Program-made: the position numbers and the translations under genes | Shown here: in pieces, positions 1 through 64,000 of the stretch | Numbering within the stretch: the stretch's first letter is position 1 | Layout of the letters: each line of letters opens with the position of its first letter | Assembly: GCF_003610295.1 (NCBI RefSeq) | Contig: NZ_RAPV01000001.1 | Location: forward strand, 2,108,001-2,172,000 | Direction: 5' to 3' | From: Paraburkholderia sp. BL23I1N1 | GTDB lineage: Bacteria; Pseudomonadota; Gammaproteobacteria; Burkholderiales; Burkholderiaceae | Length of the DNA: 64,000 bases | Notes under the pieces: generated by a model | What the model was told of the DNA's origin: nothing | The model's database searches: none | Seen by the model: the letters and a program-made list of their open reading frames with translations, nothing else

Positions 1-1679
1 AATGCTCGACGGTCTGATCGAGCAGCGTGTGCTGGCCGACGAAACACAGCGTCTGCATCTAACCGCATCAGACGACGCCGTGCGCCGCGTGCTGCTGAAC
101 GATCCGGTGATCTCGTCGCTGAAGAATCCTGACGGTTCGATCGACGTCGACCGTTACAAGCAGTTGCTCGCGATGCAGGGCATGACGCCGGATCAGTACG
201 ACGAACGCGTGCGCTACGGCCTCGCCACGCAGCAGTTGCCTGGCAGCATTCAAGGCAGCGCCTTCACGTCGAAGACCCTTGCGCAGCATTTGACCGAACT
301 CGCCGAACAGCAGCGCGAAGTGCAGGGTATCGCGTTCCATCCGCGTGACTACGCCGCGAAGGTGCAGCCCACGGACGCGCAACTGCAGGCGTACTATGAC
401 GCGCATCGCAACGACTTCGCCACGCCGGCCACGGCAACGATCCAGTACCTGGTGTTGTCGCCGGCAACGCTGTCTGCAACCGTGCAGCCGAGCGACGCCG
501 ACCTGAAAAAGTACTACGACGACAACATTGCGCATTACCGCACGGACGGTCAGGTGCGCGCGAGCCACATTCTGATCTCCGCACCGAAAGATGCCAGCGC
601 GGCTGACAAGGCCAAGGCGAAGCAGAAAGCCGAAGAGCTGCTCGCACAGATCAAGGCGCATCCGGACCAGTTCGCGCAGATCGCTGCGCAGAACTCGCAG
701 GATCCGGGTTCGGCGTCGAAGGGCGGCGACCTGGGGTACTTCGGGCGCGGCATGATCGCCGGCGGCCAGGCGTTCGACGACGCTGTGTTCGGCCTCAAGA
801 AAGACGAAGTAAGCGGCATCGTGCAGACTGACTTCGGCTATCACATCGTCAAGGTGACGGACGTGAAGCCGGCGGTCACCAAGCCGTTCGACGAAGTGAA
901 AGATCAGATCGCAAAAGACCTGAAGACGCAGTTGGCAGGAAAGGCATTCAGCGATAACTCGGAAGGCTTCACGTCGATCGTCTACGAGAAGGCGAAGAGC
1001 CTGCAACCTGCCGCCGACAAGTACAAGCTGCAACTGCAAACGGCCACGATAACGCCGCAACCGGATCCGAAGCTGCCGCCTGACAGCCCGCTGAACAATG
1101 CGAAATTCCTGGCTGCTGTTTTCGCGAACGACGCAGTGGCCGCGCGCAACAACACGCAAGCGATCGACGTCGGCGGTAACACGCTGATCGCAGCGCGCGT
1201 GACCGACTACAAGGCTGCAGCCGTGCCGGCACTCGACGCTGTCAAGGACGCAGTACGTCAGAAGGTGATCGCGGTTCAGTCGGACGAGGCCGCGCACAAG
1301 GATGGCATCGCGAAGCTGGCTGAGTTCGACAAGTCGAAGGCCACGACGGGTTTTTTCGTCGCCGCTGAAGGTTTCGCGTAACGACGCGCAAGGCGTGCCG
1401 CCGGCTGCATTGAGTGCAATCTACAAAGCGGACGCACAAAAATTACCTGCCTACGTCGGTGTGGACCTCGGTGACGACGGCTATGCGATCTATCGCGTGA
1501 ACGCGGTTGTTGCGGGTGCTCCGATCGATCCGCAGCGTTTGGCTGCCGCGCAACAGCAGATTGCGCAAGTTGACGCTCAGTCCGAAACAGAGGTGTACGT
1601 CGAGGCATTGCGCGCCCGTTCGAAGGTGAAGTTCTATGGCTCGCTCGACAGCAGCAATGCCCAGGCGAACGGCGAATAA
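1..1679 (+). pseudogene. ppiD: Peptidyl-prolyl isomerase PpiD, 3' part, frameshifted
   Basis: This is the C-terminal three quarters of a PpiD-type periplasmic folding factor, which is normally about 640 residues with an N-terminal membrane anchor. The 5' end lies outside the window. The visible part has a SurA-N-like helical region, then a parvulin (PpiC) domain at about residues 180-285 of the visible frame, with the typical ASHIL, GGDLGYFGRG and FGYHIVKVTD stretches. The frame runs to a stop at 1379-1381. The family-like C-terminus (YVGVDLGDDGYAIYRVN, then VKFYGSLD) continues in the +1 frame to 1679. The two frames join if one T is removed from the run of six at 1351-1356. The parvulin domain is intact and only the last 110 or so residues are affected. 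It could be a sequencing error or a real mutation. Confidence 0.85.
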
Positions 1680-1730
1680 GTCTCAGCTCCTACCTCAGCG
1701 CGTAAGCAACTAAAGCGCGCAGGCACAAAA

Positions 1731-1756
1731 AGCCCCACAATTGCGGGGCTTTTTTA
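1731..1756 (+). terminator. Rho-independent terminator after ppiD
   Basis: AGCCCC and GGGGCT form a stem around an eight-base loop, followed by six T residues. It lies about 50 bp after the ppiD stop, so it probably ends that transcript. No gene is visible between it and 1862. Confidence 0.8.
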
Positions 1757-1862
1757 TTTGCCGCGTGCACGCTCTCGTCAACTGGTTTGCTTGAGATCGA
1801 GGGCGCGGCTTGTTATGCCGTCAGCTGCCTAGAGGCAAGCGCTGATCGAACTGGTGGCGTCG

Positions 1863-2171
1863 CTACCCCGCGGCGCCATGGGCGCGGAATCCGACCCACG
1901 AACCCGGGCCGGTGTAGGAGGGCCGCACAACGGCCGCTGCGCCGTCGGGCGGCTGCTGACCCGGCACATAGACATCCATCGCCTGATCGTTAGCCATGAC
2001 GTCTTGCGACACGACTTGCTGTTGCGAGCTATCGGCCCATTTTTGGGCGATACACGTAGCGACGGCCTTCGGCGGCTGCTGGCTTTGGCCAACGGATTGG
2101 ACGCCGGCAGGCGGTTGAGCGGCGCATGCAGAAAATGCCACGGTCAAAGCGATTAACGGTAAATATTTCAC
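1863..2171 (-). CDS. Small lipoprotein, unknown function
   Basis: A 102-residue protein begins with a GTG codon at 2169-2171, behind a strong GAGGAG ribosome-binding site. The N-terminus (MKYLPLIALTVAFSACAA) is a lipoprotein signal with the lipobox FSAC, so the mature protein should start at Cys16 and be envelope-anchored. The rest has a conserved-looking core (ATCIAQKWADSS) and a Pro/Gly-rich tail. I recognise no catalytic motif. It stands alone and faces ppiD. I infer a conserved Burkholderiaceae hypothetical lipoprotein. Confidence 0.65.
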   Translation of the reverse strand: MKYLPLIALTVAFSACAAQPPAGVQSVGQSQQPPKAVATCIAQKWADSSQQQVVSQDVMANDQAMDVYVPGQQPPDGAAAVVRPSYTGPGSWVGFRAHGAAG

Positions 2172-2289
2172 GTTATCTCCTCAGAAGTCGCTCAGAATCG
2201 AGCCAGGTTACGCGGGATGACGAAAGTGTCCGATGGACTTTGCTGATCCGCGTTCCCCATTTACTGGAAACAAGTTGTTAGCGAGCTTT

Positions 2290-2995
2290 TCAGTGCGGCG
2301 AACTTGTACGAAGGAGTGGCTTAACAGCCGGCCACACGTTGTTGAGTAGCACTGGCTGTGCCTGCTGCGTGGGATGGATCTGATCAGCCTGAAACATGTC
2401 CGGTTTGTCGGCGATGCCGGCCAGCAAAAAGGGCACCAGCGGCACGCGCAGTTGCTTCGAAAGTTCGCCGTACAGGCCGTGGGAACTTTTGCGTGTAGTC
2501 GGGGCCGTAGTTGGGTGGTACATACATGCCGATCAGTACGACCTTCGCGTGGCCCTGTTGGGCCTGCTCGATGATCGTACGCAGGTTGTCCTCGGTGGTT
2601 GAGAGCGGCACGCCGCGCAAAGCATCGTTGGCGCCGAGCTCGACGATTACGATACTTGGCTTGAGCCGCTGCAGGAGCGCCGGCAAGCGAGCCCGGCCAC
2701 CGCTCGTGGTGTCGCCGCTAATGCTTGCGTTGGCGACGCTATAATCGATTCGCTCATCGGTGAGGCGCTGGCGCATCAAGGCAACCCAGCCAGTGTCGCG
2801 GGGCAAGCCGTATTCGGCGGAGATGCTGTCGCCAAGCACGACGATCACCGGCCTGGCCTGGTCTGGCGCATTCGCCGCATGGGCCGGGAAGGGCAGCGAA
2901 AACAGGGTTGCGGCCAGCACGGCCGAACCGAATGCCGTAGTCAGCGCCAGCGCGCGAGGCGCCGCGGCGCGCACTTTCAACCTACGCTTCACCAT
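2290..2995 (-). pseudogene. tesA: Periplasmic arylesterase/thioesterase TesA, frameshifted
   Basis: An SGNH-hydrolase of the TesA type (acyl-CoA thioesterase I / lysophospholipase L1). A signal peptide ending in AHA precedes block I (VLGDSISAEYGL, nucleophile Ser) and block III (GAND). The frame fails just after PPNYGPDYTQKF. The rest of the protein (GLYGELSKQLRVPLVPFLLAG) and block V (ADQIHPT, supplying the catalytic Asp and His) lie in the next frame, ending at 2290. Removing one G from the GGG at 2481-2483 restores the expected KFHGLYGEL. As written, the protein lacks its catalytic Asp-His pair and would be inactive. The ATG at 2993-2995 overlaps the start of the divergent ABC ATPase. No clear ribosome-binding site precedes it, so the start is uncertain. 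Confidence 0.85.
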
Positions 2996-3680
2996 GCTAA
3001 ACAAAACTGATCCAGTCATTGAAGTGCGGGGTTTGTGCAAGAAGGTTAAGGATGCAACGGGTGAACTGACGATTCTCGAGGACATCGATCTTGCTATCGA
3101 CGCCGGCAGCAGTGTGGCGATCGTCGGTGCATCCGGGTCGGGCAAGTCTACGCTGCTCGGCTTGCTTGCAGGATTGGACAGCGCAAGTTCGGGCTCGGTT
3201 CGGCTGCTCGGCCGCGAACTCACCGAACTGAACGAAGACGAGCGCGCCGCGTTGCGCAGCGGCTCAGTCGGTTTCGTGTTCCAGTCGTTTCAACTGATGC
3301 CGCATTTGACGGCGCTCGAAAACGTCACCTTGCCGCTCGAACTGCAAGGCGGCATCGGCACGCGCGAGGCTGCGGCGCGCGCGCGCGGATTGCTGGAGCA
3401 GGTGGGACTCGCCAAGCGCACCGGGCACTATCCGAAGCTGTTGTCGGGCGGCGAACAGCAGCGGGTTGCGCTTGCGCGCGCCTTTGTTACGCATCCGGCG
3501 ATCCTGTTCGCCGACGAGCCGACCGGCAGTCTCGATGCAGCCACCGGTCACGCGGTGATCGATCTGATGTTCGAGATGAATCGCGCGAACGGCGCCACGT
3601 TGATACTCGTTACGCACGACGTCGAATTGGCGCGTCGCTGTGATACCACGGTGACGATCGAAGCAGGACGTCTTGCCTGA
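2994..3680 (+). CDS. ybbA: ABC transporter ATP-binding protein, LolD/YbbA-like
   Basis: A 228-residue ABC ATPase with Walker [11 protein letters not shown]-loop in VFQSFQLMP, signature [14 protein letters not shown], Walker [13 protein letters not shown] and switch His in LVTHD. Size and sequence match the LolD/MacB/YbbA branch, which powers lipoprotein release or export of hydrophobic substrates rather than solute uptake. No permease gene follows. In E. coli, ybbA is divergent from tesA and is followed by the permease gene ybbP. Here the tesA neighbour is kept but the permease is absent from this site. The start codon shares bases with that of tesA in the palindrome CATG at 2993-2996. No Shine-Dalgarno sequence is obvious. 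Confidence 0.85.
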
Positions 3681-3712
3681 TCAGACCGATAGAAATCGAT
3701 AACCACCGCTAC

Positions 3713-3749
3713 AAATGAAAAGCGGGCCGCCAAGGCCCGCTTTTCATTT
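3713..3749. terminator. Bidirectional terminator between ybbA and pgi
   Basis: A perfect 16-bp stem (AAATGAAAAGCGGGCC with its complement) encloses a five-base loop. A-rich and T-rich flanks on either side let it work on both strands. It separates the convergent ybbA and pgi genes. Confidence 0.85.
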
Positions 3750-3765
3750 CAACTTCTCCAGCGCT

Positions 3766-5388
3766 TTATCGATTCAAGGCAGCGCGCGCTCGCGCGATCA
3801 GCGCCGATGTCGACGAGTCATGCTTCTTCTCATCGACGCTTGCCGACGTCAGATCCGCCTCGACCACCTTGCCAAGGATCTTGCCCAACTCGACACCCCA
3901 TTGATCGAACGGATTGATGTCCCATACCGATGCCTGCACCAGCACCTTGTGCTCGTACAGCGCGATCAATGCGCCGAGCGAACGCGCGGTGAGCGCGTCG
4001 ACGAGCAGCGTCGAGGTCGGACGGTTGCCCGGAAACACCAGGTGCGGTGCCAGTTCCGGCTTGTCCGCACCGGCAACCTTCTTCGCTTCTTCGAGCGTGC
4101 GGCCCAGCATCAACGCTTCGCTTTGCGCGAAGCAGTTCGCGAGCAGCTTCGGATGATGACTGACGAGCGGGTGCTCGGGCGTCAGCACGGCGATGAAGTC
4201 GATCGGCACGATCGTCGGACCCTGGTGCAGCATCTGAAAAAAGGCATGCTGACCATTGGTGCCCGGTTCGCCCCAAGTCACGGCGGCAGTCGGATAGTCG
4301 ACCATTGCGCCATCCAGACGCGCCGACTTGCCGTTGCTCTCCATCTCGAGCTGTTGCAGGTACGACGGCAGGAAATGAAGCGCTTCCGAATACGGCGCGA
4401 CCAGATAGCTTTGCGAGCCGAAGAAGTTGCGATACCAGATGCCGATCATGCCGAGCAGCACCGGCAGATTTTTCTCGAGCGGTGCGTCACGGAAATGTTG
4501 ATCCATCTCGTTGGCGCCGGCCAGCAGTTCGCCGAACTGTTGCGGGCCGATCGCGATCATGATCGAGAGACCCACCGCCGACCACAGCGAATAACGCCCG
4601 CCAACCCAATCCCACATCTCGAACACATTCTCTTTCGCGATACCGAACTTGACCACCTCGGCCGGGTTCGCCGACACACCGACGAAGTGTTTCGCCAGTG
4701 CGCTTTCCGGGCAGCCTTTCTCGACGAACCAGTCGCGCAGCGAGCGCGCGTTGGTCATCGTTTCGAGCGTGGTGAAAGTCTTGGAGACGATGATCGCAAG
4801 CGTCTCTTCCGGATCGACCATCTGCATCACGTTGTACAGATCCGCGCCGTCCACATTCGACACGAAGTGCGTAGTGATTTCGGGCGTGGCCAGATGATGC
4901 AGGGCGTGCACGACCATCTTCGGCCCGAGGTCCGAGCCGCCGATGCCGATGTTCACGACATAGCGGATCCGCTTGCCCGTATAGCCGGTCCATTCGCCGC
5001 TGCGGACCTTGTCGGCGAAGGCTGTCATTTTGGCGCGCTCGGCCAGGATCTGCGCATGGAACGGCGCTTTGGGATCCACGGCGCGTAGCGCGGTGTGCAG
5101 CGCGGCGCGACCTTCGGTCGGGTTGACGACTTCGCCCGCGAACATCGCGTCGCGGCGTTTCTCGACGCCGGCTTCGCGGGCGAGTTGCACCAGCAGTTTC
5201 AGGGTTTCGTCGGTGATGCGGTTCTTCGAGAAATCGGCCGCGAGACCGCCGCCCGCGAACGCAAAGCGCTCAGCACGGGTAGGGGCGGGATCGTTCTCGG
5301 GGACGAACCAGTCGCGCATGTGCGCATCGTGAATCTTCTCGTAATGCGTCTGCAGCGAGGACCAGGAGGGGAGCGAGTTCTGCGTCAT
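3766..5388 (-). CDS. pgi: Glucose-6-phosphate isomerase
   Basis: A 540-residue Pgi, full length for the bacterial enzyme, converting glucose-6-phosphate and fructose-6-phosphate in the cytoplasm. The sugar-isomerase (SIS) motifs are present: [38 protein letters not shown] and the late [11 protein letters not shown] stretch. It supplies fructose-6-phosphate, the precursor of the GDP-mannose used by the exopolysaccharide genes about 40 kb away. It appears to be a single-gene unit ended by the shared hairpin at its 3' side. A long antisense frame opposite it is only a codon-usage shadow. Confidence 0.97.
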
Positions 5389-5696
5389 AGCGTCCGTCTA
5401 ACGAAGGGGCACGAAGAATGGCACGCGCGTGAAGCGCTGCCGAGGATGATGCAAGGATGCTGTTCGCACGATGCCGCGCGGCCGGGGTCGCGGTGGGTTG
5501 CCGCGAACCTTCGGGAGCCTGCCTTGCGATCGAACCGGCTCGCTGAAGTTTCGCTGCAACCCGGGATGACCTGACGCGCGGCGCGGTCAATCAGTATAAC
5601 GGCGTTGCGTGACAGGTGACAGGTGACAGGTGACAGCGGGTGACGGCGAGGCGCTAGCGGTTGAAGCGTCCCAGACACTCTGTGGGATCGATGGGC
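5389..5696. other. Intergenic pgi-nnr, no gene seen
   Basis: About 308 bp between pgi and nnr, both leftward. It holds the promoter region expected for pgi and a four-copy 7-bp tandem repeat. No ORF here has convincing coding features. Confidence 0.5.
5609..5636. repeat. Tandem repeat, four copies of GTGACAG
   Basis: Four perfect copies of the heptamer GTGACAG lie end to end, followed by the degenerate GCGGGTGACGG. It lies just beyond the 3' end of nnr and upstream of pgi. It looks like slippage-generated simple sequence. No function can be read from it. Confidence 0.9.
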
Positions 5697-7322
5697 TCAC
5701 TCGGCCGCAGCGGGATAGAACATGCGGTTTAGCAAGGTCCGCACCATCGGGGCGAGTTCGCCCGCCGTCAATCCCGCCGGGCCGTGGCCTTGGGCGCTCA
5801 GCGTGTCGGCGGCGAGGCCGTGCAGGTAGACGCCCGCGAGCGCGGCTTCGTAGCGCGGCAGATGCTGGGCAAGAAACGCGCCGATGATGCCGCCGAGCAC
5901 GTCGCCCGTGCCGCCGGTCGCGAGTGCGGCATTGCCGGTCGGATTGATCGCGACGCGGCCATCCGGCGCGGCGATGACCGTGCCCGTGCCTTTCAGCACA
6001 ACCACGGCGGCAAAGCGCGCAGCCAGTGCGCGCGCCGCGGCGAGGCGGTCGCGTTGCACACCCTGGGCGCCGGTGCCGAGCAGGCGCGCGGCTTCGAGCG
6101 GGTGCGGCGTCAGCACGCACGGGTCGCCTTGCACGCCGCGCGCGGTGACTTCGGCCGCGAGCGATGGGTCGGTCGACATCAGATTGAGCGCGTCGGCGTC
6201 GAACAGCTTGGGGACGTCGAGCGGCAGCACGTCGTGCATGGCACGCGTGGCGCGATCGCGCAGACCCATGCCGCAACCGATCGCGAGCGCGTCCATCTTG
6301 TCGAGCGGCAGAGCGTCGATGGCGTGCAGCATCAGTTCGGGGTGCGGCGGATCGTAGGGCGGGGCGCCGTCGCCGAGGAAAGCGACGTGCACTTTACCCG
6401 CGCCAGTGTAGAGCGCTGCGCGCGAGGCGAGGATCGGCGCGCCGCACATGCCGGTGTCGCCGCCGACCACGGCGAGGCTGCCGAAGGTGCCCTTGTTGGT
6501 GGCGAAGTCGCGCGGCGGCAGGAAGGCGGCGAACAGTTCCGGCGCGTTGAGTTGCACTGCAGTGCGGGCAGTGCTGTCGATGCCGATCGGCGCCACGATC
6601 ACCGTGCCGGCGAGATCGCGTCCCTGAGCGGTGAAGAGCCCGGGTTTCGCGCCGATGAAGGTGATCGTGTGGGTGGCGTGAACCGCTGTTCCGTCGTTCT
6701 GGTTTTCGCTTCGTCCCGCGCCTGGGTCCCGCCTCTCGCCGACCACCGTGCCGGTATCGCCGTCGAGACCGCTTGGCGTGTCGAGCGCCAGCACGCCGCC
6801 CCGTTTGGACTTCGCTTTCGTGCGTTGCGAGAGTTGCCGGGCGATGGTGGCAAAGATGCCTTCCAACGGGCGGGTCAGGCCGATGCCGAACATACCGTCG
6901 ACCAGCCATGTGTAGCTTTCCAGCGAGGCGGGCGGCGCCGTGGTGATGGTCACGCCCGCCGCGCGAGCCGTGTCGAGCGCCCAGCGGGCGTCGTCAGGTT
7001 TGACTTCAAGCGGCATGCACAGCTCGACGGCGACGCCGGCCAGGTGCAGCTCCGCGGCCATGACCAACGCATCGCCACCGTTGTTGCCCGGGCCTGCTAC
7101 GACCCATACCCTATGTTTCGATTTTCCGGTCGAGGTATCGCGGGTGATCAGTTCTTGCAGGTAGCTCGCGGCGGCTTTGCCGGCACGGGACATCAGCGTG
7201 TGCTGAGGCAGGGCCGCCGCGGCCTGGGTTTCAAGAATCCGCAGGTCGGTTAGCGTGAGCAGTGGCAGTGCCCGGTTGCGCGGGCTGATTAACGTGGGGA
7301 GCGTGGATTCGGGCACTGTCAT
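5697..7322 (-). CDS. nnr: Bifunctional NAD(P)H-hydrate epimerase / ADP-dependent dehydratase
   Basis: A 541-residue two-domain repair enzyme. The N-terminal YjeF-N domain (about 25-240, with VVAGPGNNGGDALVMAAELH) interconverts the S and R forms of hydrated NAD(P)H. The C-terminal ribokinase-like domain (about 270-530, with NPTGNAALATGGTGDVLGG and a conserved Asp in the glycine-rich loop) removes water using ADP. Together they rescue damaged NADH and NADPH. A polar insert (GERRDPGAGRSENQNDG) separates two core strands of the N-domain and is probably a surface loop. Length is slightly above the usual 500 residues. Confidence 0.93.
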   Translation of the reverse strand: MTVPESTLPTLISPRNRALPLLTLTDLRILETQAAAALPQHTLMSRAGKAAASYLQELITRDTSTGKSKHRVWVVAGPGNNGGDALVMAAELHLAGVAVELCMPLEVKPDDARWALDTARAAGVTITTAPPASLESYTWLVDGMFGIGLTRPLEGIFATIARQLSQRTKAKSKRGGVLALDTPSGLDGDTGTVVGERRDPGAGRSENQNDGTAVHATHTITFIGAKPGLFTAQGRDLAGTVIVAPIGIDSTARTAVQLNAPELFAAFLPPRDFATNKGTFGSLAVVGGDTGMCGAPILASRAALYTGAGKVHVAFLGDGAPPYDPPHPELMLHAIDALPLDKMDALAIGCGMGLRDRATRAMHDVLPLDVPKLFDADALNLMSTDPSLAAEVTARGVQGDPCVLTPHPLEAARLLGTGAQGVQRDRLAAARALAARFAAVVVLKGTGTVIAAPDGRVAINPTGNAALATGGTGDVLGGIIGAFLAQHLPRYEAALAGVYLHGLAADTLSAQGHGPAGLTAGELAPMVRTLLNRMFYPAAAE

Positions 7323-7411
7323 GGGGTGGCTTGGCGTTCACCTTGGGCAAGGCGAGAAAGCTTTGGGAGCCACTATGGTAGTGCCGATAGGCTTCGGACG
7401 CGCGCCCTTTA

Positions 7412-8707
7412 CTAGAACCGGTCCGCGCGCAGCGCCGCCAGGGTGTCCGCGGGAACGTCCGGGGTCTTGCCCGAGATCAGGTCGGCGATCAGTTTGCCCG
7501 CACCGCATGCCAGACCCCAGCCTGCCGGGCCATGTCCGGCGTTGACGAACAAACGCGGGTGAAGCGCATTGCCGATCACAGGCATTCCATCCGGCGACAG
7601 CAGTTTGACGCCTTCCCACGGCAGGGCCGCGGAGATCCGGGCGGCGCCCGGAATCCAGTCATGCGTCGCCTGGCCCAGCAGCGCCAGCGCTTCCTTCGTC
7701 AACGCCTCGCCGAGCGGTTTGTCGATCTGACCTGCGCTCTGCAAGACCGCGCCGCCCGCAACCCGCAGCCGATGATTCATGCGGCTGACGGTAATGCGCT
7801 TCACGGCATCCACAATCGCGACGTGCGGCGCGCATTCCTCATGCGCGATCGGCGCGACCAGGTTATGCAGACGCAACGGGTACAGCGGCAGCCGCAGCCC
7901 GAGACGTTCGAGCAGCGGCAGGCTGCCGTAACCCGCGGCGACAACAATCGCGTCGGCGTTGATCACGTCGACTTCGCGTGAACGCGATGCCGTGCCCGGC
8001 CGCGGCGTCAGCTCCACCGCGGCGCGCTGACCTTCGAGGCGGATCGCCGAGACTTCGCAGCCGAGCATGAATTGCACGCCGCCCTGCGTATCGAGGGTCT
8101 GCTTGATCAATTTGGCGAAAAGCGGGCAATTGGCCGTGCGCTCGTGGTCGAACAGCACGCCGCCGGCGAATTCCGGCTCGGTCCGCACGGAATGCTCGTA
8201 CGCGGCGCATTCGGCCGGCGTCAGCACGTGATGCGGCACTTCATACTGGCGCAGCAGATCGAGCGCGGTTTGTGTCTGCTTCCATTCCTGCTCGGAACGC
8301 ACGAGATAGAGCAGGCCGCTTGCCTGTTCGAATTCCAGTCCGAAGCGCGCCTCGATATCGGCCATCGCCTCACGCGACGTTTCGATCAGCGGACGCAGCC
8401 GCGCGTACTGGCGGCCGAACGCCCCAGGCTCCTGCAAGGCGGCCAGTTGCTTGACGAACTGGCGTGCCGGCCCGTTAAAGCCGGTCTTGCTGATCACGCC
8501 ATTTTTGACACCCTGACGGCTCGCCATGAAAGTCGGGCCGAACCAGACGTCGAGCGGGGTCGGCAGCACGGTGCCGCCGTGCCCGTAAGTCGCGCCTTGC
8601 GCAACCGTTGCGTGGCGTTCGACGACGCATACCCGGTGGCCTGCCGCGCGCAGTTGATAAGCGGTGGCGACGCCCGCAATCCCGCCGCCAATGACGATGA
8701 CATCCAT
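7412..8707 (-). CDS. dadA: D-amino acid dehydrogenase, DadA-like FAD oxidoreductase
   Basis: A 431-residue flavoprotein of the DadA/DAO family. It starts at once with the dinucleotide-binding motif VIVIGGGIAGVATAYQLRAAG and ends with the family signature (PVIGNALHPRLFVNAGHGPAGWGLACGAGK) that closes the FAD site. Such enzymes oxidise D-amino acids to 2-oxo acids and pass electrons to the respiratory chain. Several DadA paralogues are common in Burkholderiaceae and no alanine racemase gene is adjacent, so the exact substrate is uncertain. It is divergent from purL. Confidence 0.85.
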   Translation of the reverse strand: MDVIVIGGGIAGVATAYQLRAAGHRVCVVERHATVAQGATYGHGGTVLPTPLDVWFGPTFMASRQGVKNGVISKTGFNGPARQFVKQLAALQEPGAFGRQYARLRPLIETSREAMADIEARFGLEFEQASGLLYLVRSEQEWKQTQTALDLLRQYEVPHHVLTPAECAAYEHSVRTEPEFAGGVLFDHERTANCPLFAKLIKQTLDTQGGVQFMLGCEVSAIRLEGQRAAVELTPRPGTASRSREVDVINADAIVVAAGYGSLPLLERLGLRLPLYPLRLHNLVAPIAHEECAPHVAIVDAVKRITVSRMNHRLRVAGGAVLQSAGQIDKPLGEALTKEALALLGQATHDWIPGAARISAALPWEGVKLLSPDGMPVIGNALHPRLFVNAGHGPAGWGLACGAGKLIADLISGKTPDVPADTLAALRADRF

Positions 8708-8953
8708 GATCTGATTCGATTTGCCGGCGGGACGCCGAAACGCCGCGTTCCCGTTAAGCGTGGCATGCGGCGCGTTGCCCGGGCATTGCTCAGGCCGCTC
8801 GCGCCGATCTGGTGAAAGGCCGAATGATAGCAGTCAAACGGATGGCTCCGCCACGCGAGTGCCACGCCGAAGCGCCGCAACGGCGCACCCGAACCACCGC
8901 TCGGATCACGCCAAAACCCTGGTGCGAGGCCCGTTGGAAGCCCGTTCCCGGGG

Positions 8954-8959
8954 TATAAT
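8954..8959 (+). promoter_or_regulatory. Possible -10 element for purL
   Basis: TATAAT matches the sigma-70 -10 consensus exactly and lies 89 bp before the purL start. The best -35-like hexamer, TTGGAA at 8934-8939, is only 14 bp away, which is short. The promoter is therefore plausible but not certain. Confidence 0.45.
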
Positions 8960-8999
8960 CCCGGACTTCCTTTCCGCCTCACGTCGCCTTCACGCGCGG

Positions 9000-9025
9000 C
9001 TCATCGGCATCACTCATCGGCATCA
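9000..9025. repeat. 13-bp tandem duplication in the purL leader
   Basis: CTCATCGGCATCA occurs twice, back to back and identical, 23 bp upstream of the purL ATG. It lies downstream of the candidate -10, so it would be transcribed as leader RNA. It could be a recent duplication or a repeated binding site. Confidence 0.85.
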
Positions 9026-9047
9026 TTAGCGACGCAACGTCAAGTCC

Positions 9048-12000
9048 ATGGCCCACTTCTCGTGTTTCCCCGGTGCTTCGGCCCTCTCCGATTTCCGCCA
9101 AACCCGCCTGCTCGACACGCTTACGCGCATCGACGCCAACATCACCGGCGTGCGCGGGCAGTATCTTCACTTCGTCAACGCGCAAACTCCGCTGTCCGCG
9201 GAAGATAACGCGAAGATCGAAGCGCTGATGCACTACGGCGATCCGCTCGAAGAAACCAAAGAGCGCGGCACGGCTGAGACCTTCCTCGTGGTGCCGCGCT
9301 TCGGCACGGTGTCGCCGTGGGCCAGCAAGGCAACCGATATTGCCCACCTGTGCGGCTTGACGCAGGTGCGCCGCATCGAACGCGGTGTCGAATACACGGT
9401 CACGCTGAAAAGCGGCCTGCTGGGCGGCAAGAAGGCGCTCTCGGACGAAGCCCGCGCGGCCGTCGCAGCAGCCCTGCACGACCGCATGACCGAGAGCGTG
9501 TCGGCCTCGCGTGACCACGCCTTGCATCTGTTCGACGAACTGCCGGCCAAGCTGCTGCAAACCGTCGACGTATTGAGCCACGGCCGCGGCGCGCTGGAAT
9601 TGGCGAACACGGAACTGGGCCTCGCGCTCGCCGACGACGAAATCGACTACCTTGTCGACGCTTTTACGAAGCTCGGCCGCAACCCGACCGACGTCGAACT
9701 GATGATGTTCGCGCAGGCCAACAGCGAACACTGCCGTCACAAGATCTTCAACGCGGAATGGACGATCGACGGCGAGAAGCAGGACATTTCGCTGTTCAAC
9801 ATGATCCGTAACACGGAAAAACTGAACCCGCAGGGCACGATCGTGGCCTATTCGGACAACTCGGCGATCATGGCAGGCGGCGTGGCGGAGCGCTGGTTCC
9901 CGCGCACTCCGGCTGAACTCAGCACGGGCGAATTGCCCGAGCACTACCGCCGCAACGTCGAACTGACGCACACCTTGATGAAGGTGGAAACGCACAACCA
10001 CCCAACGGCGATCTCGCCGTTCCCGGGCGCCTCGACGGGCGCGGGCGGCGAAATCCGCGACGAAGGCGCGACGGGCCGCGGCGCGCGTCCGAAGGCGGGT
10101 CTGGCGGGCTTTACGGTGTCGAATCTGGAATTGCCGGACGGCGTCGAAGCATGGGAAAACGCCCGCGACGCGGCGCAGCCGCTGGCGCACCGCAACCCGG
10201 ACGACAAGTACGAAGCGTACGGCCGTCCTGACCGCATCGCGTCGCCGCTGCAAGTCATGATCGACGGCCCGCTCGGCGGCGCCGCGTTCAACAACGAATT
10301 TGGCCGCCCGAATCTGGGTGGCTATTTCCGCGCTTATGAGCAGAACGTCGCGGGTCTGGTGCGCGGCTATCACAAGCCGATCATGATCGCCGGCGGCATC
10401 GGCAATATCTCCGATCAGCACACGCACAAGCACGATCTGCCGGAAGGCTCGCTCCTGATCCAGATCGGCGGCCCGGGTATGCGCATCGGCATGGGCGGCG
10501 GCGCCGCCAGCTCGATGGCGACCGGCACCAACACGGCCGAACTCGACTTCGATTCGGTCCAGCGCGGCAATCCGGAAATCGAGCGACGTGCGCAGGAAGT
10601 GATCAACGCGTGCTGGCAACTCGGCGAGAAGAACCCGATTCTGAGCATTCACGACGTGGGCGCGGGTGGTTTGTCGAACGCGTTCCCGGAAGTGGTGGAC
10701 GGCGCCAGCAAGGGTGCGATCTTCGATCTGCGCAAGATTCAGCTGGAAGAGAGCGGGTTGTCGCCGCGCGAAATCTGGTCGAACGAAGCGCAGGAGCGTT
10801 ACGTCCTGGCGATTGCACCGGCCGATCTGCCGGCCTTCGAAGCCATGTGCGAGCGCGAGCGCTGCCCGTTCGCGGTAGTCGGCACGGCCACGGCCGAGCG
10901 TCAGCTGAAAGTGATCGACTCCGAATCGAACAGCGACGTCGCGCATGAGCCGGTCGACATGCCGATGGAAGTGCTGCTCGGCAAGGCGCCGCGCATGCAT
11001 CGCGATGTGAAGCGCGTCGAAGCGAAGCTCGAACCTGTGGACGTCACCCGCATCGCGTTGTCGGAAGTCGCGGTCAGCGTGCTGCGCCATCCTACCGTTG
11101 CCAGCAAGTCGTTCCTGATCACGATCGGCGACCGCTCGGTCGGCGGCACGACCGCGCGCGACCAGATGGTCGGCCCGTGGCAAGTGCCGGTGGCCGACGT
11201 CGCCATCACGACAATGGACTATGCGGGCTTCCGCGGCGAAGCAATGACCATGGCCGAGCGTACGCCACTCGCCGTGATCAACGCGCCGGCGTCGGGCCGC
11301 ATGGCGGTCGGCGAGGCCATCACCAACATCGCAGCGGCGCCGATCGCGTCGCTCGATAAGCTCAAGCTGTCGGCAAACTGGATGGCCGCATGCGGCGCGG
11401 CAGGCGAAGACGCCGCGCTGTACGACACGGTCAAGGCCATCGGCATGGAATTGTGCCCGGCGCTCGGCATCAGCATTCCGGTCGGTAAGGACTCGCTGTC
11501 CATGCGTACCAAGTGGGAAGACCGTGGCGTGGCGAAGGAAGTGGTCGCGCCGGTCTCGCTGATCATCTCGGCATTCGCGCCGGTCGAAGACGTGCGTCAG
11601 CACCTCACGCCGCAACTGCGCCGCGCGAACGGAACGGGTGGCGAGGGCGATTCCGTGCTGATCGCGATCGACCTTGGCCGCGCCAGGCATCGTCTGGGCG
11701 GCAGTATTCTCGCGCAAGTCACGCAGCAGGTCGGCGATACGGTGCCGGACGTCGACGATCCGGAAGATCTGAAGCGTTTCTTCAACGCGATCCAGTCGCT
11801 CAATAGCGACGGCAAGCTGCTCGCGTACCACGACCGCTCGGACGGCGGCCTGTGGGCGACGGTGTGCGAAATGGCGTTTGCGGGTCACGTCGGCGTGTCG
11901 CTGAACGTCGACATGCTGGTGCTCGATCCGAATCATGAATCCGATTACGGCGACGCGAAAGACTGGGCGAAGCAGACCAGCGGCCGTCGTGAAGACCGCA

Positions 12001-13142
12001 CGATCCGCGCGCTCTTCAACGAAGAACTGGGTGCCGTGATCCAGGTGCGTGCCACGGACCGCGACGCGGTGCTGGGTGCGTTGCGCGAACACGGCCTGTC
12101 GGCATGCTCGCATGTGATCGGCAAGACCAATGAACGCGATACGATTGAAATCTATCGCGACGCGAAGAAGATCTACGAGGCGCCGCGTACCGAATTGCAT
12201 CGCGCGTGGAGCGAAGTGAGCTGGCGTATTTCGCGTTTGCGCGACAACCCGGCGTGTGCCGATGCCGAATACGACGCTCTCTCCGACGCTGCCGATCCGG
12301 GCATCTCGCCGATCCTCACGTTCGATCCTTCTGAAGACGTCGCCGCGCCGTTCCTTGCCAAGGCCGCGCGTCCGCGTGTTGCGATCCTGCGTGAACAGGG
12401 CGTGAACTCGCACCTCGAAACGGCCTATGCATTCGACCGCGCCGGCTTCGACGCGCACGACGTGCACATGAGCGACCTGCTGGCCGGCCGCGCCAACCTG
12501 GCGGATTTCGCCGGTGCGGTGGCGTGCGGCGGGTTCTCATACGGCGATACGCTGGGCGCCGGTGAAGGCTGGGCGAAGGCGATCCGTTTCAACTCGCAAC
12601 TGGCCGACATGTTCGCCGAGTTCTTCGGCCGCGACGATACGTTTGCGCTCGGCATCTGCAACGGCTGTCAGATGATGAGCAGCCTTGCCTCGGTGATTCC
12701 GGGCGCCGAAGCATGGCCGAAGTTCACGCGCAACAAGTCGGAGAAATTCGAAGCGCGCTTCTCGCTGGTCGAAGTGCAAGCTTCGCCGTCGATCTTCTTC
12801 GCCGGCATGGAAGGCTCGCGCATTCCGGTGGCGATCGCGCACGGCGAGGGTTACGCGGACTTCTCGCAGCAGGGCGATGCGTCGAAGGTAGCTGTGGCGA
12901 TGCGTTTCGTCGATCACCGTGGTCAGGCAACGGAGCAGTATCCGTTCAACCCGAACGGTTCGCCAAACGGCATCACGTCGGTGACGACGCCCGATGGCCG
13001 CTTCACCGTGTTGATGCCGCACACTGAGCGCGTGCATCGTGCGGTGCAGATGAGCTGGCATCCGGAAGGTTGGGGCGAGGGCAGCACGGACGCGAGCCCG
13101 TGGCTGCGCGTGTTCCAGAACGCACGCCGCTGGCTGGGTTGA
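9048..13142 (+). CDS. purL: Phosphoribosylformylglycinamidine synthase (large form)
   Basis: A 1364-residue large-type PurL (FGAR amidotransferase), which catalyses the ATP- and glutamine-dependent fourth step of purine synthesis in the cytoplasm. In order it has an N-terminal PurS-like region, a linker, two AIRS-type synthase halves (the first with [12 protein letters not shown] and [16 protein letters not shown]) and a C-terminal class-I glutaminase domain. That domain has the nucleophile Cys near residue 1204 in [11 protein letters not shown] and a catalytic His in the HGEGYADF stretch. The size matches gammaproteobacterial and betaproteobacterial enzymes. Very long antisense frames are GC-rich shadows. 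It is a single transcription unit ended by the hairpin at 13231. Confidence 0.98.
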
Positions 13143-13230
13143 TGATGCGACAGGCGTCGTCGCTCAAAGCGGCGGCGCTCGTGCTTGAGCAGAAGCGAAG
13201 CAAAGCAGCAGAACTTGCAGAAACAAAAAA

Positions 13231-13254
13231 ACCGCCCTCGGGCGGTTTTTTTTG
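13231..13254. terminator. Terminator between purL and ppiC
   Basis: ACCGCC and GGCGGT pair around CTCG, with a run of A before and T after. It can stop transcripts from both purL and the convergent parvulin gene. Confidence 0.85.
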
Positions 13255-13279
13255 TTCTGAAGCAGCAGACCAAAAACGC

Positions 13280-14059
13280 TTACTGAATCTTCGCGTTCTT
13301 GCGCAGACCTTCTTCGAACGCCTGCAGCTTTTCCTGCTGGATCTGTTGCACGATCTGCGGGCGCACTTGTTCGAGCGGCGGCGGCGTGATGTCGCGCACG
13401 TCGTCGACACGGATGATGTGCCAGCCGAATTGCGTATGCACCGGTGTGTCGGTCATCTGGCCTTTCTGCAGATGCGTGGCCGCGTCAGCAAATTCCGGGA
13501 CGTAGGCCTTCGGGTCCGACCAGTCCAGGTCGCCGCCATTCTTGCCCGACCCCGGATCCTTCGAATATTGCTTGGCGAGGTCTTCGAAGCTTGCGCCGGC
13601 CTTGATCTTGGCGATCAGGTCCTTCGCTTGCTGTTCGTTGTCCACCAGGATGTGGTGCAGGTGATATTCCTTGCCGCCCGCATCCTTGATCAGCGCGTTG
13701 TAGCGCGCGATGACTTCGGCGTCGGTCGGCGTGTTGTTCTTCACGAAGTCTTCGATCAGTGCGCGCAGCACGACAGTTTGTTGTGCGACGGCGATTTGCG
13801 CCTTGATGTCCGGACGATTCGGCAGGCCGCGGCGCAGCGCTTCCTGCATCAGGATTTCGCGGTTCACCAGCTCTTCGCGCACGGCCATTTGTAGTTGCGG
13901 CGTGTTTTGCTGGCCTTGATGAACCAGTTGATCGATCAGCGCGTCAGCGCGCGCTTTCGGAATCGGCGTACCGTTCACGACAGCGATGTTCTGTGCAAAT
14001 GCAGGTGCGGCCGCAAAGGCAGCCAGCAATACCCAAAGGCGGGTTTTCTTCAAGGTCAT
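13280..14059 (-). CDS. Periplasmic parvulin-type peptidyl-prolyl isomerase
   Basis: A 259-residue secreted foldase. A signal peptide (MTLKKTRLWVLLAAFAAAPAFA, cleaved before QNIAVVNG) is followed by a short helical chaperone-like region. The PpiC domain at about 130-225 has LHHILVDNE, GGDLDW, and FGWHIIRVDDVRD. It should assist outer-membrane protein folding. It is the last gene of a leftward group with yciB and bolA, 11 bp downstream of bolA. It is much shorter than SurA or PpiD and resembles the PrsA/Cbf2-like parvulins common in betaproteobacteria. Confidence 0.9.
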   Translation of the reverse strand: MTLKKTRLWVLLAAFAAAPAFAQNIAVVNGTPIPKARADALIDQLVHQGQQNTPQLQMAVREELVNREILMQEALRRGLPNRPDIKAQIAVAQQTVVLRALIEDFVKNNTPTDAEVIARYNALIKDAGGKEYHLHHILVDNEQQAKDLIAKIKAGASFEDLAKQYSKDPGSGKNGGDLDWSDPKAYVPEFADAATHLQKGQMTDTPVHTQFGWHIIRVDDVRDITPPPLEQVRPQIVQQIQQEKLQAFEEGLRKNAKIQ

Positions 14060-14070
14060 CAGAAATTTTC

Positions 14071-14385
14071 CTAGCGGGGCAACAAAGCGAATTCTTCGGG
14101 CGTATACGCCGTGATTGCAAGGGCGTGAATGCCGCGCTGCATGGCATCGGCCAGCGCATCATACACCATGCGATGCCGCGCCACGCGGGCTTTCCCGGCG
14201 AATACGGCCGCCACAATCGTGACAGAGAAATGACCGCCGGCGGAGGCGCCGGCGTGGCCCGCGTGCTGCGCGCTGTCATCCGTGATCTGGATCGAGGCGA
14301 CCGGTGCGAGCGCCGCGGTCAGGCGAGCCTCGATCAGTGCGGCGCGCTCGGCGGTGGTGGCGTGCATGAACACATCGCTCGTCAT
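14071..14385 (-). CDS. bolA: BolA family protein
   Basis: A 104-residue BolA-fold protein. It has the typical alpha-beta layout, with ERAALIEARLTAALAP as helix 1, GGHFSVTIV as the strand before the loop, and RHRMVYDALADAM carrying the conserved His of the helix-turn-helix-like surface. BolA proteins bind monothiol glutaredoxins and [2Fe-2S] clusters, or DNA, and act in stress-linked morphology or iron-sulfur trafficking. The conserved HxxSGHF-type stretch appears here as SAGGHFSV, with an Ala/Gly-rich insert before it. It directly follows yciB, with one base between the genes. Confidence 0.9.
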   Translation of the reverse strand: MTSDVFMHATTAERAALIEARLTAALAPVASIQITDDSAQHAGHAGASAGGHFSVTIVAAVFAGKARVARHRMVYDALADAMQRGIHALAITAYTPEEFALLPR

Positions 14386-14386
14386 G

Positions 14387-14917
14387 TCATTCTTCCTTCA
14401 TGTACTTCGACAGCCACAAACTCTGTCCGACGATGAACACCACGAGGCACCCCGTCGCGCCGAACAGCTTGAAATTGACCCACTGGTCGGTCGTGTAGTT
14501 GTACGCGACGAACAGGTTAACCAGCCCCAGCAGCACGAAGAAAATCGCCCAGACGATATTCAGCTTGCCCCAGATCGCGTGCGGCAGCGTGATCTGCTTG
14601 CCCATCATCGCTTCGATCAGGTTCTTGTTGAAGGCCAGTTGCGAGACGATCAGCGCGACCGAAAACGCCCAGTACAGCACGGTCGGCTTCCATTTGATAA
14701 AGGTGTCGTTGTGCAGCACGAGCGTCGCGCCGCCGAACACGGTGACGACGCCGAGGCTCACCCACAGCATCGGATCGACCTTGCGGTGGCGGAATGCCAC
14801 CCACGCGATCTGCACCAGCGTGGCTACGATCGCCACTGCTGTCGCCGTGAAAATGCCCCACAACTTGAAGGCGACGAAAAACAGGATGATCGGGAACAGA
14901 TCGAACAGGAATTTCAT
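14387..14917 (-). CDS. yciB: Inner membrane septation protein YciB (IspZ)
   Basis: A 176-residue protein with five hydrophobic helices, starting [21 protein letters not shown] and containing the family-typical [14 protein letters not shown] segment (here [17 protein letters not shown]). In E. coli and Shigella, YciB acts in envelope synthesis and septation at the inner membrane. Here it heads a tight leftward unit with bolA and ppiC. The pairing of yciB and bolA is common in Burkholderia. Confidence 0.93.
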
Positions 14918-15041
14918 TATCTGGTCGGGAATTCGGAGAGTGAGTCGGAGAGTAGGTCAGAGAAACAGGGACACGGCGCCGGGCGCCTGATGACAGGCGC
15001 CGGCCGCGCATCATTCAATGGGTGCCGAACTCCGCGCTGCG

Positions 15042-15464
15042 TTACTTGGGCTCGAATTGTAACGCAGCCGAATTGATGCAGTAACGCAGACCGGTCGGAG
15101 CCGGTCCGTCTTCGAACACGTGGCCCAGATGCGCGCCGCAGTTCTTGCACTGCACCTCGATGCGCAGCATGCCGTGCGTGCGGTCGGTTTTCTCGGCGAT
15201 CACTTCGCCGTTGATCGGCTTGAAGTAGCTCGGCCAGCCGCAACCGGCGTCGAACTTGGTGTCCGATTCGAACAGCGGCGTACCGCAGCAGACGCAGTCA
15301 TAGATACCGCGGTCCCAGTGGTCGTGGTAGCGGCCGGTGAAGGGGCGCTCGGTGGCCGCATGGCGCGTCACCTGGTATTCCATCTCGGAGAGCTGCTCGC
15401 GCCACTCGGCGTCGTCCTTCTGCACGGTGGGGGCGCCGGTGTTGGAGTCGTCGGGTTTGTTCAT
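15042..15464 (-). CDS. msrB: Peptide-methionine (R)-S-oxide reductase MsrB
   Basis: A 140-residue methionine sulfoxide reductase B. Four zinc-binding cysteines occur as two pairs (CVCC and CKNC). The substrate region [11 protein letters not shown] and the catalytic Cys in [11 protein letters not shown] are present. It reduces the R-diastereomer of methionine sulfoxide in proteins. No signal peptide is seen, so it is cytoplasmic. It lies 124 bp upstream of yciB and may share its transcript. The neighbouring SelO is also linked to redox stress. Confidence 0.95.
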
Positions 15465-15501
15465 GGTCGGGGTTCCTGTCTCGGGGTTATTGTGTGGGGC
15501 T

Positions 15502-15538
15502 CGTCACGTCATGCCACGTCACGTTACGTTACGTCACG
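15502..15538. repeat. CACGT-rich short repeats upstream of msrB
   Basis: Overlapping copies of GTCACGT, CCACGTC and TACGT fill 37 bp between the msrB start and the selO stop. Read leftward, the unit is GTGACG and TAACG repeated. It touches the selO stop codon and lies in the msrB promoter area. It is simple-sequence-like, and a regulatory role is only possible. Confidence 0.7.
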
Positions 15539-17090
15539 AAGAACAGCTCACTTCCAGCGAGCTGGCCCAATCCGGCGGCAGCCCCGCATACGCTTCATTT
15601 TCCGGCTGCTCGTCGAAGGGACGGCGCAGCACGGCGGCCAAACGTTCCACTTCGGAGAAATCCTTCCCTTTCGCCCGGCGGATCGCCGTTTCCGCCAGAT
15701 GATTACGAAGTACGAATTTGGGGTTCACCTGGTTCATTGCAATGGCGCGCGCGGCATCGTCGCGTGATTCTTCGGACAGGCGCGCGCGGTAGTCGTTCAC
15801 CCATGCATCGAACGCGGCGCGATCGAGGAACAGATCGCGCACCGGCGCATCGCCGCTCGCGTCGTGCCTGGAAATACGCGCCAGATTGCGGAACGTCAGC
15901 GTGAAATCCGCACGGTTGGCATGCATCACTTCGAACAAACGGTTGATCAAGAGGTCATCGCAGTCGCGCTCGCTTTCGAGGCCGAGCTTGGCGCGCATGC
16001 GCTTTTCCAACGCCGGCGCGAAACGCTCCTTGAAGCCGCCGAGCACGCGTTGCGCGTCTTCGATCGCCTTGTCGCCGCGCACGCTTTCCTCGTGCTGCAT
16101 GCCCAGTAGTGGCAGCAGGCCCTGCGCGAGGCAAAAGAGGTTCCAGTACGCGATCTGCGGCTGCATCTTGTACGCGTAACGGCCTTGCGAATCGGAGTGG
16201 TTGCAGATGTAGCCGGCGTCGAAGCCGTCCATGAAACCGAACGGGCCGTAATCGATCGTGAGGCCGAGGATCGACATGTTGTCGGTATTCATCACGCCGT
16301 GGCAGAAGCCGACGGCTTGCCATTCGACCATCAGATCGGCCGTCGACATCACCGCTTCATTCAGCAGCGCGAGATACGGATCGTCGGCTTCGCGGCAATG
16401 CGGATAGAAGCGTTCGATCACGTGATCGGCGAGCGCGCGCAGTGCATCGACGCGATCGTTCGAATAGAAATGCTCGAAGTGCCCGAAGCGCACGAAACTC
16501 GGCGCCACGCGCGTGACAACCGCAGCGGTTTCGACTTCCTCGCGGCGCACCGGCTGGTCGGAGCCGATCACGCAGAGCGCGCGCGTGGTCGGAATGCCGA
16601 GGTGATGCATCGCTTCCGAACACAGATATTCGCGGATCGACGAACGCAGCACCGCGCGGCCGTCGCCCATGCGCGAATAGGGTGTGCGGCCCGCGCCTTT
16701 GAGCTGCAACTCGAAGCGTTGGCCGTTGTGTTCGACTTCGCCGAGACCGAGCGCGCGGCCGTCGCCGAGCTGGCCGGCCCACACGCCGAACTGATGGCCT
16801 GAATACACCGACGCATACGGCAGCACGTCGGCGCGCCATTCACGCGTGGCGTTGCCGGAGAACAGTTCGGCGAAGCCTGGATCATTCTGGAGCCCGGGCT
16901 CTAAACCGAGCAGCGCGGCGGTTTCTTCGGAGAACCCGACCACGTACGGCGCACTCAGCGGCGCCGCGGGCAGGCGCGTCAGAAAGGTGCTGCCAAGGCG
17001 CGCAAACGCGCTTTCGGGCGAGGTGGTAAGTGCGTCGGAAAGAGCCGACAAAGGCCCGGATAACCCTGCAATGCTTGGGGAAAACGACAT
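15534..17090 (-). CDS. selO: Protein adenylyltransferase SelO (YdiU family)
   Basis: A 518-residue SelO pseudokinase that transfers AMP to Ser, Thr or Tyr of target proteins during oxidative stress. The start at 17088-17090 ([12 protein letters not shown]) is chosen because upstream residues in this frame are unlike the family. Visible motifs are [20 protein letters not shown] (nucleotide loop), [35 protein letters not shown] (catalytic-loop equivalent) and DYGPFGFMD (metal-binding Asp). The C-terminus LEVSCSS is the conserved redox tail, with Cys in the place that is selenocysteine in some eukaryotic SelO proteins. Confidence 0.95.
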
Positions 17091-17326
17091 ATTGAGCGCC
17101 TCTGGATTAACCGATATTGTAAGTCCGCGCCCGCGGAACTGCTGGCTGGCCGTCAGCCCGGCGCCACCTGCGTCCCGGGCGTCTCTCCTGCCGAAGCGCG
17201 CCTGCGCCGTTCCAGTGCACGCCGCGAGAAACCCACCGGCGCATTTCGCGCGACTCGAACGGAGCGCGCCGAGCGGTCCCGAATTGCAACCCCAATGACG
17301 CAAACAAGGCGAGGAGACCTCTCTTT

Positions 17327-19012
17327 ATGACGACGCCGCTGCTTGGCCAGATGATGGACGTGCCGCTCACCGTGTCCTCGTTGCTCGCGCATGCCGCGCG
17401 GCATTTCGGCGACACCGAGATCGTGTCGCGACGCATCGAAGGCGACGTGCATCGCTATACCTACCGCGACTGCGAAAAGCGCGCGAAGCAGCTGGCGCAA
17501 GCACTGATCGCGCTCGGCGTCGAACCGGGCGAGCGGGTGGCCACGCTGGCCTGGAACGGCTACCGGCATCTGGAAGCGTATTACGGCACGGTGGGTTTCG
17601 GCGCCGTGTGCCACACCATCAATCCGCGCCTCTTTCCCGACCAGATCGCCTACATCATCAATCACGCCGACGACGCCTACGTGCTGTTCGACACCACGTT
17701 CGCGCCGCTCGTCGACGCGCTCGCGCCGCAGTGCCCCAAAGTGCGCGGCTGGATCGCACTGGCCGACGAAGCGCACCTGCCGCAGATGCAAACGCCGGTG
17801 CTGAGCTACGAAACCTTGGTCGAAGCACAGGGCGGCCAATACGAATGGCCGGCCATCGACGAGCGTCAGGCGTCTTACCTCTGCTATACGTCGGGCACCA
17901 CCGGCAACCCGAAAGGCGCGCTGTATTCGCACCGCTCCACGGTGCTGCACGCGTTCGGCGCGTCACTGCCCGATGCGATGAGCCTGTCCGCGCGCGACTC
18001 CGTGCTGCCGGTCGTGCCGATGTTCCATGTGAACGCCTGGGGCATTCCGCACGCCGCGCCGCTGACCGGCGCGAAGCTGGTCTTTCCCGGCAAGGATCTC
18101 GACGGCAAATCGCTCTATGAATTGATGGAAAGCGAACGCGTTACGTATTCGGCCGGCGTGCCGACCGTGTGGCTCGGCTTGCTCAACTATCTTCGCGAGG
18201 CCAGGGTGCGCTTTTCGTCGCTCAATCGCACGGTGATCGGCGGCTCGGCCTGTCCGCCAGCCATGCTGCGAGCCTTCGAGGACGAGTACGGCGTGCAGGT
18301 GATCCATGCATGGGGCATGACGGAAATGTCGCCGCTCGGCACCTTGTCGAAACTGACGTGGGAGCAGAGTCAGCGTCCGCTTGAGGACCAACGCAAGCTG
18401 CTCGAGAAACAGGGCCATGTGCTGTATGGCGTCGATATGAAGATCGTCGGCGAAGATGGACGCGATCTGCCGTGGGACGGTGTGGCGTTCGGCGATCTGC
18501 ACGTGCGGGGCCCCTGGGTGATCGACCGCTATTTCCGCAAGGACGATTCGCCACTGGTGGACGGCTGGTTCCCGACCGGCGACGTCGCCACGATCGACCG
18601 CGACAGCTTCCTGCACATCACGGATCGCTCGAAAGACGTGATCAAGTCGGGCGGCGAGTGGATCAGTTCGATCGACATCGAGAACGTCGCGATCGCGCAT
18701 CCGGCGGTGGCCGAAGCGGCGTGCATCGCCTGCGCGCATCCGAAGTGGACCGAGCGGCCGCTGCTGGTGGTCGTCAAGCGGGCGGGTTTCGACGTGACGC
18801 GCGAAGAACTGCTCGCGTTTTACGACGGCAAGGTCGCCAAATGGTGGATTCCCGACGACGTCGCCTTTGTCAACGAACTCCCGCACACGGCCACCGGCAA
18901 GCTGCAAAAACTCAAGCTGCGCGACATTTTTCGCGATCACGTGCTGCCGTCCGCGCTCGAAAACGAAAAGGATTGCCCCCTTACGCCGCTTGCCAGGGGA
19001 AACCCCGCCTAA
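17327..19012 (+). CDS. Medium/long-chain acyl-CoA synthetase
   Basis: A 561-residue ANL-superfamily adenylate-forming enzyme. P-loop motif A3 is [20 protein letters not shown]; then [14 protein letters not shown] (A5), [12 protein letters not shown] (A7), the hinge [16 protein letters not shown] (A8) and the catalytic Lys near the end in [14 protein letters not shown] (A10). It activates fatty acids to acyl-CoA. Sequence style and length match the FadD3/AlkK-like medium-chain group. It feeds the beta-oxidation pair just downstream. It is divergent from selO across a 236-bp gap. Confidence 0.92.
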
Positions 19013-19019
19013 CGATAAA

Positions 19020-19048
19020 TTGAACGAGCGTGCTTTTTTGTGTATTCT
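19020..19048 (+). promoter_or_regulatory. Predicted sigma-70 promoter for the beta-oxidation gene
   Basis: TTGAAC at 19020-19025 and TATTCT at 19043-19048 are separated by exactly 17 bp in the 141-bp gap after the acyl-CoA synthetase gene. This suggests the following gene has its own promoter. Confidence 0.5.
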
Positions 19049-19153
19049 GCCTGCTGACCCCGGGAAATCGGAGCTAAAGTCGGACAATGAGCCGACTCGA
19101 TCAACCGGACGGGCGGCGCGTCATGCGCCGCCTCATCGCACGGAGGCAGGCAG

Positions 19154-21238
19154 ATGGCAGTGGACTACACAACTCATGACGGCGTGGCCGTCATCACGCT
19201 GAACAATCCCCCGGTAAACGGTCTCGGCCTCTCGACGCGAGCCGGTATCGTCGAAGGAATCGAGCGCGCGCAGAACGATCCGGCCATCAAGGCGATCGTG
19301 CTGACGGGCGCCGGCAAAGCCTTCTCGGGCGGCGCCGATATCACCGAATTCAACACGCCGAAGGCCACCCAGGAGCCGACGCTCGCCACGGTCATCAAGA
19401 CCGTCGAGGGGAGCGCCAAGCCGGTTGTCGCCGCGATTCATAGCGTTGCCATGGGCGGCGGTCTCGAACTGGCGCTCGGTGCGCATTACCGCATCGCCGC
19501 ACCCGGCGCGCAGATAGCGCTGCCGGAAGTGAAGCTCGGCATCCTGCCGGGCGCGGGCGGCACGCAGCGTCTACCGCGTGCAATCGGCCTCGAAGCCGCC
19601 CTCAACATGATTGTTTCCGGTGCGCCGGTGATGTCGGAGAAGCTGGCCGATTCGGGCCTGTTCGACGAAGTCGTTGACGGCGATCTCACCGAAGCGGCGC
19701 TCGCGTTCGCCCGCAAGGTCGGCGCTAAAACGGGCCCGCATCCGAAGGTGCGTGACCGCAAGATCGAGCATCCGAATGCCGCTGGTTTCATCCAGTTCGC
19801 GCGCAATAGTGTCGCGGCAGTCGCGAAGAACTTTCCGGCGCCGCAGAAGTGCATCGACGCGGTGGAAGCGGGCGTGCAGAACGGTTTCGACAAGGGCCTC
19901 GCGTTCGAACGCGAATGCTTCATTTCGCTCGTGCAAACGCCGGAAAGCCATGCGTTGCGTCACGCGTTCTTCGGCGAACGCGCTGCGAGCAAGATTCCCG
20001 ACGTGCCTTCCGATACGCCGGTGCGCGACATCAAGCAGGTGGCCGTGATCGGTGCCGGCACGATGGGCGGCGGCATCGCGATGAACTTCATCAACGCGGG
20101 CATTCCGGTCACGCTGCTGGAAACAAAACAGGAAGCGCTGGATCGTGGCGTCGCGACGATCCGCAAGAACTACGAAGCAACGGTCAAGAAAGGCAAGCTC
20201 AAGCCCGAAGCGCTCGAACAGCGCATGGCTTTGATCACGCCGACGCTCGCTTACGACGACCTGAAAAACGCCGACATGATCGTCGAAGCGGTGTTCGAAG
20301 AACTCGGCGTCAAGGAGCAGGTGTTCAAGCGTCTCGACGAAGTCGCGAAGCCGGGCGCGATCCTGGCCTCGAACACGTCGACGCTGGATGTCGACAAGAT
20401 CGCGGCTTTCACGAAGCGTCCGCAGGACGTGGTCGGCATGCACTTCTTCAGCCCGGCCAACGTGATGAAACTGCTTGAAGTCGTGCGCGGCAAGGACACG
20501 GCGAAAGACGTACTCGCCACCGTCATGAAGCTCGCGAAGAAGATCAAGAAGACCGCGGTGGTCTCGGGCGTGTGCGACGGTTTCATCGGCAACCGGATGA
20601 TCGAGCAGTACATCCGTCAGGCGCTATTCATGCTCGAAGAAGGCGCGTTGCCCGCTCAAGTGGACAAGGGCATCGAAAAATTCGGTTTCGCGATGGGCCC
20701 GTTCCGCATGAGCGACCTGGCCGGTAACGACATCGGCTGGGCGATCCGCAAGCGCCGCTATCAGGAACATCCTGACATGCACTACTCGAAGATCGCCGAC
20801 CGTCTGTGCGAGACGGGGCGCTTCGGCCAGAAGACCGGTGGCGGCTGGTACGACTACAAGGCGGGTGACCGTACGGCGTATCCGTCGACAGTGGTCGACG
20901 AGATGATTGCCGCGTTCTCGAAGGAAACCAACGCCGAGCGCCGCAAGATCAGCGACGAGGAAATCGTCGAGCGCCTTGTGTTCGCGCTCGTGAACGAAGG
21001 CGCGAAGATTCTCGAGGAAGGCATTGCGTCGAAGGCGTCGGACATCGACATGGTTTATCTGACCGGCTACGGCTTTCCGCTCTATCGCGGTGGCCCGATG
21101 CTGTATGCGGATACGGTCGGCCTCTACAACGTCGAGCGCGCGATTCGCCGCTATGCGTCGCGGCCGAATGGCGATGCGTGGCAATTGGCGCCGAGCATCG
21201 CGGAACTTGCGGCGAAGGGCCGTGGGTTCAACGGTTGA
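19154..21238 (+). CDS. Bifunctional enoyl-CoA hydratase / 3-hydroxyacyl-CoA dehydrogenase
   Basis: A 694-residue FadJ/FadB-like multifunctional beta-oxidation enzyme. The N-terminal crotonase domain (1 to about 190) has the oxyanion-hole stretch GKAFSGGADI and the catalytic Glu region LPEVKLGILPGAGGTQRLP. The dehydrogenase Rossmann domain starts near 295 (VAVIGAGTMGGGIAMNFINAG), with the catalytic His in GMHFFSPANVMKLLEVV. The C-terminal helical domain repeats toward the end (GFIGNRM). It is 20-40 residues shorter than E. coli FadB and lacks a thiolase part, which is the next gene. The gene starts behind a GGAGG site. Confidence 0.93.
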   Translation: MAVDYTTHDGVAVITLNNPPVNGLGLSTRAGIVEGIERAQNDPAIKAIVLTGAGKAFSGGADITEFNTPKATQEPTLATVIKTVEGSAKPVVAAIHSVAMGGGLELALGAHYRIAAPGAQIALPEVKLGILPGAGGTQRLPRAIGLEAALNMIVSGAPVMSEKLADSGLFDEVVDGDLTEAALAFARKVGAKTGPHPKVRDRKIEHPNAAGFIQFARNSVAAVAKNFPAPQKCIDAVEAGVQNGFDKGLAFERECFISLVQTPESHALRHAFFGERAASKIPDVPSDTPVRDIKQVAVIGAGTMGGGIAMNFINAGIPVTLLETKQEALDRGVATIRKNYEATVKKGKLKPEALEQRMALITPTLAYDDLKNADMIVEAVFEELGVKEQVFKRLDEVAKPGAILASNTSTLDVDKIAAFTKRPQDVVGMHFFSPANVMKLLEVVRGKDTAKDVLATVMKLAKKIKKTAVVSGVCDGFIGNRMIEQYIRQALFMLEEGALPAQVDKGIEKFGFAMGPFRMSDLAGNDIGWAIRKRRYQEHPDMHYSKIADRLCETGRFGQKTGGGWYDYKAGDRTAYPSTVVDEMIAAFSKETNAERRKISDEEIVERLVFALVNEGAKILEEGIASKASDIDMVYLTGYGFPLYRGGPMLYADTVGLYNVERAIRRYASRPNGDAWQLAPSIAELAAKGRGFNG

Positions 21239-21395
21239 ATCGCCGCCACTTGGGTGAAGTGAGCGAAATGAATGAAGTGGGGCGCCTGAGCGATTCGCCG
21301 GCGTGCCCACCATCAACATCTGGAAGGACCAGCCAACTGGCATGGGACCCGAGTAAGCACTAAAGCGCCAACTGGGGTCGACACAGGAGAGATGC

Positions 21396-22574
21396 ATGAC
21401 TGACGCCGTAATCGTATCGACCGCCCGTACGGGCCTTGCCAAATCATGGCGCGGCGGTTTCAACATGACGCACGGCGCGACGCTTGGCGGGCATGTGACG
21501 CAGGCCGCTGTCGAGCGCGCGAAGGTGGACCCGGCGCGTATCGAAGACGTGATCATGGGCTGTGCGAATCCGGAAGGCGCGACGGGCGCCAACATCGCGC
21601 GCCAGATCGCACTGCGCGCCGGTTTGCCGGTCAGCGTACCGGGCATGACGGTGAACCGCTTCTGTTCGTCCGGTTTGCAGACCATCGCACTGGCTGCGCA
21701 ACGCGTGATTGCCGGTGAGGGCGACGTGTTCGTCGCGGGTGGCGTGGAATCGATCTCGTGCGTGCAGAATGAGATGAACCGCCACATGATGGCCGAAGGC
21801 TGGCTTAGCAAGAACAAGCCGGAAATCTACTGGTCGATGCTGCAGACCGCCGAGACTGTCGCGAAGCGCTATTCGATCTCGAAGGAACGTCAAGACGAAT
21901 ACGGCGTGCGCTCGCAACAGCGTGCGGCGGCCGCACTCGAAGCTGGCAAGTTCAAGGACGAGATCGTGCCGCTGACGGTGCTGGCCGGCGTCGCCGACAA
22001 AGCGACCGGGCGTCTCTACACGAAAGAAGTGACGGTTAGCGCCGACGAAGGCATTCGTGCCGACACGACGCTCGAAGGCGTGTCGAAGATTCGCACCGCG
22101 ATGCCGGGCGGCGTGGTCACCGCAGGCAACGCGAGCCAGTTCTCGGACGGTGCGTCGGCGTGCGTCGTGATGAACGCGAAGGTTGCGGAGCGCGAAGGTC
22201 TGCAACCGCTCGGCATTTTCCGCGGCTTTGCGGTGGCCGGTTGCGAGCCGGACGAGATGGGCATCGGCCCGGTATTTGCGGTGCCGAAGCTGCTCAAGCA
22301 GGCGGGACTGAAGGTCGAGGATATCGATCTGTGGGAGCTGAACGAAGCGTTCGCGGTGCAGGTGCTGTATTGCGCCGACAAGCTCGGCATTGCGCACGAC
22401 CGCCTGAACGTGAACGGCGGCGCGATTGCGGTGGGCCATCCGTATGGTGTGTCCGGCGCGCGTTTGACCGGCCATGCGCTGATCGAAGGCAAGCGGCGCG
22501 GAGCGAAACTGGTCGTCGTGACGATGTGTATCGGCGGCGGCCAGGGCGCGGCGGGCTTGTTCGAAGTGGTTTGA
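21396..22574 (+). CDS. Acetyl-CoA acyltransferase (thiolase)
   Basis: A 392-residue thiolase. The acyl-accepting Cys90 is in [11 protein letters not shown], the catalytic His in [18 protein letters not shown], and the second Cys/His region in [17 protein letters not shown]. It cleaves 3-ketoacyl-CoA and completes a beta-oxidation cycle with the preceding bifunctional enzyme. The 157-bp gap has a GGAGAG site directly before the ATG. A degradative role (FadA type) is inferred from this neighbour. Confidence 0.94.
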
Positions 22575-22741
22575 TCAGGCGCGAGAGCGGGCCTGAATAG
22601 GAGCGGGTGTCGTGTGGTTCGGTGCGATGTGACGTGCAGGCATTGAATCCGCGACACCCGTTTCTAATTTGCGTGACTCCGGCTTGCATGGGTGGCCTGC
22701 ATGAATCACCCGCATCGGATGGCGATGCAGACCGGGTCGTA

Positions 22742-23257
22742 TCAGGGCAAAGCCATGCCGAGCCCCGGCAAGCTTAGTGTGCCTTGATCGACGAAGCGTG
22801 TCGTGCTTGTCAGGCCGCCGGCGAGCTTGCCGCGCAGAATGTACGGAATCTGTCCCGACTGCGCGCCGCCCGCTTGCACGGCGCCCGCGAATGCGAAAGC
22901 CTGGCGAACCGCGGCGAAGGCGGGCACCGTCAGCGGGACATTGACGACTGTTTCGCCGAAGCGCGGCACGGTGCCGCTCTGATCGCTAACGCCGCTGGCG
23001 AACGGCTTTCCGTTCAGTTCGAGAGCGAGCGACACGCCGTCGAAGTTGACCGCGGATTCATTGGGATTCTGTACACGCAGTTTGACGTTGAAACGCATTT
23101 CCAGACCCTGACCGTCGATTGGCTCGATGCCGGCCACGTTCACGCGCAAAGGGTCGCCGCCGAACAGACCGGCGCAGCCGTTGAGCGTCAGCGTGACGAC
23201 GGCGAGGGTCGCGAACCGGGTGGGACGGCGGGACAGCAGTGCGCGAAAGAAGGACAT
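22742..23257 (-). CDS. LEA14-like (WHy domain) lipoprotein
   Basis: A 171-residue envelope lipoprotein. The ATG at 23255-23257 gives a signal peptide ending in LTLNGCAGLF, with the lipobox Cys. The mature part resembles LEA-type-2/WHy beta-sandwich domains: MRFNVKLRVQNPNESAVNFDGVSLALELNGKPFASG, an NPN-containing strand pair. These proteins are linked to desiccation and envelope stress. The C-terminus ends in a Leu/Pro-rich stretch. It lies alone between the thiolase and the DUF2917 gene. Confidence 0.8.
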   Translation of the reverse strand: MSFFRALLSRRPTRFATLAVVTLTLNGCAGLFGGDPLRVNVAGIEPIDGQGLEMRFNVKLRVQNPNESAVNFDGVSLALELNGKPFASGVSDQSGTVPRFGETVVNVPLTVPAFAAVRQAFAFAGAVQAGGAQSGQIPYILRGKLAGGLTSTTRFVDQGTLSLPGLGMALP

Positions 23258-23324
23258 GACCGGCACCTCGAAGGAAGCGGGTTGCATGCATTGTAGCGGG
23301 CGGTTCCGTGGCAGTAGAGACGTT

Positions 23325-23711
23325 TTAAGTGGCGCGCCGCAGCCGCGTTTTGACGAGGCTCGTCAGATCGCGCACGGCCTGGCTGATGAAACCGTGTCGT
23401 TCGTTTTCGGCCCGGCATGGCTGGACGATGAACACGGCAGATTGCGCATGCGCTGCGCTGATCGACACAACGCCGCGCTGTGCTGTGACATAGCATTCGC
23501 CTTCGGGCAGTGTGACTGACGTGACCGGGACGGTGTCGCCGAGCCACGCCAGAGAATGATCGCGGAAGTGGAGTCGCAGATCGCCTTCGACGGCCACGAT
23601 CGAGGTTCGTGCACGCAGATCGTGTGCGGCCGTCTGACCGGCCGCAACGTGCGAGGTGGTGGTATCGCGAGGCGAACCGGTACGAGGTTGAGCGATGGGC
23701 ACGATGGGCAT
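23325..23711 (-). CDS. DUF2917 family protein
   Basis: A 128-residue protein. The ATG at 23709-23711 is preferred because upstream residues are unlike the rest. The core (VEGDLRLHFRDHSLAWLGDTVPV, then LPEGECYVTAQRGVVSISA) looks like the small beta-rich DUF2917 domain of Burkholderiaceae. No signal peptide or membrane helix is seen. It is divergent from a MocR-type regulator, which often controls the gene next to it. Function is unknown. Confidence 0.7.
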   Translation of the reverse strand: MPIVPIAQPRTGSPRDTTTSHVAAGQTAAHDLRARTSIVAVEGDLRLHFRDHSLAWLGDTVPVTSVTLPEGECYVTAQRGVVSISAAHAQSAVFIVQPCRAENERHGFISQAVRDLTSLVKTRLRRAT

Positions 23712-23794
23712 GACCGTTTCCTTTAAACCGTTTTCATGCCACACAGCTTATTGACTTCGTCTACGTGAAAACAGGCGCAACAAAGGACAATGTG

Positions 23795-23833
23795 AACCGG
23801 TACAACGTGGTGTTTGAGCATGCTGTATCGGTT
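23795..23833. promoter_or_regulatory. Candidate MocR operator
   Basis: AACCGGTAC (23795-23803) and GTATCGGTT (23825-23833) form an inverted repeat with one mismatch and a 21-bp spacer. The half-sites start 30 bp apart, three helical turns. A weaker AAACCG lies nearer the DUF2917 gene. The position in a divergent regulator gap fits an operator, but this is inference. Confidence 0.4.
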
Positions 23834-23889
23834 GGAATCAAGCCGATGTGTATCTGTCGCTACGTCCGAACTATCCGCACCATCGGATC

Positions 23890-25509
23890 ATGAACGCTAC
23901 GATCCTTACGCCAGATGAACCGCTTGTGGACCGCGCGGAAGTGCCGCCTGTGGCCGGGACGCCGGTCAGCCTGTCGCCGCCAACGCCGGCCATGGGCCTG
24001 CGCCCGGACCGTGTATCGCCGATTGGCGTCCCCACGGATGGCCACCCCCCGGATGGCCGGCGCACGGATGGCCGCCCCCTCTACCGACAACTAGCCGACC
24101 AATACCGCCGTGCCATCGACAACGGCGTGCTGCGTCCCGGCGACCGCATGCCGTCGATGCGCGCGTTCATGCAGCGGCACGGCGTCAGCCTCGCGACGGC
24201 TACCGAGAGCTATCGCACCCTGGAACGCGACGCGTTGATCGACGCCAGGCCACGCGCCGGTTACTTCGTGCGCGCCCGGCAGACGGCTACGTTGCCGGCC
24301 GCAACCGAACCCGACCTCGCGGCCGCGCCCGGCGCCGCGCAATTCGTCGGCATCCATTCGACAATCTCGGCAATCGTGTCGAAATTCCAGCGCTATCCGG
24401 ACGCCCTGAATCTCGGCGGCGCGACCGCATCGCCCGATCTTTATCCCACCGAGGCCTTGCAGAAGGCCGCGCTGCGCGCGTTGCGCCGACGGCCGACCTT
24501 GCTGACCGCGGCCGGACCCGATCAGGGCGACCCCGAACTGCGCGCGATCATTGCGCGTCGCGCGCTCGACGCCGGCATCCAGATCGGCGCGGACGATGTG
24601 ATCATGACCCACGGCGGCATCGAAGCCGTCAACCTGGCCTTGCGTGCCGTCACGCAGCCGGGCGACACGGTGGCAGTGGAATCGCCGTGCTTCTTCGGTT
24701 TGCTGCAGGCGCTCGAAAGTCTCGGCCTGCGGGCGCTCGAAATCCCGGCCAGCCCGACCACGGGCATCGCCATCGAGGCGCTGGCATTCGCGCTGCAAAC
24801 GCATCCCGACATCAAGGCCGTGGTGGTGGTGCCAAATCTGCAGAACCCGCTCGGCAGTGTCATGCCGGACGCACACAAGGCGCGGCTCGTCGAACTGTGC
24901 GCGCGAGCCGGTATTCCGTTGATCGAAGACGACCCCTACCGCGAACTCGCCGACTCCGCTCAGCCGCCCAGATCGTTGAAGGCCTGGGACGCCGACGGCA
25001 CAGTGATCCATTGCACGTCGTTCAACAAAACGCTTGCGCCCGGCATGCGGGTCGGCTGGATCAACGGCGGACGCTGGCATCCGCGCATCGGCATGCTGAA
25101 GTTCGCGCAGTCGCGCCATAACGAGCAGTTGTCGCAAGTCGTGCTCGCCGAATTTCTGGAAACGAATGCGTATGAACGGCATCTGCGGCGTTTGCGCGAC
25201 CGTCTGCGGATTCAGCGCGAACGAATGGCCACGGCGATCGCCGCATCGTTTCCGGACGGAACACGCTTCACGCCACCGGGCGGCGGCATGTTCTTCTGGA
25301 TGGAGCTGCCGCGCGACGTGTCGTCGTCGGCGTTTTTCGATGCGGCTTTGAGTGAAGGCATCCGTGTGATGCCGGGTACGGTGTTTTCGAACGCGGGGCG
25401 CTTCGATCATTTCATTCGTCTGAGTTGTCCGAGTACGGATCTCGATCAGGCCGACGAAGCGGTGCGCAGGTTAGGGCGCCTGGCGGCACGGATGGTGGCG
25501 CATGCGTGA
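23890..25509 (+). CDS. MocR-type GntR/aminotransferase transcription regulator
   Basis: A 539-residue PdxR/MocR-family protein. An N-terminal Pro/Asp-rich leader is followed by a winged helix-turn-helix at about 60-130 (PLYRQLADQYRRAID, then GDRMPSMRAFMQRHGVSLATATESYRTLE). A full fold-type I aminotransferase-like domain follows, with the PLP-binding Lys near residue 380 in TSFNKTLAPGMRVGW. Such proteins use PLP or amino-compound adducts to sense metabolites. The ATG at 23890 is chosen over an upstream one. The leader contains three 5-residue repeats (TDGHP, PDGRR, TDGRP). It is divergent from DUF2917, its likely target. Confidence 0.93.
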   Translation: MNATILTPDEPLVDRAEVPPVAGTPVSLSPPTPAMGLRPDRVSPIGVPTDGHPPDGRRTDGRPLYRQLADQYRRAIDNGVLRPGDRMPSMRAFMQRHGVSLATATESYRTLERDALIDARPRAGYFVRARQTATLPAATEPDLAAAPGAAQFVGIHSTISAIVSKFQRYPDALNLGGATASPDLYPTEALQKAALRALRRRPTLLTAAGPDQGDPELRAIIARRALDAGIQIGADDVIMTHGGIEAVNLALRAVTQPGDTVAVESPCFFGLLQALESLGLRALEIPASPTTGIAIEALAFALQTHPDIKAVVVVPNLQNPLGSVMPDAHKARLVELCARAGIPLIEDDPYRELADSAQPPRSLKAWDADGTVIHCTSFNKTLAPGMRVGWINGGRWHPRIGMLKFAQSRHNEQLSQVVLAEFLETNAYERHLRRLRDRLRIQRERMATAIAASFPDGTRFTPPGGGMFFWMELPRDVSSSAFFDAALSEGIRVMPGTVFSNAGRFDHFIRLSCPSTDLDQADEAVRRLGRLAARMVAHA

Positions 25510-25565
25510 ACGCCATAGCAGTTATGATTTCTTGTTGCGCTCAACGAATCGAACAAGGTGATCCC

Positions 25566-25868
25566 GTGATCCGTCATATTGTGATGTGGAAGCTTAAAGA
25601 ACACGCAGAAGGTGCCTCGCGTGATGAAAACGCCCTGAAGCTGAAGGCGAAACTCGAAGGCTGCCGCGACATCGTTCCCGGCATGCTCAAGTTCGACGTC
25701 GGCATCGCGGCGTCGGGACTCGAATCGACCTACCACGTCGTGCTGGTTTCGGACTTCGCCGACAAAGCCGCGCTCGACGCCTACCAGGTCCATCCGACGC
25801 ACACGGCGCTGAAGGGCTTCGTCGGTGCGGTGCGCGAATCGCGTGAATGTGTCGACTACGAAATCTGA
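25566..25868 (+). CDS. Dabb (stress-responsive alpha/beta-barrel) domain protein
   Basis: A 100-residue dimeric ferredoxin-like barrel protein. It probably starts at GTG 25566 (residues IRHIVMWKLKEHAEG), which matches the usual Dabb N-terminus. The C-terminal HPTHTALKGFVGAVRESRECVDYE is typical. Dabb proteins are small cytoplasmic dimers of varied or unknown function. It lies 8 bp before the thioesterase gene, so the two are probably co-transcribed. Confidence 0.85.
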   Translation: MIRHIVMWKLKEHAEGASRDENALKLKAKLEGCRDIVPGMLKFDVGIAASGLESTYHVVLVSDFADKAALDAYQVHPTHTALKGFVGAVRESRECVDYEI

Positions 25869-25876
25869 AATCAGCC

Positions 25877-26362
25877 ATGACCGATTCACGCTCATCTAAA
25901 ACGGGCAGCGCGTCGTTGCCCGAAAGCCCCTTCGTCGACCGGCTCGGCGCGCAACTCGTGTCGGTTGGCGACGGCGCCAGCGAAATCGTGTTGCCGCTTC
26001 GGCCCGATCACATGAACACGTGGGATGTCGCGCATGGCGGAGTGACCATGACGCTCGCCGACGTCGCGCTTGCGATGGCCGCGCGCAGTCTGGCCGGCGA
26101 CGGCATCGGCGTGGTCACTGTCGAGATGAAGGTCAACTTTATGCAGCCCGGCCGCGGTGAATTGCGCGCCACCGGCCGCGTGCTGCACCGCTCGACCACC
26201 ATGGCCTATTGCGAAGGCGAGATCCGCGATAGCGAAGGCCACTTCGTTGCCAAGGCGCTCGGCACCTTCAAATATATGCGGCGTCTCGCCGTGGGTCGCG
26301 ACGTGACGCAACAGCGTCTGCGCAGCGATCCTTCGGCGAAACCCGGTCCAAGCGACGGCTAA
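25877..26362 (+). CDS. PaaI-like hotdog thioesterase
   Basis: A 161-residue hotdog-fold thioesterase starting at ATG 25877. The family stretch HMNTWDVAHGGVTMTLADVALAMAAR is present, with the His-Gly-Gly and Asp that form the PaaI active site across the dimer. VTVEMKVNFMQPGRGELRATGRVL supplies the central strands. It probably hydrolyses acyl-CoA or aryl-CoA esters in the cytoplasm. The neighbouring beta-oxidation genes support an acyl-CoA role. Confidence 0.88.
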   Translation: MTDSRSSKTGSASLPESPFVDRLGAQLVSVGDGASEIVLPLRPDHMNTWDVAHGGVTMTLADVALAMAARSLAGDGIGVVTVEMKVNFMQPGRGELRATGRVLHRSTTMAYCEGEIRDSEGHFVAKALGTFKYMRRLAVGRDVTQQRLRSDPSAKPGPSDG

Positions 26363-26480
26363 TCGCATGATGGATGGCGCGCATTGAGCACCGCGCGCGC
26401 CGATCCCGTTGTTGCAGACACCGTTACCGTTCGTTCGAATTACTCGCCGATTACATCGGTAACCCATGGAGACGATCGTC

Positions 26481-27479
26481 ATGCCCCAGATCAACCGTCA
26501 ACTCGTGCTGGCTTCGCGTCCGCAAGGCGCTGTTACGCCGGACAACTTCAGGCTCGTCGAAACCCCGCTTGCGCCGCTTGCCGACGGCGAGTTCCGTGTG
26601 CGCAATCACTTTTTGTCGCTCGATCCGTACATGCGCGGCCGCATGAACGACAGCAAGTCGTATGCGGCGCCACAGCCGCTGAACGAAGTGATGATCGGCG
26701 GCACGGTGGGCGAAGTGGTGGAGTCGAAGAATCCGAAATTCGCGGTGGGCGACAAGGTCGTCGCGATGTTCGGCTGGCAGGAGTACGGCGTCTCGAACGG
26801 TGCGGGCGTGCAGAAAGTCGACGATACGCACGTGCCGCTGTCGGCCTATCTTGGCCCGGTCGGCATGCCCGGCGTGACGGCCTGGTATGGCCTGAACCGG
26901 ATCATTGCGCCGGAAGCGGGCGAGACGGTGGTGGTCAGCGCTGCGAGTGGAGCCGTGGGCGGGGTGGTTGGGCAACTGGCCAAGCTGGCCGGCGCGCGTG
27001 CAGTCGGTATCGCGGGTGGGGCGGAAAAGTGCCGCTACGTGGTCGAGACGCTCGGCTTTGACGCCTGCGTCGACTACAAGGCCGGCAATCTGTATCAGGA
27101 GCTCAAAGCGGTGACGCCGGACGGTGTCGACGGCTACTTCGAGAACGTCGGCGGCGAAGTGCTCGACGTGACGCTCGCGCGGATGAACGCATTCGGCCGC
27201 ATCGCGTTGTGCGGATTTATCGCGGGCTACGACGGTCAGCCGCTGCCGCTCAAGCACCCGTCGCTGATGCTCACGCAACGGCTGCTGGTGCAGGGCTTTA
27301 TCGTCAGCGAGCACATGGACGTGTGGCCCGAAGCGCTCAAACAACTCGGCACGCTGGTCGCGCAGAAGAAGCTGCACTATCGCGAGACCATCGCAGAAGG
27401 GCTCGATGCGGCGCCCGAGGCGTTTATGGGTCTCCTGAAGGGCAAGAACTTCGGCAAGCAGCTCGTCAAACTGATCTGA
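26481..27479 (+). CDS. NADP-dependent MDR oxidoreductase (PTGR/CurA type)
   Basis: A 332-residue zinc-free medium-chain dehydrogenase/reductase of the leukotriene B4 dehydrogenase / curcumin reductase group. The start MPQINRQLVLASRPQG at 26481 is preferred, because GGAGA lies about 8 bp upstream and would be inside the longer frame. Motifs are NHFLSLDPYMRGRMND, the nucleotide loop VVVSAASGAVGGVVGQLAKLAG, and GYFENVGGEVLD. It reduces C=C bonds of enones with NADPH. It is followed by the SDR gene in the same direction. Confidence 0.92.
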   Translation: MPQINRQLVLASRPQGAVTPDNFRLVETPLAPLADGEFRVRNHFLSLDPYMRGRMNDSKSYAAPQPLNEVMIGGTVGEVVESKNPKFAVGDKVVAMFGWQEYGVSNGAGVQKVDDTHVPLSAYLGPVGMPGVTAWYGLNRIIAPEAGETVVVSAASGAVGGVVGQLAKLAGARAVGIAGGAEKCRYVVETLGFDACVDYKAGNLYQELKAVTPDGVDGYFENVGGEVLDVTLARMNAFGRIALCGFIAGYDGQPLPLKHPSLMLTQRLLVQGFIVSEHMDVWPEALKQLGTLVAQKKLHYRETIAEGLDAAPEAFMGLLKGKNFGKQLVKLI

Positions 27480-27571
27480 GCGCGGTGGCGATCGGCACGA
27501 GCCCGCTTGGTCCGTGCCGATGGCCGTCTGTCTGCCAATAAACCTGAGCCGATAAACCCAGGAGAGAAACG

Positions 27572-28480
27572 ATGTTTGAATTCGCAGGCAAGGTGGCGGT
27601 GATCACCGGGGCGGCAAGCGGTTTCGGCCGGGCGTTCGCGGAGAAGGGCGCGTCGCTCGGCATGAAGCTCGTGCTAGCTGACGTGAATCCCCAAGCACTC
27701 GCGCAAACCGTCGACGCATTGCGCGCCGGCGGCGCCGAGGCAATCGGCGTGCCGACGGACGTGTCCGATGCCGCGCAGGTGGAAGCGCTCGCGCAAGCGG
27801 CACTCGACGCTTTCGGCAAGGTGCATCTTCTGTTCAACAACGCGGGCGTAGGCTCCGGCGGCTTCCTTTGGGAAAGCTCGGCGAACGACTGGGCGTGGGT
27901 GTTCAACGTCAACGTGATGGGCGTCGCGCACGGTGTGCGCGCCTTCACGCCAATCATGCTGCGGCAGAACGAACCCGCGCATATCGTCAACACGGCTTCG
28001 GTGGCGGGCTTGCTGTCGCCGCCCGCGATGGGCATCTATAACGCCTCGAAGCACGCCGTCGTGTCGCTCACCGAGACGCTCTATCACGACCTGCAACTCG
28101 CGCAGGCGGGCAAACCGGCACTAACGGAACAATCGGCGAATGGTGGCGAGGTCGGCTGTTCGCTGTTGTGCCCGGCCTTCGTGCCGACCGGCATCGCCGA
28201 CGCGGAACGCGCGCGGCCCGCGGAACTGCGCAACGATTGCGGACCGACCCGCTCGCAGATCGCCGCCGGCAAGCAACTGCAACGCGCGGTGCAATCGGGC
28301 AAGCTGACGGCGACCGACGTCGCCGATATCACGTTCGAAGCGATCGCGGCTCGGCGGTTTTACATCATCACGCATCCGGGCATCATGGCGACGGTGAAGC
28401 TGCGCCACGAGGATATCGAGCAGTTGCGCAACCCGACCGATCCGATGTCGCTGAAGCCCGAAGTGAAGAACGCGAGTTAG
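27572..28480 (+). CDS. Short-chain dehydrogenase/reductase
   Basis: A 302-residue classical SDR: cofactor motif TGAASGFGRAFAEKG (TGxxxGxG), the NNAG loop (LFNNAGVGSGG), and catalytic Ser (NTASVAGLLSPP) with YxxxK in YNASKHAV. The substrate is unknown. The long insertion after the active site (about 180-220) and the C-terminal HEDIEQL tail suggest the larger SDR subgroup seen with fatty-acid or steroid-like substrates. AGGAGAGA precedes the ATG. It is the second of three rightward lipid-related genes. Confidence 0.92.
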   Translation: MFEFAGKVAVITGAASGFGRAFAEKGASLGMKLVLADVNPQALAQTVDALRAGGAEAIGVPTDVSDAAQVEALAQAALDAFGKVHLLFNNAGVGSGGFLWESSANDWAWVFNVNVMGVAHGVRAFTPIMLRQNEPAHIVNTASVAGLLSPPAMGIYNASKHAVVSLTETLYHDLQLAQAGKPALTEQSANGGEVGCSLLCPAFVPTGIADAERARPAELRNDCGPTRSQIAAGKQLQRAVQSGKLTATDVADITFEAIAARRFYIITHPGIMATVKLRHEDIEQLRNPTDPMSLKPEVKNAS

Positions 28481-28543
28481 GCGCGCGCGGTAGCCATTTT
28501 CTGACCCACTAATCTTCGGCGACCACACGCCATCCGACGCCCA

Positions 28544-29503
28544 ATGCCGCTGAATCCGAAGATCGAGCAGGTGCTCGACATGATCGCGCGCGCGAAGCGC
28601 CCGCAACTTCATGAGTTGACTCCGCAACAGGCACGCGCGTCTTACGAAAAAAGCGCGCCAATTCTGGAGATCGCGAGCGCGCCCATGTTCTCGGTCGAGG
28701 ACCAGCGCGTGCCGACGCGCGACGGCGCGACGATTCGCGCACGTCTTTATCAGCCTGTCGAGCCGAGCTGGGCCGAGCCCGCGCCGGCGCTGGTGTACTA
28801 CCACGGCGGCGGTTTCACGGTCGGCAGTGTCGATACGCACGATGCGTTGTGCCGGATGTTCGCGCGCGACGGGAAGTGCACGGTGTTGTCGGTCGATTAC
28901 CGGCTCGCCCCCGAGTACAAATTTCCCACCGCCGCTGAAGACGCATTCGATGCGTTGACCTGGCTGCACACGCATGCCGCGGAATACGGCGTCGACGCCG
29001 GGCGGCTGGCCGTCGGCGGCGATAGCGCGGGCGGCACGCTGGCAACGGTGTGCGCAGTTCAGGCACGCGACGTCGACATAAAGCTCGTGCTGCAATTGTT
29101 GATCTATCCGGGCGCCACGGGCCATCAGCAAACCGATTCGCACTCGCGCCTTGCCGACGGCTTCCTGCTGTCGGGCGACACGATTCAATGGTTCTTCGAA
29201 CAATACGTGCGCGATAAGGGCGACCGCGACGACTGGCGTTTCGCACCGCTCGACGGTACGCGCGGCGCGCCCGATTTCAGCGGGCTCGCGCCGGCGTGGA
29301 TCGCGACCGCTGAATACGATCCTTTAAGCGACGAGGGCGATGCGTACGCGGAAAAATTGCGCGCGGCGGGCAATCGGGTCACCCTGAAACGCTACGCAGG
29401 CATGATTCACGAGTTCTTCAAGATGGGCGGCTTCGTGCCTGACGTCGCGCAGGCGCATGCGGATGCCGCCGCGGCATTGCGGGCGGCGTTTGGCGTTGAG
29501 TAG
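28544..29503 (+). CDS. Alpha/beta hydrolase, HSL family esterase
   Basis: A 319-residue esterase/lipase of the hormone-sensitive lipase (bacterial family IV) group. The oxyanion motif is YYHGGGFTVGS, the nucleophile Ser is in GGDSAGGT, the Asp in EYDPLSDEGD, and the His in GMIHEFFKMGG. It hydrolyses short-chain esters and appears cytoplasmic. It follows the SDR gene by 63 bp, so the two may share a transcript. Confidence 0.93.
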   Translation: MPLNPKIEQVLDMIARAKRPQLHELTPQQARASYEKSAPILEIASAPMFSVEDQRVPTRDGATIRARLYQPVEPSWAEPAPALVYYHGGGFTVGSVDTHDALCRMFARDGKCTVLSVDYRLAPEYKFPTAAEDAFDALTWLHTHAAEYGVDAGRLAVGGDSAGGTLATVCAVQARDVDIKLVLQLLIYPGATGHQQTDSHSRLADGFLLSGDTIQWFFEQYVRDKGDRDDWRFAPLDGTRGAPDFSGLAPAWIATAEYDPLSDEGDAYAEKLRAAGNRVTLKRYAGMIHEFFKMGGFVPDVAQAHADAAAALRAAFGVE

Positions 29504-29523
29504 TTACCGCCGTTCGCAGCGCG

Positions 29524-30393
29524 TCAGGCCATCTCGCGTTCAACGTTGAACGCAAAGCTTCGCTCAAAGTCACCGGGCCGCACGATCCGGTGCGAGCCAT
29601 TGTCGTCGCTGCGCTCGGCGGCCGCCACGCTGATGATCTCGCCATGCGCGACCACGCGCACCGCGGTCGTGCCGCGTGTGCCGTACTCCGGCGTTTCGAT
29701 AAACGCCGCCGACAGCGCCCGCTCCCGTTCGAGCGGAATGCCGGTGGACGGCAATTCGCCATCACGTGCGAGGTGCGGATCGCGCATCAGATCGATCAGG
29801 CGTTCGAGCGGCGGCATTGCATCGCGCGTAAGCATGGCGCCCAGTTCCGCGCGCTTTTTGACCAGCTTCGGCCAGGCGGTATCGAGCAGCGCGTTCGAAA
29901 TCCCGTGCGTGCCGGGTGCGAGCAGCGTGGGCGCGGTGTTCGACCGGTTGCAATACCAGCCCAGCTCGCGGCGCGTCCAGTCGCCGACGAGCAGATTGAA
30001 GCCGTTGTAGATGTCGCCGGTTCGCGCGACGTGTTGCAGGTAGTCTAGCGGCGTTTCGTGCCGGCTGCTGCCTGAGTTGTTGCCTGAGCCATTGTCCGCG
30101 CCGCTTGCGGAACCACTGAGCCAGTCGCTCACGAGCGTGCCGCGGGTCGGCGCATCGGCGCGCATTTCATGCGGTGCGCGGTAATTGGTCAGCGCGGCAA
30201 AGCGGCCGTCGCGCGACATGCCGAGCCACGTGCCGCCGCCCAGCAGATCGCGGCCGGCCAGCACGGTCGGCGCGTCATGCCACCAGCTGATCGGCTCGGC
30301 AGTGCGACGGAAGAATTCGTCGCGATTCGCGGCAAGTGTGAAGAGCGGTCCGTCGACCGCGTCGGGTCGCCAGTCGAAGACGATCAGGCACAT
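29524..30393 (-). CDS. NRDE (TANGO2-like) family protein
   Basis: A 289-residue NRDE protein. Cys2 directly follows the initiator Met (MCLIVFDW), as in N-terminal-nucleophile-like enzymes, and the name-giving NRDE lies in LFTLAANRDEFFRR. LGGGTWLGMSRDGRFAALTNYR and NGFNLLVGDW follow. Function is not firmly known; the eukaryotic relative TANGO2 is tied to lipid and heme handling. A Ser/Gly/Asn-rich segment (SGSASGADNGSGNNSGSS) inserts a low-complexity loop near residue 95. Its start overlaps the end of the PIN toxin gene by 10 bp. Confidence 0.88.
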   Translation of the reverse strand: MCLIVFDWRPDAVDGPLFTLAANRDEFFRRTAEPISWWHDAPTVLAGRDLLGGGTWLGMSRDGRFAALTNYRAPHEMRADAPTRGTLVSDWLSGSASGADNGSGNNSGSSRHETPLDYLQHVARTGDIYNGFNLLVGDWTRRELGWYCNRSNTAPTLLAPGTHGISNALLDTAWPKLVKKRAELGAMLTRDAMPPLERLIDLMRDPHLARDGELPSTGIPLERERALSAAFIETPEYGTRGTTAVRVVAHGEIISVAAAERSDDNGSHRIVRPGDFERSFAFNVEREMA

Positions 30394-30845
30394 CGGGTGG
30401 ATGTCTCCCGGTGGGGGCGGTTAGAGTGCAGGCACCGACCGGGCCGCGAATGGATTGCGGATCTTACCTGCCGCTCGATCACCAGGCCGTCCTGCATATC
30501 TTCGGAATAGAGCGTCTCGCATCCAGCAACCAGCGCCGCGGCCACGATCATCGCGTCGTATATGCTCAGACCGTAACGTTCGGCAACCAGCCTGCCGCGC
30601 TCGTGGATTTCAACCGTCAGCGGGTCGGTACGGCATAGCGAGCGGATGAGCGTGAGCACCTCGTTAACATCAGGCCACGACATACTGAGCTTTCTCCGCG
30701 CTACGTTCGCTATTTCGTTGAGTACCTGTACGCTGATACGCCCTCCGGCGCGGATTGTCGCTTCGGCGCGGTCGGCCTTTGCAGCATCCGCCGATAGCAG
30801 GTAGAGCAATACGTTGCTGTCGATAAATGCCTTCACTTCACTCAT
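30384..30845 (-). CDS. PIN-domain toxin (VapC-like)
   Basis: A 153-residue PIN-domain ribonuclease, probably the toxin of a type II pair. Acidic active-site residues are visible: Asp in FIDSNVLLYLL, Glu in VLNEIANVARR, Asp in IYDAMIVAAAL, and the SEDMQDG pair. The start at 30845 is preferred over 30851 because a GGAA sits at better spacing. The start overlaps the antitoxin stop by 8 bp, indicating translational coupling. A roughly 20-residue basic tail (SRPGRCLHSNRPHRETSTRC) extends past the usual PIN end and overlaps the NRDE gene. RNA target unknown. Confidence 0.88.
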   Translation of the reverse strand: MSEVKAFIDSNVLLYLLSADAAKADRAEATIRAGGRISVQVLNEIANVARRKLSMSWPDVNEVLTLIRSLCRTDPLTVEIHERGRLVAERYGLSIYDAMIVAAALVAGCETLYSEDMQDGLVIERQVRSAIHSRPGRCLHSNRPHRETSTRCA

Positions 30846-31065
30846 TTGCATCGTTCCGATCGAACGTGAAGTCGGCGGGGAGCTTGCCGCGAAAATCGCG
30901 CAAACGCGCGAGGAAATCTTCGCGGCCAGGTTTCTTCTTCAACTCGAAAACGCGAGCGCTAGCGACAACTACTTCAATATCGTCACCTTCGTGCAATTCG
31001 AGCGCGTCGACCACCGCAGCAGGTAGCCGGATCGCAAGACTATTACCCCACTTGGAGACCACCAT
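30838..31065 (-). CDS. AbrB/MazE-type antitoxin
   Basis: A 75-residue SpoVT/AbrB swapped-hairpin protein (VSKWGNSLAIRLPAAVVDAL, then LHEGDDIEVVV), the DNA-binding half of the module. The C-terminal tail (FLARLRDFRGKLPADFTFDRND) is the likely toxin-binding part. It is first in a leftward operon with the PIN gene. A perfect inverted repeat just upstream is the likely site of autoregulation. Confidence 0.9.
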   Translation of the reverse strand: MVVSKWGNSLAIRLPAAVVDALELHEGDDIEVVVASARVFELKKKPGREDFLARLRDFRGKLPADFTFDRNDANE

Positions 31066-31082
31066 AATGCCCTCTCAGGGAA

Positions 31083-31108
31083 TGATATACGCGAGTGAAA
31101 GTATATCA
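31083..31108. promoter_or_regulatory. Palindromic operator of the AbrB/PIN module
   Basis: TGATATAC (31083-31090) and GTATATCA (31101-31108) form a perfect 8-bp inverted repeat with a 10-bp spacer, so the half-sites start 18 bp apart. It lies 18 bp upstream of the antitoxin ATG, in the only promoter gap of the module. This is the typical position for antitoxin binding. Confidence 0.65.
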
Positions 31109-31151
31109 ATTTCTGGCCGCAAGATGATGTTTTTGTGGAGCCGCGGTGTGT

Positions 31152-32249
31152 TTAAACCTCGGTCGGCAACCCATACGGCAACGCCAGGAATGTCAGCGCC
31201 GGACCGTCCGCCGCGCCCAGATGCACCGTGCCGCCTTCGAGCGCCGCCAGCTTGATCTCCACCAGCACATCGACGCCACCTTCAGGCGCCGACGCCGCAT
31301 TCACCACCATGCCGCACGGCTGGCCCGGATCGGCCGAGTGGAACAGTTCGGCGCCTGCCTTGACGGCCTCCAGTTCCCCCGTCACGTTGGCAAGCGAGGT
31401 GCGCCGCTTGATCGTGCCGCGATACTGGCTGCGCGCCACCACTTCCTGACCCGGATAGCAGCCTTTGCGGAAATTGACCGCGCCGAGCACGTCGAAATTG
31501 ACCATTTGCGGCACGAATTGCTCGACTACAGGTTGCGTGATGCGCGGCTCGCCCGCGCGAATGTCGAGCCAGTCCCATACCGCCGGCGACACGCGCTTGA
31601 GCTTGTCATCGAGTAAGGGCAGGCGCGCTTCGATCGAGGCCTTCGGGCCGATCCACAGATAGCGCAGCCGATCGAGCGCGTCGGGAACACGAATCAGCGA
31701 ACCGGCCGTGCCGTCCACCTGTACATGCACGCCGTCGGGCAGCGCATCGAACACGCCGGAAAGCGCTTTGCGCACATCGCCCGCGAGGCCCACCACCGCC
31801 AGTTCGCCGCTCGCGTCCACGAGTTTGGCCTTGGCGCGCAGGACGAACATGGACAGCCGCTTCTGCACGGCGGCCTGAAGGTCTTTCGACACCAGCAGGC
31901 GGATCGTCTCGCCCGTGCGCCACGTCAGCATCGACGCCAGCAGCCGGCCCTTGGCCGAGCAGTAGCCCGCAAGGCGCGCATTGGCGGCGTCGAGATGCTG
32001 CGTGTCGTTGGTCAACTGGCCGTGCAGGAAGCTCGCCGCGTCGTCGCCAGTCGCGTCGATCACGCCGAACTGCGTGAGCGGCATGTAGGCGCCTTGCCGG
32101 ATAACAGCGTCGAATTCGTCAGCGGCAGGGCGCGGCAGCGTAGGCAGTCCGACGGGCGCGGAGGCCTGCGCCGTGGCCGGGCCTGCGGAAGAAGTCACGT
32201 TGGGCGTCACTGAAGGCGTGCCTGAAGCGGTAGCGAGCGGTGTGTTCAT
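31152..32249 (-). CDS. ygfZ: Folate-binding YgfZ-like protein
   Basis: A 365-residue YgfZ/GcvT-fold protein that helps maintain some iron-sulfur enzymes. The diagnostic Cys motif KGCYPGQEVVARSQYRG is present, as is FLHGQLTNDTQHL. A Ser/Thr/Ala/Pro-rich N-terminal extension of about 40 residues precedes the conserved domain, so the true start may be internal. It is divergent from mltG, the usual order in Burkholderia. Confidence 0.92.
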   Translation of the reverse strand: MNTPLATASGTPSVTPNVTSSAGPATAQASAPVGLPTLPRPAADEFDAVIRQGAYMPLTQFGVIDATGDDAASFLHGQLTNDTQHLDAANARLAGYCSAKGRLLASMLTWRTGETIRLLVSKDLQAAVQKRLSMFVLRAKAKLVDASGELAVVGLAGDVRKALSGVFDALPDGVHVQVDGTAGSLIRVPDALDRLRYLWIGPKASIEARLPLLDDKLKRVSPAVWDWLDIRAGEPRITQPVVEQFVPQMVNFDVLGAVNFRKGCYPGQEVVARSQYRGTIKRRTSLANVTGELEAVKAGAELFHSADPGQPCGMVVNAASAPEGGVDVLVEIKLAALEGGTVHLGAADGPALTFLALPYGLPTEV

Positions 32250-32270
32250 GGATTCCGAGAACAGTCAATT

Positions 32271-32300
32271 CTGACTTTAGCTAAGGCAAACAAGTATTAT
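32271..32300 (+). promoter_or_regulatory. Predicted promoter of the mltG operon
   Basis: CTGACT (32271-32276) and TATTAT (32295-32300) are 18 bp apart, 28 bp before the mltG start, in the short divergent gap with ygfZ. Confidence 0.45.
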
Positions 32301-32327
32301 ATGAGGTCCAACCCAGCCTCGTTTCGC

Positions 32328-33338
32328 ATGTCCCTTCTGAAGAAATGTTTCGTCGCCGGCTCAATCGTCGTTGTGCTGGCCGCAGCCACAATCGCAGGCG
32401 GATATCACTGGGCCACCAGCCCACTCGATTTGACCCCCGCGCAACTCGATGTCACCGTCAAACCGCACAGCAGTTTGCGCAGCGTCACGCTGCAGCTCAA
32501 CCGCGGCGGCGTGCCGGTGGAGCCTGAACTGTTCGTGATCATGACGCGGCTGCTCGGGCTGCAAAGCGATCTGAAATCCGGCAACTACGAGTTCAAGACG
32601 GGCATCACGCCGTACGAAGTGCTGCAGAAAATCGCCCGCGGCGATGTCAACGAATACGTGGCGACCATCATCGAAGGGTGGACCTTCAAGCGCATGCGCG
32701 CCGAACTGGACGCCAATCCGGCGCTCAAGCACGACACGGCGGGCATGAGCGACACCGATCTGATGAACGCGATCAACGCGCCGGAAGCGTCGATCGGCAA
32801 TGGCGAGGGGCTGTTTTTCCCGGACACCTATCTGTTCGACAAGGACACCAGCGATCTGGACATCTACCGCCGCGCGTACCGGCTGATGCGCGTGCGACTC
32901 GACGAAGCATGGACTGCCCGTGCGCCGAATCTGCCGTACAAGACCCCGTACGACGCGCTCACAATGGCATCGATCATCGAAAAGGAAACCGGCAAGAAAT
33001 CGGACCGGCCCATGGTGGCGGCCGTATTCGCGAACCGTCTGCGTGTGGGCATGCCGCTGCAAACCGACCCGACCGTGATCTACGGCATGGGCGACAGTTA
33101 CACCGGCCGCATCAGGAAGAAGGATCTGCAGACCGACACTCCCTACAATACCTACACCCGGATGGGGCTTCCGCCAACGCCCATTTCGCTGCCCGGGGTC
33201 GCATCGCTGCAGGCGGCGATGAACCCGGCGCAATCCACCGCGCTGTACTTCGTATCGCGCGGTGACGGCAGCAGTATCTTTTCTGACACCCTCGGCGATC
33301 ACAACAAGGCCGTGGACAAATACATTCGAGGGCAATGA
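32328..33338 (+). CDS. mltG: Endolytic transglycosylase MltG
   Basis: A 336-residue YceG/MltG protein. The ATG at 32328 gives one N-terminal membrane anchor ([25 protein letters not shown]) followed by a periplasmic LysM-like region and the catalytic domain. Catalytic Glu is in [16 protein letters not shown], with the downstream [12 protein letters not shown] and [14 protein letters not shown] motifs. It cuts nascent glycan strands and sets their length. Its stop overlaps the tmk start (ATGA), so the two are translationally coupled. Confidence 0.95.
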
Positions 33339-33958
33339 TGGCGCGGGGCAAATTCATCACGTTTGAGGGCATCGACGGTGCCGGCAAAACCACCCACCTG
33401 GGCTGGTTTCGCGAACGCCTCGAAGAGAAAGTCGCAAGCACCGGCCGCTCGGTCGTCATGACGCGGGAGCCGGGCGGCACCTCGCTCGGCGAACAGATTC
33501 GCGAGATCGTGCTGCATCAGAAAATGGACCTCGAAACCGAGGCGTTGCTGATGTTCGCGCTGCGCCGCCAGCATCTGGCCGAAGTGATCGAACCGGCGCT
33601 TGCGCGCGGCGACTGGGTGCTGTCCGATCGTTTCACCGACGCGACCTTCGCCTACCAGGGCGGCGGCCGTGGCCTGCCGCGCGACAAGCTGGAAACGCTC
33701 GAACGCTGGGTGCAGGGCGGTTTTCAGCCGGACCTGACGGTGTTGTTCGATCTCGCGCCGGAAATCGCCAGCGAACGGCGCAGCGCCGCGCGCGATCCGG
33801 ATCGGTTCGAAAGCGAGTCGGAGGCATTTTTCAATCGCACCCGCACCGAATATCTGCGCCGCGCAGAAGAAGCGCCATACCGGTTCGCTATCATTGACTC
33901 CTCGCAGAGCATCGCGCGAATTCAGAAGAAACTTGAAGAATTAATCGCAGTTCTTTGA
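33335..33958 (+). CDS. tmk: Thymidylate kinase
   Basis: A 207-residue dTMP kinase. The P-loop is [16 protein letters not shown], the DR motif is [17 protein letters not shown], and the [13 protein letters not shown] stretch follows. It makes dTDP for DNA synthesis. The gene overlaps mltG by 4 bp. ATG 33338 is an alternative start one codon downstream. Confidence 0.97.
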
Positions 33959-33969
33959 TTTTAAAAGAA

Positions 33970-33975
33970 TATAAT
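33970..33975 (+). promoter_or_regulatory. Possible -10 element before holB
   Basis: A perfect TATAAT lies in an A/T-rich stretch in the 93-bp tmk-holB gap. No good -35 lies at normal spacing. holB may have an extra promoter, but this is weakly supported. Confidence 0.3.
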
Positions 33976-34051
33976 CCTGAGTTGGAACGGTGACAGAGTT
34001 CGCTTGATGTCTCACAAAGCGTCGTCAACCGATTGATTTAAAAGAGAAACG

Positions 34052-35086
34052 ATGATTTATCCGTGGCAAGCCGATGACTGGAACCGCCTGCAGCAGTTGC
34101 GTGGGCACTGGCCGCACGCCTTGCTGCTGCATGGCCAGGCGGGGATCGGCAAGCTGCGCTTCGCGCAGCACCTCGCGCAAGGGCTCCTGTGCGAGGCCCA
34201 GCAGGCCAACGGCGAGCCCTGCGGGGCGTGCGTGGCGTGCAACTGGTTCACGCAAGGTAATCATCCGGACTATCGGATCGTCGTGCCCGAAGCGCTGGCC
34301 GCCGAAGCCGGTTTCGTGAGCGCCGCAGACGAAAAAGCCGAGAAGGCCGACGGCGATGAAGGCAAGAAGACGCGCGCGCCCAGCAAGGAAATCAAGATCG
34401 AGCAGATTCGCGGCCTGCTCGATTTCGTCGGCGTAGGTTCGCACCGTGGCGGTGCGCGCGTGGTCGTGCTTTATCCGGCCGAGGGGCTCAACATCGCCGC
34501 GGCCAACGCGCTCCTGAAAACGCTCGAAGAACCGCCGGCAGGCGTCGTGTTTCTGATGGTGTCGGCGCGCATCGACCGCCTGCTGCCCACCGTTATCAGC
34601 CGCTGCCGCCAGTGGCCGATGACGATGCCCGCGCCGGATGTGGCAACGAAGTGGCTCGCCGCGCAGGGCGTCGCCGAAGCGCCCGCGCTGCTTGCCGAGG
34701 CTGGCGGCGCGCCGCTCACGGCCCTCGCGCTGGCGAGCGACGAGAATCGCACGCTGCGCGACTGGACTCTGAAGCAACTGGCCGCCGGCGCCGATTGCGA
34801 CGCCTTTGCCTGTGGCGAGGCGCTGCAGAAGCTGCCGGTGCCGCTCGTACTCGGCTGGCTGCAACGCTGGATGTACGATTTGCTGGCGCAGCGCACGGCC
34901 GGCACGCCGCGTTATTTTCCGCAGGCATCGGCGGCGTTGACGCGCTGTGCATCGCAAGCCGACGCCAGCGCGTTCGCGCGCTTCATGCGCACCGTGACGC
35001 GCCAGCGCGGCGTCGAGAACCATCCGCTGAACGCGCGGCTGGTGTTCGAAGAACTGTTTATCGGCTACCGGGATCTGTTCGCGTAA
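34052..35086 (+). CDS. holB: DNA polymerase III subunit delta prime
   Basis: A 344-residue clamp-loader subunit. The Walker A region is the altered form typical of delta prime (LHGQAGIGKLRFAQ). A zinc module follows (CEAQQANGEPCGACVACNWF), and SRC lies in VISRCRQWPM in place of a catalytic finger. A charged insert of about 35 residues (EKAEKADGDEGKKTR) separates the zinc module from the next core strand. It loads the beta clamp with DnaX and HolA. It is third in the mltG-tmk-holB-tatD order. Confidence 0.95.
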   Translation: MIYPWQADDWNRLQQLRGHWPHALLLHGQAGIGKLRFAQHLAQGLLCEAQQANGEPCGACVACNWFTQGNHPDYRIVVPEALAAEAGFVSAADEKAEKADGDEGKKTRAPSKEIKIEQIRGLLDFVGVGSHRGGARVVVLYPAEGLNIAAANALLKTLEEPPAGVVFLMVSARIDRLLPTVISRCRQWPMTMPAPDVATKWLAAQGVAEAPALLAEAGGAPLTALALASDENRTLRDWTLKQLAAGADCDAFACGEALQKLPVPLVLGWLQRWMYDLLAQRTAGTPRYFPQASAALTRCASQADASAFARFMRTVTRQRGVENHPLNARLVFEELFIGYRDLFA

Positions 35087-35226
35087 GTCTGCCGATGGCC
35101 GGGGCAGGCGCTCCCGTACGTGTGGCCGCTGATTCGTCTTCCCGCTCACGTTCAAGCGCCATGAGCCTGCCACAGCCCGATTGACGGTCAGATTCACACC
35201 TAGCTATTTATCAGCAGGACATCACC

Positions 35227-36018
35227 ATGTTTGTCGATTCGCACTGCCATATCAACTTCGAGGGACTCGCCGACCGCCTGCCGCAGGTGCTCGAGAACAT
35301 GCGCAGCCATTCGGTCACGCATGCGCTGTGCGTATCGGTCGACCTGGAGACGCTGCCCTCCGTACTGGACATCGCCAGCCGGTACGACAACGTGTTCGCG
35401 TCGGTCGGCGTGCATCCGGATCACGAGGACATGCGCGAGCCGAGTCTCGCTGAACTCGTCGAGCTGGCCGAACATCCGAAAGTGGTCGCGATCGGCGAGA
35501 CCGGCCTCGACTATTACCGTCTGGAAGGCCGCACGATCGCGGAGATGGAATGGCAGCGCGAGCGCTTCCGTACCCACATCCGCGCGGCGCACGCCACGAA
35601 GAAGCCGCTGATCATTCACACCCGTTCGTCGGCGGAAGACACGTTGCGCATCATGGCCGAGGAGCGTGCGAGCGAGCCGGGCGGCGTGATGCATTGCTTC
35701 ACCGAACCGTGGGCCGTTGCCGAGCAGGCGCTGGCGCAGAATTTTTACATTTCGCTGTCGGGCATCGTCACGTTCAAGAGCGCGACCGACGTGCAGGACG
35801 TTGCACGCCGCGTGCCGCTCGATCGTTTGCTGATCGAAACCGACTCGCCGTACCTCGCGCCCGTGCCGTATCGCGGCAAGCCTAATGAACCTGCGTACGT
35901 AAGTTATGTCGGACGCTTCATCGCGCAACAACGCGACATGCCGGATACGGCGCTGGCCGCCGCGACGACGCAAAACTTTTTCCGGCTTTTCAAGATTCCC
36001 GCGCCCGCAGGTGCGTGA
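35227..36018 (+). CDS. TatD family metal-dependent deoxyribonuclease
   Basis: A 263-residue TatD-type hydrolase (YcfH branch). Metal-binding His pair is in FVDSHCHINFEGL, Glu in GETGLDYY, His in IIHTRSSAEDT and MHCFTE, and Asp in IETDSPYLAPVPYRGKPNEP. It acts on DNA ends or DNA breakdown products. It continues the mltG-tmk-holB group; in E. coli ycfH also follows holB. Confidence 0.95.
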   Translation: MFVDSHCHINFEGLADRLPQVLENMRSHSVTHALCVSVDLETLPSVLDIASRYDNVFASVGVHPDHEDMREPSLAELVELAEHPKVVAIGETGLDYYRLEGRTIAEMEWQRERFRTHIRAAHATKKPLIIHTRSSAEDTLRIMAEERASEPGGVMHCFTEPWAVAEQALAQNFYISLSGIVTFKSATDVQDVARRVPLDRLLIETDSPYLAPVPYRGKPNEPAYVSYVGRFIAQQRDMPDTALAAATTQNFFRLFKIPAPAGA

Positions 36019-36069
36019 TTGAAAAGTTAATAAATATCAAAAGGATAGGGGCGTTTCCTAAAGTAAAAT

Positions 36070-36810
36070 ATGACAAATTATTCGACTTCGGCTGCAGCGT
36101 TTCAAGAGACTTCATCGGTGCAAACTGTTCGCGTTTCGGCGCGCCGCAGCGCGTCGCGCCTCGCGCTGGCCGCCACGCTCGCCTGTGCCTCGCTGACCTC
36201 GCTGGTCGCTTCGCCGGTTCAGGCCGCGCCGATCGACTCGCTCATCAAGTCGGTTAAATTCGACGACGTCGACGGCGTCAACAAGCTGCTCGCCAAGGGC
36301 ATGGACCCGAACAGCGTCGACAATCAGGGCTTTCCGCTACTGGTGATCGCCGCGCGCGAAAAGTCGGACAAGGTCGGCGCCGCGTTGATCGCCAATCCGA
36401 AGACCAACATCGAAATCCAGGACAAGGCGGGCGAGAACGCCATGATGATGGCCGCGCTGAACGGCGACCTCGATTTCGTCAACCTGCTGATCGCGAAGGA
36501 CGCCGAAGTCAACAAGAAGGGCTGGGCGCCGCTGCACTACGCCGCGGCGAACGGCCACGACGACATCGTCAAAGTCCTGCTCGACCATTCGGCCTACGTC
36601 GACACCGGCTCGCCGAACGGCACCACGCCGCTGATGATGGCTGCGCGCGGCGGTCATGTGTCGACGGTGAAGCTTCTGCTCGACAATGGCGCGGACCTCA
36701 CGGTGAAGAACCAGATTGGCCTGACCGCGCTCGATTTCGCGAAGACCTACAAGGAGCCGGACGTGGTTGAAGGACTGACCGCGCGCCTGCAGCAGATGCA
36801 ACAGAAGTGA
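36070..36810 (+). CDS. Ankyrin-repeat protein with signal peptide
   Basis: A 246-residue protein. After about 30 polar residues comes a hydrophobic export segment (RLALAATLACASLTSLVASPVQAA) that probably ends at an AxA signal-peptidase site, so an alternative internal start is possible. The rest is four to five ankyrin repeats (KAGENAMMMAALNGDLDFVN, WAPLHYAAANGHDDIVKVLL, GTTPLMMAARGGHVSTVKLLL). It should be a periplasmic protein-binding scaffold. The partner is unknown. It follows tatD by 51 bp. Confidence 0.88.
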   Translation: MTNYSTSAAAFQETSSVQTVRVSARRSASRLALAATLACASLTSLVASPVQAAPIDSLIKSVKFDDVDGVNKLLAKGMDPNSVDNQGFPLLVIAAREKSDKVGAALIANPKTNIEIQDKAGENAMMMAALNGDLDFVNLLIAKDAEVNKKGWAPLHYAAANGHDDIVKVLLDHSAYVDTGSPNGTTPLMMAARGGHVSTVKLLLDNGADLTVKNQIGLTALDFAKTYKEPDVVEGLTARLQQMQQK

Positions 36811-36996
36811 ACTACGCGGAAAACCGGAGCGCCGGCCGCCGGATCGCCGGGGTCGCGCAAATTTGCCTGAAGATAGCGGCTATTGGCATGCCTGCCGCTT
36901 CGCAAAACAGTGCAGAATGACGGCTTGGCGCACGACGAGGCGCGCCGGTTCGATGCGGCGCAAGACCGCCTGATAAACACCCTGGAAAGGAACACC

Positions 36997-37353
36997 ATGC
37001 TGCGGGCTTTGATTTTCGCCAGCGCGCTTGCCGTACCGCTATCGGCAGCTGCGTTTACGGGAGGCGACCTCAACAAGCTGTGCACGAAGACCGATGTGGC
37101 ATCGCGTAGTGCGTGTGCCGCGTATATCGAAGGCGCTGCCGACGGTATCTTCAACACGATCGACGCAATCGGTGGCACCACCGGGCCGCGCGTCGGCCAG
37201 TACTTCTGCCTGCCGGCGGACGCGCGTTCGGCACAACTCACCGACGCGGTGCGCAAGTACATCGCCGAGAATCCGATCGTCGCGGGCTATAACGCCAGCA
37301 CGGCGATCTCGTTGGGGCTCGGCAAGGCGTTTCCTTGCAGGAGCGGCAACTGA
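36997..37353 (+). CDS. Rap1a/Tai-like small secreted protein
   Basis: A 118-residue protein starting at ATG 36997 behind GGAAAGG. The signal peptide MLRALIFASALAVPLSAAAF is followed by GGDLNKLCTKTD, SRSACAAYIEGAADGIF and YFCLPADARSAQ. The paired Cys residues and the helical GYNASTAISLGLGKAFPC end resemble the Rap1a/Tai family of periplasmic immunity proteins for type VI amidase effectors. No effector or type VI gene is nearby, so it is an orphan or a domain relative with another role. Confidence 0.75.
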   Translation: MLRALIFASALAVPLSAAAFTGGDLNKLCTKTDVASRSACAAYIEGAADGIFNTIDAIGGTTGPRVGQYFCLPADARSAQLTDAVRKYIAENPIVAGYNASTAISLGLGKAFPCRSGN

Positions 37354-37391
37354 TCGCGCAGTTGTGTAGTTGAATTGAAGGTGATGTGAAT

Positions 37392-37412
37392 CGCGGCTGA
37401 CTTTCAGCCGCG
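37392..37412. terminator. Hairpin after the Rap1a-like gene
   Basis: CGCGGCTGA and TCAGCCGCG make a perfect 9-bp stem with a 3-base loop, 39 bp after the stop. The T-tract that follows is interrupted (TTGAAGTTTCTT), so termination may be partial. Confidence 0.6.
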
Positions 37413-37522
37413 TTGAAGTTTCTTCCATGCCGACGAAAGCTGACCGCCCGCGCCTTCAGGCGGCCACCTCTTGACGACCTCACTCGTATCGCCGCCCCCC
37501 GCTGCATTTCGCCTGTCAGTGA

Positions 37523-37551
37523 CGCGCCAATCAGGTGCAACTGATTGCGCG
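37523..37551. promoter_or_regulatory. Inverted repeat upstream of otsA
   Basis: CGCGCCAATCAG and CTGATTGCGCG pair over 11 bp with one bulged C and a 6-base loop. It has no T-tract and lies 160 bp before otsA, so an operator or RNA element is more likely than a terminator. Confidence 0.4.
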
Positions 37552-37711
37552 CTACAGTAGTCGAACCGTCCATCTGATCCACGAACCTGGCACGGCTTTG
37601 TCTGCCGGGCTGCCTCACTGGCTAGATTCCGCCGAGGCGTTCTAGTGCCGAAGCAGTCGACGGGTTTGCAGTCCATCGGCCGCGCCGTGCGAATCAAGGA
37701 GGACTACCACC

Positions 37712-39124
37712 ATGGGTCGACTGATCGTCGTGTCGAATCGCGTTGCAACGCCGACGGAAACCAAAGGATCGGCGGGCGGCCTCGCGGTCGGCGTGTTCGG
37801 CGCGCTGAAGGATGCGGGAGGCGTGTGGTTCGGCTGGAGCGGCGACGTAGTAAGCGAGACCGTCGCCAACGCCGGTCCGACGCTCGAGCAGGACGGCGCG
37901 GTGACCTTCGCGACCGTCGGCCTCACGCGCAAGGATTACGACCAGTATTACCGCGGCTTTTCGAACGCGACGCTGTGGCCGGTGTTCCATTACCGCAACG
38001 ACCTCGCGCGTTACGAGCGCGAAGAGTACGCGGGCTACCGGCGCGTCAACGCATGGCTCGCGCACAAACTCATCAAGCTGCTCGAACCCGACGACGTGAT
38101 CTGGATTCACGACTACCATCTGATCCCGTTCGCCGAAGCGCTGCGCTCCGAAGGCGTCACGAACCGCATCGGGTTTTTCCTGCACATTCCGTTTCCCGCA
38201 CCGCAGATTCTGCTCAACATTCCCCCGCACGAAGAGTTGGTGAAATCGCTATCGTGCTATGACCTGCTGGGCTTCCAGACCACCACCGACGAACTCGCAT
38301 TCCACGACTACGTGACCCGCCACGCACGCGGTACGGTGAGCGAGGGTAATCACGTCGAAGCCTTCGGTCGCAAGCTGCGCACGGGCGTCTATCGGATCGG
38401 TGTGTTTCCCGATGAAATCGCGGAACAGGCCAAGCGCTACGAAAGCCGCCAGCACGTGCTCGACCTGAAGCAGAGTCTGGAAGGCCGCAAGCTGATCATG
38501 AGCGTCGACCGGCTCGATTATTCGAAGGGGCTTGTCGAACGGTTTCGCGCTTTCGAGCAACTGCTGGAGCGCTCGCCCGAATGGCGCGGCAATGTCACGC
38601 TGGTGCAGATCGCGCCGCCCACGCGGTCGGACGTCGCCACCTATCAGAAGATCCGCCAGGATCTCGAATACGAAGCGGGGCGCATCAACGGCCGTTATTC
38701 GGGCCTCGACTACACGCCGATCCGCTATCTGAATCAGCAGTACGACCGCTGGAAGCTGATGTCGCTGTTTCGCGAATCGCAGATCGGCTTTGTCACGCCG
38801 TTGCACGATGGGATGAACCTGGTCGCGAAGGAGTATGTCGCCGCGCAAAATCCCGACGATCCAGGCGTGCTAGTGTTGTCGATTTTCGCCGGTGCTGCGG
38901 CGGAGTTGACCGGAGCGCTGCTGGTCAATCCACACGATGCGATTGGCATGTGCGAAGCCTTGCAACGCGCGCTGCAAATGCCGCTCGACGCGCGCCAGCG
39001 GCGTCACGAGATCAATATGGCGGCGCTGCGCAAGAACGATCTCGGCGTGTGGCGCGATACCTTTCTAAACGATTTGCGCAATGTGCCCGTGCAGAAGCCG
39101 GGCAAGGGCGGCGGGCATAAGTAA
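37712..39124 (+). CDS. otsA: Trehalose-6-phosphate synthase
   Basis: A 470-residue GT20 enzyme that joins UDP-glucose and glucose-6-phosphate. Motifs are GRLIVVSNRVA, the glycine-rich loop GGLAVGV, WPVFHYRNDLARY, the acceptor-site WIHDYHLIPFAEALR, and VDRLDYSKGLVERF. The full GT-B fold is present. Trehalose protects against osmotic and drying stress. No otsB phosphatase gene is adjacent. The next genes encode an ATPase and a glycosyltransferase in the same direction. Confidence 0.96.
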   Translation: MGRLIVVSNRVATPTETKGSAGGLAVGVFGALKDAGGVWFGWSGDVVSETVANAGPTLEQDGAVTFATVGLTRKDYDQYYRGFSNATLWPVFHYRNDLARYEREEYAGYRRVNAWLAHKLIKLLEPDDVIWIHDYHLIPFAEALRSEGVTNRIGFFLHIPFPAPQILLNIPPHEELVKSLSCYDLLGFQTTTDELAFHDYVTRHARGTVSEGNHVEAFGRKLRTGVYRIGVFPDEIAEQAKRYESRQHVLDLKQSLEGRKLIMSVDRLDYSKGLVERFRAFEQLLERSPEWRGNVTLVQIAPPTRSDVATYQKIRQDLEYEAGRINGRYSGLDYTPIRYLNQQYDRWKLMSLFRESQIGFVTPLHDGMNLVAKEYVAAQNPDDPGVLVLSIFAGAAAELTGALLVNPHDAIGMCEALQRALQMPLDARQRRHEINMAALRKNDLGVWRDTFLNDLRNVPVQKPGKGGGHK

Positions 39125-39197
39125 TGACGTGTTTGGATAAAGTTGTTTTACTGCCAGGAAGCGCCCGGAAGCGCGCGCTGGGTCGAAAGGCGGCCGC

Positions 39198-40379
39198 ATG
39201 CTGAGGACTTTGGCCATCGCGGGGTATCGGTCGCTACGCGAGTTGATCGTGCCGCTCGGGCAATTGAATATCGTAACGGGTGCGAATGGCAGCGGGAAAT
39301 CGAGCGTCTATCGCTCGCTGCGCCTGCTGGCTGAGACAGCGCGCGGCGGCGTGATTACGTCGCTCGCGCGTGAGGGTGGTTTGCAATCCACGTTGTGGGC
39401 TGGACCCGAACGTTTCTCGCGCGCGGTGCTGGCCGGCGAGATGCCGGTCGAGGGCACGCGTCGCAAAGAACCGGTGAGTCTGCGGCTGGGATTTTCCGGC
39501 GATGAATTCGGTTATGCGATCGATCTCGGGCTACCGGCACCCGAAAAGCCACCGCCTCCCATACCGAGCAAGTTCCTGCTCGATCCGATCATCAAATGCG
39601 AGGTCATCTGGAGCGGCGCGGTGCTGCGTCCGTCGGCCTTGCTGGTCGACCGGCACGGCGCGGCGCTGCGCACGCGCGACGAACAAGGGGACTGGCAAAC
39701 CATCCCGCAACCCGTCGCCAGTTTCGACAGCATGATGACGGAGTTCTCCGATCCGCGGACCGCCCCCGAGATGATCACGGTGCGCGAGCAGATTCGCTCG
39801 TGGCGCTTTTACGACCACTTCCGTACTGATGCCGACGCGCCCGCGCGTCAGCCGCAGATCGGCACGCACACACCGGTGCTTTCGAACGACGGCGCGGACC
39901 TCGCCGCGGCCTTGCAAACCATCCGCGAGATCGGCGACCCCGTTGCACTCGATGCCGCTATCGACGACGCCTTTCCCGGTTCGCGCCTCGATATCGCCAC
40001 GCAGGACGGCCGTTTCGACGTGTCGATGCAGCAACAGGGCCTGCTGCGGCCGCTGAAGGGCGCGGAACTGTCGGACGGCACCTTGCGTTATCTGTTGCTG
40101 GTGGCCGCGCTGCTGACGCCGCGTCCGCCCGCGCTGCTGGTGCTGAACGAACCGGAGACGAGCTTGCATCCGGACCTGCTGCCCGCGCTGGCGCGCCTGA
40201 TCGCGAGGGCTTCCACGCATTCGCAGGTGCTGGTGGTGTCGCACGCGGCGCGGTTGATCACGGCGCTCGAGCGGGAGGACGGCAGCCAGTCGATCGTGCT
40301 CGAGAAGCACTTCGGTGCGACGCGCATCGCCAATGCGGACGATCGCGACCTGCCGGCCTGGAAATGGCCGGCGCGATGA
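39198..40379 (+). CDS. AAA-family ATPase (SMC-like, AAA_21)
   Basis: A 393-residue single-domain ATPase. Walker A is VTGANGSGKSSVYRSLRLL, the signature-like loop is LSDGTLRYLLLVAALL, Walker B is LLVLNEPETSLHPDLLPAL and the switch His is in VVSHAARLI. This arrangement is of the RecF/SMC/ABC type without a coiled coil, found in many uncharacterised and some defence-related ATPases. No nuclease partner (TOPRIM or HNH) lies beside it, so a stand-alone role is more likely than a defence pair. Function unknown. Confidence 0.85.
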   Translation: MLRTLAIAGYRSLRELIVPLGQLNIVTGANGSGKSSVYRSLRLLAETARGGVITSLAREGGLQSTLWAGPERFSRAVLAGEMPVEGTRRKEPVSLRLGFSGDEFGYAIDLGLPAPEKPPPPIPSKFLLDPIIKCEVIWSGAVLRPSALLVDRHGAALRTRDEQGDWQTIPQPVASFDSMMTEFSDPRTAPEMITVREQIRSWRFYDHFRTDADAPARQPQIGTHTPVLSNDGADLAAALQTIREIGDPVALDAAIDDAFPGSRLDIATQDGRFDVSMQQQGLLRPLKGAELSDGTLRYLLLVAALLTPRPPALLVLNEPETSLHPDLLPALARLIARASTHSQVLVVSHAARLITALEREDGSQSIVLEKHFGATRIANADDRDLPAWKWPAR

Positions 40380-40616
40380 CCGTGGCCGGGCGGATAATGG
40401 ATGCGTGCCACCGGATGTAAGCTGACTGTAACAGCGCGCAGGAATTGCAAGACCAAGGTATTTTTGTTACGCCCTGATGAATAATGCTTTGACGTGGATG
40501 GTGCAGGCGGGCGCCCGGCGTTCGCCGCTTTGATGGAGAAGGACCGGCGCTGCCATTCCCAGCGCCGCTGACGTGCACCGCCATTGGCGCAAGCCGTCAT
40601 TTCATGGAGACAAAAA

Positions 40617-41684
40617 ATGAAGATTGCGCAGATCGCCCCTTTGACCGAATCGGTGCCGCCGAAGCTATACGGCGGCACGGAGCGCGTCGTGTCCTATATC
40701 ACCGAGGCGCTCGTCGATCTCGGCCACGACGTGACGCTGTTCGCGAGCGGCGATTCCGTCACGAGCGCCAAGCTCGAAGCGGTCTGGCCGAGCGCGCTGC
40801 GTCTGGACCCGGGGATCCGCGATCGCATCGCGCCCCACATGCTGTTGATGGAACTGGTGCGCCGCCAGGCCGAAAACTTCGACGTGCTGCATTTTCACCT
40901 CGACTACTACTCGTTCTCGGTCTTCAAGCGTCAGGACACACCCTTCGTCACCACGATGCATGGCCGCCTCGACTTGCCCGAGCAGCAACCGGTATTCGAC
41001 ACCTTCAACACCGCACCGGTGATCTCGATTTCGAATTCGCAGCGTCATCCGTTGCCGCAGGCCAAGTGGCTCACCACCGTCTATCACGGTCTGCCGGAGC
41101 AGCTCTACACGCCGCAACCGGTTGAGCAGAAGTACCTTGCGTTTCTCGGCCGTATCTCGCCGGAAAAGCGGGTCGACACCGCGATCCGGATTGCCGGACG
41201 CTGCGGACTGCCGATTCGTATCGCCGCGAAGGTGGATTCCGCCGACCGGGAATATTTCGAGCGCGAAATCCGGCCCTTGCTGGACTTGCCTCATGTCGAA
41301 TTCATCGGCGAGATCGCGGATCATCAGAAGGCCGAGTTTCTATCCGGCGCGCATGCGCTGCTGTTCCCGATCGACTGGCCGGAGCCGTTCGGCCTCGTGA
41401 TGATCGAAGCGATGGCGTGCGGCACGCCGGTGATCGCATTTAACCGTGGCTCGGTGCCGGAAGTGCTGGACGACGGTGTGACAGGCTTTATCGTCGAAGA
41501 TGAGATCGGCGCGGTGGCGGCGGTCAACCGCCTGCATAAGGTGCCGCGGGCGGGTGTGCGGCAACGCTTCGAAGAGCGCTTCACGTCGCACCGGATGGCG
41601 CAGCAGTATGTGGATGCGTATCAGTCGGTGATTCGCGCGCAGAAGCGTTCGCGCTTCAAGGTGATCGATACGTCGGGGAGTTGA
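40617..41684 (+). CDS. Family 4 glycosyltransferase
   Basis: A 355-residue GT-B enzyme starting at ATG 40617 behind GGAGA. The N-domain begins MKIAQIAPLTESVPPKLYGG, the donor side has FLGRISPEKRVDTAIRIAG, and the EX7E stretch is EPFGLVMIEAMACGTPVIAF. Sugar donor and acceptor are not known. Similar genes lie alone or near otsA in Burkholderia. The 237-bp upstream gap suggests its own promoter. A strong terminator follows. Confidence 0.9.
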   Translation: MKIAQIAPLTESVPPKLYGGTERVVSYITEALVDLGHDVTLFASGDSVTSAKLEAVWPSALRLDPGIRDRIAPHMLLMELVRRQAENFDVLHFHLDYYSFSVFKRQDTPFVTTMHGRLDLPEQQPVFDTFNTAPVISISNSQRHPLPQAKWLTTVYHGLPEQLYTPQPVEQKYLAFLGRISPEKRVDTAIRIAGRCGLPIRIAAKVDSADREYFEREIRPLLDLPHVEFIGEIADHQKAEFLSGAHALLFPIDWPEPFGLVMIEAMACGTPVIAFNRGSVPEVLDDGVTGFIVEDEIGAVAAVNRLHKVPRAGVRQRFEERFTSHRMAQQYVDAYQSVIRAQKRSRFKVIDTSGS

Positions 41685-41720
41685 GCGGTGTAAGCGCGCT
41701 CACGCGGCAGTCTGAAAAAG

Positions 41721-41755
41721 AACGGCGATGTGCACTGCGCATCGCCGTTTTTTCA
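41721..41755. terminator. Terminator after the glycosyltransferase gene
   Basis: AACGGCGATG and CATCGCCGTT form a 10-bp stem with a 9-base loop, followed by TTTTT. A-rich sequence on the other side also lets it serve the convergent SYLF gene. Confidence 0.85.
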
Positions 41756-41792
41756 TTGCTGCTGACTTCGGGACCTGGGAGCGGGTAGGCGC

Positions 41793-42380
41793 CTAGATCT
41801 TCAGGCGCGATACCTTGGTGCCTTGCAGCGAGATATCGGCCATCAGGCCGGCGTTGGTCAGCACAAATACTTCGACAGGGGCGGTGGCCGTGGTTGTGTC
41901 GATTGCGCCGTTGGCGCCCATCTTCACCAGTGCGACGGAAGCGTCGCCGCCCGCCGACCAGCCGTCGGCGTTGCGGAAGGAGTCGAGCGAGTCCTGCGTC
42001 ATGAACAGGAAAATGATGGCCTTCGATTGCGCGCCCGCCTGCAGACCGAACGAACCGGAAATCGTGCTGTAGTAACCCACCGAGCTGCCGCCTACGCGCA
42101 GTGCGCCTTCGCCGTACTGGCCGCCAACGATCAAGCCTGCCTGCAGTACCGACGGGAACACCAGTACGCCGCGTGCCTTGGAGACGAGTTCGCGCGAACC
42201 CTTCACGGTCGTATATAGACGCGACATGGTGCCGTCGACGCTGGCGTCGATCGACTGGCGTTTGGATGCATCAGTGGATGGCGTGCTCGGGCTACTGCCG
42301 TTGGTTGTACAACCAGCGAGTGCAAGGCCTCCGAAAGCGAGTGCAGCGGTAGTCTTCAGCATGAAGTTTCGTCTTTGCAT
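41793..42380 (-). CDS. SYLF (YSC84-like) domain lipoprotein
   Basis: A 195-residue envelope protein. The signal region (NFMLKTTAALAFGGLALAGC) ends in the lipobox LAGC and is preceded by QRRNF, which is twin-arginine-like. The mature SYLF domain has LVSKARGVLVFPSVLQAGLIVGGQYGEGAL, GYYSTISGSFGLQAGAQSK and IIFLFMTQDSLDSFRN. SYLF domains bind lipids in other proteins. The last residues KVSRLKI close the fold. Probable outer-membrane-associated lipid-binding lipoprotein, conserved in Burkholderia. Confidence 0.88.
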   Translation of the reverse strand: MQRRNFMLKTTAALAFGGLALAGCTTNGSSPSTPSTDASKRQSIDASVDGTMSRLYTTVKGSRELVSKARGVLVFPSVLQAGLIVGGQYGEGALRVGGSSVGYYSTISGSFGLQAGAQSKAIIFLFMTQDSLDSFRNADGWSAGGDASVALVKMGANGAIDTTTATAPVEVFVLTNAGLMADISLQGTKVSRLKI

Positions 42381-42740
42381 CGTTTTTCTCCATCACGGTT
42401 CCTGGGCACAACCTCATCTGGTGTTGCCGGGTTGCCTTTAAGTTATATCACACGCAAGCGTGGAAGGCGTACCTCGTCGCCCAGCGAAAAGCCTTGTGTG
42501 GCGGGGGTTTCGACCCGTTGTAAGGAGCCTTGATGTAATTTTGACCGGCCTTGGAAGCGCGCTGGAAGACGCTCGGAAAGGGCGCTCGAACGGGCTCCCG
42601 GCAACTTGTGCCGGGCAGGGAGCTGCGCGTCGGCGACAGGGCCGGGACCGCATCAGGCACCATTTTTTACCGATTTCCCGCGTTCACCGTTCGCGCTGAA
42701 ATTGAACTGAAAGTGTTGCAGCGACGCCGCACTGGCATCG
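42381..42740. other. Intergenic region, no gene supported
   Basis: About 360 bp between the leftward SYLF and membrane-protein genes. A 7-bp stem with a 5-base loop (CCCGGCA and TGCCGGG, 42597-42615) is followed by GGGAGC, which could pair with the upstream GCTCCC. No T-tract follows. Short ORFs on both strands lack coding character. Confidence 0.5.
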
Positions 42741-43187
42741 TCACCCATGGTTCGCCGGACTTTTGACAGGCGGGCGCCGCAGCGCACGGCGAATCATGCC
42801 GATCAGCACGCCGATCAGGAACAGGGTGATAGCCGGTACGATCCAGTAGCCGACGAATGCATGCCAGAGGTAAGCCATGAGCGTGGAGCGACGCACGCCA
42901 TATTCATTGCGGGCGTCCTGCTGGCGCGGCGCGTTGGCGGCCAGCACATCGGCGGGGCAGCCGGCGGCTTGCGCCTCGTCGGGCTTGCCATGGCAGCGCG
43001 CGGGGGCACCGGCGGCGCGTTGTGCGTCGGTGAAATTCCAGGTGGTCAGCGCGCGGTCGAGGTCGACAGCGTTGTACGCCATTTCCTCCCGGATTTCGCT
43101 AACCGCAACGATCGCCACGGGCACGGCCCAGAATACGATGACGACCAGCCACCGCCTCAACCAGCGGTTTTTATGCTTCGATACCAT
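42741..43187 (-). CDS. Two-helix membrane protein, unknown function
   Basis: A 148-residue protein with a basic start (MVSKHKNRWLRRW), a first hydrophobic segment (LVVIVFWAVPVAIVAV), a roughly 70-residue Cys-containing loop with two Cys (ARCHGKPDEAQAAGCPADV), and a second hydrophobic segment (IVPAITLFLIGVLIGMI). The loop is probably periplasmic, where the Cys pair could form a disulfide. I do not recognise the family. Confidence 0.65.
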   Translation of the reverse strand: MVSKHKNRWLRRWLVVIVFWAVPVAIVAVSEIREEMAYNAVDLDRALTTWNFTDAQRAAGAPARCHGKPDEAQAAGCPADVLAANAPRQQDARNEYGVRRSTLMAYLWHAFVGYWIVPAITLFLIGVLIGMIRRALRRPPVKSPANHG

Positions 43188-43519
43188 CCTTGCCTCCGAT
43201 CGATGCTCTGCAGCACCAACGACAAGATGGCGGCCCGTCTAATGTTGTGTATGGGGGTGGGCCGTCTCCGCCGTCATCATAGAAGAAAAACGGCGCGTTC
43301 GCGCGGGTGGACCGCGAAGGAATCTGTCGCGGGACGGTCGTTGCGGGGGAGAAGAACGGCGAAGTAGAGCAGGAGGAAGAACAGAGGCGAGGGCTGAAGC
43401 AACCGGTCAGTCAACGACAGAAGAATGACCGCAGCCGCGCCGGAAAACGGCGCGGCCCGTTCGAGCAATACGCGGCTAAACGCGCGGCGTGTGGGTCGCG
43501 CCGATCGCCTTGCGTTTGC
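43188..43519. other. Intergenic region, no gene supported
   Basis: About 330 bp. A leftward 63-codon frame (43277-43468) has a hydrophobic stretch (LLQPSPLFFLLLYFAVLL) but no good ribosome-binding site or recognised family. I do not call it as a gene. Nothing else was seen. Confidence 0.5.
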
Positions 43520-43828
43520 TTAGTTAGCCGGCGCGGACGACAGGCAGGTCTTCATGAAAGCCTTGCGGTCGTCGCCTTTCTTGCCGGTGGCTTGCGTGTT
43601 GCACGCCTTCATCTTGTCCTGCTGGCTCATCGGCGCCGCGGCGGTCGGCTTGGCGGACAGGCAGGTCTTCATGAAGGCCTTGCGGTCGTCGCCCTTCTTG
43701 TCGCCGGCCTGCTTGTTACAGTCGGCCATTTTCGTTTGCTGGCTGTTCTGCGCGAACACCGGCGAAACGAGGACCGCACCCAGCACCAGCGTAGCGATAG
43801 CGGATTGGATTTTCATTTGACACTCCAT
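43520..43828 (-). CDS. PsiF-repeat secreted protein
   Basis: A 102-residue protein with a signal peptide (MKIQSAIATLVLGAVLVSPVFA) and two nearly identical PsiF repeats of about 37 residues. Each has KM(A/K)(D/A)CN.QA..KKGDDRKAFMKTCLS with a conserved Cys pair. PsiF is a phosphate-starvation-induced protein of unknown function in E. coli. The near-identity of the two repeats suggests a fairly recent internal duplication. Confidence 0.88.
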   Translation of the reverse strand: MECQMKIQSAIATLVLGAVLVSPVFAQNSQQTKMADCNKQAGDKKGDDRKAFMKTCLSAKPTAAAPMSQQDKMKACNTQATGKKGDDRKAFMKTCLSSAPAN

Positions 43829-44265
43829 CGGTGGTGAAAACGTTTTTGGTCGTTCATGCGCGTGGGTGTCAACGGTGTCCAGGACCCCTCGGCACGTCCA
43901 TTATGGCAAATGCTGTCTGCGAGAACGGACAAAGGGTCACTCCGGTTGACAAGCGCTCACGGTGGTTTTCCCTTACGCCACGGGGGATCACGGTGCGCCG
44001 GAGAGTGAGGCGGATGAATCGTAGCCGTGCCAGAATATGTTATGCAATCCGGATTAATTGGCAAGGCGTATGCAAAAGAATTATCCCGTTGTCATTCAGG
44101 AAGGGGTGATCAAATATTAAACATTCGATCCGCATTGCTGCAGGTGCAAATGAATAGGAAATCGGCACAAAATCCCGTTAAAGATCATGAGGGTAATCAT
44201 GACTCGAATTTCCGCGCCGAGGCGCCGCCCTGCGTCTCCGTCACGCAAGCCAAAGGAGGCTCGCC
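43829..44265. other. Intergenic region psiF-yciI
   Basis: About 437 bp. The half next to the YciI-like gene is more A/T-rich (44030-44180) and would hold its promoter. TTGACA occurs at about 43947 but no good -10 follows at normal distance. AAAGGAGG lies just before the YciI-like start. No coding region is supported. Confidence 0.5.
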
Positions 44266-44562
44266 ATGCACTACCTGTTGATGTATGAGCTCGTACCGGA
44301 CTACCTCGAACGCCGCGACGTCTATCGCGACGATCATCTGAAACTCGCCTGGGCGGCAGCAGGGCGCGGTGAATTGCAACTGGCCGGCGCGTTGAACGAG
44401 CCTGTGGATACGGCTGTGCTGCTCTTCGAGGGCGACTCTCCCGCAGCCGCGGAAGCCTTTGCCAGAGCCGATCCCTATGTGCTCGCGGGGCTCGTGGCAC
44501 GCTGGCGCGTACGCCAATGGATGACGGTGGTGGGTGAGGGCGCGACGAATCCCGTGCGCTAG
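44266..44562 (+). CDS. YciI-like protein
   Basis: A 98-residue YciI/YCII-domain protein with a ferredoxin-like fold. The N-terminal strand is MHYLLMYELVPDYLERRDVYRDDHL, followed by the typical His-Asp pair region, LQLAGALNEPVDTAVLLF and EAFARADPYVLAGL. The family is close to muconolactone isomerases and EthD proteins, but most members have no known reaction. It starts behind a strong AAAGGAGG site. It stands alone. Confidence 0.9.
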   Translation: MHYLLMYELVPDYLERRDVYRDDHLKLAWAAAGRGELQLAGALNEPVDTAVLLFEGDSPAAAEAFARADPYVLAGLVARWRVRQWMTVVGEGATNPVR

Positions 44563-45147
44563 GAGCGAGCGGGTCGACCACGCTCGCGCGGCGTCGAGAG
44601 GAATGCGAACGGCATACGCAAGCGCTGCGTTCGCTTGTAAGAAAATTGCGCCTCGACGCCGGTCGGGTGCTCTCTACTGCGCTGCGCGCAGGACCTTCCC
44701 AGCCGGGCAAAAAATACGTTCGAAACACATGGAAATGCATTGTGGGTCAAACGTTGATTTTGTAAAGGCAATTCGCCAATCTTGACCTACTATTGTGCCG
44801 TGCAATAGCGGCTGCGGCAGCCAGATCCGCCAGCAGTTCTGTTACAGCAATAAGTGAAACGACGCAGCAAAAAGGACAAGATTGTTTCCATCCGTAACAC
44901 TTGTCTCAGCGATATTCACGCAAACCCTGGTGGTGGTATGCTTCGTGCACAAATTCTCCCATGCACGAGTGAGACCACGTTTTGTGCTTCGCAATAGGGA
45001 CAAACCGCACTAAGCCAGTGCGATATTGACCAGCAAACAGAACGTACAAAACATATTTGTGCAACCGAGGGCTGCACACGGATCGTGAAAGTTGAATCCG
45101 TGGCTGCCCAAAGCCGCGGCCGGGCCAGGCCGCGTGGAGAAAACCCA
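44563..45147. other. Long leader region of the transposase-domain gene
   Basis: About 585 bp without a supported gene. Two inverted repeats occur: TCGTGCA (44943-44949) with TGCACGA (44962-44968), and CGCACT (45006-45011) with AGTGCG (45017-45022). The region is more A/T-rich than its surroundings. It may hold regulatory sites or the decayed end of an insertion element. Confidence 0.5.
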
Positions 45148-46317
45148 ATGTTTTTCGATGAGCTAAGCAATGACGAATGGGCGCTGCTGGCAGCGCTTGT
45201 CTCTGACGAGCCGGCCGTCCGTCTGAACCGGCGCGGCCGGCCCCGCGCCGAACCGCGCATCGTGGCGAATGCCGTCCTGTGGATACTGACAACTGGCGAA
45301 CCCTGGTCGAAGCTGCCGGGGCGCTATCCGTCGGGTCCCACATGCCGGCGCCGTTTTGAAGAATGGCAGTTGAACGGCACGCTGCTCGAGATGGTTCGGC
45401 TGTTGTCGCAAACCGGGCGTACCTTCGCGTACGTCCCGCAACCGGCACCGCCCGTTGCGGCCAAGCCGGCAGCACCGGTAGCGCCAACCCCCAGCGTGCG
45501 TGACGAAAGTCTGCGTGGCGTGTCGTGGAAGAGCCCCGAATCGTGGCAGGCACCCGGTGTCTCGAGTAGCCTGAGCACCTGGCGTTCGGCCGATCCGATC
45601 GCCGATATCACACGACAGTTGTCCGGGTTGACGAACGTGCCGCCGGTCTTATCGCGTGCACCCTCGGCCTCCGCATCATCACTTGCAGCGCGACCCGCCA
45701 TGCGTGTCGATTGGCAAGGCACGGACGAAGCGCGGGCGGTGGAAGCGGCCATGCACAGTCTGGATTCGGCCATCGCGTCGGCACGCCGCACGCAACAGCT
45801 TGAAGATCAGCGAGGCTCGCTGTCGACGAGCCTCGCGCCGCGCGGCACGCAGGTCGACGACCGGCGCGGCTACGTGATCTACGTGGCGGCGGAGCAAGTG
45901 CCCAATGCCATGTATCGCGCCTGGGCGGAGATCATGAGGGACGGCAAACGCGTCGAGCGTTCCGGCCTGGTCGGTCCGCGCTTTGCTGAGGCTGAAGCGG
46001 CGGAGCACTACGCGCTCGAATGGGCGCGGCAGTGGATCGATCGTGAATGCCGCACGCAAGCTGCAGCAGACGCAGCACCGGCGGTCAACGCCGCTGCCGT
46101 TAATTCGGCTGCAGCGGTAGCGCGTCCGTTGCCGGCCATGCGTCATGTGCCGGAACCGGTCACGGTGAATCACGGCGGCCCTTTGCACGGTCCGCTCAAT
46201 GCGTTCCGTGGACCGTTGCGCCGCTATCCCAGCGAACCGGCCGCACCCGCGACCGAAAACAATAGTGCATCAGATCGTTTTCCGTCGTACCCGGAGCTCA
46301 TCTCGCACGCGGGATGA
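45148..46317 (+). CDS. Transposase-derived N-terminal domain fused to an unknown domain
   Basis: A 389-residue protein starting at ATG 45148 behind GGAGA. Residues 1 to about 90 (MFFDELSNDEWALLAALVSD, then RRGRPRAEPRIVANAVLWIL, TTGEPWSKLPGRYPSGPTCR, RRFEEWQLNG) match the N-terminal DNA-binding domain of IS5/IS402-type transposases (DUF4096). The catalytic DDE part is missing. Instead there is a Pro/Ala linker and a Ser-rich region. A compact domain follows near 238-305 (RRGYVIYVAAEQVPNAMYRAW, then AEAEAAEHYALEWARQWID), and then a Pro/Ala tail. I do not recognise the C-terminal domain. The frame is intact and GC-typical, so it is likely a domesticated DNA-binding protein. Its place beside bceA suggests it could regulate the exopolysaccharide genes; that is inference. 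Confidence 0.75.
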   Translation: MFFDELSNDEWALLAALVSDEPAVRLNRRGRPRAEPRIVANAVLWILTTGEPWSKLPGRYPSGPTCRRRFEEWQLNGTLLEMVRLLSQTGRTFAYVPQPAPPVAAKPAAPVAPTPSVRDESLRGVSWKSPESWQAPGVSSSLSTWRSADPIADITRQLSGLTNVPPVLSRAPSASASSLAARPAMRVDWQGTDEARAVEAAMHSLDSAIASARRTQQLEDQRGSLSTSLAPRGTQVDDRRGYVIYVAAEQVPNAMYRAWAEIMRDGKRVERSGLVGPRFAEAEAAEHYALEWARQWIDRECRTQAAADAAPAVNAAAVNSAAAVARPLPAMRHVPEPVTVNHGGPLHGPLNAFRGPLRRYPSEPAAPATENNSASDRFPSYPELISHAG

Positions 46318-46445
46318 GTACGGCTGCAAGTGCGGCTGTAAGTGGCGGCCGCAAGCACGAATGTAAACGCGTCGGATAACATAGCAGCAGTACCCCGCGG
46401 CCGGTAGGAGCAACCGCCGCAGGTTCCCGCTTCATCCGTTGTGAA

Positions 46446-48017
46446 TCACTGCCGTCCGTACGTGTCGTCAAAGCGCACGATATCGTCTTCGCCGAGATAC
46501 GAACCCGACTGCACCTCGATCATTTCGAGCGGCATCTTGCCCGGGTTCTCGAGGCGGTGGGTGACGCCCAGCGGAATATAAGCCGACTCGTTTTCGGAGA
46601 CGATGAAGCGCTCTTCACCTCGCGTGACAAGCGCGGTGCCGCGCACGACGATCCAGTGTTCCGCTCGGTGATGATGCATTTGCAGCGAGAGCCGCGCGCC
46701 CGGTTTCACAACAATGCGTTTCACCTGGAAACGCTCGCCGGTGTCGACGGAATCGTAATTGCCCCACGGGCGATGCACCTTGCGATGGTTGGCCGCTTCC
46801 AGCCCGCCATCGTTACGAATCCGCCCGACAATCTTCTTGACGTCCTGTACGCGCGACTTGTCCGCGACCAGAATCGCATCGGCCGTTTCGACCACCACGA
46901 GATCCTGCGTGCCGACGCAGGCAATCAGGCGTCCTTCCGAATGCGCGAAGGTCGACGACGCTCCTTCGAACATCACGCGGCCGCGGCCCACGTTCTGATC
47001 GGCGTCTTTCTCCGAGATATCCCAGATCGCGTCCCACGAGCCCACGTCCGACCAGCCCGCTTGCAGCGGCACGACCACGCCGGATGCGGCGCTCTGATCG
47101 TTGCCCAGTTTCTCCATCACCGCGTAGTCGATCGAATTCGACGGTGAGGCGCTGAACGCGTCGCGTTGCAGACGGAAAAAATCGCCGTCTGCTTTGCCGC
47201 CTGCGAACGCCGCTTCGCAGGCTTCGTAAATCGCCGGCTGAAAGTGGCGGATCGCCTTTAGCCAGGTCGAGGCGCGCACGATGAAAATGCCGCTGTTCCA
47301 CCAGTATTCCTGCGACGCGATATAACGCTGCGCCAACTCCAGATGCGGCTTTTCGACGAAGCGGTCGAGCTTGTGCGCGCCGATCTTATCGGCTGCATCG
47401 GCGTCGGTATTGGTGTCAGTATCGGTCGAGCGAGCGTCGTTAGGCATGCCAAGCGCCGCGCCGATGCGAATGTAGCCATAGCCCGTTTCCGCACGCGTCG
47501 GCACGATGCCCATCGTTACGATATGGCCGGCGGCCGCATGTTGTACGCCCGCGGCCACTGCCGCGTGAAAACCGTCGATGTCGGTCACCGCGTGATCGGC
47601 GGGCATCACGACCATGATGCCGTCCTCGTCCTGCGCGGCGATCGACAGGGCGGCCACCGTCAGTGCCGGCGCGGTGTCGCGTCCGGCGGGTTCCAGAATC
47701 AGCCGGGTCGGTTTGCCGCTCGTGCGCAATTGCTCGGCGGTGGTGAAGCGCTGTTCTTCGTTGGCCACCACGACGAGTTGCCCGGCGAGCGGATGACCGG
47801 CCTCGAGTCCGTCGAGCCGGCGGGTGGTCGATTGCAGCAGCGAGTCGTCGCCGAGCAGGCCAATCAGTTGTTTCGGGTGCTGTTCGCGCGACATCGGCCA
47901 TAACCGTGTGCCGGAGCCGCCCGCCAGAATCACGGGATGAACCTTGAGCTTGACGTTAGGGGACATAGCTTGCGTGGACCGGGTGTCGGCGGGCGTGGCC
48001 GTAACCGGAGCTGTCAT
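46446..48017 (-). CDS. bceA: Mannose-1-phosphate guanylyltransferase / mannose-6-phosphate isomerase
   Basis: A 523-residue type-II bifunctional enzyme. The N-terminal guanylyltransferase domain has VILAGGSGTRLWPMSREQHPK and the FVEKP motif. The C-terminal cupin-like isomerase part has RPWGNYDSVDTGERFQVKRI and LQMHHHRAEHWIVVRGTA with the metal-binding His and Glu residues. It makes GDP-mannose, the donor for mannose and, through GDP-mannose 4,6-dehydratase, for GDP-rhamnose. An Asp/Thr-rich insert (STDTDTNTDADAADKIG) lies between the conserved blocks. GAGGAG precedes the ATG. It faces away from bceB across a 656-bp A/T-rich gap. Confidence 0.95.
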   Translation of the reverse strand: MTAPVTATPADTRSTQAMSPNVKLKVHPVILAGGSGTRLWPMSREQHPKQLIGLLGDDSLLQSTTRRLDGLEAGHPLAGQLVVVANEEQRFTTAEQLRTSGKPTRLILEPAGRDTAPALTVAALSIAAQDEDGIMVVMPADHAVTDIDGFHAAVAAGVQHAAAGHIVTMGIVPTRAETGYGYIRIGAALGMPNDARSTDTDTNTDADAADKIGAHKLDRFVEKPHLELAQRYIASQEYWWNSGIFIVRASTWLKAIRHFQPAIYEACEAAFAGGKADGDFFRLQRDAFSASPSNSIDYAVMEKLGNDQSAASGVVVPLQAGWSDVGSWDAIWDISEKDADQNVGRGRVMFEGASSTFAHSEGRLIACVGTQDLVVVETADAILVADKSRVQDVKKIVGRIRNDGGLEAANHRKVHRPWGNYDSVDTGERFQVKRIVVKPGARLSLQMHHHRAEHWIVVRGTALVTRGEERFIVSENESAYIPLGVTHRLENPGKMPLEMIEVQSGSYLGEDDIVRFDDTYGRQ

Positions 48018-48060
48018 GATGGACTCCTCGAGGCTGGGTGAATGCGTCGAGTTTTATCAT

Positions 48061-48420
48061 GAAGTCTGGAATCAATAAAAGCGCGTTAAATAGAAACTAT
48101 ATAAAACGGATAATAAAATTTGCCGCTTCGTGAAGGAAAAATGTCCGAACAATTTTTTAAAAAGAAAAATTACCTGAAAAAAATAATGGGCAATTTTTTT
48201 GCCCGCGGAAACAAAGAAAAATGAAGGTGAAAAGTAAGGCGTAAGATTCGTAGGAAAACAGACAGATTGGCTCTGTACGGCCTTCAAAAGGGCGAAAGAA
48301 GGGCCTTTCAAGCGAAAAATCGGTAACAATTGCCGTGCAAAATTCAGAAAAAATATCGAAAAAATGACCGATACAATTTGAGATATTTTGCTGTCTTGCA
48401 GTCCGAATTTTAATGCCGCC
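48061..48420. promoter_or_regulatory. A/T-rich regulatory segment between bceA and bceB
   Basis: I counted 130 G+C in 360 bases (36%), far below the flanking genes. The segment has long A and T tracts, a small hairpin GGGCAA/TTGCCC (48188-48204) and the near-repeats CTTCAAAAGGGCG and CTTTCAAGCG. It should carry the promoters of both divergent units. Such a segment would be a natural target for H-NS-like proteins. The leftward 126-codon frame across it is Phe/Lys-rich, as expected from A/T-rich noncoding DNA. Confidence 0.7.
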
Positions 48421-48460
48421 TTATCTATACCTGTACAAGGGTAATCACTCATTCCGATAC

Positions 48461-48517
48461 CTGCTTTCCGAATCGTCCCGAGTCGTCGATTCAGGATTTT
48501 TTTATTCCGGAAAGCAG
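48461..48517 (+). promoter_or_regulatory. Leader hairpin upstream of bceB
   Basis: CTGCTTTCCG (48461-48470) pairs perfectly with CGGAAAGCAG (48508-48517); one bulged base would add AAT/ATT. The right arm contains GGAAAG, the ribosome-binding site of the following 53-codon ORF. A competing stem, GAATCG (48470-48475) with CGATTC (48487-48492), is followed four bases later by seven T residues and would resemble a terminator. The two stems cannot form together. This fits attenuation or translation control, but no ligand or protein is known. Confidence 0.5.
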
Positions 48518-48518
48518 C

Positions 48519-48680
48519 ATGGCAATTAGCACGGGTTCAATCAGTTTCGCGTCGCGCGTGTATTCGGCAGGCGCGGATACCGGCGTTGTTCCCGGGCGGC
48601 CGGACTCGATGAGTGTGACGGAAATTCAACCAACCAACGGATGGCACTTGACTGACGAACTGAGGGGCAGCGCATGCTGA
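48519..48680 (+). CDS. Possible 53-residue leader ORF coupled to bceB
   Basis: An ATG at 48519 with GGAAAG at good spacing opens a 53-codon frame (MAISTGSISFASRVYSAG... ending DELRGSAC). It stops at TGA 48678-48680, overlapping the bceB ATG within ATGCTGA. About 63% of third positions are G or C, less than in the flanking genes, so coding evidence is moderate. It has no recognised domain. It could be a leader peptide that couples translation into bceB, or a chance frame. Confidence 0.4.
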   Translation: MAISTGSISFASRVYSAGADTGVVPGRPDSMSVTEIQPTNGWHLTDELRGSAC

Positions 48681-50071
48681 GCGTTCTATCGAGAATCATC
48701 GACATCGCCATGGTCGCGCTCGGCGCCGCTATTGCGACGGCCGTGCACAGCGGGAAATTGGTGTGGCTGGACGACGTCCAAAGCGTATCGCTCGCGTTCG
48801 ACTGCCTGCTCGTGGTGGTGTTCTTCCCCGCGCTGGGGATCTATCAGTCGTGGCGCGGCAAGCCGCTCTATGACCTGCTGTGCCGCGTCGCGGGCGGCTG
48901 GCTGATCGTGGAGGTCACGGGCGTGCTGATCAGCTTCAGCCTGCACCGCTCGGACAGCCTGTCGCGTTTGTGGCTCGTGTACTGGGCGATCGCGACGATC
49001 GCACTGCTGATCGTCACCAAGGTGATCGTCTATTCGATCCTGCGCGGACTGCGTCGCGAAGGCTTCAATCAGCGCGCGGTGGCGATCGTGGGCGGCGCGC
49101 CGTATGGGCGCTTCCTGATCGAACAGATGCGCAGCCGCCCGGAAGCGGGCTTCAGCCCCGTCGTGGTGTTCGACGAGGAAGGCACGATCAATCCTTATGA
49201 GGACCCCGAAGCGAGCGATTCGATCGAAGGCGTACCGGTCGAGCGCGATTACGCGCGGATGCTTCAACTGGTGCGTCAGCGCGCGATTCGTGAACTTTGG
49301 CTCGCGCTGCCGATCTCGAAAGAGAAGGCGATCCATCGCTTCGTGATGGACCTGAAGAACGACTTCGTGAACATCCGTTTCATTCCGGACGTGCGCAGCC
49401 TCACGCTCTTCAATCAGCCGATGGTCGACCTGCTCGGCGTGCCGGCGATCAACCTGGCCGCTTCGCCGATCACCGACCTGCGTGTGCTGCCCAAACGCAT
49501 TTTCGACCGCCTGTTCGCGCTGGCCGCATTGACCGCGCTGGCGCCGGTGATGCTGGTGATCGCGGTGATGGTGAAGCTGAGCTCGCCAGGCCCGGTGTTT
49601 TTCCGGCAGAAGCGCAAAGGCATCGACGGCAACCAGTTCGAGATCTACAAGTTTCGCTCGATGAAGATGCACAAGGAAGAGTCCGGCAAGATCACTCAGG
49701 CCACGCGGCGCGATCCACGCATTACCGCGGTCGGCGCGTTCCTGCGGCGCACCAGCCTCGACGAATTGCCGCAATTCATCAACGTGCTGCGCGGCGAGAT
49801 GTCCGTAGTCGGCCCGCGTCCGCATGCGCTCGAACACGACGACATCTACAAGGATCTGGTGAAGGGCTACATGCACCGTTACCGGATCAAGCCGGGCATC
49901 ACCGGGTGGGCACAGATCAACGGCTATCGCGGCGAAACCGATCGCATCGAAAAGATGATGGGCCGCGTCAAGCTCGATCTGTACTACATGCAGCACTGGA
50001 CCTTCTGGCTCGACATCAAGATCGTCGTGCTGACGCTGTGGAAGGGCTTTGTGGGCAGCAACGCTTATTGA
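48674..50071 (+). CDS. bceB: Undecaprenyl-phosphate glucose-1-phosphate transferase
   Basis: A 465-residue polyisoprenyl-phosphate hexose-1-phosphate transferase of the WcaJ type. About four N-terminal membrane helices are followed by a Rossmann-like domain ([18 protein letters not shown]) and the catalytic C-terminal domain. That domain has [69 protein letters not shown] and [15 protein letters not shown]. It puts the first sugar (glucose, as in cepacian) on the lipid carrier at the inner membrane. It is first of the rightward bce operon. Confidence 0.94.
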
Positions 50072-50161
50072 GCGGCTGATTGACCGTTTATCGAGCCGCG
50101 GCCATGCAATGCATCGCGTGACCGCACTCCCGAATCAACTCCATTCTCCGAGGTGTAACAC

Positions 50162-51616
50162 ATGAACCTGACGATCATCGGTAGTGGCTACGTAGGCCTC
50201 GTGACGGGCGCTTGTCTGGCCGACATCGGCCACGACGTGTTCTGTCTCGACGTCGATCAGCGCAAGATCGACGTGCTCAACAACGGCGGCGTGCCGATCC
50301 ATGAACCGGGTCTGCAGGAGATCATCGCGCGCAATCGCAAGGCGGGCCGCCTGAAGTTCTCGACCGACATCGAAGCCGCGGTCGCGCACGGCGACATCCA
50401 GTTCATCGCCGTGGGCACGCCGTCCGACGAGGACGGTTCCGCCGATCTGCAATATGTGCTCGCCGCCGCGCGCAACATCGGCCGCCATATGACGGGCTTC
50501 AAGGTGATCGTCGACAAATCGACGGTGCCGGTCGGCACGGCTTCGCGCGTGCGCGAAGTAATTGCCGAGGAACTGGCCGCGCGCAACGCGAGCCACATGT
50601 TCTCCGTGGTGTCGAATCCGGAGTTCCTGAAAGAAGGCGCGGCCGTGGAAGATTTCACGCGGCCCGACCGCATCGTGCTCGGCTGCGATGAAGATGTGCC
50701 GGGCGAAAAGGCGCGGGAACTAATGAAGCGCCTCTACGCGCCGTTCAACCGCAATCGCGAACGCACGCTGTACATGGACGTGCGTTCGGCCGAGTTCACC
50801 AAGTACGCGGCCAATGCGATGCTCGCCACGCGCATCTCGTACATGAACGAGCTCGCGAACCTGGCCGACCGCGTCGGCGCGGATATCGAAGCGGTGCGCC
50901 GCGGCATCGGTTCCGATCCGCGCATTGGCTACGACTTCCTGTATGCCGGTTGCGGCTACGGCGGCTCGTGCTTCCCGAAAGACGTGCAGGCCCTGATTCG
51001 CACGGCGGCCGATCACAAAGCCAACCTGCGCATTCTCGAAGCGGTGGAAGCCGTCAACGACACGCAGAAAAAGATCCTTGCGCACAAGATCGTCGATCGT
51101 CTGGGCGAAGACTTGTCGGATCGCACCTTCGGCGTCTGGGGCCTCGCGTTCAAGCCGAACACGGACGACATGCGCGAAGCGCCGAGCCGTCCGCTGATTG
51201 CCGAACTGCTGCGCCGCGGCGCGCGCGTGAAGGCCTACGACCCGGTTGCGATCGACGAATCGAAGCGCGTGTTCGCACTCGATCTGAAGGACGTGCCGCA
51301 ACAGCACGCGCGGCTCTCGTTCGTGAACGAGGAAATGGACGCGGCCGAGGGCGCCGATGCACTCGTGATCCTCACCGAATGGAAGGTCTTCAAGAGTCCG
51401 GATTTCGCCTCGCTCAAGGAGAGCCTCGACACGCCGCTGATTTTCGACGGCCGCAATCTGTACGAACCGGACGTGCTGCTCGAACTCGGTATCGAGTATC
51501 ACGCGATCGGCCGTCAGCACGCGCTGCGCAATGCGCCTGCAAAGGTCGGCGCGAACGGCGTGCAGATGGCAGCCCGTCCGAGCCACTCGACCGACGCGGT
51601 CGAAGCTGGCCAATAA
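50162..51616 (+). CDS. bceC: UDP-glucose 6-dehydrogenase
   Basis: A 484-residue UGD. The NAD motif is [23 protein letters not shown], the catalytic Cys270 is in [13 protein letters not shown], and Lys in the [20 protein letters not shown] block binds substrate. It oxidises UDP-glucose to UDP-glucuronate, the source of glucuronic acid in cepacian. The last 35 or so residues form an extended polar tail beyond the core. It is 90 bp after bceB, with GAGGTG before the ATG. Confidence 0.96.
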
Positions 51617-51688
51617 GCCGGCCAATAAGTTGGTCAACTAGTTGCTCAACAAGCCGCCGTGCCGCTACGCCTCTTTAAGGAGCCTGCC

Positions 51689-52144
51689 ATGTTCGCCAAT
51701 GTTCTGATCGTCTGCCACGCCAACGTGTGCCGTTCGCCCGCTGCCGAAATGCTGTTCAGGACCCGGCAGCGCGCAGCGTCGCGCTCGTCCTCAGCGCCGA
51801 TCGCGTTTCATTCGGCGGGCCTGCGGGCCGCGAACGGCCACGCTATGGACCCGGTGATGCGGCGCCTGCTCGACGAGCAGGGCGTCGCTTCTGGTATCCA
51901 CTATTCGCGGCGCCTCGACCGCAGGCTCGTGCGCGAGGCCGACCTCGTGCTCGTCAGCGAGCGCGCGCAGGTGGGCGCGGTCGAAGCGTTCGATCCGGCT
52001 TCGCGCGGCAAGGTTTATCCGCTCGGCAAGTGGGAAGACGACTCCGACGTCGCCGACCCGCACGGTGGCGCGGAAGCCGACTATAGAGAGAGTCTCGTGC
52101 TCATCGAACATCTGGTCATGGGATGGCTGAAGAAAATATGCTGA
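51689..52144 (+). CDS. bceD: Low-molecular-weight protein tyrosine phosphatase
   Basis: A 151-residue LMW-PTP. Start ATG 51689 follows AAGGAG. The CX5R loop is VCHANVCRSPAAE (nucleophile Cys9, Arg15), and the general-acid Asp is in VADPHGGAEADY. It should remove phosphate from the Tyr-rich tail of BceF and so tune polymer assembly and chain length. Its stop overlaps the bceE start. Confidence 0.94.
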   Translation: MFANVLIVCHANVCRSPAAEMLFRTRQRAASRSSSAPIAFHSAGLRAANGHAMDPVMRRLLDEQGVASGIHYSRRLDRRLVREADLVLVSERAQVGAVEAFDPASRGKVYPLGKWEDDSDVADPHGGAEADYRESLVLIEHLVMGWLKKIC

Positions 52145-53358
52145 TGAAAAAACGCACTGCACACACCTACGCGAATTTCAATCCGAAATTCGCCGCTACG
52201 CTTTTGCTAACGTCCTTTCTGTCGGCCTGCGTTACCGCACCTGGCAATTACCTCGACACGTCCCGTCTGAAAGACGACGGCCAGCACCAGAGTCAGCAGG
52301 CTAACGAAACCTATCCGGTCCATCTGATCGACGGCCCGCTGGTGGCGGCGCAAGCGCAGGCGCAAGCCAATGCCGCGCAGCAGGCGCTGCCGGTTTCGCG
52401 TTACAGCGATCCGTCGCAGTACGTGTACCGGCTTTCGCCGCAGGACATTCTCGGCATCACCGTGTGGGACCACCCTGAATTGACCACGCCGCAGGGCAGC
52501 ACGCTGTCCGCGGGCGGCAACACCACGCAGTCGGTCGGCGGCGCCCTGCAGCAGCCGTATACCGCCGCGCTGCCGGGCCAGGCCGATCCGTACGGCCAGA
52601 CCGTTGCCGCCGACGGCACGATCTTTTTCCCGTTCGTCGGCCGCATCAAGGCCGCGGGCAAAACCGTGGGCGAGTTGCGCGATCAGTTGAGCGCCGGCCT
52701 CGTGCGCTACATCCGCAATCCGCAGGTCGACGTGCGCGTGCTGTCGTACCGCGGCCAGAAAGTGCAGGTGACCGGCGACGTGAAGACGCCGGGCCCGCTC
52801 GCCATCAGCGACGTGCCGCTCACGCTGGTCGACGCGATCACGCGTTCGGGCGGCACGAATACCGACGCCGACATCCAGCGCGTGCGCCTCACGCGCAACA
52901 ACAAGCTGTACGTGCTCGACGCCAACCGCATGCTCGACCAGGGCGACACCACGCAGAACGTGATGCTGCAAAACGGCGACGTGATCAACATCCCGGATCA
53001 CAGCGATAGCCGTGTGTTCATCATGGGCGAGGTGAAAACGCCGATCCAGATGCCGATGTTGAAGGGCCGTCTGACGATCGCCGACGCGCTCACGAACGCG
53101 GGCGGCATTCTCGACACCGACGCCAACCCGCGCCAGATATTCGTGATGCGCGGCATGCGCGAGCATCCGACCACGCCGGACGTGTACCGCCTCGACATGA
53201 CGCAGCCCGACGCGATCATGCTGTCGTCCCAGTTCCAGTTGCAGCCGATGGACGTCGTGTATGTGGGCACCGCTGCTTCGACCACGTTCAACCGTGTGTT
53301 GCAGCAGGTTCTGCCGACCATACAGACGCTGTTCTACCTGAAGCAGTTGACGAAATAA
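52138..53358 (+). CDS. bceE: Outer-membrane polysaccharide export lipoprotein
   Basis: A roughly 406-residue Wza-type channel. A signal region (KFAATLLLTSFLSACVTAPG) ends in the lipobox LSAC. A Poly_export domain follows (YRLSPQDILGITVWDHPELT, then DGTIFFPFVGRI). SLBB domains come next (VQVTGDVKTPGPLAISDVPL, and VFIMGEVKTPIQMPMLKG). A C-terminal helix ends FNRVLQQVLPTIQTLFYLKQL. ATG 52138 or 52144 are both possible starts; both overlap the bceD stop. Confidence 0.94.
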   Translation: MLMKKRTAHTYANFNPKFAATLLLTSFLSACVTAPGNYLDTSRLKDDGQHQSQQANETYPVHLIDGPLVAAQAQAQANAAQQALPVSRYSDPSQYVYRLSPQDILGITVWDHPELTTPQGSTLSAGGNTTQSVGGALQQPYTAALPGQADPYGQTVAADGTIFFPFVGRIKAAGKTVGELRDQLSAGLVRYIRNPQVDVRVLSYRGQKVQVTGDVKTPGPLAISDVPLTLVDAITRSGGTNTDADIQRVRLTRNNKLYVLDANRMLDQGDTTQNVMLQNGDVINIPDHSDSRVFIMGEVKTPIQMPMLKGRLTIADALTNAGGILDTDANPRQIFVMRGMREHPTTPDVYRLDMTQPDAIMLSSQFQLQPMDVVYVGTAASTTFNRVLQQVLPTIQTLFYLKQLTK

Positions 53359-53483
53359 CCGTCTAGGCCCGCGTCGCTCCTGGAGCGGCGCGGGACCGAA
53401 GCAACCGCCCGGGCGCATGTCAGAAGCACGCACCCAGGCACACGCTGAAGCCCACGCCGAAGCAACCGAAACGGGATCGAATT

Positions 53484-55706
53484 GTGAGCAATCAAATCTC
53501 TCCACACATGGCCGGTCCGATCAAGACCGAAGAAGAGGACGTCGTCCTCGGGCAACTGGTGCAGGTGATCCTCGACGACATCTGGTGGCTGATCTCGATC
53601 GCCGCCGTGATCGTCGCACTGGCCGCCGCGTACTGTTTCCTCGCCAAGCCGATCTATTCGGCCGATGCGCACGTGCGGGTCGAGCAGTCCGACAACACCT
53701 CGCAGGCGCTCACGCAAACGCAGACGGGCGCGGCGATTACCACCGGCTCGACGTCGCTGCCGACTGACGCCGAAATCGAAATCATCAAAAGCCGCGGCGT
53801 AGTCGGCCCGGTGGTCCAGCAACTGAAGCTGAACTTCAGCGTCGTGCCGAAGACGTTCCCGCTGCTCGGCAGCATCGCCGCGCACATGGCCACGCCGGGC
53901 CAGCCGGCGCGGCCGTGGCTGGGTCTGTCGTCCTACGCCTGGGGCGGTGAAGATGCCGAGGTCGATTCGATCGACGTGGTGCCCGCGCTGGAAGGCGAAA
54001 AGCTCACGATGAAGGTGCAGGATGACCAGCACTACGAACTGTACGCAAAGAACGGTTCGCTGCTGCTGCGCGGCCAGGTCGGCCAGCAGGAGCAGGGCGG
54101 CGGCGTGACGATTCTCGTCAGCAAGCTGGTGGCGCGCCCGGGTGAAGAGTTCACCGTGACGCGGTTTAACGACCTTGACGCGATCACCGCGTTCCAGTCG
54201 GCCATCACCGTGCAGGAGCAGGGCAAGCAAACCGGCGTGATCCAGATCTCGCTGGAAGACAAGAGCCCTGAGCACGCCGCGCTGGTGGCCAATGCGCTCG
54301 CGCAGTCGTATGTGCGTCAGCACGTGTCGAACAAGCAGGTCGACGCAAGCAAGATGCTCGACTTCCTGAAGAGCGAAGAGCCGCGCCTGAAGTCCGATCT
54401 CGAACGCGCCGAAGCCGCGTTGACCGCGTATCAGCGCCAGTCCGGCTCGATCAACGCGAGCGACGAAGCCAAGGTCTACCTCGAAGGCAGCGTGCAGTAC
54501 GAGCAGCAGATCGCCGGTTTGCGTCTGCAGATGGCGCAGTTGACCGAGCGTTATGGCGACGACCATCCGATGCTCGTGGCCGCGCGCCAGCAGATGGCCG
54601 AACTGGAGGCGCAACGCGCCAAATACGCCGACCGCTTCCGCGATCTGCCGGCCACTGAAGTGAAGGCCGTGCAGTTGCAACGCGACGCGAAGGTGGCGGA
54701 AGACATCTACGTGCTGCTGCTCAACCGCGTGCAGGAGTTGTCGGTGCAGAAGGCCGGTACCGGCGGCAACGTGCATATCGTCGACCAGGCGATGCGCCCG
54801 GGTGCGCCGGTCAAGCCGAAGAAGGTGCTGATCCTCTCGGCGGCCGTGATTCTGGGGCTGATCTGCGGCACCGGTTTCGTGTTCCTGCGCCGCAATATGT
54901 TCAAGGGAATCGACGACCCCGACCATATCGAGCGTGCGTTCCATCTGCCGGTGTACGGTCTCGTGCCCTTGAGCGCCGAACAGGCCGTGCTCGAAAGCGC
55001 CTTCCAGCGCGGCGGCGAACGCCTGCGCTCGGTGCTCGCGAATGCGCGGCCGAAGGACGTCACGATCGAAAGCCTGCGCAGCCTGCGCACGTCCATGCAG
55101 TTCACGATGTTGGACGCGAAGAACCGCATCGTCATGCTGACCGGTCCCATGGCCGGCGTCGGCAAGAGCTTCCTGACGGTCAATCTGGCGGTGCTGCTCG
55201 CGAACTCGGGCAAACGCGTGCTAATGATCGACGGCGATATGCGTCGCGGTGTGCTGGAACGCTATGTGGGCGGTGCGCAGGACAACGGTTTGTCGGAATT
55301 GCTGAGCGGGCAGATCTCGCTCGAAGAAGCGATCCGCAGCACGAACGTCGAAAGCCTGAGCTTCATCTCGTGCGGCCGCCGCCCGCCGAATCCGTCGGAA
55401 CTGCTGATGTCGCCGCGTCTGCCGCAATACCTCGACGGCCTCGCCAAGCGCTACGACGTGATCCTGATCGACACGCCGCCGGTACTGGCCGTGACCGATG
55501 CGTCGATCATCGGCGCGTATGCCGGTTCGACCTTCTTCGTGATGCGCTCGGGCGTGCACAACGAAAGCGAAATCGCGGAGGCGTTGAAGCGTCTGCGCGC
55601 AGCCGGCGTGCACGTGCAGGGCGGCATTTTCAACGGGATGCCGGCGCGTTCGCGCGGCGGTTATGCCCGCGGCTATGCAGCGGTCCAGGAATATCTGAGC
55701 GCCTGA
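53484..55706 (+). CDS. bceF: BY-kinase / polysaccharide co-polymerase
   Basis: A 740-residue Wzc-type bacterial tyrosine kinase. Wzz-like N-domain with one membrane helix (IWWLISIAAVIVALAAAYCFL), a long periplasmic coiled part, and a second helix (VLILSAAVILGLICGTGFVF). The cytoplasmic kinase has Walker A GPMAGVGKSFLTVNLA near residue 560, Walker A' LMIDGDMRRG and Walker B VILIDTPPVL. The tail GGYARGYAAVQEYLSA has three Tyr, fewer than in many homologues. It works with BceE and is dephosphorylated by BceD. Start is GTG 53484, or ATG 53508. Confidence 0.94.
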   Translation: MSNQISPHMAGPIKTEEEDVVLGQLVQVILDDIWWLISIAAVIVALAAAYCFLAKPIYSADAHVRVEQSDNTSQALTQTQTGAAITTGSTSLPTDAEIEIIKSRGVVGPVVQQLKLNFSVVPKTFPLLGSIAAHMATPGQPARPWLGLSSYAWGGEDAEVDSIDVVPALEGEKLTMKVQDDQHYELYAKNGSLLLRGQVGQQEQGGGVTILVSKLVARPGEEFTVTRFNDLDAITAFQSAITVQEQGKQTGVIQISLEDKSPEHAALVANALAQSYVRQHVSNKQVDASKMLDFLKSEEPRLKSDLERAEAALTAYQRQSGSINASDEAKVYLEGSVQYEQQIAGLRLQMAQLTERYGDDHPMLVAARQQMAELEAQRAKYADRFRDLPATEVKAVQLQRDAKVAEDIYVLLLNRVQELSVQKAGTGGNVHIVDQAMRPGAPVKPKKVLILSAAVILGLICGTGFVFLRRNMFKGIDDPDHIERAFHLPVYGLVPLSAEQAVLESAFQRGGERLRSVLANARPKDVTIESLRSLRTSMQFTMLDAKNRIVMLTGPMAGVGKSFLTVNLAVLLANSGKRVLMIDGDMRRGVLERYVGGAQDNGLSELLSGQISLEEAIRSTNVESLSFISCGRRPPNPSELLMSPRLPQYLDGLAKRYDVILIDTPPVLAVTDASIIGAYAGSTFFVMRSGVHNESEIAEALKRLRAAGVHVQGGIFNGMPARSRGGYARGYAAVQEYLSA

Positions 55707-55765
55707 GCCACCCGGCTTGAGCCCATTCCGAACCCAGCGCAAACCCGATAAACAAGGACATCACG

Positions 55766-56698
55766 ATGAAAGTGACGGTACTGGTTCCAACTTACCGCCG
55801 CCCGGCCGACCTGGCGCGCTGCCTCGCGGCGCTGCAACGGCAGTCGCGCGCGCCGGACGAAGTGGTGGTGGTCGCGCGCGCCGACGACGAAGCAACCCAC
55901 ACCTGCCTGCGCGATCCGGCCGTACCGGGCAGCTTGCCCTTGTTCGTCGCGCTGGTGGAGGTGCCCGGCCAGGTCGCGGCCCTGAATCGCGGACTGGATG
56001 CTGCGACAGGCGCCGTGATCGCGATCACCGACGACGACGCCGCGCCGCACGTGGACTGGGTCGAACGGATTGCCGCCGCGTTCGAAAGCGATGCGCGCCT
56101 GGGTGCGCTGGGCGGACGCGACTGGGTACATGAAAAAGGCCGCGTGCTCGACGGAGAACGGCCGCTGGTCGGCAAGGTCACGGCGCACGGCAAGATCATC
56201 GGCAATCACCATCTTGGGGTCGGTGGCGCACGCGAAGTCGACATCCTGAAGGGCGCCAACATGAGCTACCGGCGCGAGGCGGTCCGCACGATCCGCTTCG
56301 ATCAGCGTCTGCGCGGCGCGGGCGCCCAGGTCCACAACGACATGGCCTTCAGCCTCGCCGTGAAGAACGCCGGCTGGAAGCTGATGTACGACCCGCGCGT
56401 CGCCGTCGACCATTTCCCGGCCGAACGTTTCGACGACGATCGGCGCGACGCGCAAACCATGGCGGCGTTGCGCAATGCCGCCTTCAATTTCCACCTGATC
56501 CTGCGCGACCAGTTGCCGCCACTGCGCCGCGAAACCGCGTGGTGGTGGTGGACGCTGGTCGGCACTCGTGTCTATCCGGGTCTCACGCACGCCGCGCTCG
56601 CGCTGGTTTCGAAACAGGCGAGCCTGAGGCTGTCGCGCTGGCGCGCGGTGCGCACCGGTGCGCATGAGGCGCGCCGCGCGCTGTCTCGAACAGCCTAA
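55766..56698 (+). CDS. bceG: Family 2 glycosyltransferase
   Basis: A 310-residue GT-A enzyme. The first strand is VTVLVPTYRRPADLARCLAAL, the DXD-type metal site is ITDDDAAPHVDW, and NMSYRREAVRTI and GWKLMYDPRVAVDHFP follow. It adds one sugar to the lipid-linked repeat unit on the cytoplasmic side. The order after bceF matches the cepacian cluster. The exact donor is not readable. Confidence 0.9.
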   Translation: MKVTVLVPTYRRPADLARCLAALQRQSRAPDEVVVVARADDEATHTCLRDPAVPGSLPLFVALVEVPGQVAALNRGLDAATGAVIAITDDDAAPHVDWVERIAAAFESDARLGALGGRDWVHEKGRVLDGERPLVGKVTAHGKIIGNHHLGVGGAREVDILKGANMSYRREAVRTIRFDQRLRGAGAQVHNDMAFSLAVKNAGWKLMYDPRVAVDHFPAERFDDDRRDAQTMAALRNAAFNFHLILRDQLPPLRRETAWWWWTLVGTRVYPGLTHAALALVSKQASLRLSRWRAVRTGAHEARRALSRTA

Positions 56699-56817
56699 TG
56701 CCGCGCGACCCTGTGTAACCCCGCGTTGACCCAATCGTCCTGCACGTTCGTGCATCGGCACTCGCGCCTGCTGGCGCATACCGATGCTCCTTTTCACCGG
56801 CAGAGCGGAGTGTCTGC

Positions 56818-58107
56818 ATGAGTACGAAAGTTCACGTTCATCTGTTTTACGGCGCCGACCCGCGCTTTTACCGGCCGGGCGACAACATCGGCTGTCTGTA
56901 CGGCTATCACCATGCCGAATCCGACGCGTTCAGGCTGACCTATTCGCAGGACGCGCGCGAAAGCAAGCCGGTGCGTTTGCTGCGCCGCGCGCTGAAGGCG
57001 GCGCTTGGCTTCGACTTCATTCATACGTGGCGCAACCGCGCCGAGATGCTGCGCTCGGACGTGATCTGGACGCATACCGAGCAGGAATGGCTGTCCGCCG
57101 CGCTGATGCTGCTGCTGAGCGGCCGCAAGGCGGGTGGTGACGCGGAACCCTTACTGCTCGCGCAAAGCGTGTGGCTGCTCGATAAATGGCCTTCCTATGG
57201 AATTCTGCGCAGCTGGCTGTATCGCAAGCTGATGAAGCGAGCCGACCAGCTCACGACGCTCGCGAGCGAAAACGCTGAAATGTGCCAGGAGTATTTCGGG
57301 CGCGATGCCAAGCCGCTCTTCTACGGCTTGAACACACAAGACTTTCCCGTGAAGGCGCCAACCGAATGGAAGCCGCATTCGCCGATCCGGATTGCCGCGA
57401 TCGGCAACGATCGCGACCGCGATTGGGAAACGCTTATCAAGGCCTTCGGCAACGACGCGCGCTACACGGTGAAGCTCGCGACGCGCCGGCGGATTCCCGC
57501 TTCGCTGCGTGCGCCGAACGTCGAGATCGCGTTGTTCTCGGGCATCAAGAAACAGCACGAACTCTACGACTGGGCCGACGTGATCGTGGTGCCGCTGCGT
57601 CCGAATTCGCACGCCTCGGGCATTACGGTGATGCTGGAAGCGGCTGCGGTCGGCAAGCCCATGGTGGTCACCAACGTCGGCGCGTTGCAGGATTATTTTC
57701 CGGCGGACGAGGCGGCTTATATCCCGCCGTTCGACCCGCAGGCGTTGCGCGAGGCGGTGGACCAGCTCGCCGCCTCTCCGATGGAGGCATTGCATCAGGC
57801 GCAGGCAGCGGCGGCCGGTTTGCTGTCGCGCGACCTGACCACGCAGAACTATGCGATGCAGCACGTGAAGGTCACGCAGGAGATGTTGCGGGCGCGCGCC
57901 GCGTCGCGTGGACGTGTGCCGGCAGGCGCGGCCGAGGCCGGCGCCGACGTCAAGGCAGCGGCAGCGGCGCAGCGCGCCGCGCCGGCCGCCACCACCGTGA
58001 GGCAGCCGGTGCGAATTCGCGCGGGCAGTCACGCGCAGGTGCAGGGGCAAGCTCGCGGTCACGGCCAGAGCCAGGGTCCTTCGCGCCAATCACGCGGAGG
58101 CCTCTAA
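56818..58107 (+). CDS. bceH: GT-B glycosyltransferase
   Basis: A 429-residue glycosyltransferase with a GT-B layout: FYGADPRFYRPGDNIGCLYG at the start, IRIAAIGNDRDRDWETLIKAF at the donor side, and HASGITVMLEAAAVGKPMVVTN as the EX7E-like block. The last 75 residues are an unusual Ala/Gln/Gly/Arg-rich tail (AQVQGQARGHGQSQG), probably disordered and not part of the catalytic fold. It follows bceG by 119 bp, the widest gap among bceG-K. Confidence 0.88.
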   Translation: MSTKVHVHLFYGADPRFYRPGDNIGCLYGYHHAESDAFRLTYSQDARESKPVRLLRRALKAALGFDFIHTWRNRAEMLRSDVIWTHTEQEWLSAALMLLLSGRKAGGDAEPLLLAQSVWLLDKWPSYGILRSWLYRKLMKRADQLTTLASENAEMCQEYFGRDAKPLFYGLNTQDFPVKAPTEWKPHSPIRIAAIGNDRDRDWETLIKAFGNDARYTVKLATRRRIPASLRAPNVEIALFSGIKKQHELYDWADVIVVPLRPNSHASGITVMLEAAAVGKPMVVTNVGALQDYFPADEAAYIPPFDPQALREAVDQLAASPMEALHQAQAAAAGLLSRDLTTQNYAMQHVKVTQEMLRARAASRGRVPAGAAEAGADVKAAAAAQRAAPAATTVRQPVRIRAGSHAQVQGQARGHGQSQGPSRQSRGGL

Positions 58108-58110
58108 ACG

Positions 58111-59574
58111 ATGTCGACGATTGCGCGAGCCGGCGACGACAACGCGGGGCGGGTGCTGTCCGGCGCTCGCAAGGAGTGGCTGCCGGAGGCTTTACTGTGG
58201 CTGATCACGGCAATGCTGATCGTCGCGCATCAGGGCACGGTGCTCACGCTCGCATTCCCGGTGCTCGCGATCCTGACGGGCCTGTGGCTCTACTTCAAGA
58301 GCCCGGCGCGCTACATCGGCTTCATGTGGTGGCTATGGTTCCTGAGCCCGGAAGTGCGGCGTCTCGCCGACTGGTCCAAAGGCTCGTTCACGCCGACCAG
58401 CCTGATCCAGGTCGCGCCGCTCGCCGTGACGATGATCAGCGCGTTGTCCCTGCTCCGGTACTACAAGCTGCTGTCGCAACGCCGCGGGCTGCCGGTGCTG
58501 CTGGTTCTGTTGGGGCTCGCCTATGCCTTCATGATCGGCGTGATGTCGAGCGGTCCGCTCGCCGCGACCTATGACCTCGCGAACTGGCTCTATCCGATCC
58601 TGATCGGCTTTCACATCATGGCGCACACGCATCAGTACCCGAAGTATCGCGACACCATTGTCAGTACCTTCATCTGGGGCATGCTGGTGATGGGCGGCTA
58701 CGGTCTGATCCAGTTCTTCATCATGCCGCCGTGGGACGCGCTGTGGATGCTCGGCTCGCAGATGAATTCGCAAGGCGACCCCGTGCCGATGGGCGTGCGC
58801 GTGTTCAGCACGATGAACTCGTCGGGACCGTTCGCGTTCGCGATGATGGGCGCGATGGTCTACGTGATGGCAGCGACGCACCGCGTGCGCTGGATCGCGG
58901 CGGCGCTCGGCTTCTTTTCGTTCGCGCTGAGCCTCGTGCGTTCGACGTGGGGCGGCTGGGTGATCGCGCTCCTGATCCAGCTGGTCAAGGCGAACAACAA
59001 GGTGCGCGTGCGGATCGTCGCGAGTGCGGTGCTGCTTGCCGGTCTTTGCGTGCCGCTGCTCACGGTCGGCCCGGTCGCCGAGCGGATGCAGGCGCGCCTG
59101 AACACGCTCGTCAACCTGAGCGACGACCAGAGCTACGCCGCGCGTAACGAGTTCTACGCGACCTTCGCGAAGACAGCCTTTACCGATGTCTCCGGCGAAG
59201 GCATGGGCGCGACCGGCACCTCGACCAAGCTCTCGAACGACGGCGGTCAGCTCGGCCAGTACGGCAACTTCGACAGCGGCGTGATGAACATCCCGTTCGT
59301 GCTCGGCTGGCCCGGCACCTTGCTCTATATGTCCGGCATCGTGTGGCTGGTGGTGCGCGCGGCGCTCGCGTCGTTCAAGCTGCGCAACGACAAATTCGTG
59401 TCCGCCTGCCTGAGCCTCAGCCTCGCGACTTTCGCCATGCTCGTGTTTACCAATTCGCTGGTCGGCACGGGCGGCCTGCTGCTTTTCATGAGTGTTTTTT
59501 CGATCCTTTCCGCGGTGCACTACGACAAGATGAACCGCAGACGCACGCTATTTCTCCACGGAGGCACTGATTGA
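58111..59574 (+). CDS. bceI: Polysaccharide polymerase (Wzy/O-antigen-ligase-like)
   Basis: A 487-residue integral membrane protein with about 10-12 hydrophobic helices (ALLWLITAMLIVAHQGTVLT, FAFAMMGAMVYVMAATHRVRW, VRIVASAVLLAGLCVPLLTV) and a large polar loop near residues 330-390 (LNTLVNLSDDQSYAARNEFY), as in Wzy and WaaL proteins. It should join repeat units in the periplasm. It starts 3 bp after bceH and overlaps bceJ by 4 bp. Confidence 0.9.
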   Translation: MSTIARAGDDNAGRVLSGARKEWLPEALLWLITAMLIVAHQGTVLTLAFPVLAILTGLWLYFKSPARYIGFMWWLWFLSPEVRRLADWSKGSFTPTSLIQVAPLAVTMISALSLLRYYKLLSQRRGLPVLLVLLGLAYAFMIGVMSSGPLAATYDLANWLYPILIGFHIMAHTHQYPKYRDTIVSTFIWGMLVMGGYGLIQFFIMPPWDALWMLGSQMNSQGDPVPMGVRVFSTMNSSGPFAFAMMGAMVYVMAATHRVRWIAAALGFFSFALSLVRSTWGGWVIALLIQLVKANNKVRVRIVASAVLLAGLCVPLLTVGPVAERMQARLNTLVNLSDDQSYAARNEFYATFAKTAFTDVSGEGMGATGTSTKLSNDGGQLGQYGNFDSGVMNIPFVLGWPGTLLYMSGIVWLVVRAALASFKLRNDKFVSACLSLSLATFAMLVFTNSLVGTGGLLLFMSVFSILSAVHYDKMNRRRTLFLHGGTD

Positions 59575-60830
59575 GAGTCGCCATTGTCACGCACGTCGTG
59601 CGCCATAACGACGGCCAGGGGCGCGTCAACCACGAGATTGCGCGCGCCGCCCTCGATGAGAACATTGCGGTCACCCTGGTTGCCTCGCACGTTGCGCCGG
59701 ATTTGCTCGCGCATCCGGACGTACGCTGGGCGCCGATAAAAATCGGCCGCTGGTGGCCCACCAATCTGCTGCGCCAGCAGGTGTTCGCCTTCAAGAGCGC
59801 GATGTGGCTGCGTGCGCATCGCCGCGAATACGACGTGTTGCACGTGAATGGTTTCATCACGTGGATGCCCGCCGACGTCAACACCTCGCACTTCGTGCAT
59901 AGCGGCTGGTTTGGCAGCAAGTATTACCCGTTCGGACTCACGAAAGGCGTGTGGTCCGCGTACCAGTCGATCTATACGCGCTGCAACGCCGTGCTCGAAC
60001 GCTGGGCGTACCGTCGCTCGAAAGTGATCACGGCGGTGTCGCAAAAGATCGCCGATGAAATTCGCGCGATCGGTTTGACGCCTCACAACCGGGTCGACGT
60101 GATTTACAACGGCGTCGATACGCAAGGCTTCGCGGCCGCAACGGGCGACCGCGCGAAATTTGGCCTACCGGCGGACGCATTCCTGCTGCTGTTCGTGGGC
60201 GACCTGCGCACACCGCGCAAAAACCTCGGCACGGTGCTGGCCGCGCTCAAGCATCTGCCCGAACACGTGCAGATCGCGGTGGCCGGTTTTCTGCCAGGCA
60301 GCCCGTATCCGGAACAGGCGAAAGCGCTCGGCATTGCGCATCGCGTGCATTTTCTCGGGTTGGTCAAGGAGATGCCGGTGCTGATGCATTCGGTCGACGC
60401 GTTCGTGTTTCCGTCGCGTTACGAGGCGATGAGCCTGTCGCTGCTCGAAGCGATGGCCGCGGGCCTGCCGGTGGTCACGGCGCGGACGGCGGGCGGCGCC
60501 GAAATCATCACGCCGGAATGCGGCATCGTGCTCGACGATCCGGACGATCCCAAGGCCTTGGCAGGCGCCGTCGCGCGCCTGGCCGACAACGACGACGCGC
60601 GCCGCGCTATGGGCGCCGCTGCCAACGAGCTTGCGACCGGCTTCGGCTGGGCGCGGATGGCCGCGCAATACATCGCGCTGTACCGGCAACTGGAAGGGCA
60701 GCAGAAGGACCGCCTGCGCAGCGAAACGGAAGCCGCGGCGGTGGCGAGGAACGACGCGCTGACGCTGAACACGCTCGCCGGGCAAACCATTCACCACCAC
60801 ACTCAGAACGCACAGGGGCAACAATCATGA
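59571..60830 (+). CDS. bceJ: Family 4 glycosyltransferase
   Basis: A 419-residue GT-B enzyme. It most likely starts with TTG 59571 (residues RVAIVTHVVRHNDGQGRVNH), since GGAGG lies 6 bp upstream and the upstream gene ends in the same four bases. Donor motifs are LLLFVGDLRTPRKNLGTVL and FVFPSRYEAMSLSLLEAMAAGLPVV (EX7E). It adds a sugar of the repeat unit. A polar tail rich in His and Gln (TIHHHTQNAQGQQ) ends the protein. Confidence 0.92.
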   Translation: MRVAIVTHVVRHNDGQGRVNHEIARAALDENIAVTLVASHVAPDLLAHPDVRWAPIKIGRWWPTNLLRQQVFAFKSAMWLRAHRREYDVLHVNGFITWMPADVNTSHFVHSGWFGSKYYPFGLTKGVWSAYQSIYTRCNAVLERWAYRRSKVITAVSQKIADEIRAIGLTPHNRVDVIYNGVDTQGFAAATGDRAKFGLPADAFLLLFVGDLRTPRKNLGTVLAALKHLPEHVQIAVAGFLPGSPYPEQAKALGIAHRVHFLGLVKEMPVLMHSVDAFVFPSRYEAMSLSLLEAMAAGLPVVTARTAGGAEIITPECGIVLDDPDDPKALAGAVARLADNDDARRAMGAAANELATGFGWARMAAQYIALYRQLEGQQKDRLRSETEAAAVARNDALTLNTLAGQTIHHHTQNAQGQQS

Positions 60831-61993
60831 GCACGAGTTCAATCAAATCGCTGCAGATCGGGATGCACTGGTTTCCTGAGCGCGCGGGCGGCCTCGACCG
60901 CATGTATTACTCGCTGGTTGGTGCGCTGCCGGGTGCGGGCGTTGCCGTGCGCGGCGTGGTGGCCGGCTCGCCCAAAGTCGCCGCGGACACGGGCGGCGCG
61001 ATCAACGGTTTCGGCTCCGCCGCACAATCGCTGCCGCTGCGGCTGATGGCGGCACGCCGCGCGCTGCGCCAGGAGATCGGCACCTCGCGTCCGGACGTGA
61101 TTTCGTCGCACTTCGCGCTGTACACGTTTCCGGGTCTCGACGTGACGCGCGGCATTCCGCAGGTGTCGCATTTTCAGGGACCGTGGGCCGACGAGAGTCA
61201 CGTCGAAGGCGCCGATTCGTTCGGTCAGCGCGCCAAGCGCTATCTGGAGCAATCGGTGTATGCGCGCTCGTCGCGTCTGATCGTGTTGTCGGAGGCGTTC
61301 GGCAAGATTCTGACTTCGCGCTATCGCATCTCGCCGGAGCGCGTGCGCGTCGTGCCGGGCTGCGTGGATGTCGAGCAGTTCAATCTGCCGATCACGCCGG
61401 CCGAGGCGCGCCTGAAGCTGCAACTGCCGCAGGACCGGCCGATCGTGCTGGCCGTGCGGCGTCTGGTGCGCCGCATGGGTCTCGAAGATCTGATCGATGC
61501 GGTGAAGCTGCTCAAGCGCACCGAACCCGATGTGCTGCTGCTGATCGCGGGCAAGGGGCGGCTCGAAGGCGAATTGCAGGCGCGTATCACTGAGGCTGGG
61601 CTCGAGAACAACGTCAAGCTGCTGGGCTTCGTGCCCGATCAGCATCTGGCGGCGTTGTACCGGGCGGCGAATATCAGCGTGGTGCCGACGGTGGCGTTGG
61701 AGGGTTTCGGGCTGATTACCGTTGAATCGCTGGCTTCGGGCACGCCCGTGCTGGTGACGCCGGTCGGCGGCTTACCGGAAGCGGTGGCGGGTTTGTCGCC
61801 AGATCTGGTGTTGCCGGAGACGGGCGCGAAGGCGATCGCGGCGGGTCTGGCAGGCGCGTTGAATGGCTCGCTAAAGTTGCCGGATGCCGAGGCTTGCCGA
61901 CGTTATGCACGCGAGAAGTTCGATAACTCGGTGATCGCAAAGCGGGTGGCGTCGGTGTATAGCGAGGCGATCAAGGCGGGTGGGGTGCATTGA
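60827..61993 (+). CDS. bceK: Family 4 glycosyltransferase
   Basis: A 388-residue GT-B enzyme starting at ATG 60827, overlapping the bceJ stop (ATGA). It opens IGMHWFPERAGGLDRMYYSL, with VLAVRRLVRRMGLEDLIDAV on the donor side and EGFGLITVESLASGTPVLVTP as the EX7E block. It is the last gene of the bce-I order and faces the Fic gene, with 21 bp between their stops. Confidence 0.93.
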   Translation: MSTSSIKSLQIGMHWFPERAGGLDRMYYSLVGALPGAGVAVRGVVAGSPKVAADTGGAINGFGSAAQSLPLRLMAARRALRQEIGTSRPDVISSHFALYTFPGLDVTRGIPQVSHFQGPWADESHVEGADSFGQRAKRYLEQSVYARSSRLIVLSEAFGKILTSRYRISPERVRVVPGCVDVEQFNLPITPAEARLKLQLPQDRPIVLAVRRLVRRMGLEDLIDAVKLLKRTEPDVLLLIAGKGRLEGELQARITEAGLENNVKLLGFVPDQHLAALYRAANISVVPTVALEGFGLITVESLASGTPVLVTPVGGLPEAVAGLSPDLVLPETGAKAIAAGLAGALNGSLKLPDAEACRRYAREKFDNSVIAKRVASVYSEAIKAGGVH

Positions 61994-62014
61994 ACGGCTC
62001 AGGCCGTGCCGCCA

Positions 62015-63517
62015 TCAGGTGGCACGACTGCCGTCGGCATTGAGAAGCCGGAACTCGGCAGAAGACTCTTCGAATGCGTGAGCGCTTCTCATGCTGGCTA
62101 TGAGGCTTGCAACGTCGGCGTAATCGAATCCAGCGGACCAGGTGGCCATTCGCGACAAGGCGGTGATCAGTGGTTCCGGGCGCCCACTTTGCGTAAGGGC
62201 TCGCAAACAATCCACGAACTGCGGGTGGAAAAGCGTTGGGATGATGATTCGACAGCGTTCCCTGCGGGACAACTCCGCGTTCATGACCAGTCTGGACAGA
62301 CGTCCATTGCCGTCCGCGAAGGGATGGACCTCCGCGACGAGGAAGAGATAGTAGATTGCCCGTGCCATACCTTCAGGAATTGACAGCGCGAGGCGCGATC
62401 CTTCGGCAAGGGTTCCGCGAACGTGGGATGGCTGGACAAATTGGGTCGTGCCCGCGTAGTTTGCCTCGAGCTTGAGGTTGCCAGGGTCGACCTCCGGTCT
62501 GCGTTCAAGCATGATTCGATGGCGTTCCTGAAGCACATCGACAAAATCTTGCCCGGCGGGTGGCACCATTGCCCGGGTATCGCTCCGATACGCGAGATTG
62601 AACACGCCGAGGATGTCATGCGAATCCTTGGGGCGTTGCGCGACAATCTGGTTACGCAGCACGATGCCTTCGGCTTCCTCCACGGAGAACCGGGTGCCCT
62701 CGACGTAGTTGGAAAAATACGATTCGAGAAAGGCGAAATGGATACGGCTGTTGCCTTGATCGGCTATGTCGGCGATATCCGGCAGTACCGTCGTGCGTAG
62801 CGCCGTGGCGAGCGAATCGAAAAGACGCATGCGCTCCATGTCGATGGGGGTGCCCTGGGCGATGGCCAACCCCGCCTTCGTTTTGAGAACGCCCTTTGAA
62901 TGCGTGCTCAACAGCGCACCGATCAAACTGTTGAGTACGTCGTAACTGGTTTGCGCGCCGAGCGGTTCGACGAGTTCGCGAGCACGATCGCGAATCAGGT
63001 TGAGTCCCGCCTCCTTGCTCGCGTTAAGGCTGGTAATCAGGCGTTCTTCGATGTCATCGCGCGCAGCCCGGGTCGTGGCTGCAGCTCGACCGAGATTTTC
63101 GAGAAGCGCACGTTCTTGCGATGCCCAGTAAAGGTCGAGCGAACCAAGACGCAGGTCGCGAGGCTGCGGACCGGGGCCTTTCAGCAGCACCAGGGTAAGG
63201 CCCGGATAACGAATGCGCCGGTTGAATCGTGTTGGATGAGACAGCACGACTTCATCGGACGGCGTGATGCCGCCCGTCAATGCGCTGCGATGGGAGACAA
63301 CGGCGCCAGGCACCGCATGTGCGGCGATTTTCTGCCAGCTTCGCCTGATTCGGCCAGCGACTTCCTCGTCGGTGCCCGGCTGGACGTACACGCCAGGAGC
63401 GACGCGTTTCAGATGGCCGTCTTTCGCGCGGCGCTGAAGGCCTCGGTCGAACTTCGGATCGCCGTCCGCAAACAGGATGTCGTCCGAAAGTCGTTTTTCC
63501 GCTAAAGAGAGGGGCAT
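62015..63517 (-). CDS. Fic-domain protein with AbiEi-like N-terminal region
   Basis: A 500-residue fusion. Residues 1-145 resemble AbiEi-type antitoxins: a winged-helix start (FDRGLQRRAKDGHLKRVAPG, VYVQPGT) followed by VVSHRSALTGGI and the ERALLENL helix. The C-terminal half is a Fic domain with the complete motif HPFADGNGRLSRL at 398-410, so AMP or another nucleotide could be transferred to a target. An inhibitory helix of the S/TxxxEG type (SNYVEG, 269-274) lies before it, as in class II Fic proteins. The antitoxin-like part probably gives DNA binding and autoregulation. There is no partner gene. The GC content is a little lower than its neighbours. It separates bceK from gmd, so it looks inserted. 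Confidence 0.85.
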   Translation of the reverse strand: MPLSLAEKRLSDDILFADGDPKFDRGLQRRAKDGHLKRVAPGVYVQPGTDEEVAGRIRRSWQKIAAHAVPGAVVSHRSALTGGITPSDEVVLSHPTRFNRRIRYPGLTLVLLKGPGPQPRDLRLGSLDLYWASQERALLENLGRAAATTRAARDDIEERLITSLNASKEAGLNLIRDRARELVEPLGAQTSYDVLNSLIGALLSTHSKGVLKTKAGLAIAQGTPIDMERMRLFDSLATALRTTVLPDIADIADQGNSRIHFAFLESYFSNYVEGTRFSVEEAEGIVLRNQIVAQRPKDSHDILGVFNLAYRSDTRAMVPPAGQDFVDVLQERHRIMLERRPEVDPGNLKLEANYAGTTQFVQPSHVRGTLAEGSRLALSIPEGMARAIYYLFLVAEVHPFADGNGRLSRLVMNAELSRRERCRIIIPTLFHPQFVDCLRALTQSGRPEPLITALSRMATWSAGFDYADVASLIASMRSAHAFEESSAEFRLLNADGSRAT

Positions 63518-63697
63518 GTCGGCGCCAGAATGTCGCTATCGAGCTTGGATTGTACCTTTTTTGTCGTTTTTCAGCTAAGTTCGCTGTGAGGCGTTGGCGA
63601 GCGGATTTGTCGCTAACGCGCTAAGTTTGCAGCGGAAAATTTGAAATTTGTCGCAATTCAGCTAAGTGCGCCGATAGATTGTCGTTTTTCAGCTTAA
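63488..63697. repeat. Five direct repeats at the Fic promoter
   Basis: Copies of TTGTCGTTTTTCAGCTAA (or close variants) start at 63561, 63607, 63648 and 63679. A degenerate copy at 63488-63505 lies inside the Fic gene, in the codons for residues 5-10 (LAEKRL). Conserved positions are TTGTCG and GCTAA, 7 bp apart; the copy at 63679 has one extra T. Spacing between starts is 46, 41 and 31 bp. They occupy the only promoter gap of the Fic gene, so they are likely operators. Confidence 0.8.
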
Positions 63698-63785
63698 TTT
63701 AGGGCCGATTACGCTAGGCGAACCCGACAGGAAAGAATCCTGATTTCTCACCGGCCACGGACGCAAGGCTTTTCCCCACACTTGG

Positions 63786-63803
63786 AAAAACCCGAGCGCC
63801 GGG
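63786..63803 (-). terminator. Weak terminator after gmd
   Basis: Read leftward, CCCG, a 5-base loop, CGGG and TTTTT form a short hairpin with a T-tract, 15 bp after the gmd stop. The stem is only 4 bp. Confidence 0.35.
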
Positions 63804-63818
63804 GCCGGACACGATCGC

Positions 63819-64000
63819 TCAGAACGTCTCGTGATGCTCGTTCCGGCCAAGATCCGCATGAACCATCATGTGGCACAGCTGTTCGAGCGTGGTTTCCGGC
63901 TTCCAGCCGAGCTTCTCGCGCGCCTTGTCGGCGCAACCGATCAGCAGGTCCACTTCGGCCGGGCGGTAGAACTTCGGATTCACGCGTACCAGCGTCTTGC
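63819..64000 (-). CDS. gmd: GDP-mannose 4,6-dehydratase, C-terminal end (partial)
   Basis: The last 59 complete codons of a leftward gene that continues past the window. The translation has [49 protein letters not shown] and then [10 protein letters not shown]. The [12 protein letters not shown] and [10 protein letters not shown] stretches are typical of the C-terminus of Gmd. This enzyme turns GDP-mannose into the 4-keto-6-deoxy intermediate for GDP-rhamnose. In Burkholderia cenocepacia the matching gene, bceN, belongs to the bce-II cluster, so that cluster probably begins here. Confidence 0.88.

What the first reader, a model, noticed from the sequence alone, without database searches (positions are those of the whole stretch)
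62015..63517. Fic enzyme fused to an AbiEi-like antitoxin domain
Seen: residues 1-145 look like an AbiEi-type winged-helix antitoxin; residues 398-410 carry an intact Fic motif; an S/TxxxEG inhibitory helix sits at 269-274. Known: AbiEi antitoxins repress their own operons and pair with AbiEii nucleotidyltransferases; class II Fic proteins carry their own inhibitory helix. Inference: one chain combines operon repression, self-inhibition and nucleotide transfer, with Fic in place of AbiEii. I do not recall a characterised protein of this design.
Basis: partly seen in the sequence, partly recalled or inferred. Interest (0 to 1): 0.8.

Follow-up and report, generated by a model that had tools for sequence, protein, structure and literature searches.

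The report
Fic enzyme with self-targeting phased operator
A bacterial gene with relatives in at least two phyla joins an AbiEi-like, probably DNA-binding head to a Fic enzyme domain, and its promoter region carries copies of one short repeat at 31- and 41/42-base steps, to which the head is predicted to bind so as to switch its own gene off.

Summary
In detail: the 500-aa ORF at 62015-63517 (-) has a Fic motif (398-409), a class II inhibitory motif SNYVEG (269-274) and a head (about 21-145) whose closest fold and profile match is AbiEi. The fusion is not rare (3,275 relatives at E<=1e-3; only the best 120 were seen). I found no paper describing it, but a self-inhibited Fic protein that represses its own gene is published (CccR). 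The gene stands alone, without a conserved partner or an adjacent AbiEii. 36 of 39 loci, own included, have the 31-bp step. More distant relatives have other repeat sequences but the same spacing: lag 31 comes first in two sets of loci, beyond every shuffle. So the head is very likely an autorepressor that reads phased direct repeats, unlike the inverted repeats of known AbiEi operators. Binding, enzyme activity, target and trigger are untested.

The parts
62015..63517 (-). gene for the AbiEi-like/Fic protein, 500 aa
   Evidence: single copy in the genome; relatives
63383..63457 (-). codons 21-45: helix and wing (predicted DNA-reading part of the head)
   Evidence: model; profile match to AbiEi/DUF6088
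63083..63370 (-). codons 50-145: domain like the C-terminal domain of AbiEi (nucleotidyltransferase-like fold)
62696..62713 (-). codons 269-274: class II inhibitory motif SNYVEG
62273..62536 (-). codons 328-415: Fic domain PF02661
62291..62326 (-). codons 398-409: Fic motif HPFADGNGRLSR
63680..63696 (-). operator repeat 1 (distal triplet)
63649..63665 (-). operator repeat 2, 31 bp from repeat 1
63608..63624 (-). operator repeat 3, 41 bp from repeat 2
63562..63578 (-). operator repeat 4 (proximal triplet), 46 bp from repeat 3
63549..63554 (-). -10-like box TACAAT between repeats 4 and 5
   Evidence: a consensus sigma-70 scan found no full promoter here
63531..63547 (-). operator repeat 5, 31 bp from repeat 4
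63489..63505 (-). operator repeat 6 inside the reading frame (codons 5-10), 42 bp from repeat 5

Best explanation
The gene encodes an AbiEi-like head joined to a class II Fic domain, and its promoter region carries two triplets of same-strand repeats at steps of 31 and 41/42 bp, to which the head is predicted to bind so that the protein likely represses its own transcription. Shown by sequence: the two-part protein, the motifs, the array, its conserved spacing, the -10-like box between copies 4 and 5, and copy 6 inside the coding region. Inferred: several molecules sit head to tail on one face of the DNA (31 and 41/42 bp are about three and four helical turns), cover the -10 region and the start of the gene, and keep expression low; the inhibitory helix keeps each molecule's Fic site closed. 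Untested: that the head binds DNA, that the Fic domain transfers AMP, what it modifies, and what releases it. My guess is a single-gene toxin-like stress or phage-response module in which loss of repression or of the inhibitory contact lets it modify a host protein.
For: Array: 198 sense-strand sites over 39 of 39 loci at 6 bits (8 antisense sites); 156 sites at 7 bits against a mean of 1.65 (at most 5) in 20 shuffles and 1 on the other strand. A matrix trained on 7 Paraburkholderia loci finds 79 sites in 32 other loci (29 with at least one, 23 with two or more) against a mean of 0.5 in shuffles. 31-bp step in 36 of 39 loci, 31+41/42 triplet in 27 of 39, two or more triplets in 16 of 39. In the window's genome exact matches to the spaced pair (2) and to the strict single motif (3) lie only at this gene. 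Sixteen distant loci (31-39% identity): lag 31 has summed z 39.6, lag 41 21.4, next 6.7; 200 shuffle sets reach at most 15.2 and 200 sets of other windows from the same loci 17.9 at any lag. Separate set of 14 plasmid/viral loci, including Bacteroidota and Alphaproteobacteria: lag 31 first (27.9) against at most 16.7 at any lag in 500 shuffle sets. The head resembles AbiEi, a known autorepressor (function from passages of PMC7319586 and PMC3985639). Precedent for a self-repressing class II Fic: CccR.
Confidence: 0.75

Rival explanations
1. The array is read by the AbiEi-like head, but as an activator or as a DNA-dependent switch of the enzyme (as DNA switches CbFic2 between AMPylation and deAMPylation), not mainly as a repressor.
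For: CbFic2 precedent: DNA binding stimulates and switches activity (passages). The distal triplet lies upstream of the -10-like box, where an activator could sit.
Against: Copies 4-6 cover the -10 region and the start of the gene, the usual place for a repressor; AbiEi and CccR are repressors.
Confidence: 0.2
2. Another DNA-binding protein of the host reads the repeats and controls the gene; the head has a different task, such as binding the Fic target.
For: No direct evidence that the head binds DNA; its winged helix is incomplete.
Against: The strict motif occurs only at this gene in the own genome; repeat sequence changes with the protein while spacing stays, in hosts of different phyla, which fits a reader encoded by the gene itself.
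Confidence: 0.1
3. It is a type IV toxin-antitoxin relative: the head neutralises an AbiEii-type toxin encoded elsewhere.
For: Fold and profile similarity to AbiEi; AbiEii genes exist elsewhere in the genome.
Against: None is near: the AbiEii matches lie on C2 or more than 680 kb away on C1; no neighbour family is shared by more than 6 of 44 loci.
Confidence: 0.04
4. The protein is catalytically inert and acts only as a DNA-binding regulator (compatible with self-repression).
For: No activity data; class II Fic proteins are self-inhibited.
Against: The Fic motif residues are invariant in 54 of 54 aligned proteins.
Confidence: 0.08

Closest known systems
CccR of Yersinia pseudotuberculosis (PMC9755527, passages read)
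   Same: Class II Fic protein with N-terminal inhibitory motif (SARIEG) that binds and represses its own promoter in one chain.
   Different: DNA-binding domain is a C-terminal HTH; operator is two inverted 10-bp repeats 26 bp apart; secreted by a T6SS. Here: N-terminal AbiEi-like head, direct repeats in triplets; secretion was not examined.
AbiEi antitoxins (S. agalactiae AbiEi; M. tuberculosis Rv2827c) (PMC3985639, PMC7319586, passages read)
   Same: Helix-and-wing part plus nucleotidyltransferase-like domain; several sites overlapping the promoter; the half-sites resemble the repeat to a degree.
   Different: Known operators are 23-bp inverted repeats, and AbiEi pairs with AbiEii; here same-strand repeats with 31 and 41/42-bp steps, a fused Fic domain and no AbiEii beside it.
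CbFic2 of Coxiella burnetii (PMC10628234, passages read)
   Same: Class II Fic enzyme that binds DNA.
   Different: C-terminal HTH of DeoR type, host histone target; no operator array in the passages read.
SoFic and PDC-S04 profiles of PADLOC
   Same: The Fic part scores E 1.9e-7 and 3.2e-11.
   Different: The matched stretch is the Fic half only (about 264-445).
FICD (human) and C. elegans FIC-1
   Different: TPR domains (recalled) instead of the head; eukaryotic.

Membership tests
Fic family (PF02661) | Fic domain above the curated cut-off and motif HxFx(D/E)GNGRxxR | tested here: met
   39.4 bits against 24; HPFADGNGRLSR; 54 of 54 aligned proteins
Class II Fic proteins | inhibitory motif (S/T)xxxE(G/N) N-terminal to the Fic core in the same chain | tested here: met
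   SNYVEG 269-274, S, E and G invariant in 54 of 54; aligned with the FICD/FIC-1 motif
Class II Fic proteins | inhibitory Glu contacts the second Arg of the Fic motif | not testable with these tools
   model coordinates not available
Fic family (PF02661) | transfers AMP or another phosphate-containing group | not testable with these tools
   needs an assay
AbiEi antitoxin family | AbiEi fold: helix-wing N-terminal part plus C-terminal domain | tested here: inconclusive
AbiEi antitoxin family | curated sequence cut-offs (NCBIfam NF047376, Pfam DUF6088) | tested here: not met
   19.1 bits against 150; 11.7 against 25
AbiEi antitoxin family | AbiEii toxin gene in the same operon | tested here: not met
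   no AbiEii match near the gene in the own genome; no widely shared neighbour family in 44 loci
AbiEi antitoxin family | inverted-repeat operator | tested here: not met
   same-strand repeats; by contrast two AbiEi/DUF6088 genes examined (own genome, Hymenobacter) have 11-of-11 inverted repeats upstream (no chance control)
CccR/SoFic type (Fic with C-terminal HTH) | C-terminal HTH domain after the Fic core | tested here: not met
   Fic fold is aligned up to about residue 468-471 in most top rows, leaving about 30 residues, while CccR's HTH domain takes residues 276-380; Pfam shows nothing there

The most novel reading that the evidence does not exclude
A single-gene toxin whose operator is its antitoxin: six molecules are stored, closed and inactive, on a phased triplet array at their own promoter, and whatever clears them from the DNA (for example phage takeover of transcription) both turns the gene on and frees active enzyme.
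Probability: 0.17. Interest if true: 0.85.

Novelty: new variant of a known kind. Interest (0 to 1): 0.62.

Why it matters
A family with up to a few thousand database members, mostly unnamed or labelled 'Fic family protein' or 'hypothetical protein', may carry its own repressor and sit behind an operator whose spacing, not sequence, has been kept across phyla. That gives a ready handle on function: reporter, binding and spacing tests can be run at once, and the direct-repeat geometry suggests that an AbiEi-like DNA reader can be organised in a way not reported for the AbiEi operators I read about.

Tried and rejected
Type IV toxin-antitoxin pair: no AbiEii near the gene and no widely shared neighbour. 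Operon repression: the gene's neighbours differ between genera. Regulon: no other exact pair in the own genome; with up to 2 mismatches the pair pattern gives 21 hits, 2 of them here, against 16 for the reversed control, so the other 19 look like background; the strict single motif gives 3 hits, all here, against 2 for the control. Whole-model fold searches showed Fic relatives in the 50 rows listed, so the head was predicted alone. A profile of the head found no PDB sequence and only 14 proteins of 82-258 aa (the tool's length limits exclude the full-length family). A correspondence between residue 28 and the base before GAC (Q or E with C, S or H with T, R with G) was seen by eye; L069 does not fit, it was not tested and is only a lead. 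Codon use at repeat 6 (CGA in 21 of 21) is circular, because sites were selected for CGAC. The abiE half-site comparison is suggestive only: IR1 scores -1.8 bits and IR2 5.8, both under the site thresholds used, although just 50 and 3 of 5,000 base shuffles reach those scores. No full sigma-70 promoter and no terminator-like site were found at the gene.

Loci left out of counts: near set 39 of 46, own included (L043, L044, L046, L049, L050, L051, L052 lack the N-terminal part or a match); it contains close pairs such as L007/L008. Distant set 16; copies or fragments of the same genes were dropped (L065, L073, L075, L076, L078, L080, L086); L066/L074 and L081/L083/L084 are related to each other, and without L083 and L084 lag 31 is 35.2. 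The 31-bp spacing was first seen in part of that set, so a separate set was used: 14 of 22 loci considered (6 near-copies not summed, L092 too short, L097 local match starts at residue 98). These 22 are 13 of 20 plasmid hits and the 9 long matches among 66 viral loci.

Full report

How common. 3,275 proteins match at E<=1e-3 among the 7,995 candidates scored; the 120 listed are 54-100% identical over 74-100% of the query. Names given by sources include 'Fic family protein', 'hypothetical protein', 'Uncharacterized conserved protein' and, for one (P0013), a UniRef name beginning 'Transcriptional regulator, AbiEi antit', so automatic annotation has already seen the head there. 45 loci came from named species genomes, many of them Betaproteobacteria. 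In samples of whole genomes the gene is sporadic: 9 of 369 in the class, 5 of 398 in the phylum, 7 of 399 in the order at E<=1e-20, own genome included each time. It occurs on 20 plasmid records from Pseudomonadota and Bacteroidota, 19 of them covering at least 80%, and in 9 of 66 viral-contig loci as long matches, and not in the annotated phage collection.

Neighbours. In 44 loci (own and 43 others of at least 5 kb) no family other than the Fic gene is shared by more than 6 loci; those shared by 5 or 6 are ORFs of the exopolysaccharide-type region of one Paraburkholderia synteny group, apart from one transporter-like family seen in 5 loci (simple ORF calling, some ORFs may be spurious). AbiEii matches exist in the genome but lie on C2 or more than 680 kb away on C1. 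The gene therefore looks like a solitary unit, not half of a pair.

The operator array. Lining up the DNA in front of the gene showed a same-strand repeat. A matrix built from 39 loci finds 156 sites at 7 bits, against a mean of 1.65 in 20 shuffles and 1 on the opposite strand. Trained only on 7 Paraburkholderia loci, it finds 79 sites in the other 32 loci (29 with at least one, 23 with two or more), against a mean of 0.5 in shuffles. Read over a longer stretch at 6 bits, the 39 loci hold 198 sense sites and 8 antisense; 36 loci have a 31-bp step, 27 a 31+41/42 triplet and 16 two or more triplets; gaps between triplets vary from 33 to 66 bp, so the triplet looks like the unit. The window's own array is 31, 41, 46, 31, 42. 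L047 has three triplets. In the most downstream 31-bp pair found, the spacer holds a match of 5 or 6 of 6 to TATAAT in 19 of 35 loci (TACAAT in the window, TATAAT in L013, L023, L029), weaker in 16; no chance control was made for these AT-rich spacers. Copy 6 lies within the first codons: 21 of the 23 in-gene sites share one reading frame, and the part of the protein encoded there is predicted with low confidence. In the own genome the strict patterns match only here.

Geometry outlives sequence. Sixteen distant loci (31-39% identity) hardly match the motif (no site in 14, one stray site in L074 and in L085), yet their upstream DNA is self-similar at lag 31 (summed z 39.6) and lag 41 (21.4), next best 6.7; the best of 240 triple combinations is 31+41. 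Controls: 200 shuffle sets reach at most 15.2 and 200 sets of other windows from the same loci 17.9 at any lag. Because the spacing had been noticed in part of this set, I tested a separate set of 14 non-redundant plasmid and viral loci: lag 31 first (27.9), then 41 (13.9), 32 (12.5) and 30 (10.1); 500 shuffle sets reach at most 16.7 at any lag and 12.0 at lag 31, so lag 31 stands out and lag 41 alone does not. Misses are real: lag 31 is first (ties included) in 11 of 16 and 9 of 14 loci. Bacteroides (L161) prefers 32. The repeat sequence thus changes with the protein while a step of about three helical turns, and in many loci one of about four, remains.

Comparison with known systems. AbiEi of S. 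agalactiae and Rv2827c bind 23-bp inverted repeats overlapping their promoters (passages of PMC3985639 and PMC7319586). The two published abiE half-sites align in the same register with the matrix of the present repeat, but score only -1.8 and 5.8 bits; 50 and 3 of 5,000 base shuffles reach these scores. This is a hint of a shared half-site, no more. The genome's own AbiEi/DUF6088 gene and a Hymenobacter DUF6088 gene have inverted repeats upstream (two genes, no chance control). CccR shows that a class II Fic protein can repress its own gene (passages); CbFic2 shows that DNA can change a Fic enzyme's activity (passages). I found no paper that describes the AbiEi-like/Fic fusion or its array in searches of an open-licence library that lacks most subscription papers; I read the listings (capped at 20) and passages of six papers.

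Verdict. Ordinary part: a self-inhibited Fic protein with a likely DNA-binding domain, of a family with many relatives. New part: the AbiEi-like head and a phased direct-repeat operator that runs into the gene and keeps its spacing while its sequence changes. Repression by the head is the most likely reading (0.75); binding, enzyme target, trigger and biological role remain untested.

Noticed in passing
L049, L050, L051: Only fragments of the same gene were matched in two Paraburkholderia and one Alcaligenaceae genome, which suggests repeated loss.
   Followed up: partly
L016, L022, L025, L026, L050: A family that looks to me like a molybdate-type ABC transporter ATPase (name recalled, not searched) occurs within 5.5 kb of the gene in five loci; possibly a shared insertion site.
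   Followed up: no
   Followed up: no
G000 C2:1443242 and C3:425808: Two further Fic-domain genes lie near the ends of contigs C2 and C3 and have an identical 46-base stretch about 1-1.5 kb away, which suggests a duplicated region.
   Followed up: no
L159 2061-2786; L161 1386-1988: A DUF6088 (AbiEi-like) gene lies close to the Fic gene on a Hymenobacter and a Bacteroides plasmid.
   Followed up: partly
L157, L167: HipA-domain genes lie near the Fic gene on a Variovorax and a Sphingorhabdus plasmid.
   Followed up: no
L087 590-2397: The own genome carries an AbiEi/DUF6088-AbiEii pair on C2 with inverted repeats upstream and a transposase-like ORF (my reading) downstream.
   Followed up: partly
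window 53484-61993 and L007 6820-14169: The gene sits inside an exopolysaccharide-type cluster (glycosyltransferase-, GDP-mannose dehydratase- and acyltransferase-like ORFs by my reading of the translations), opposite in strand to the ORFs downstream of it.
   Followed up: no
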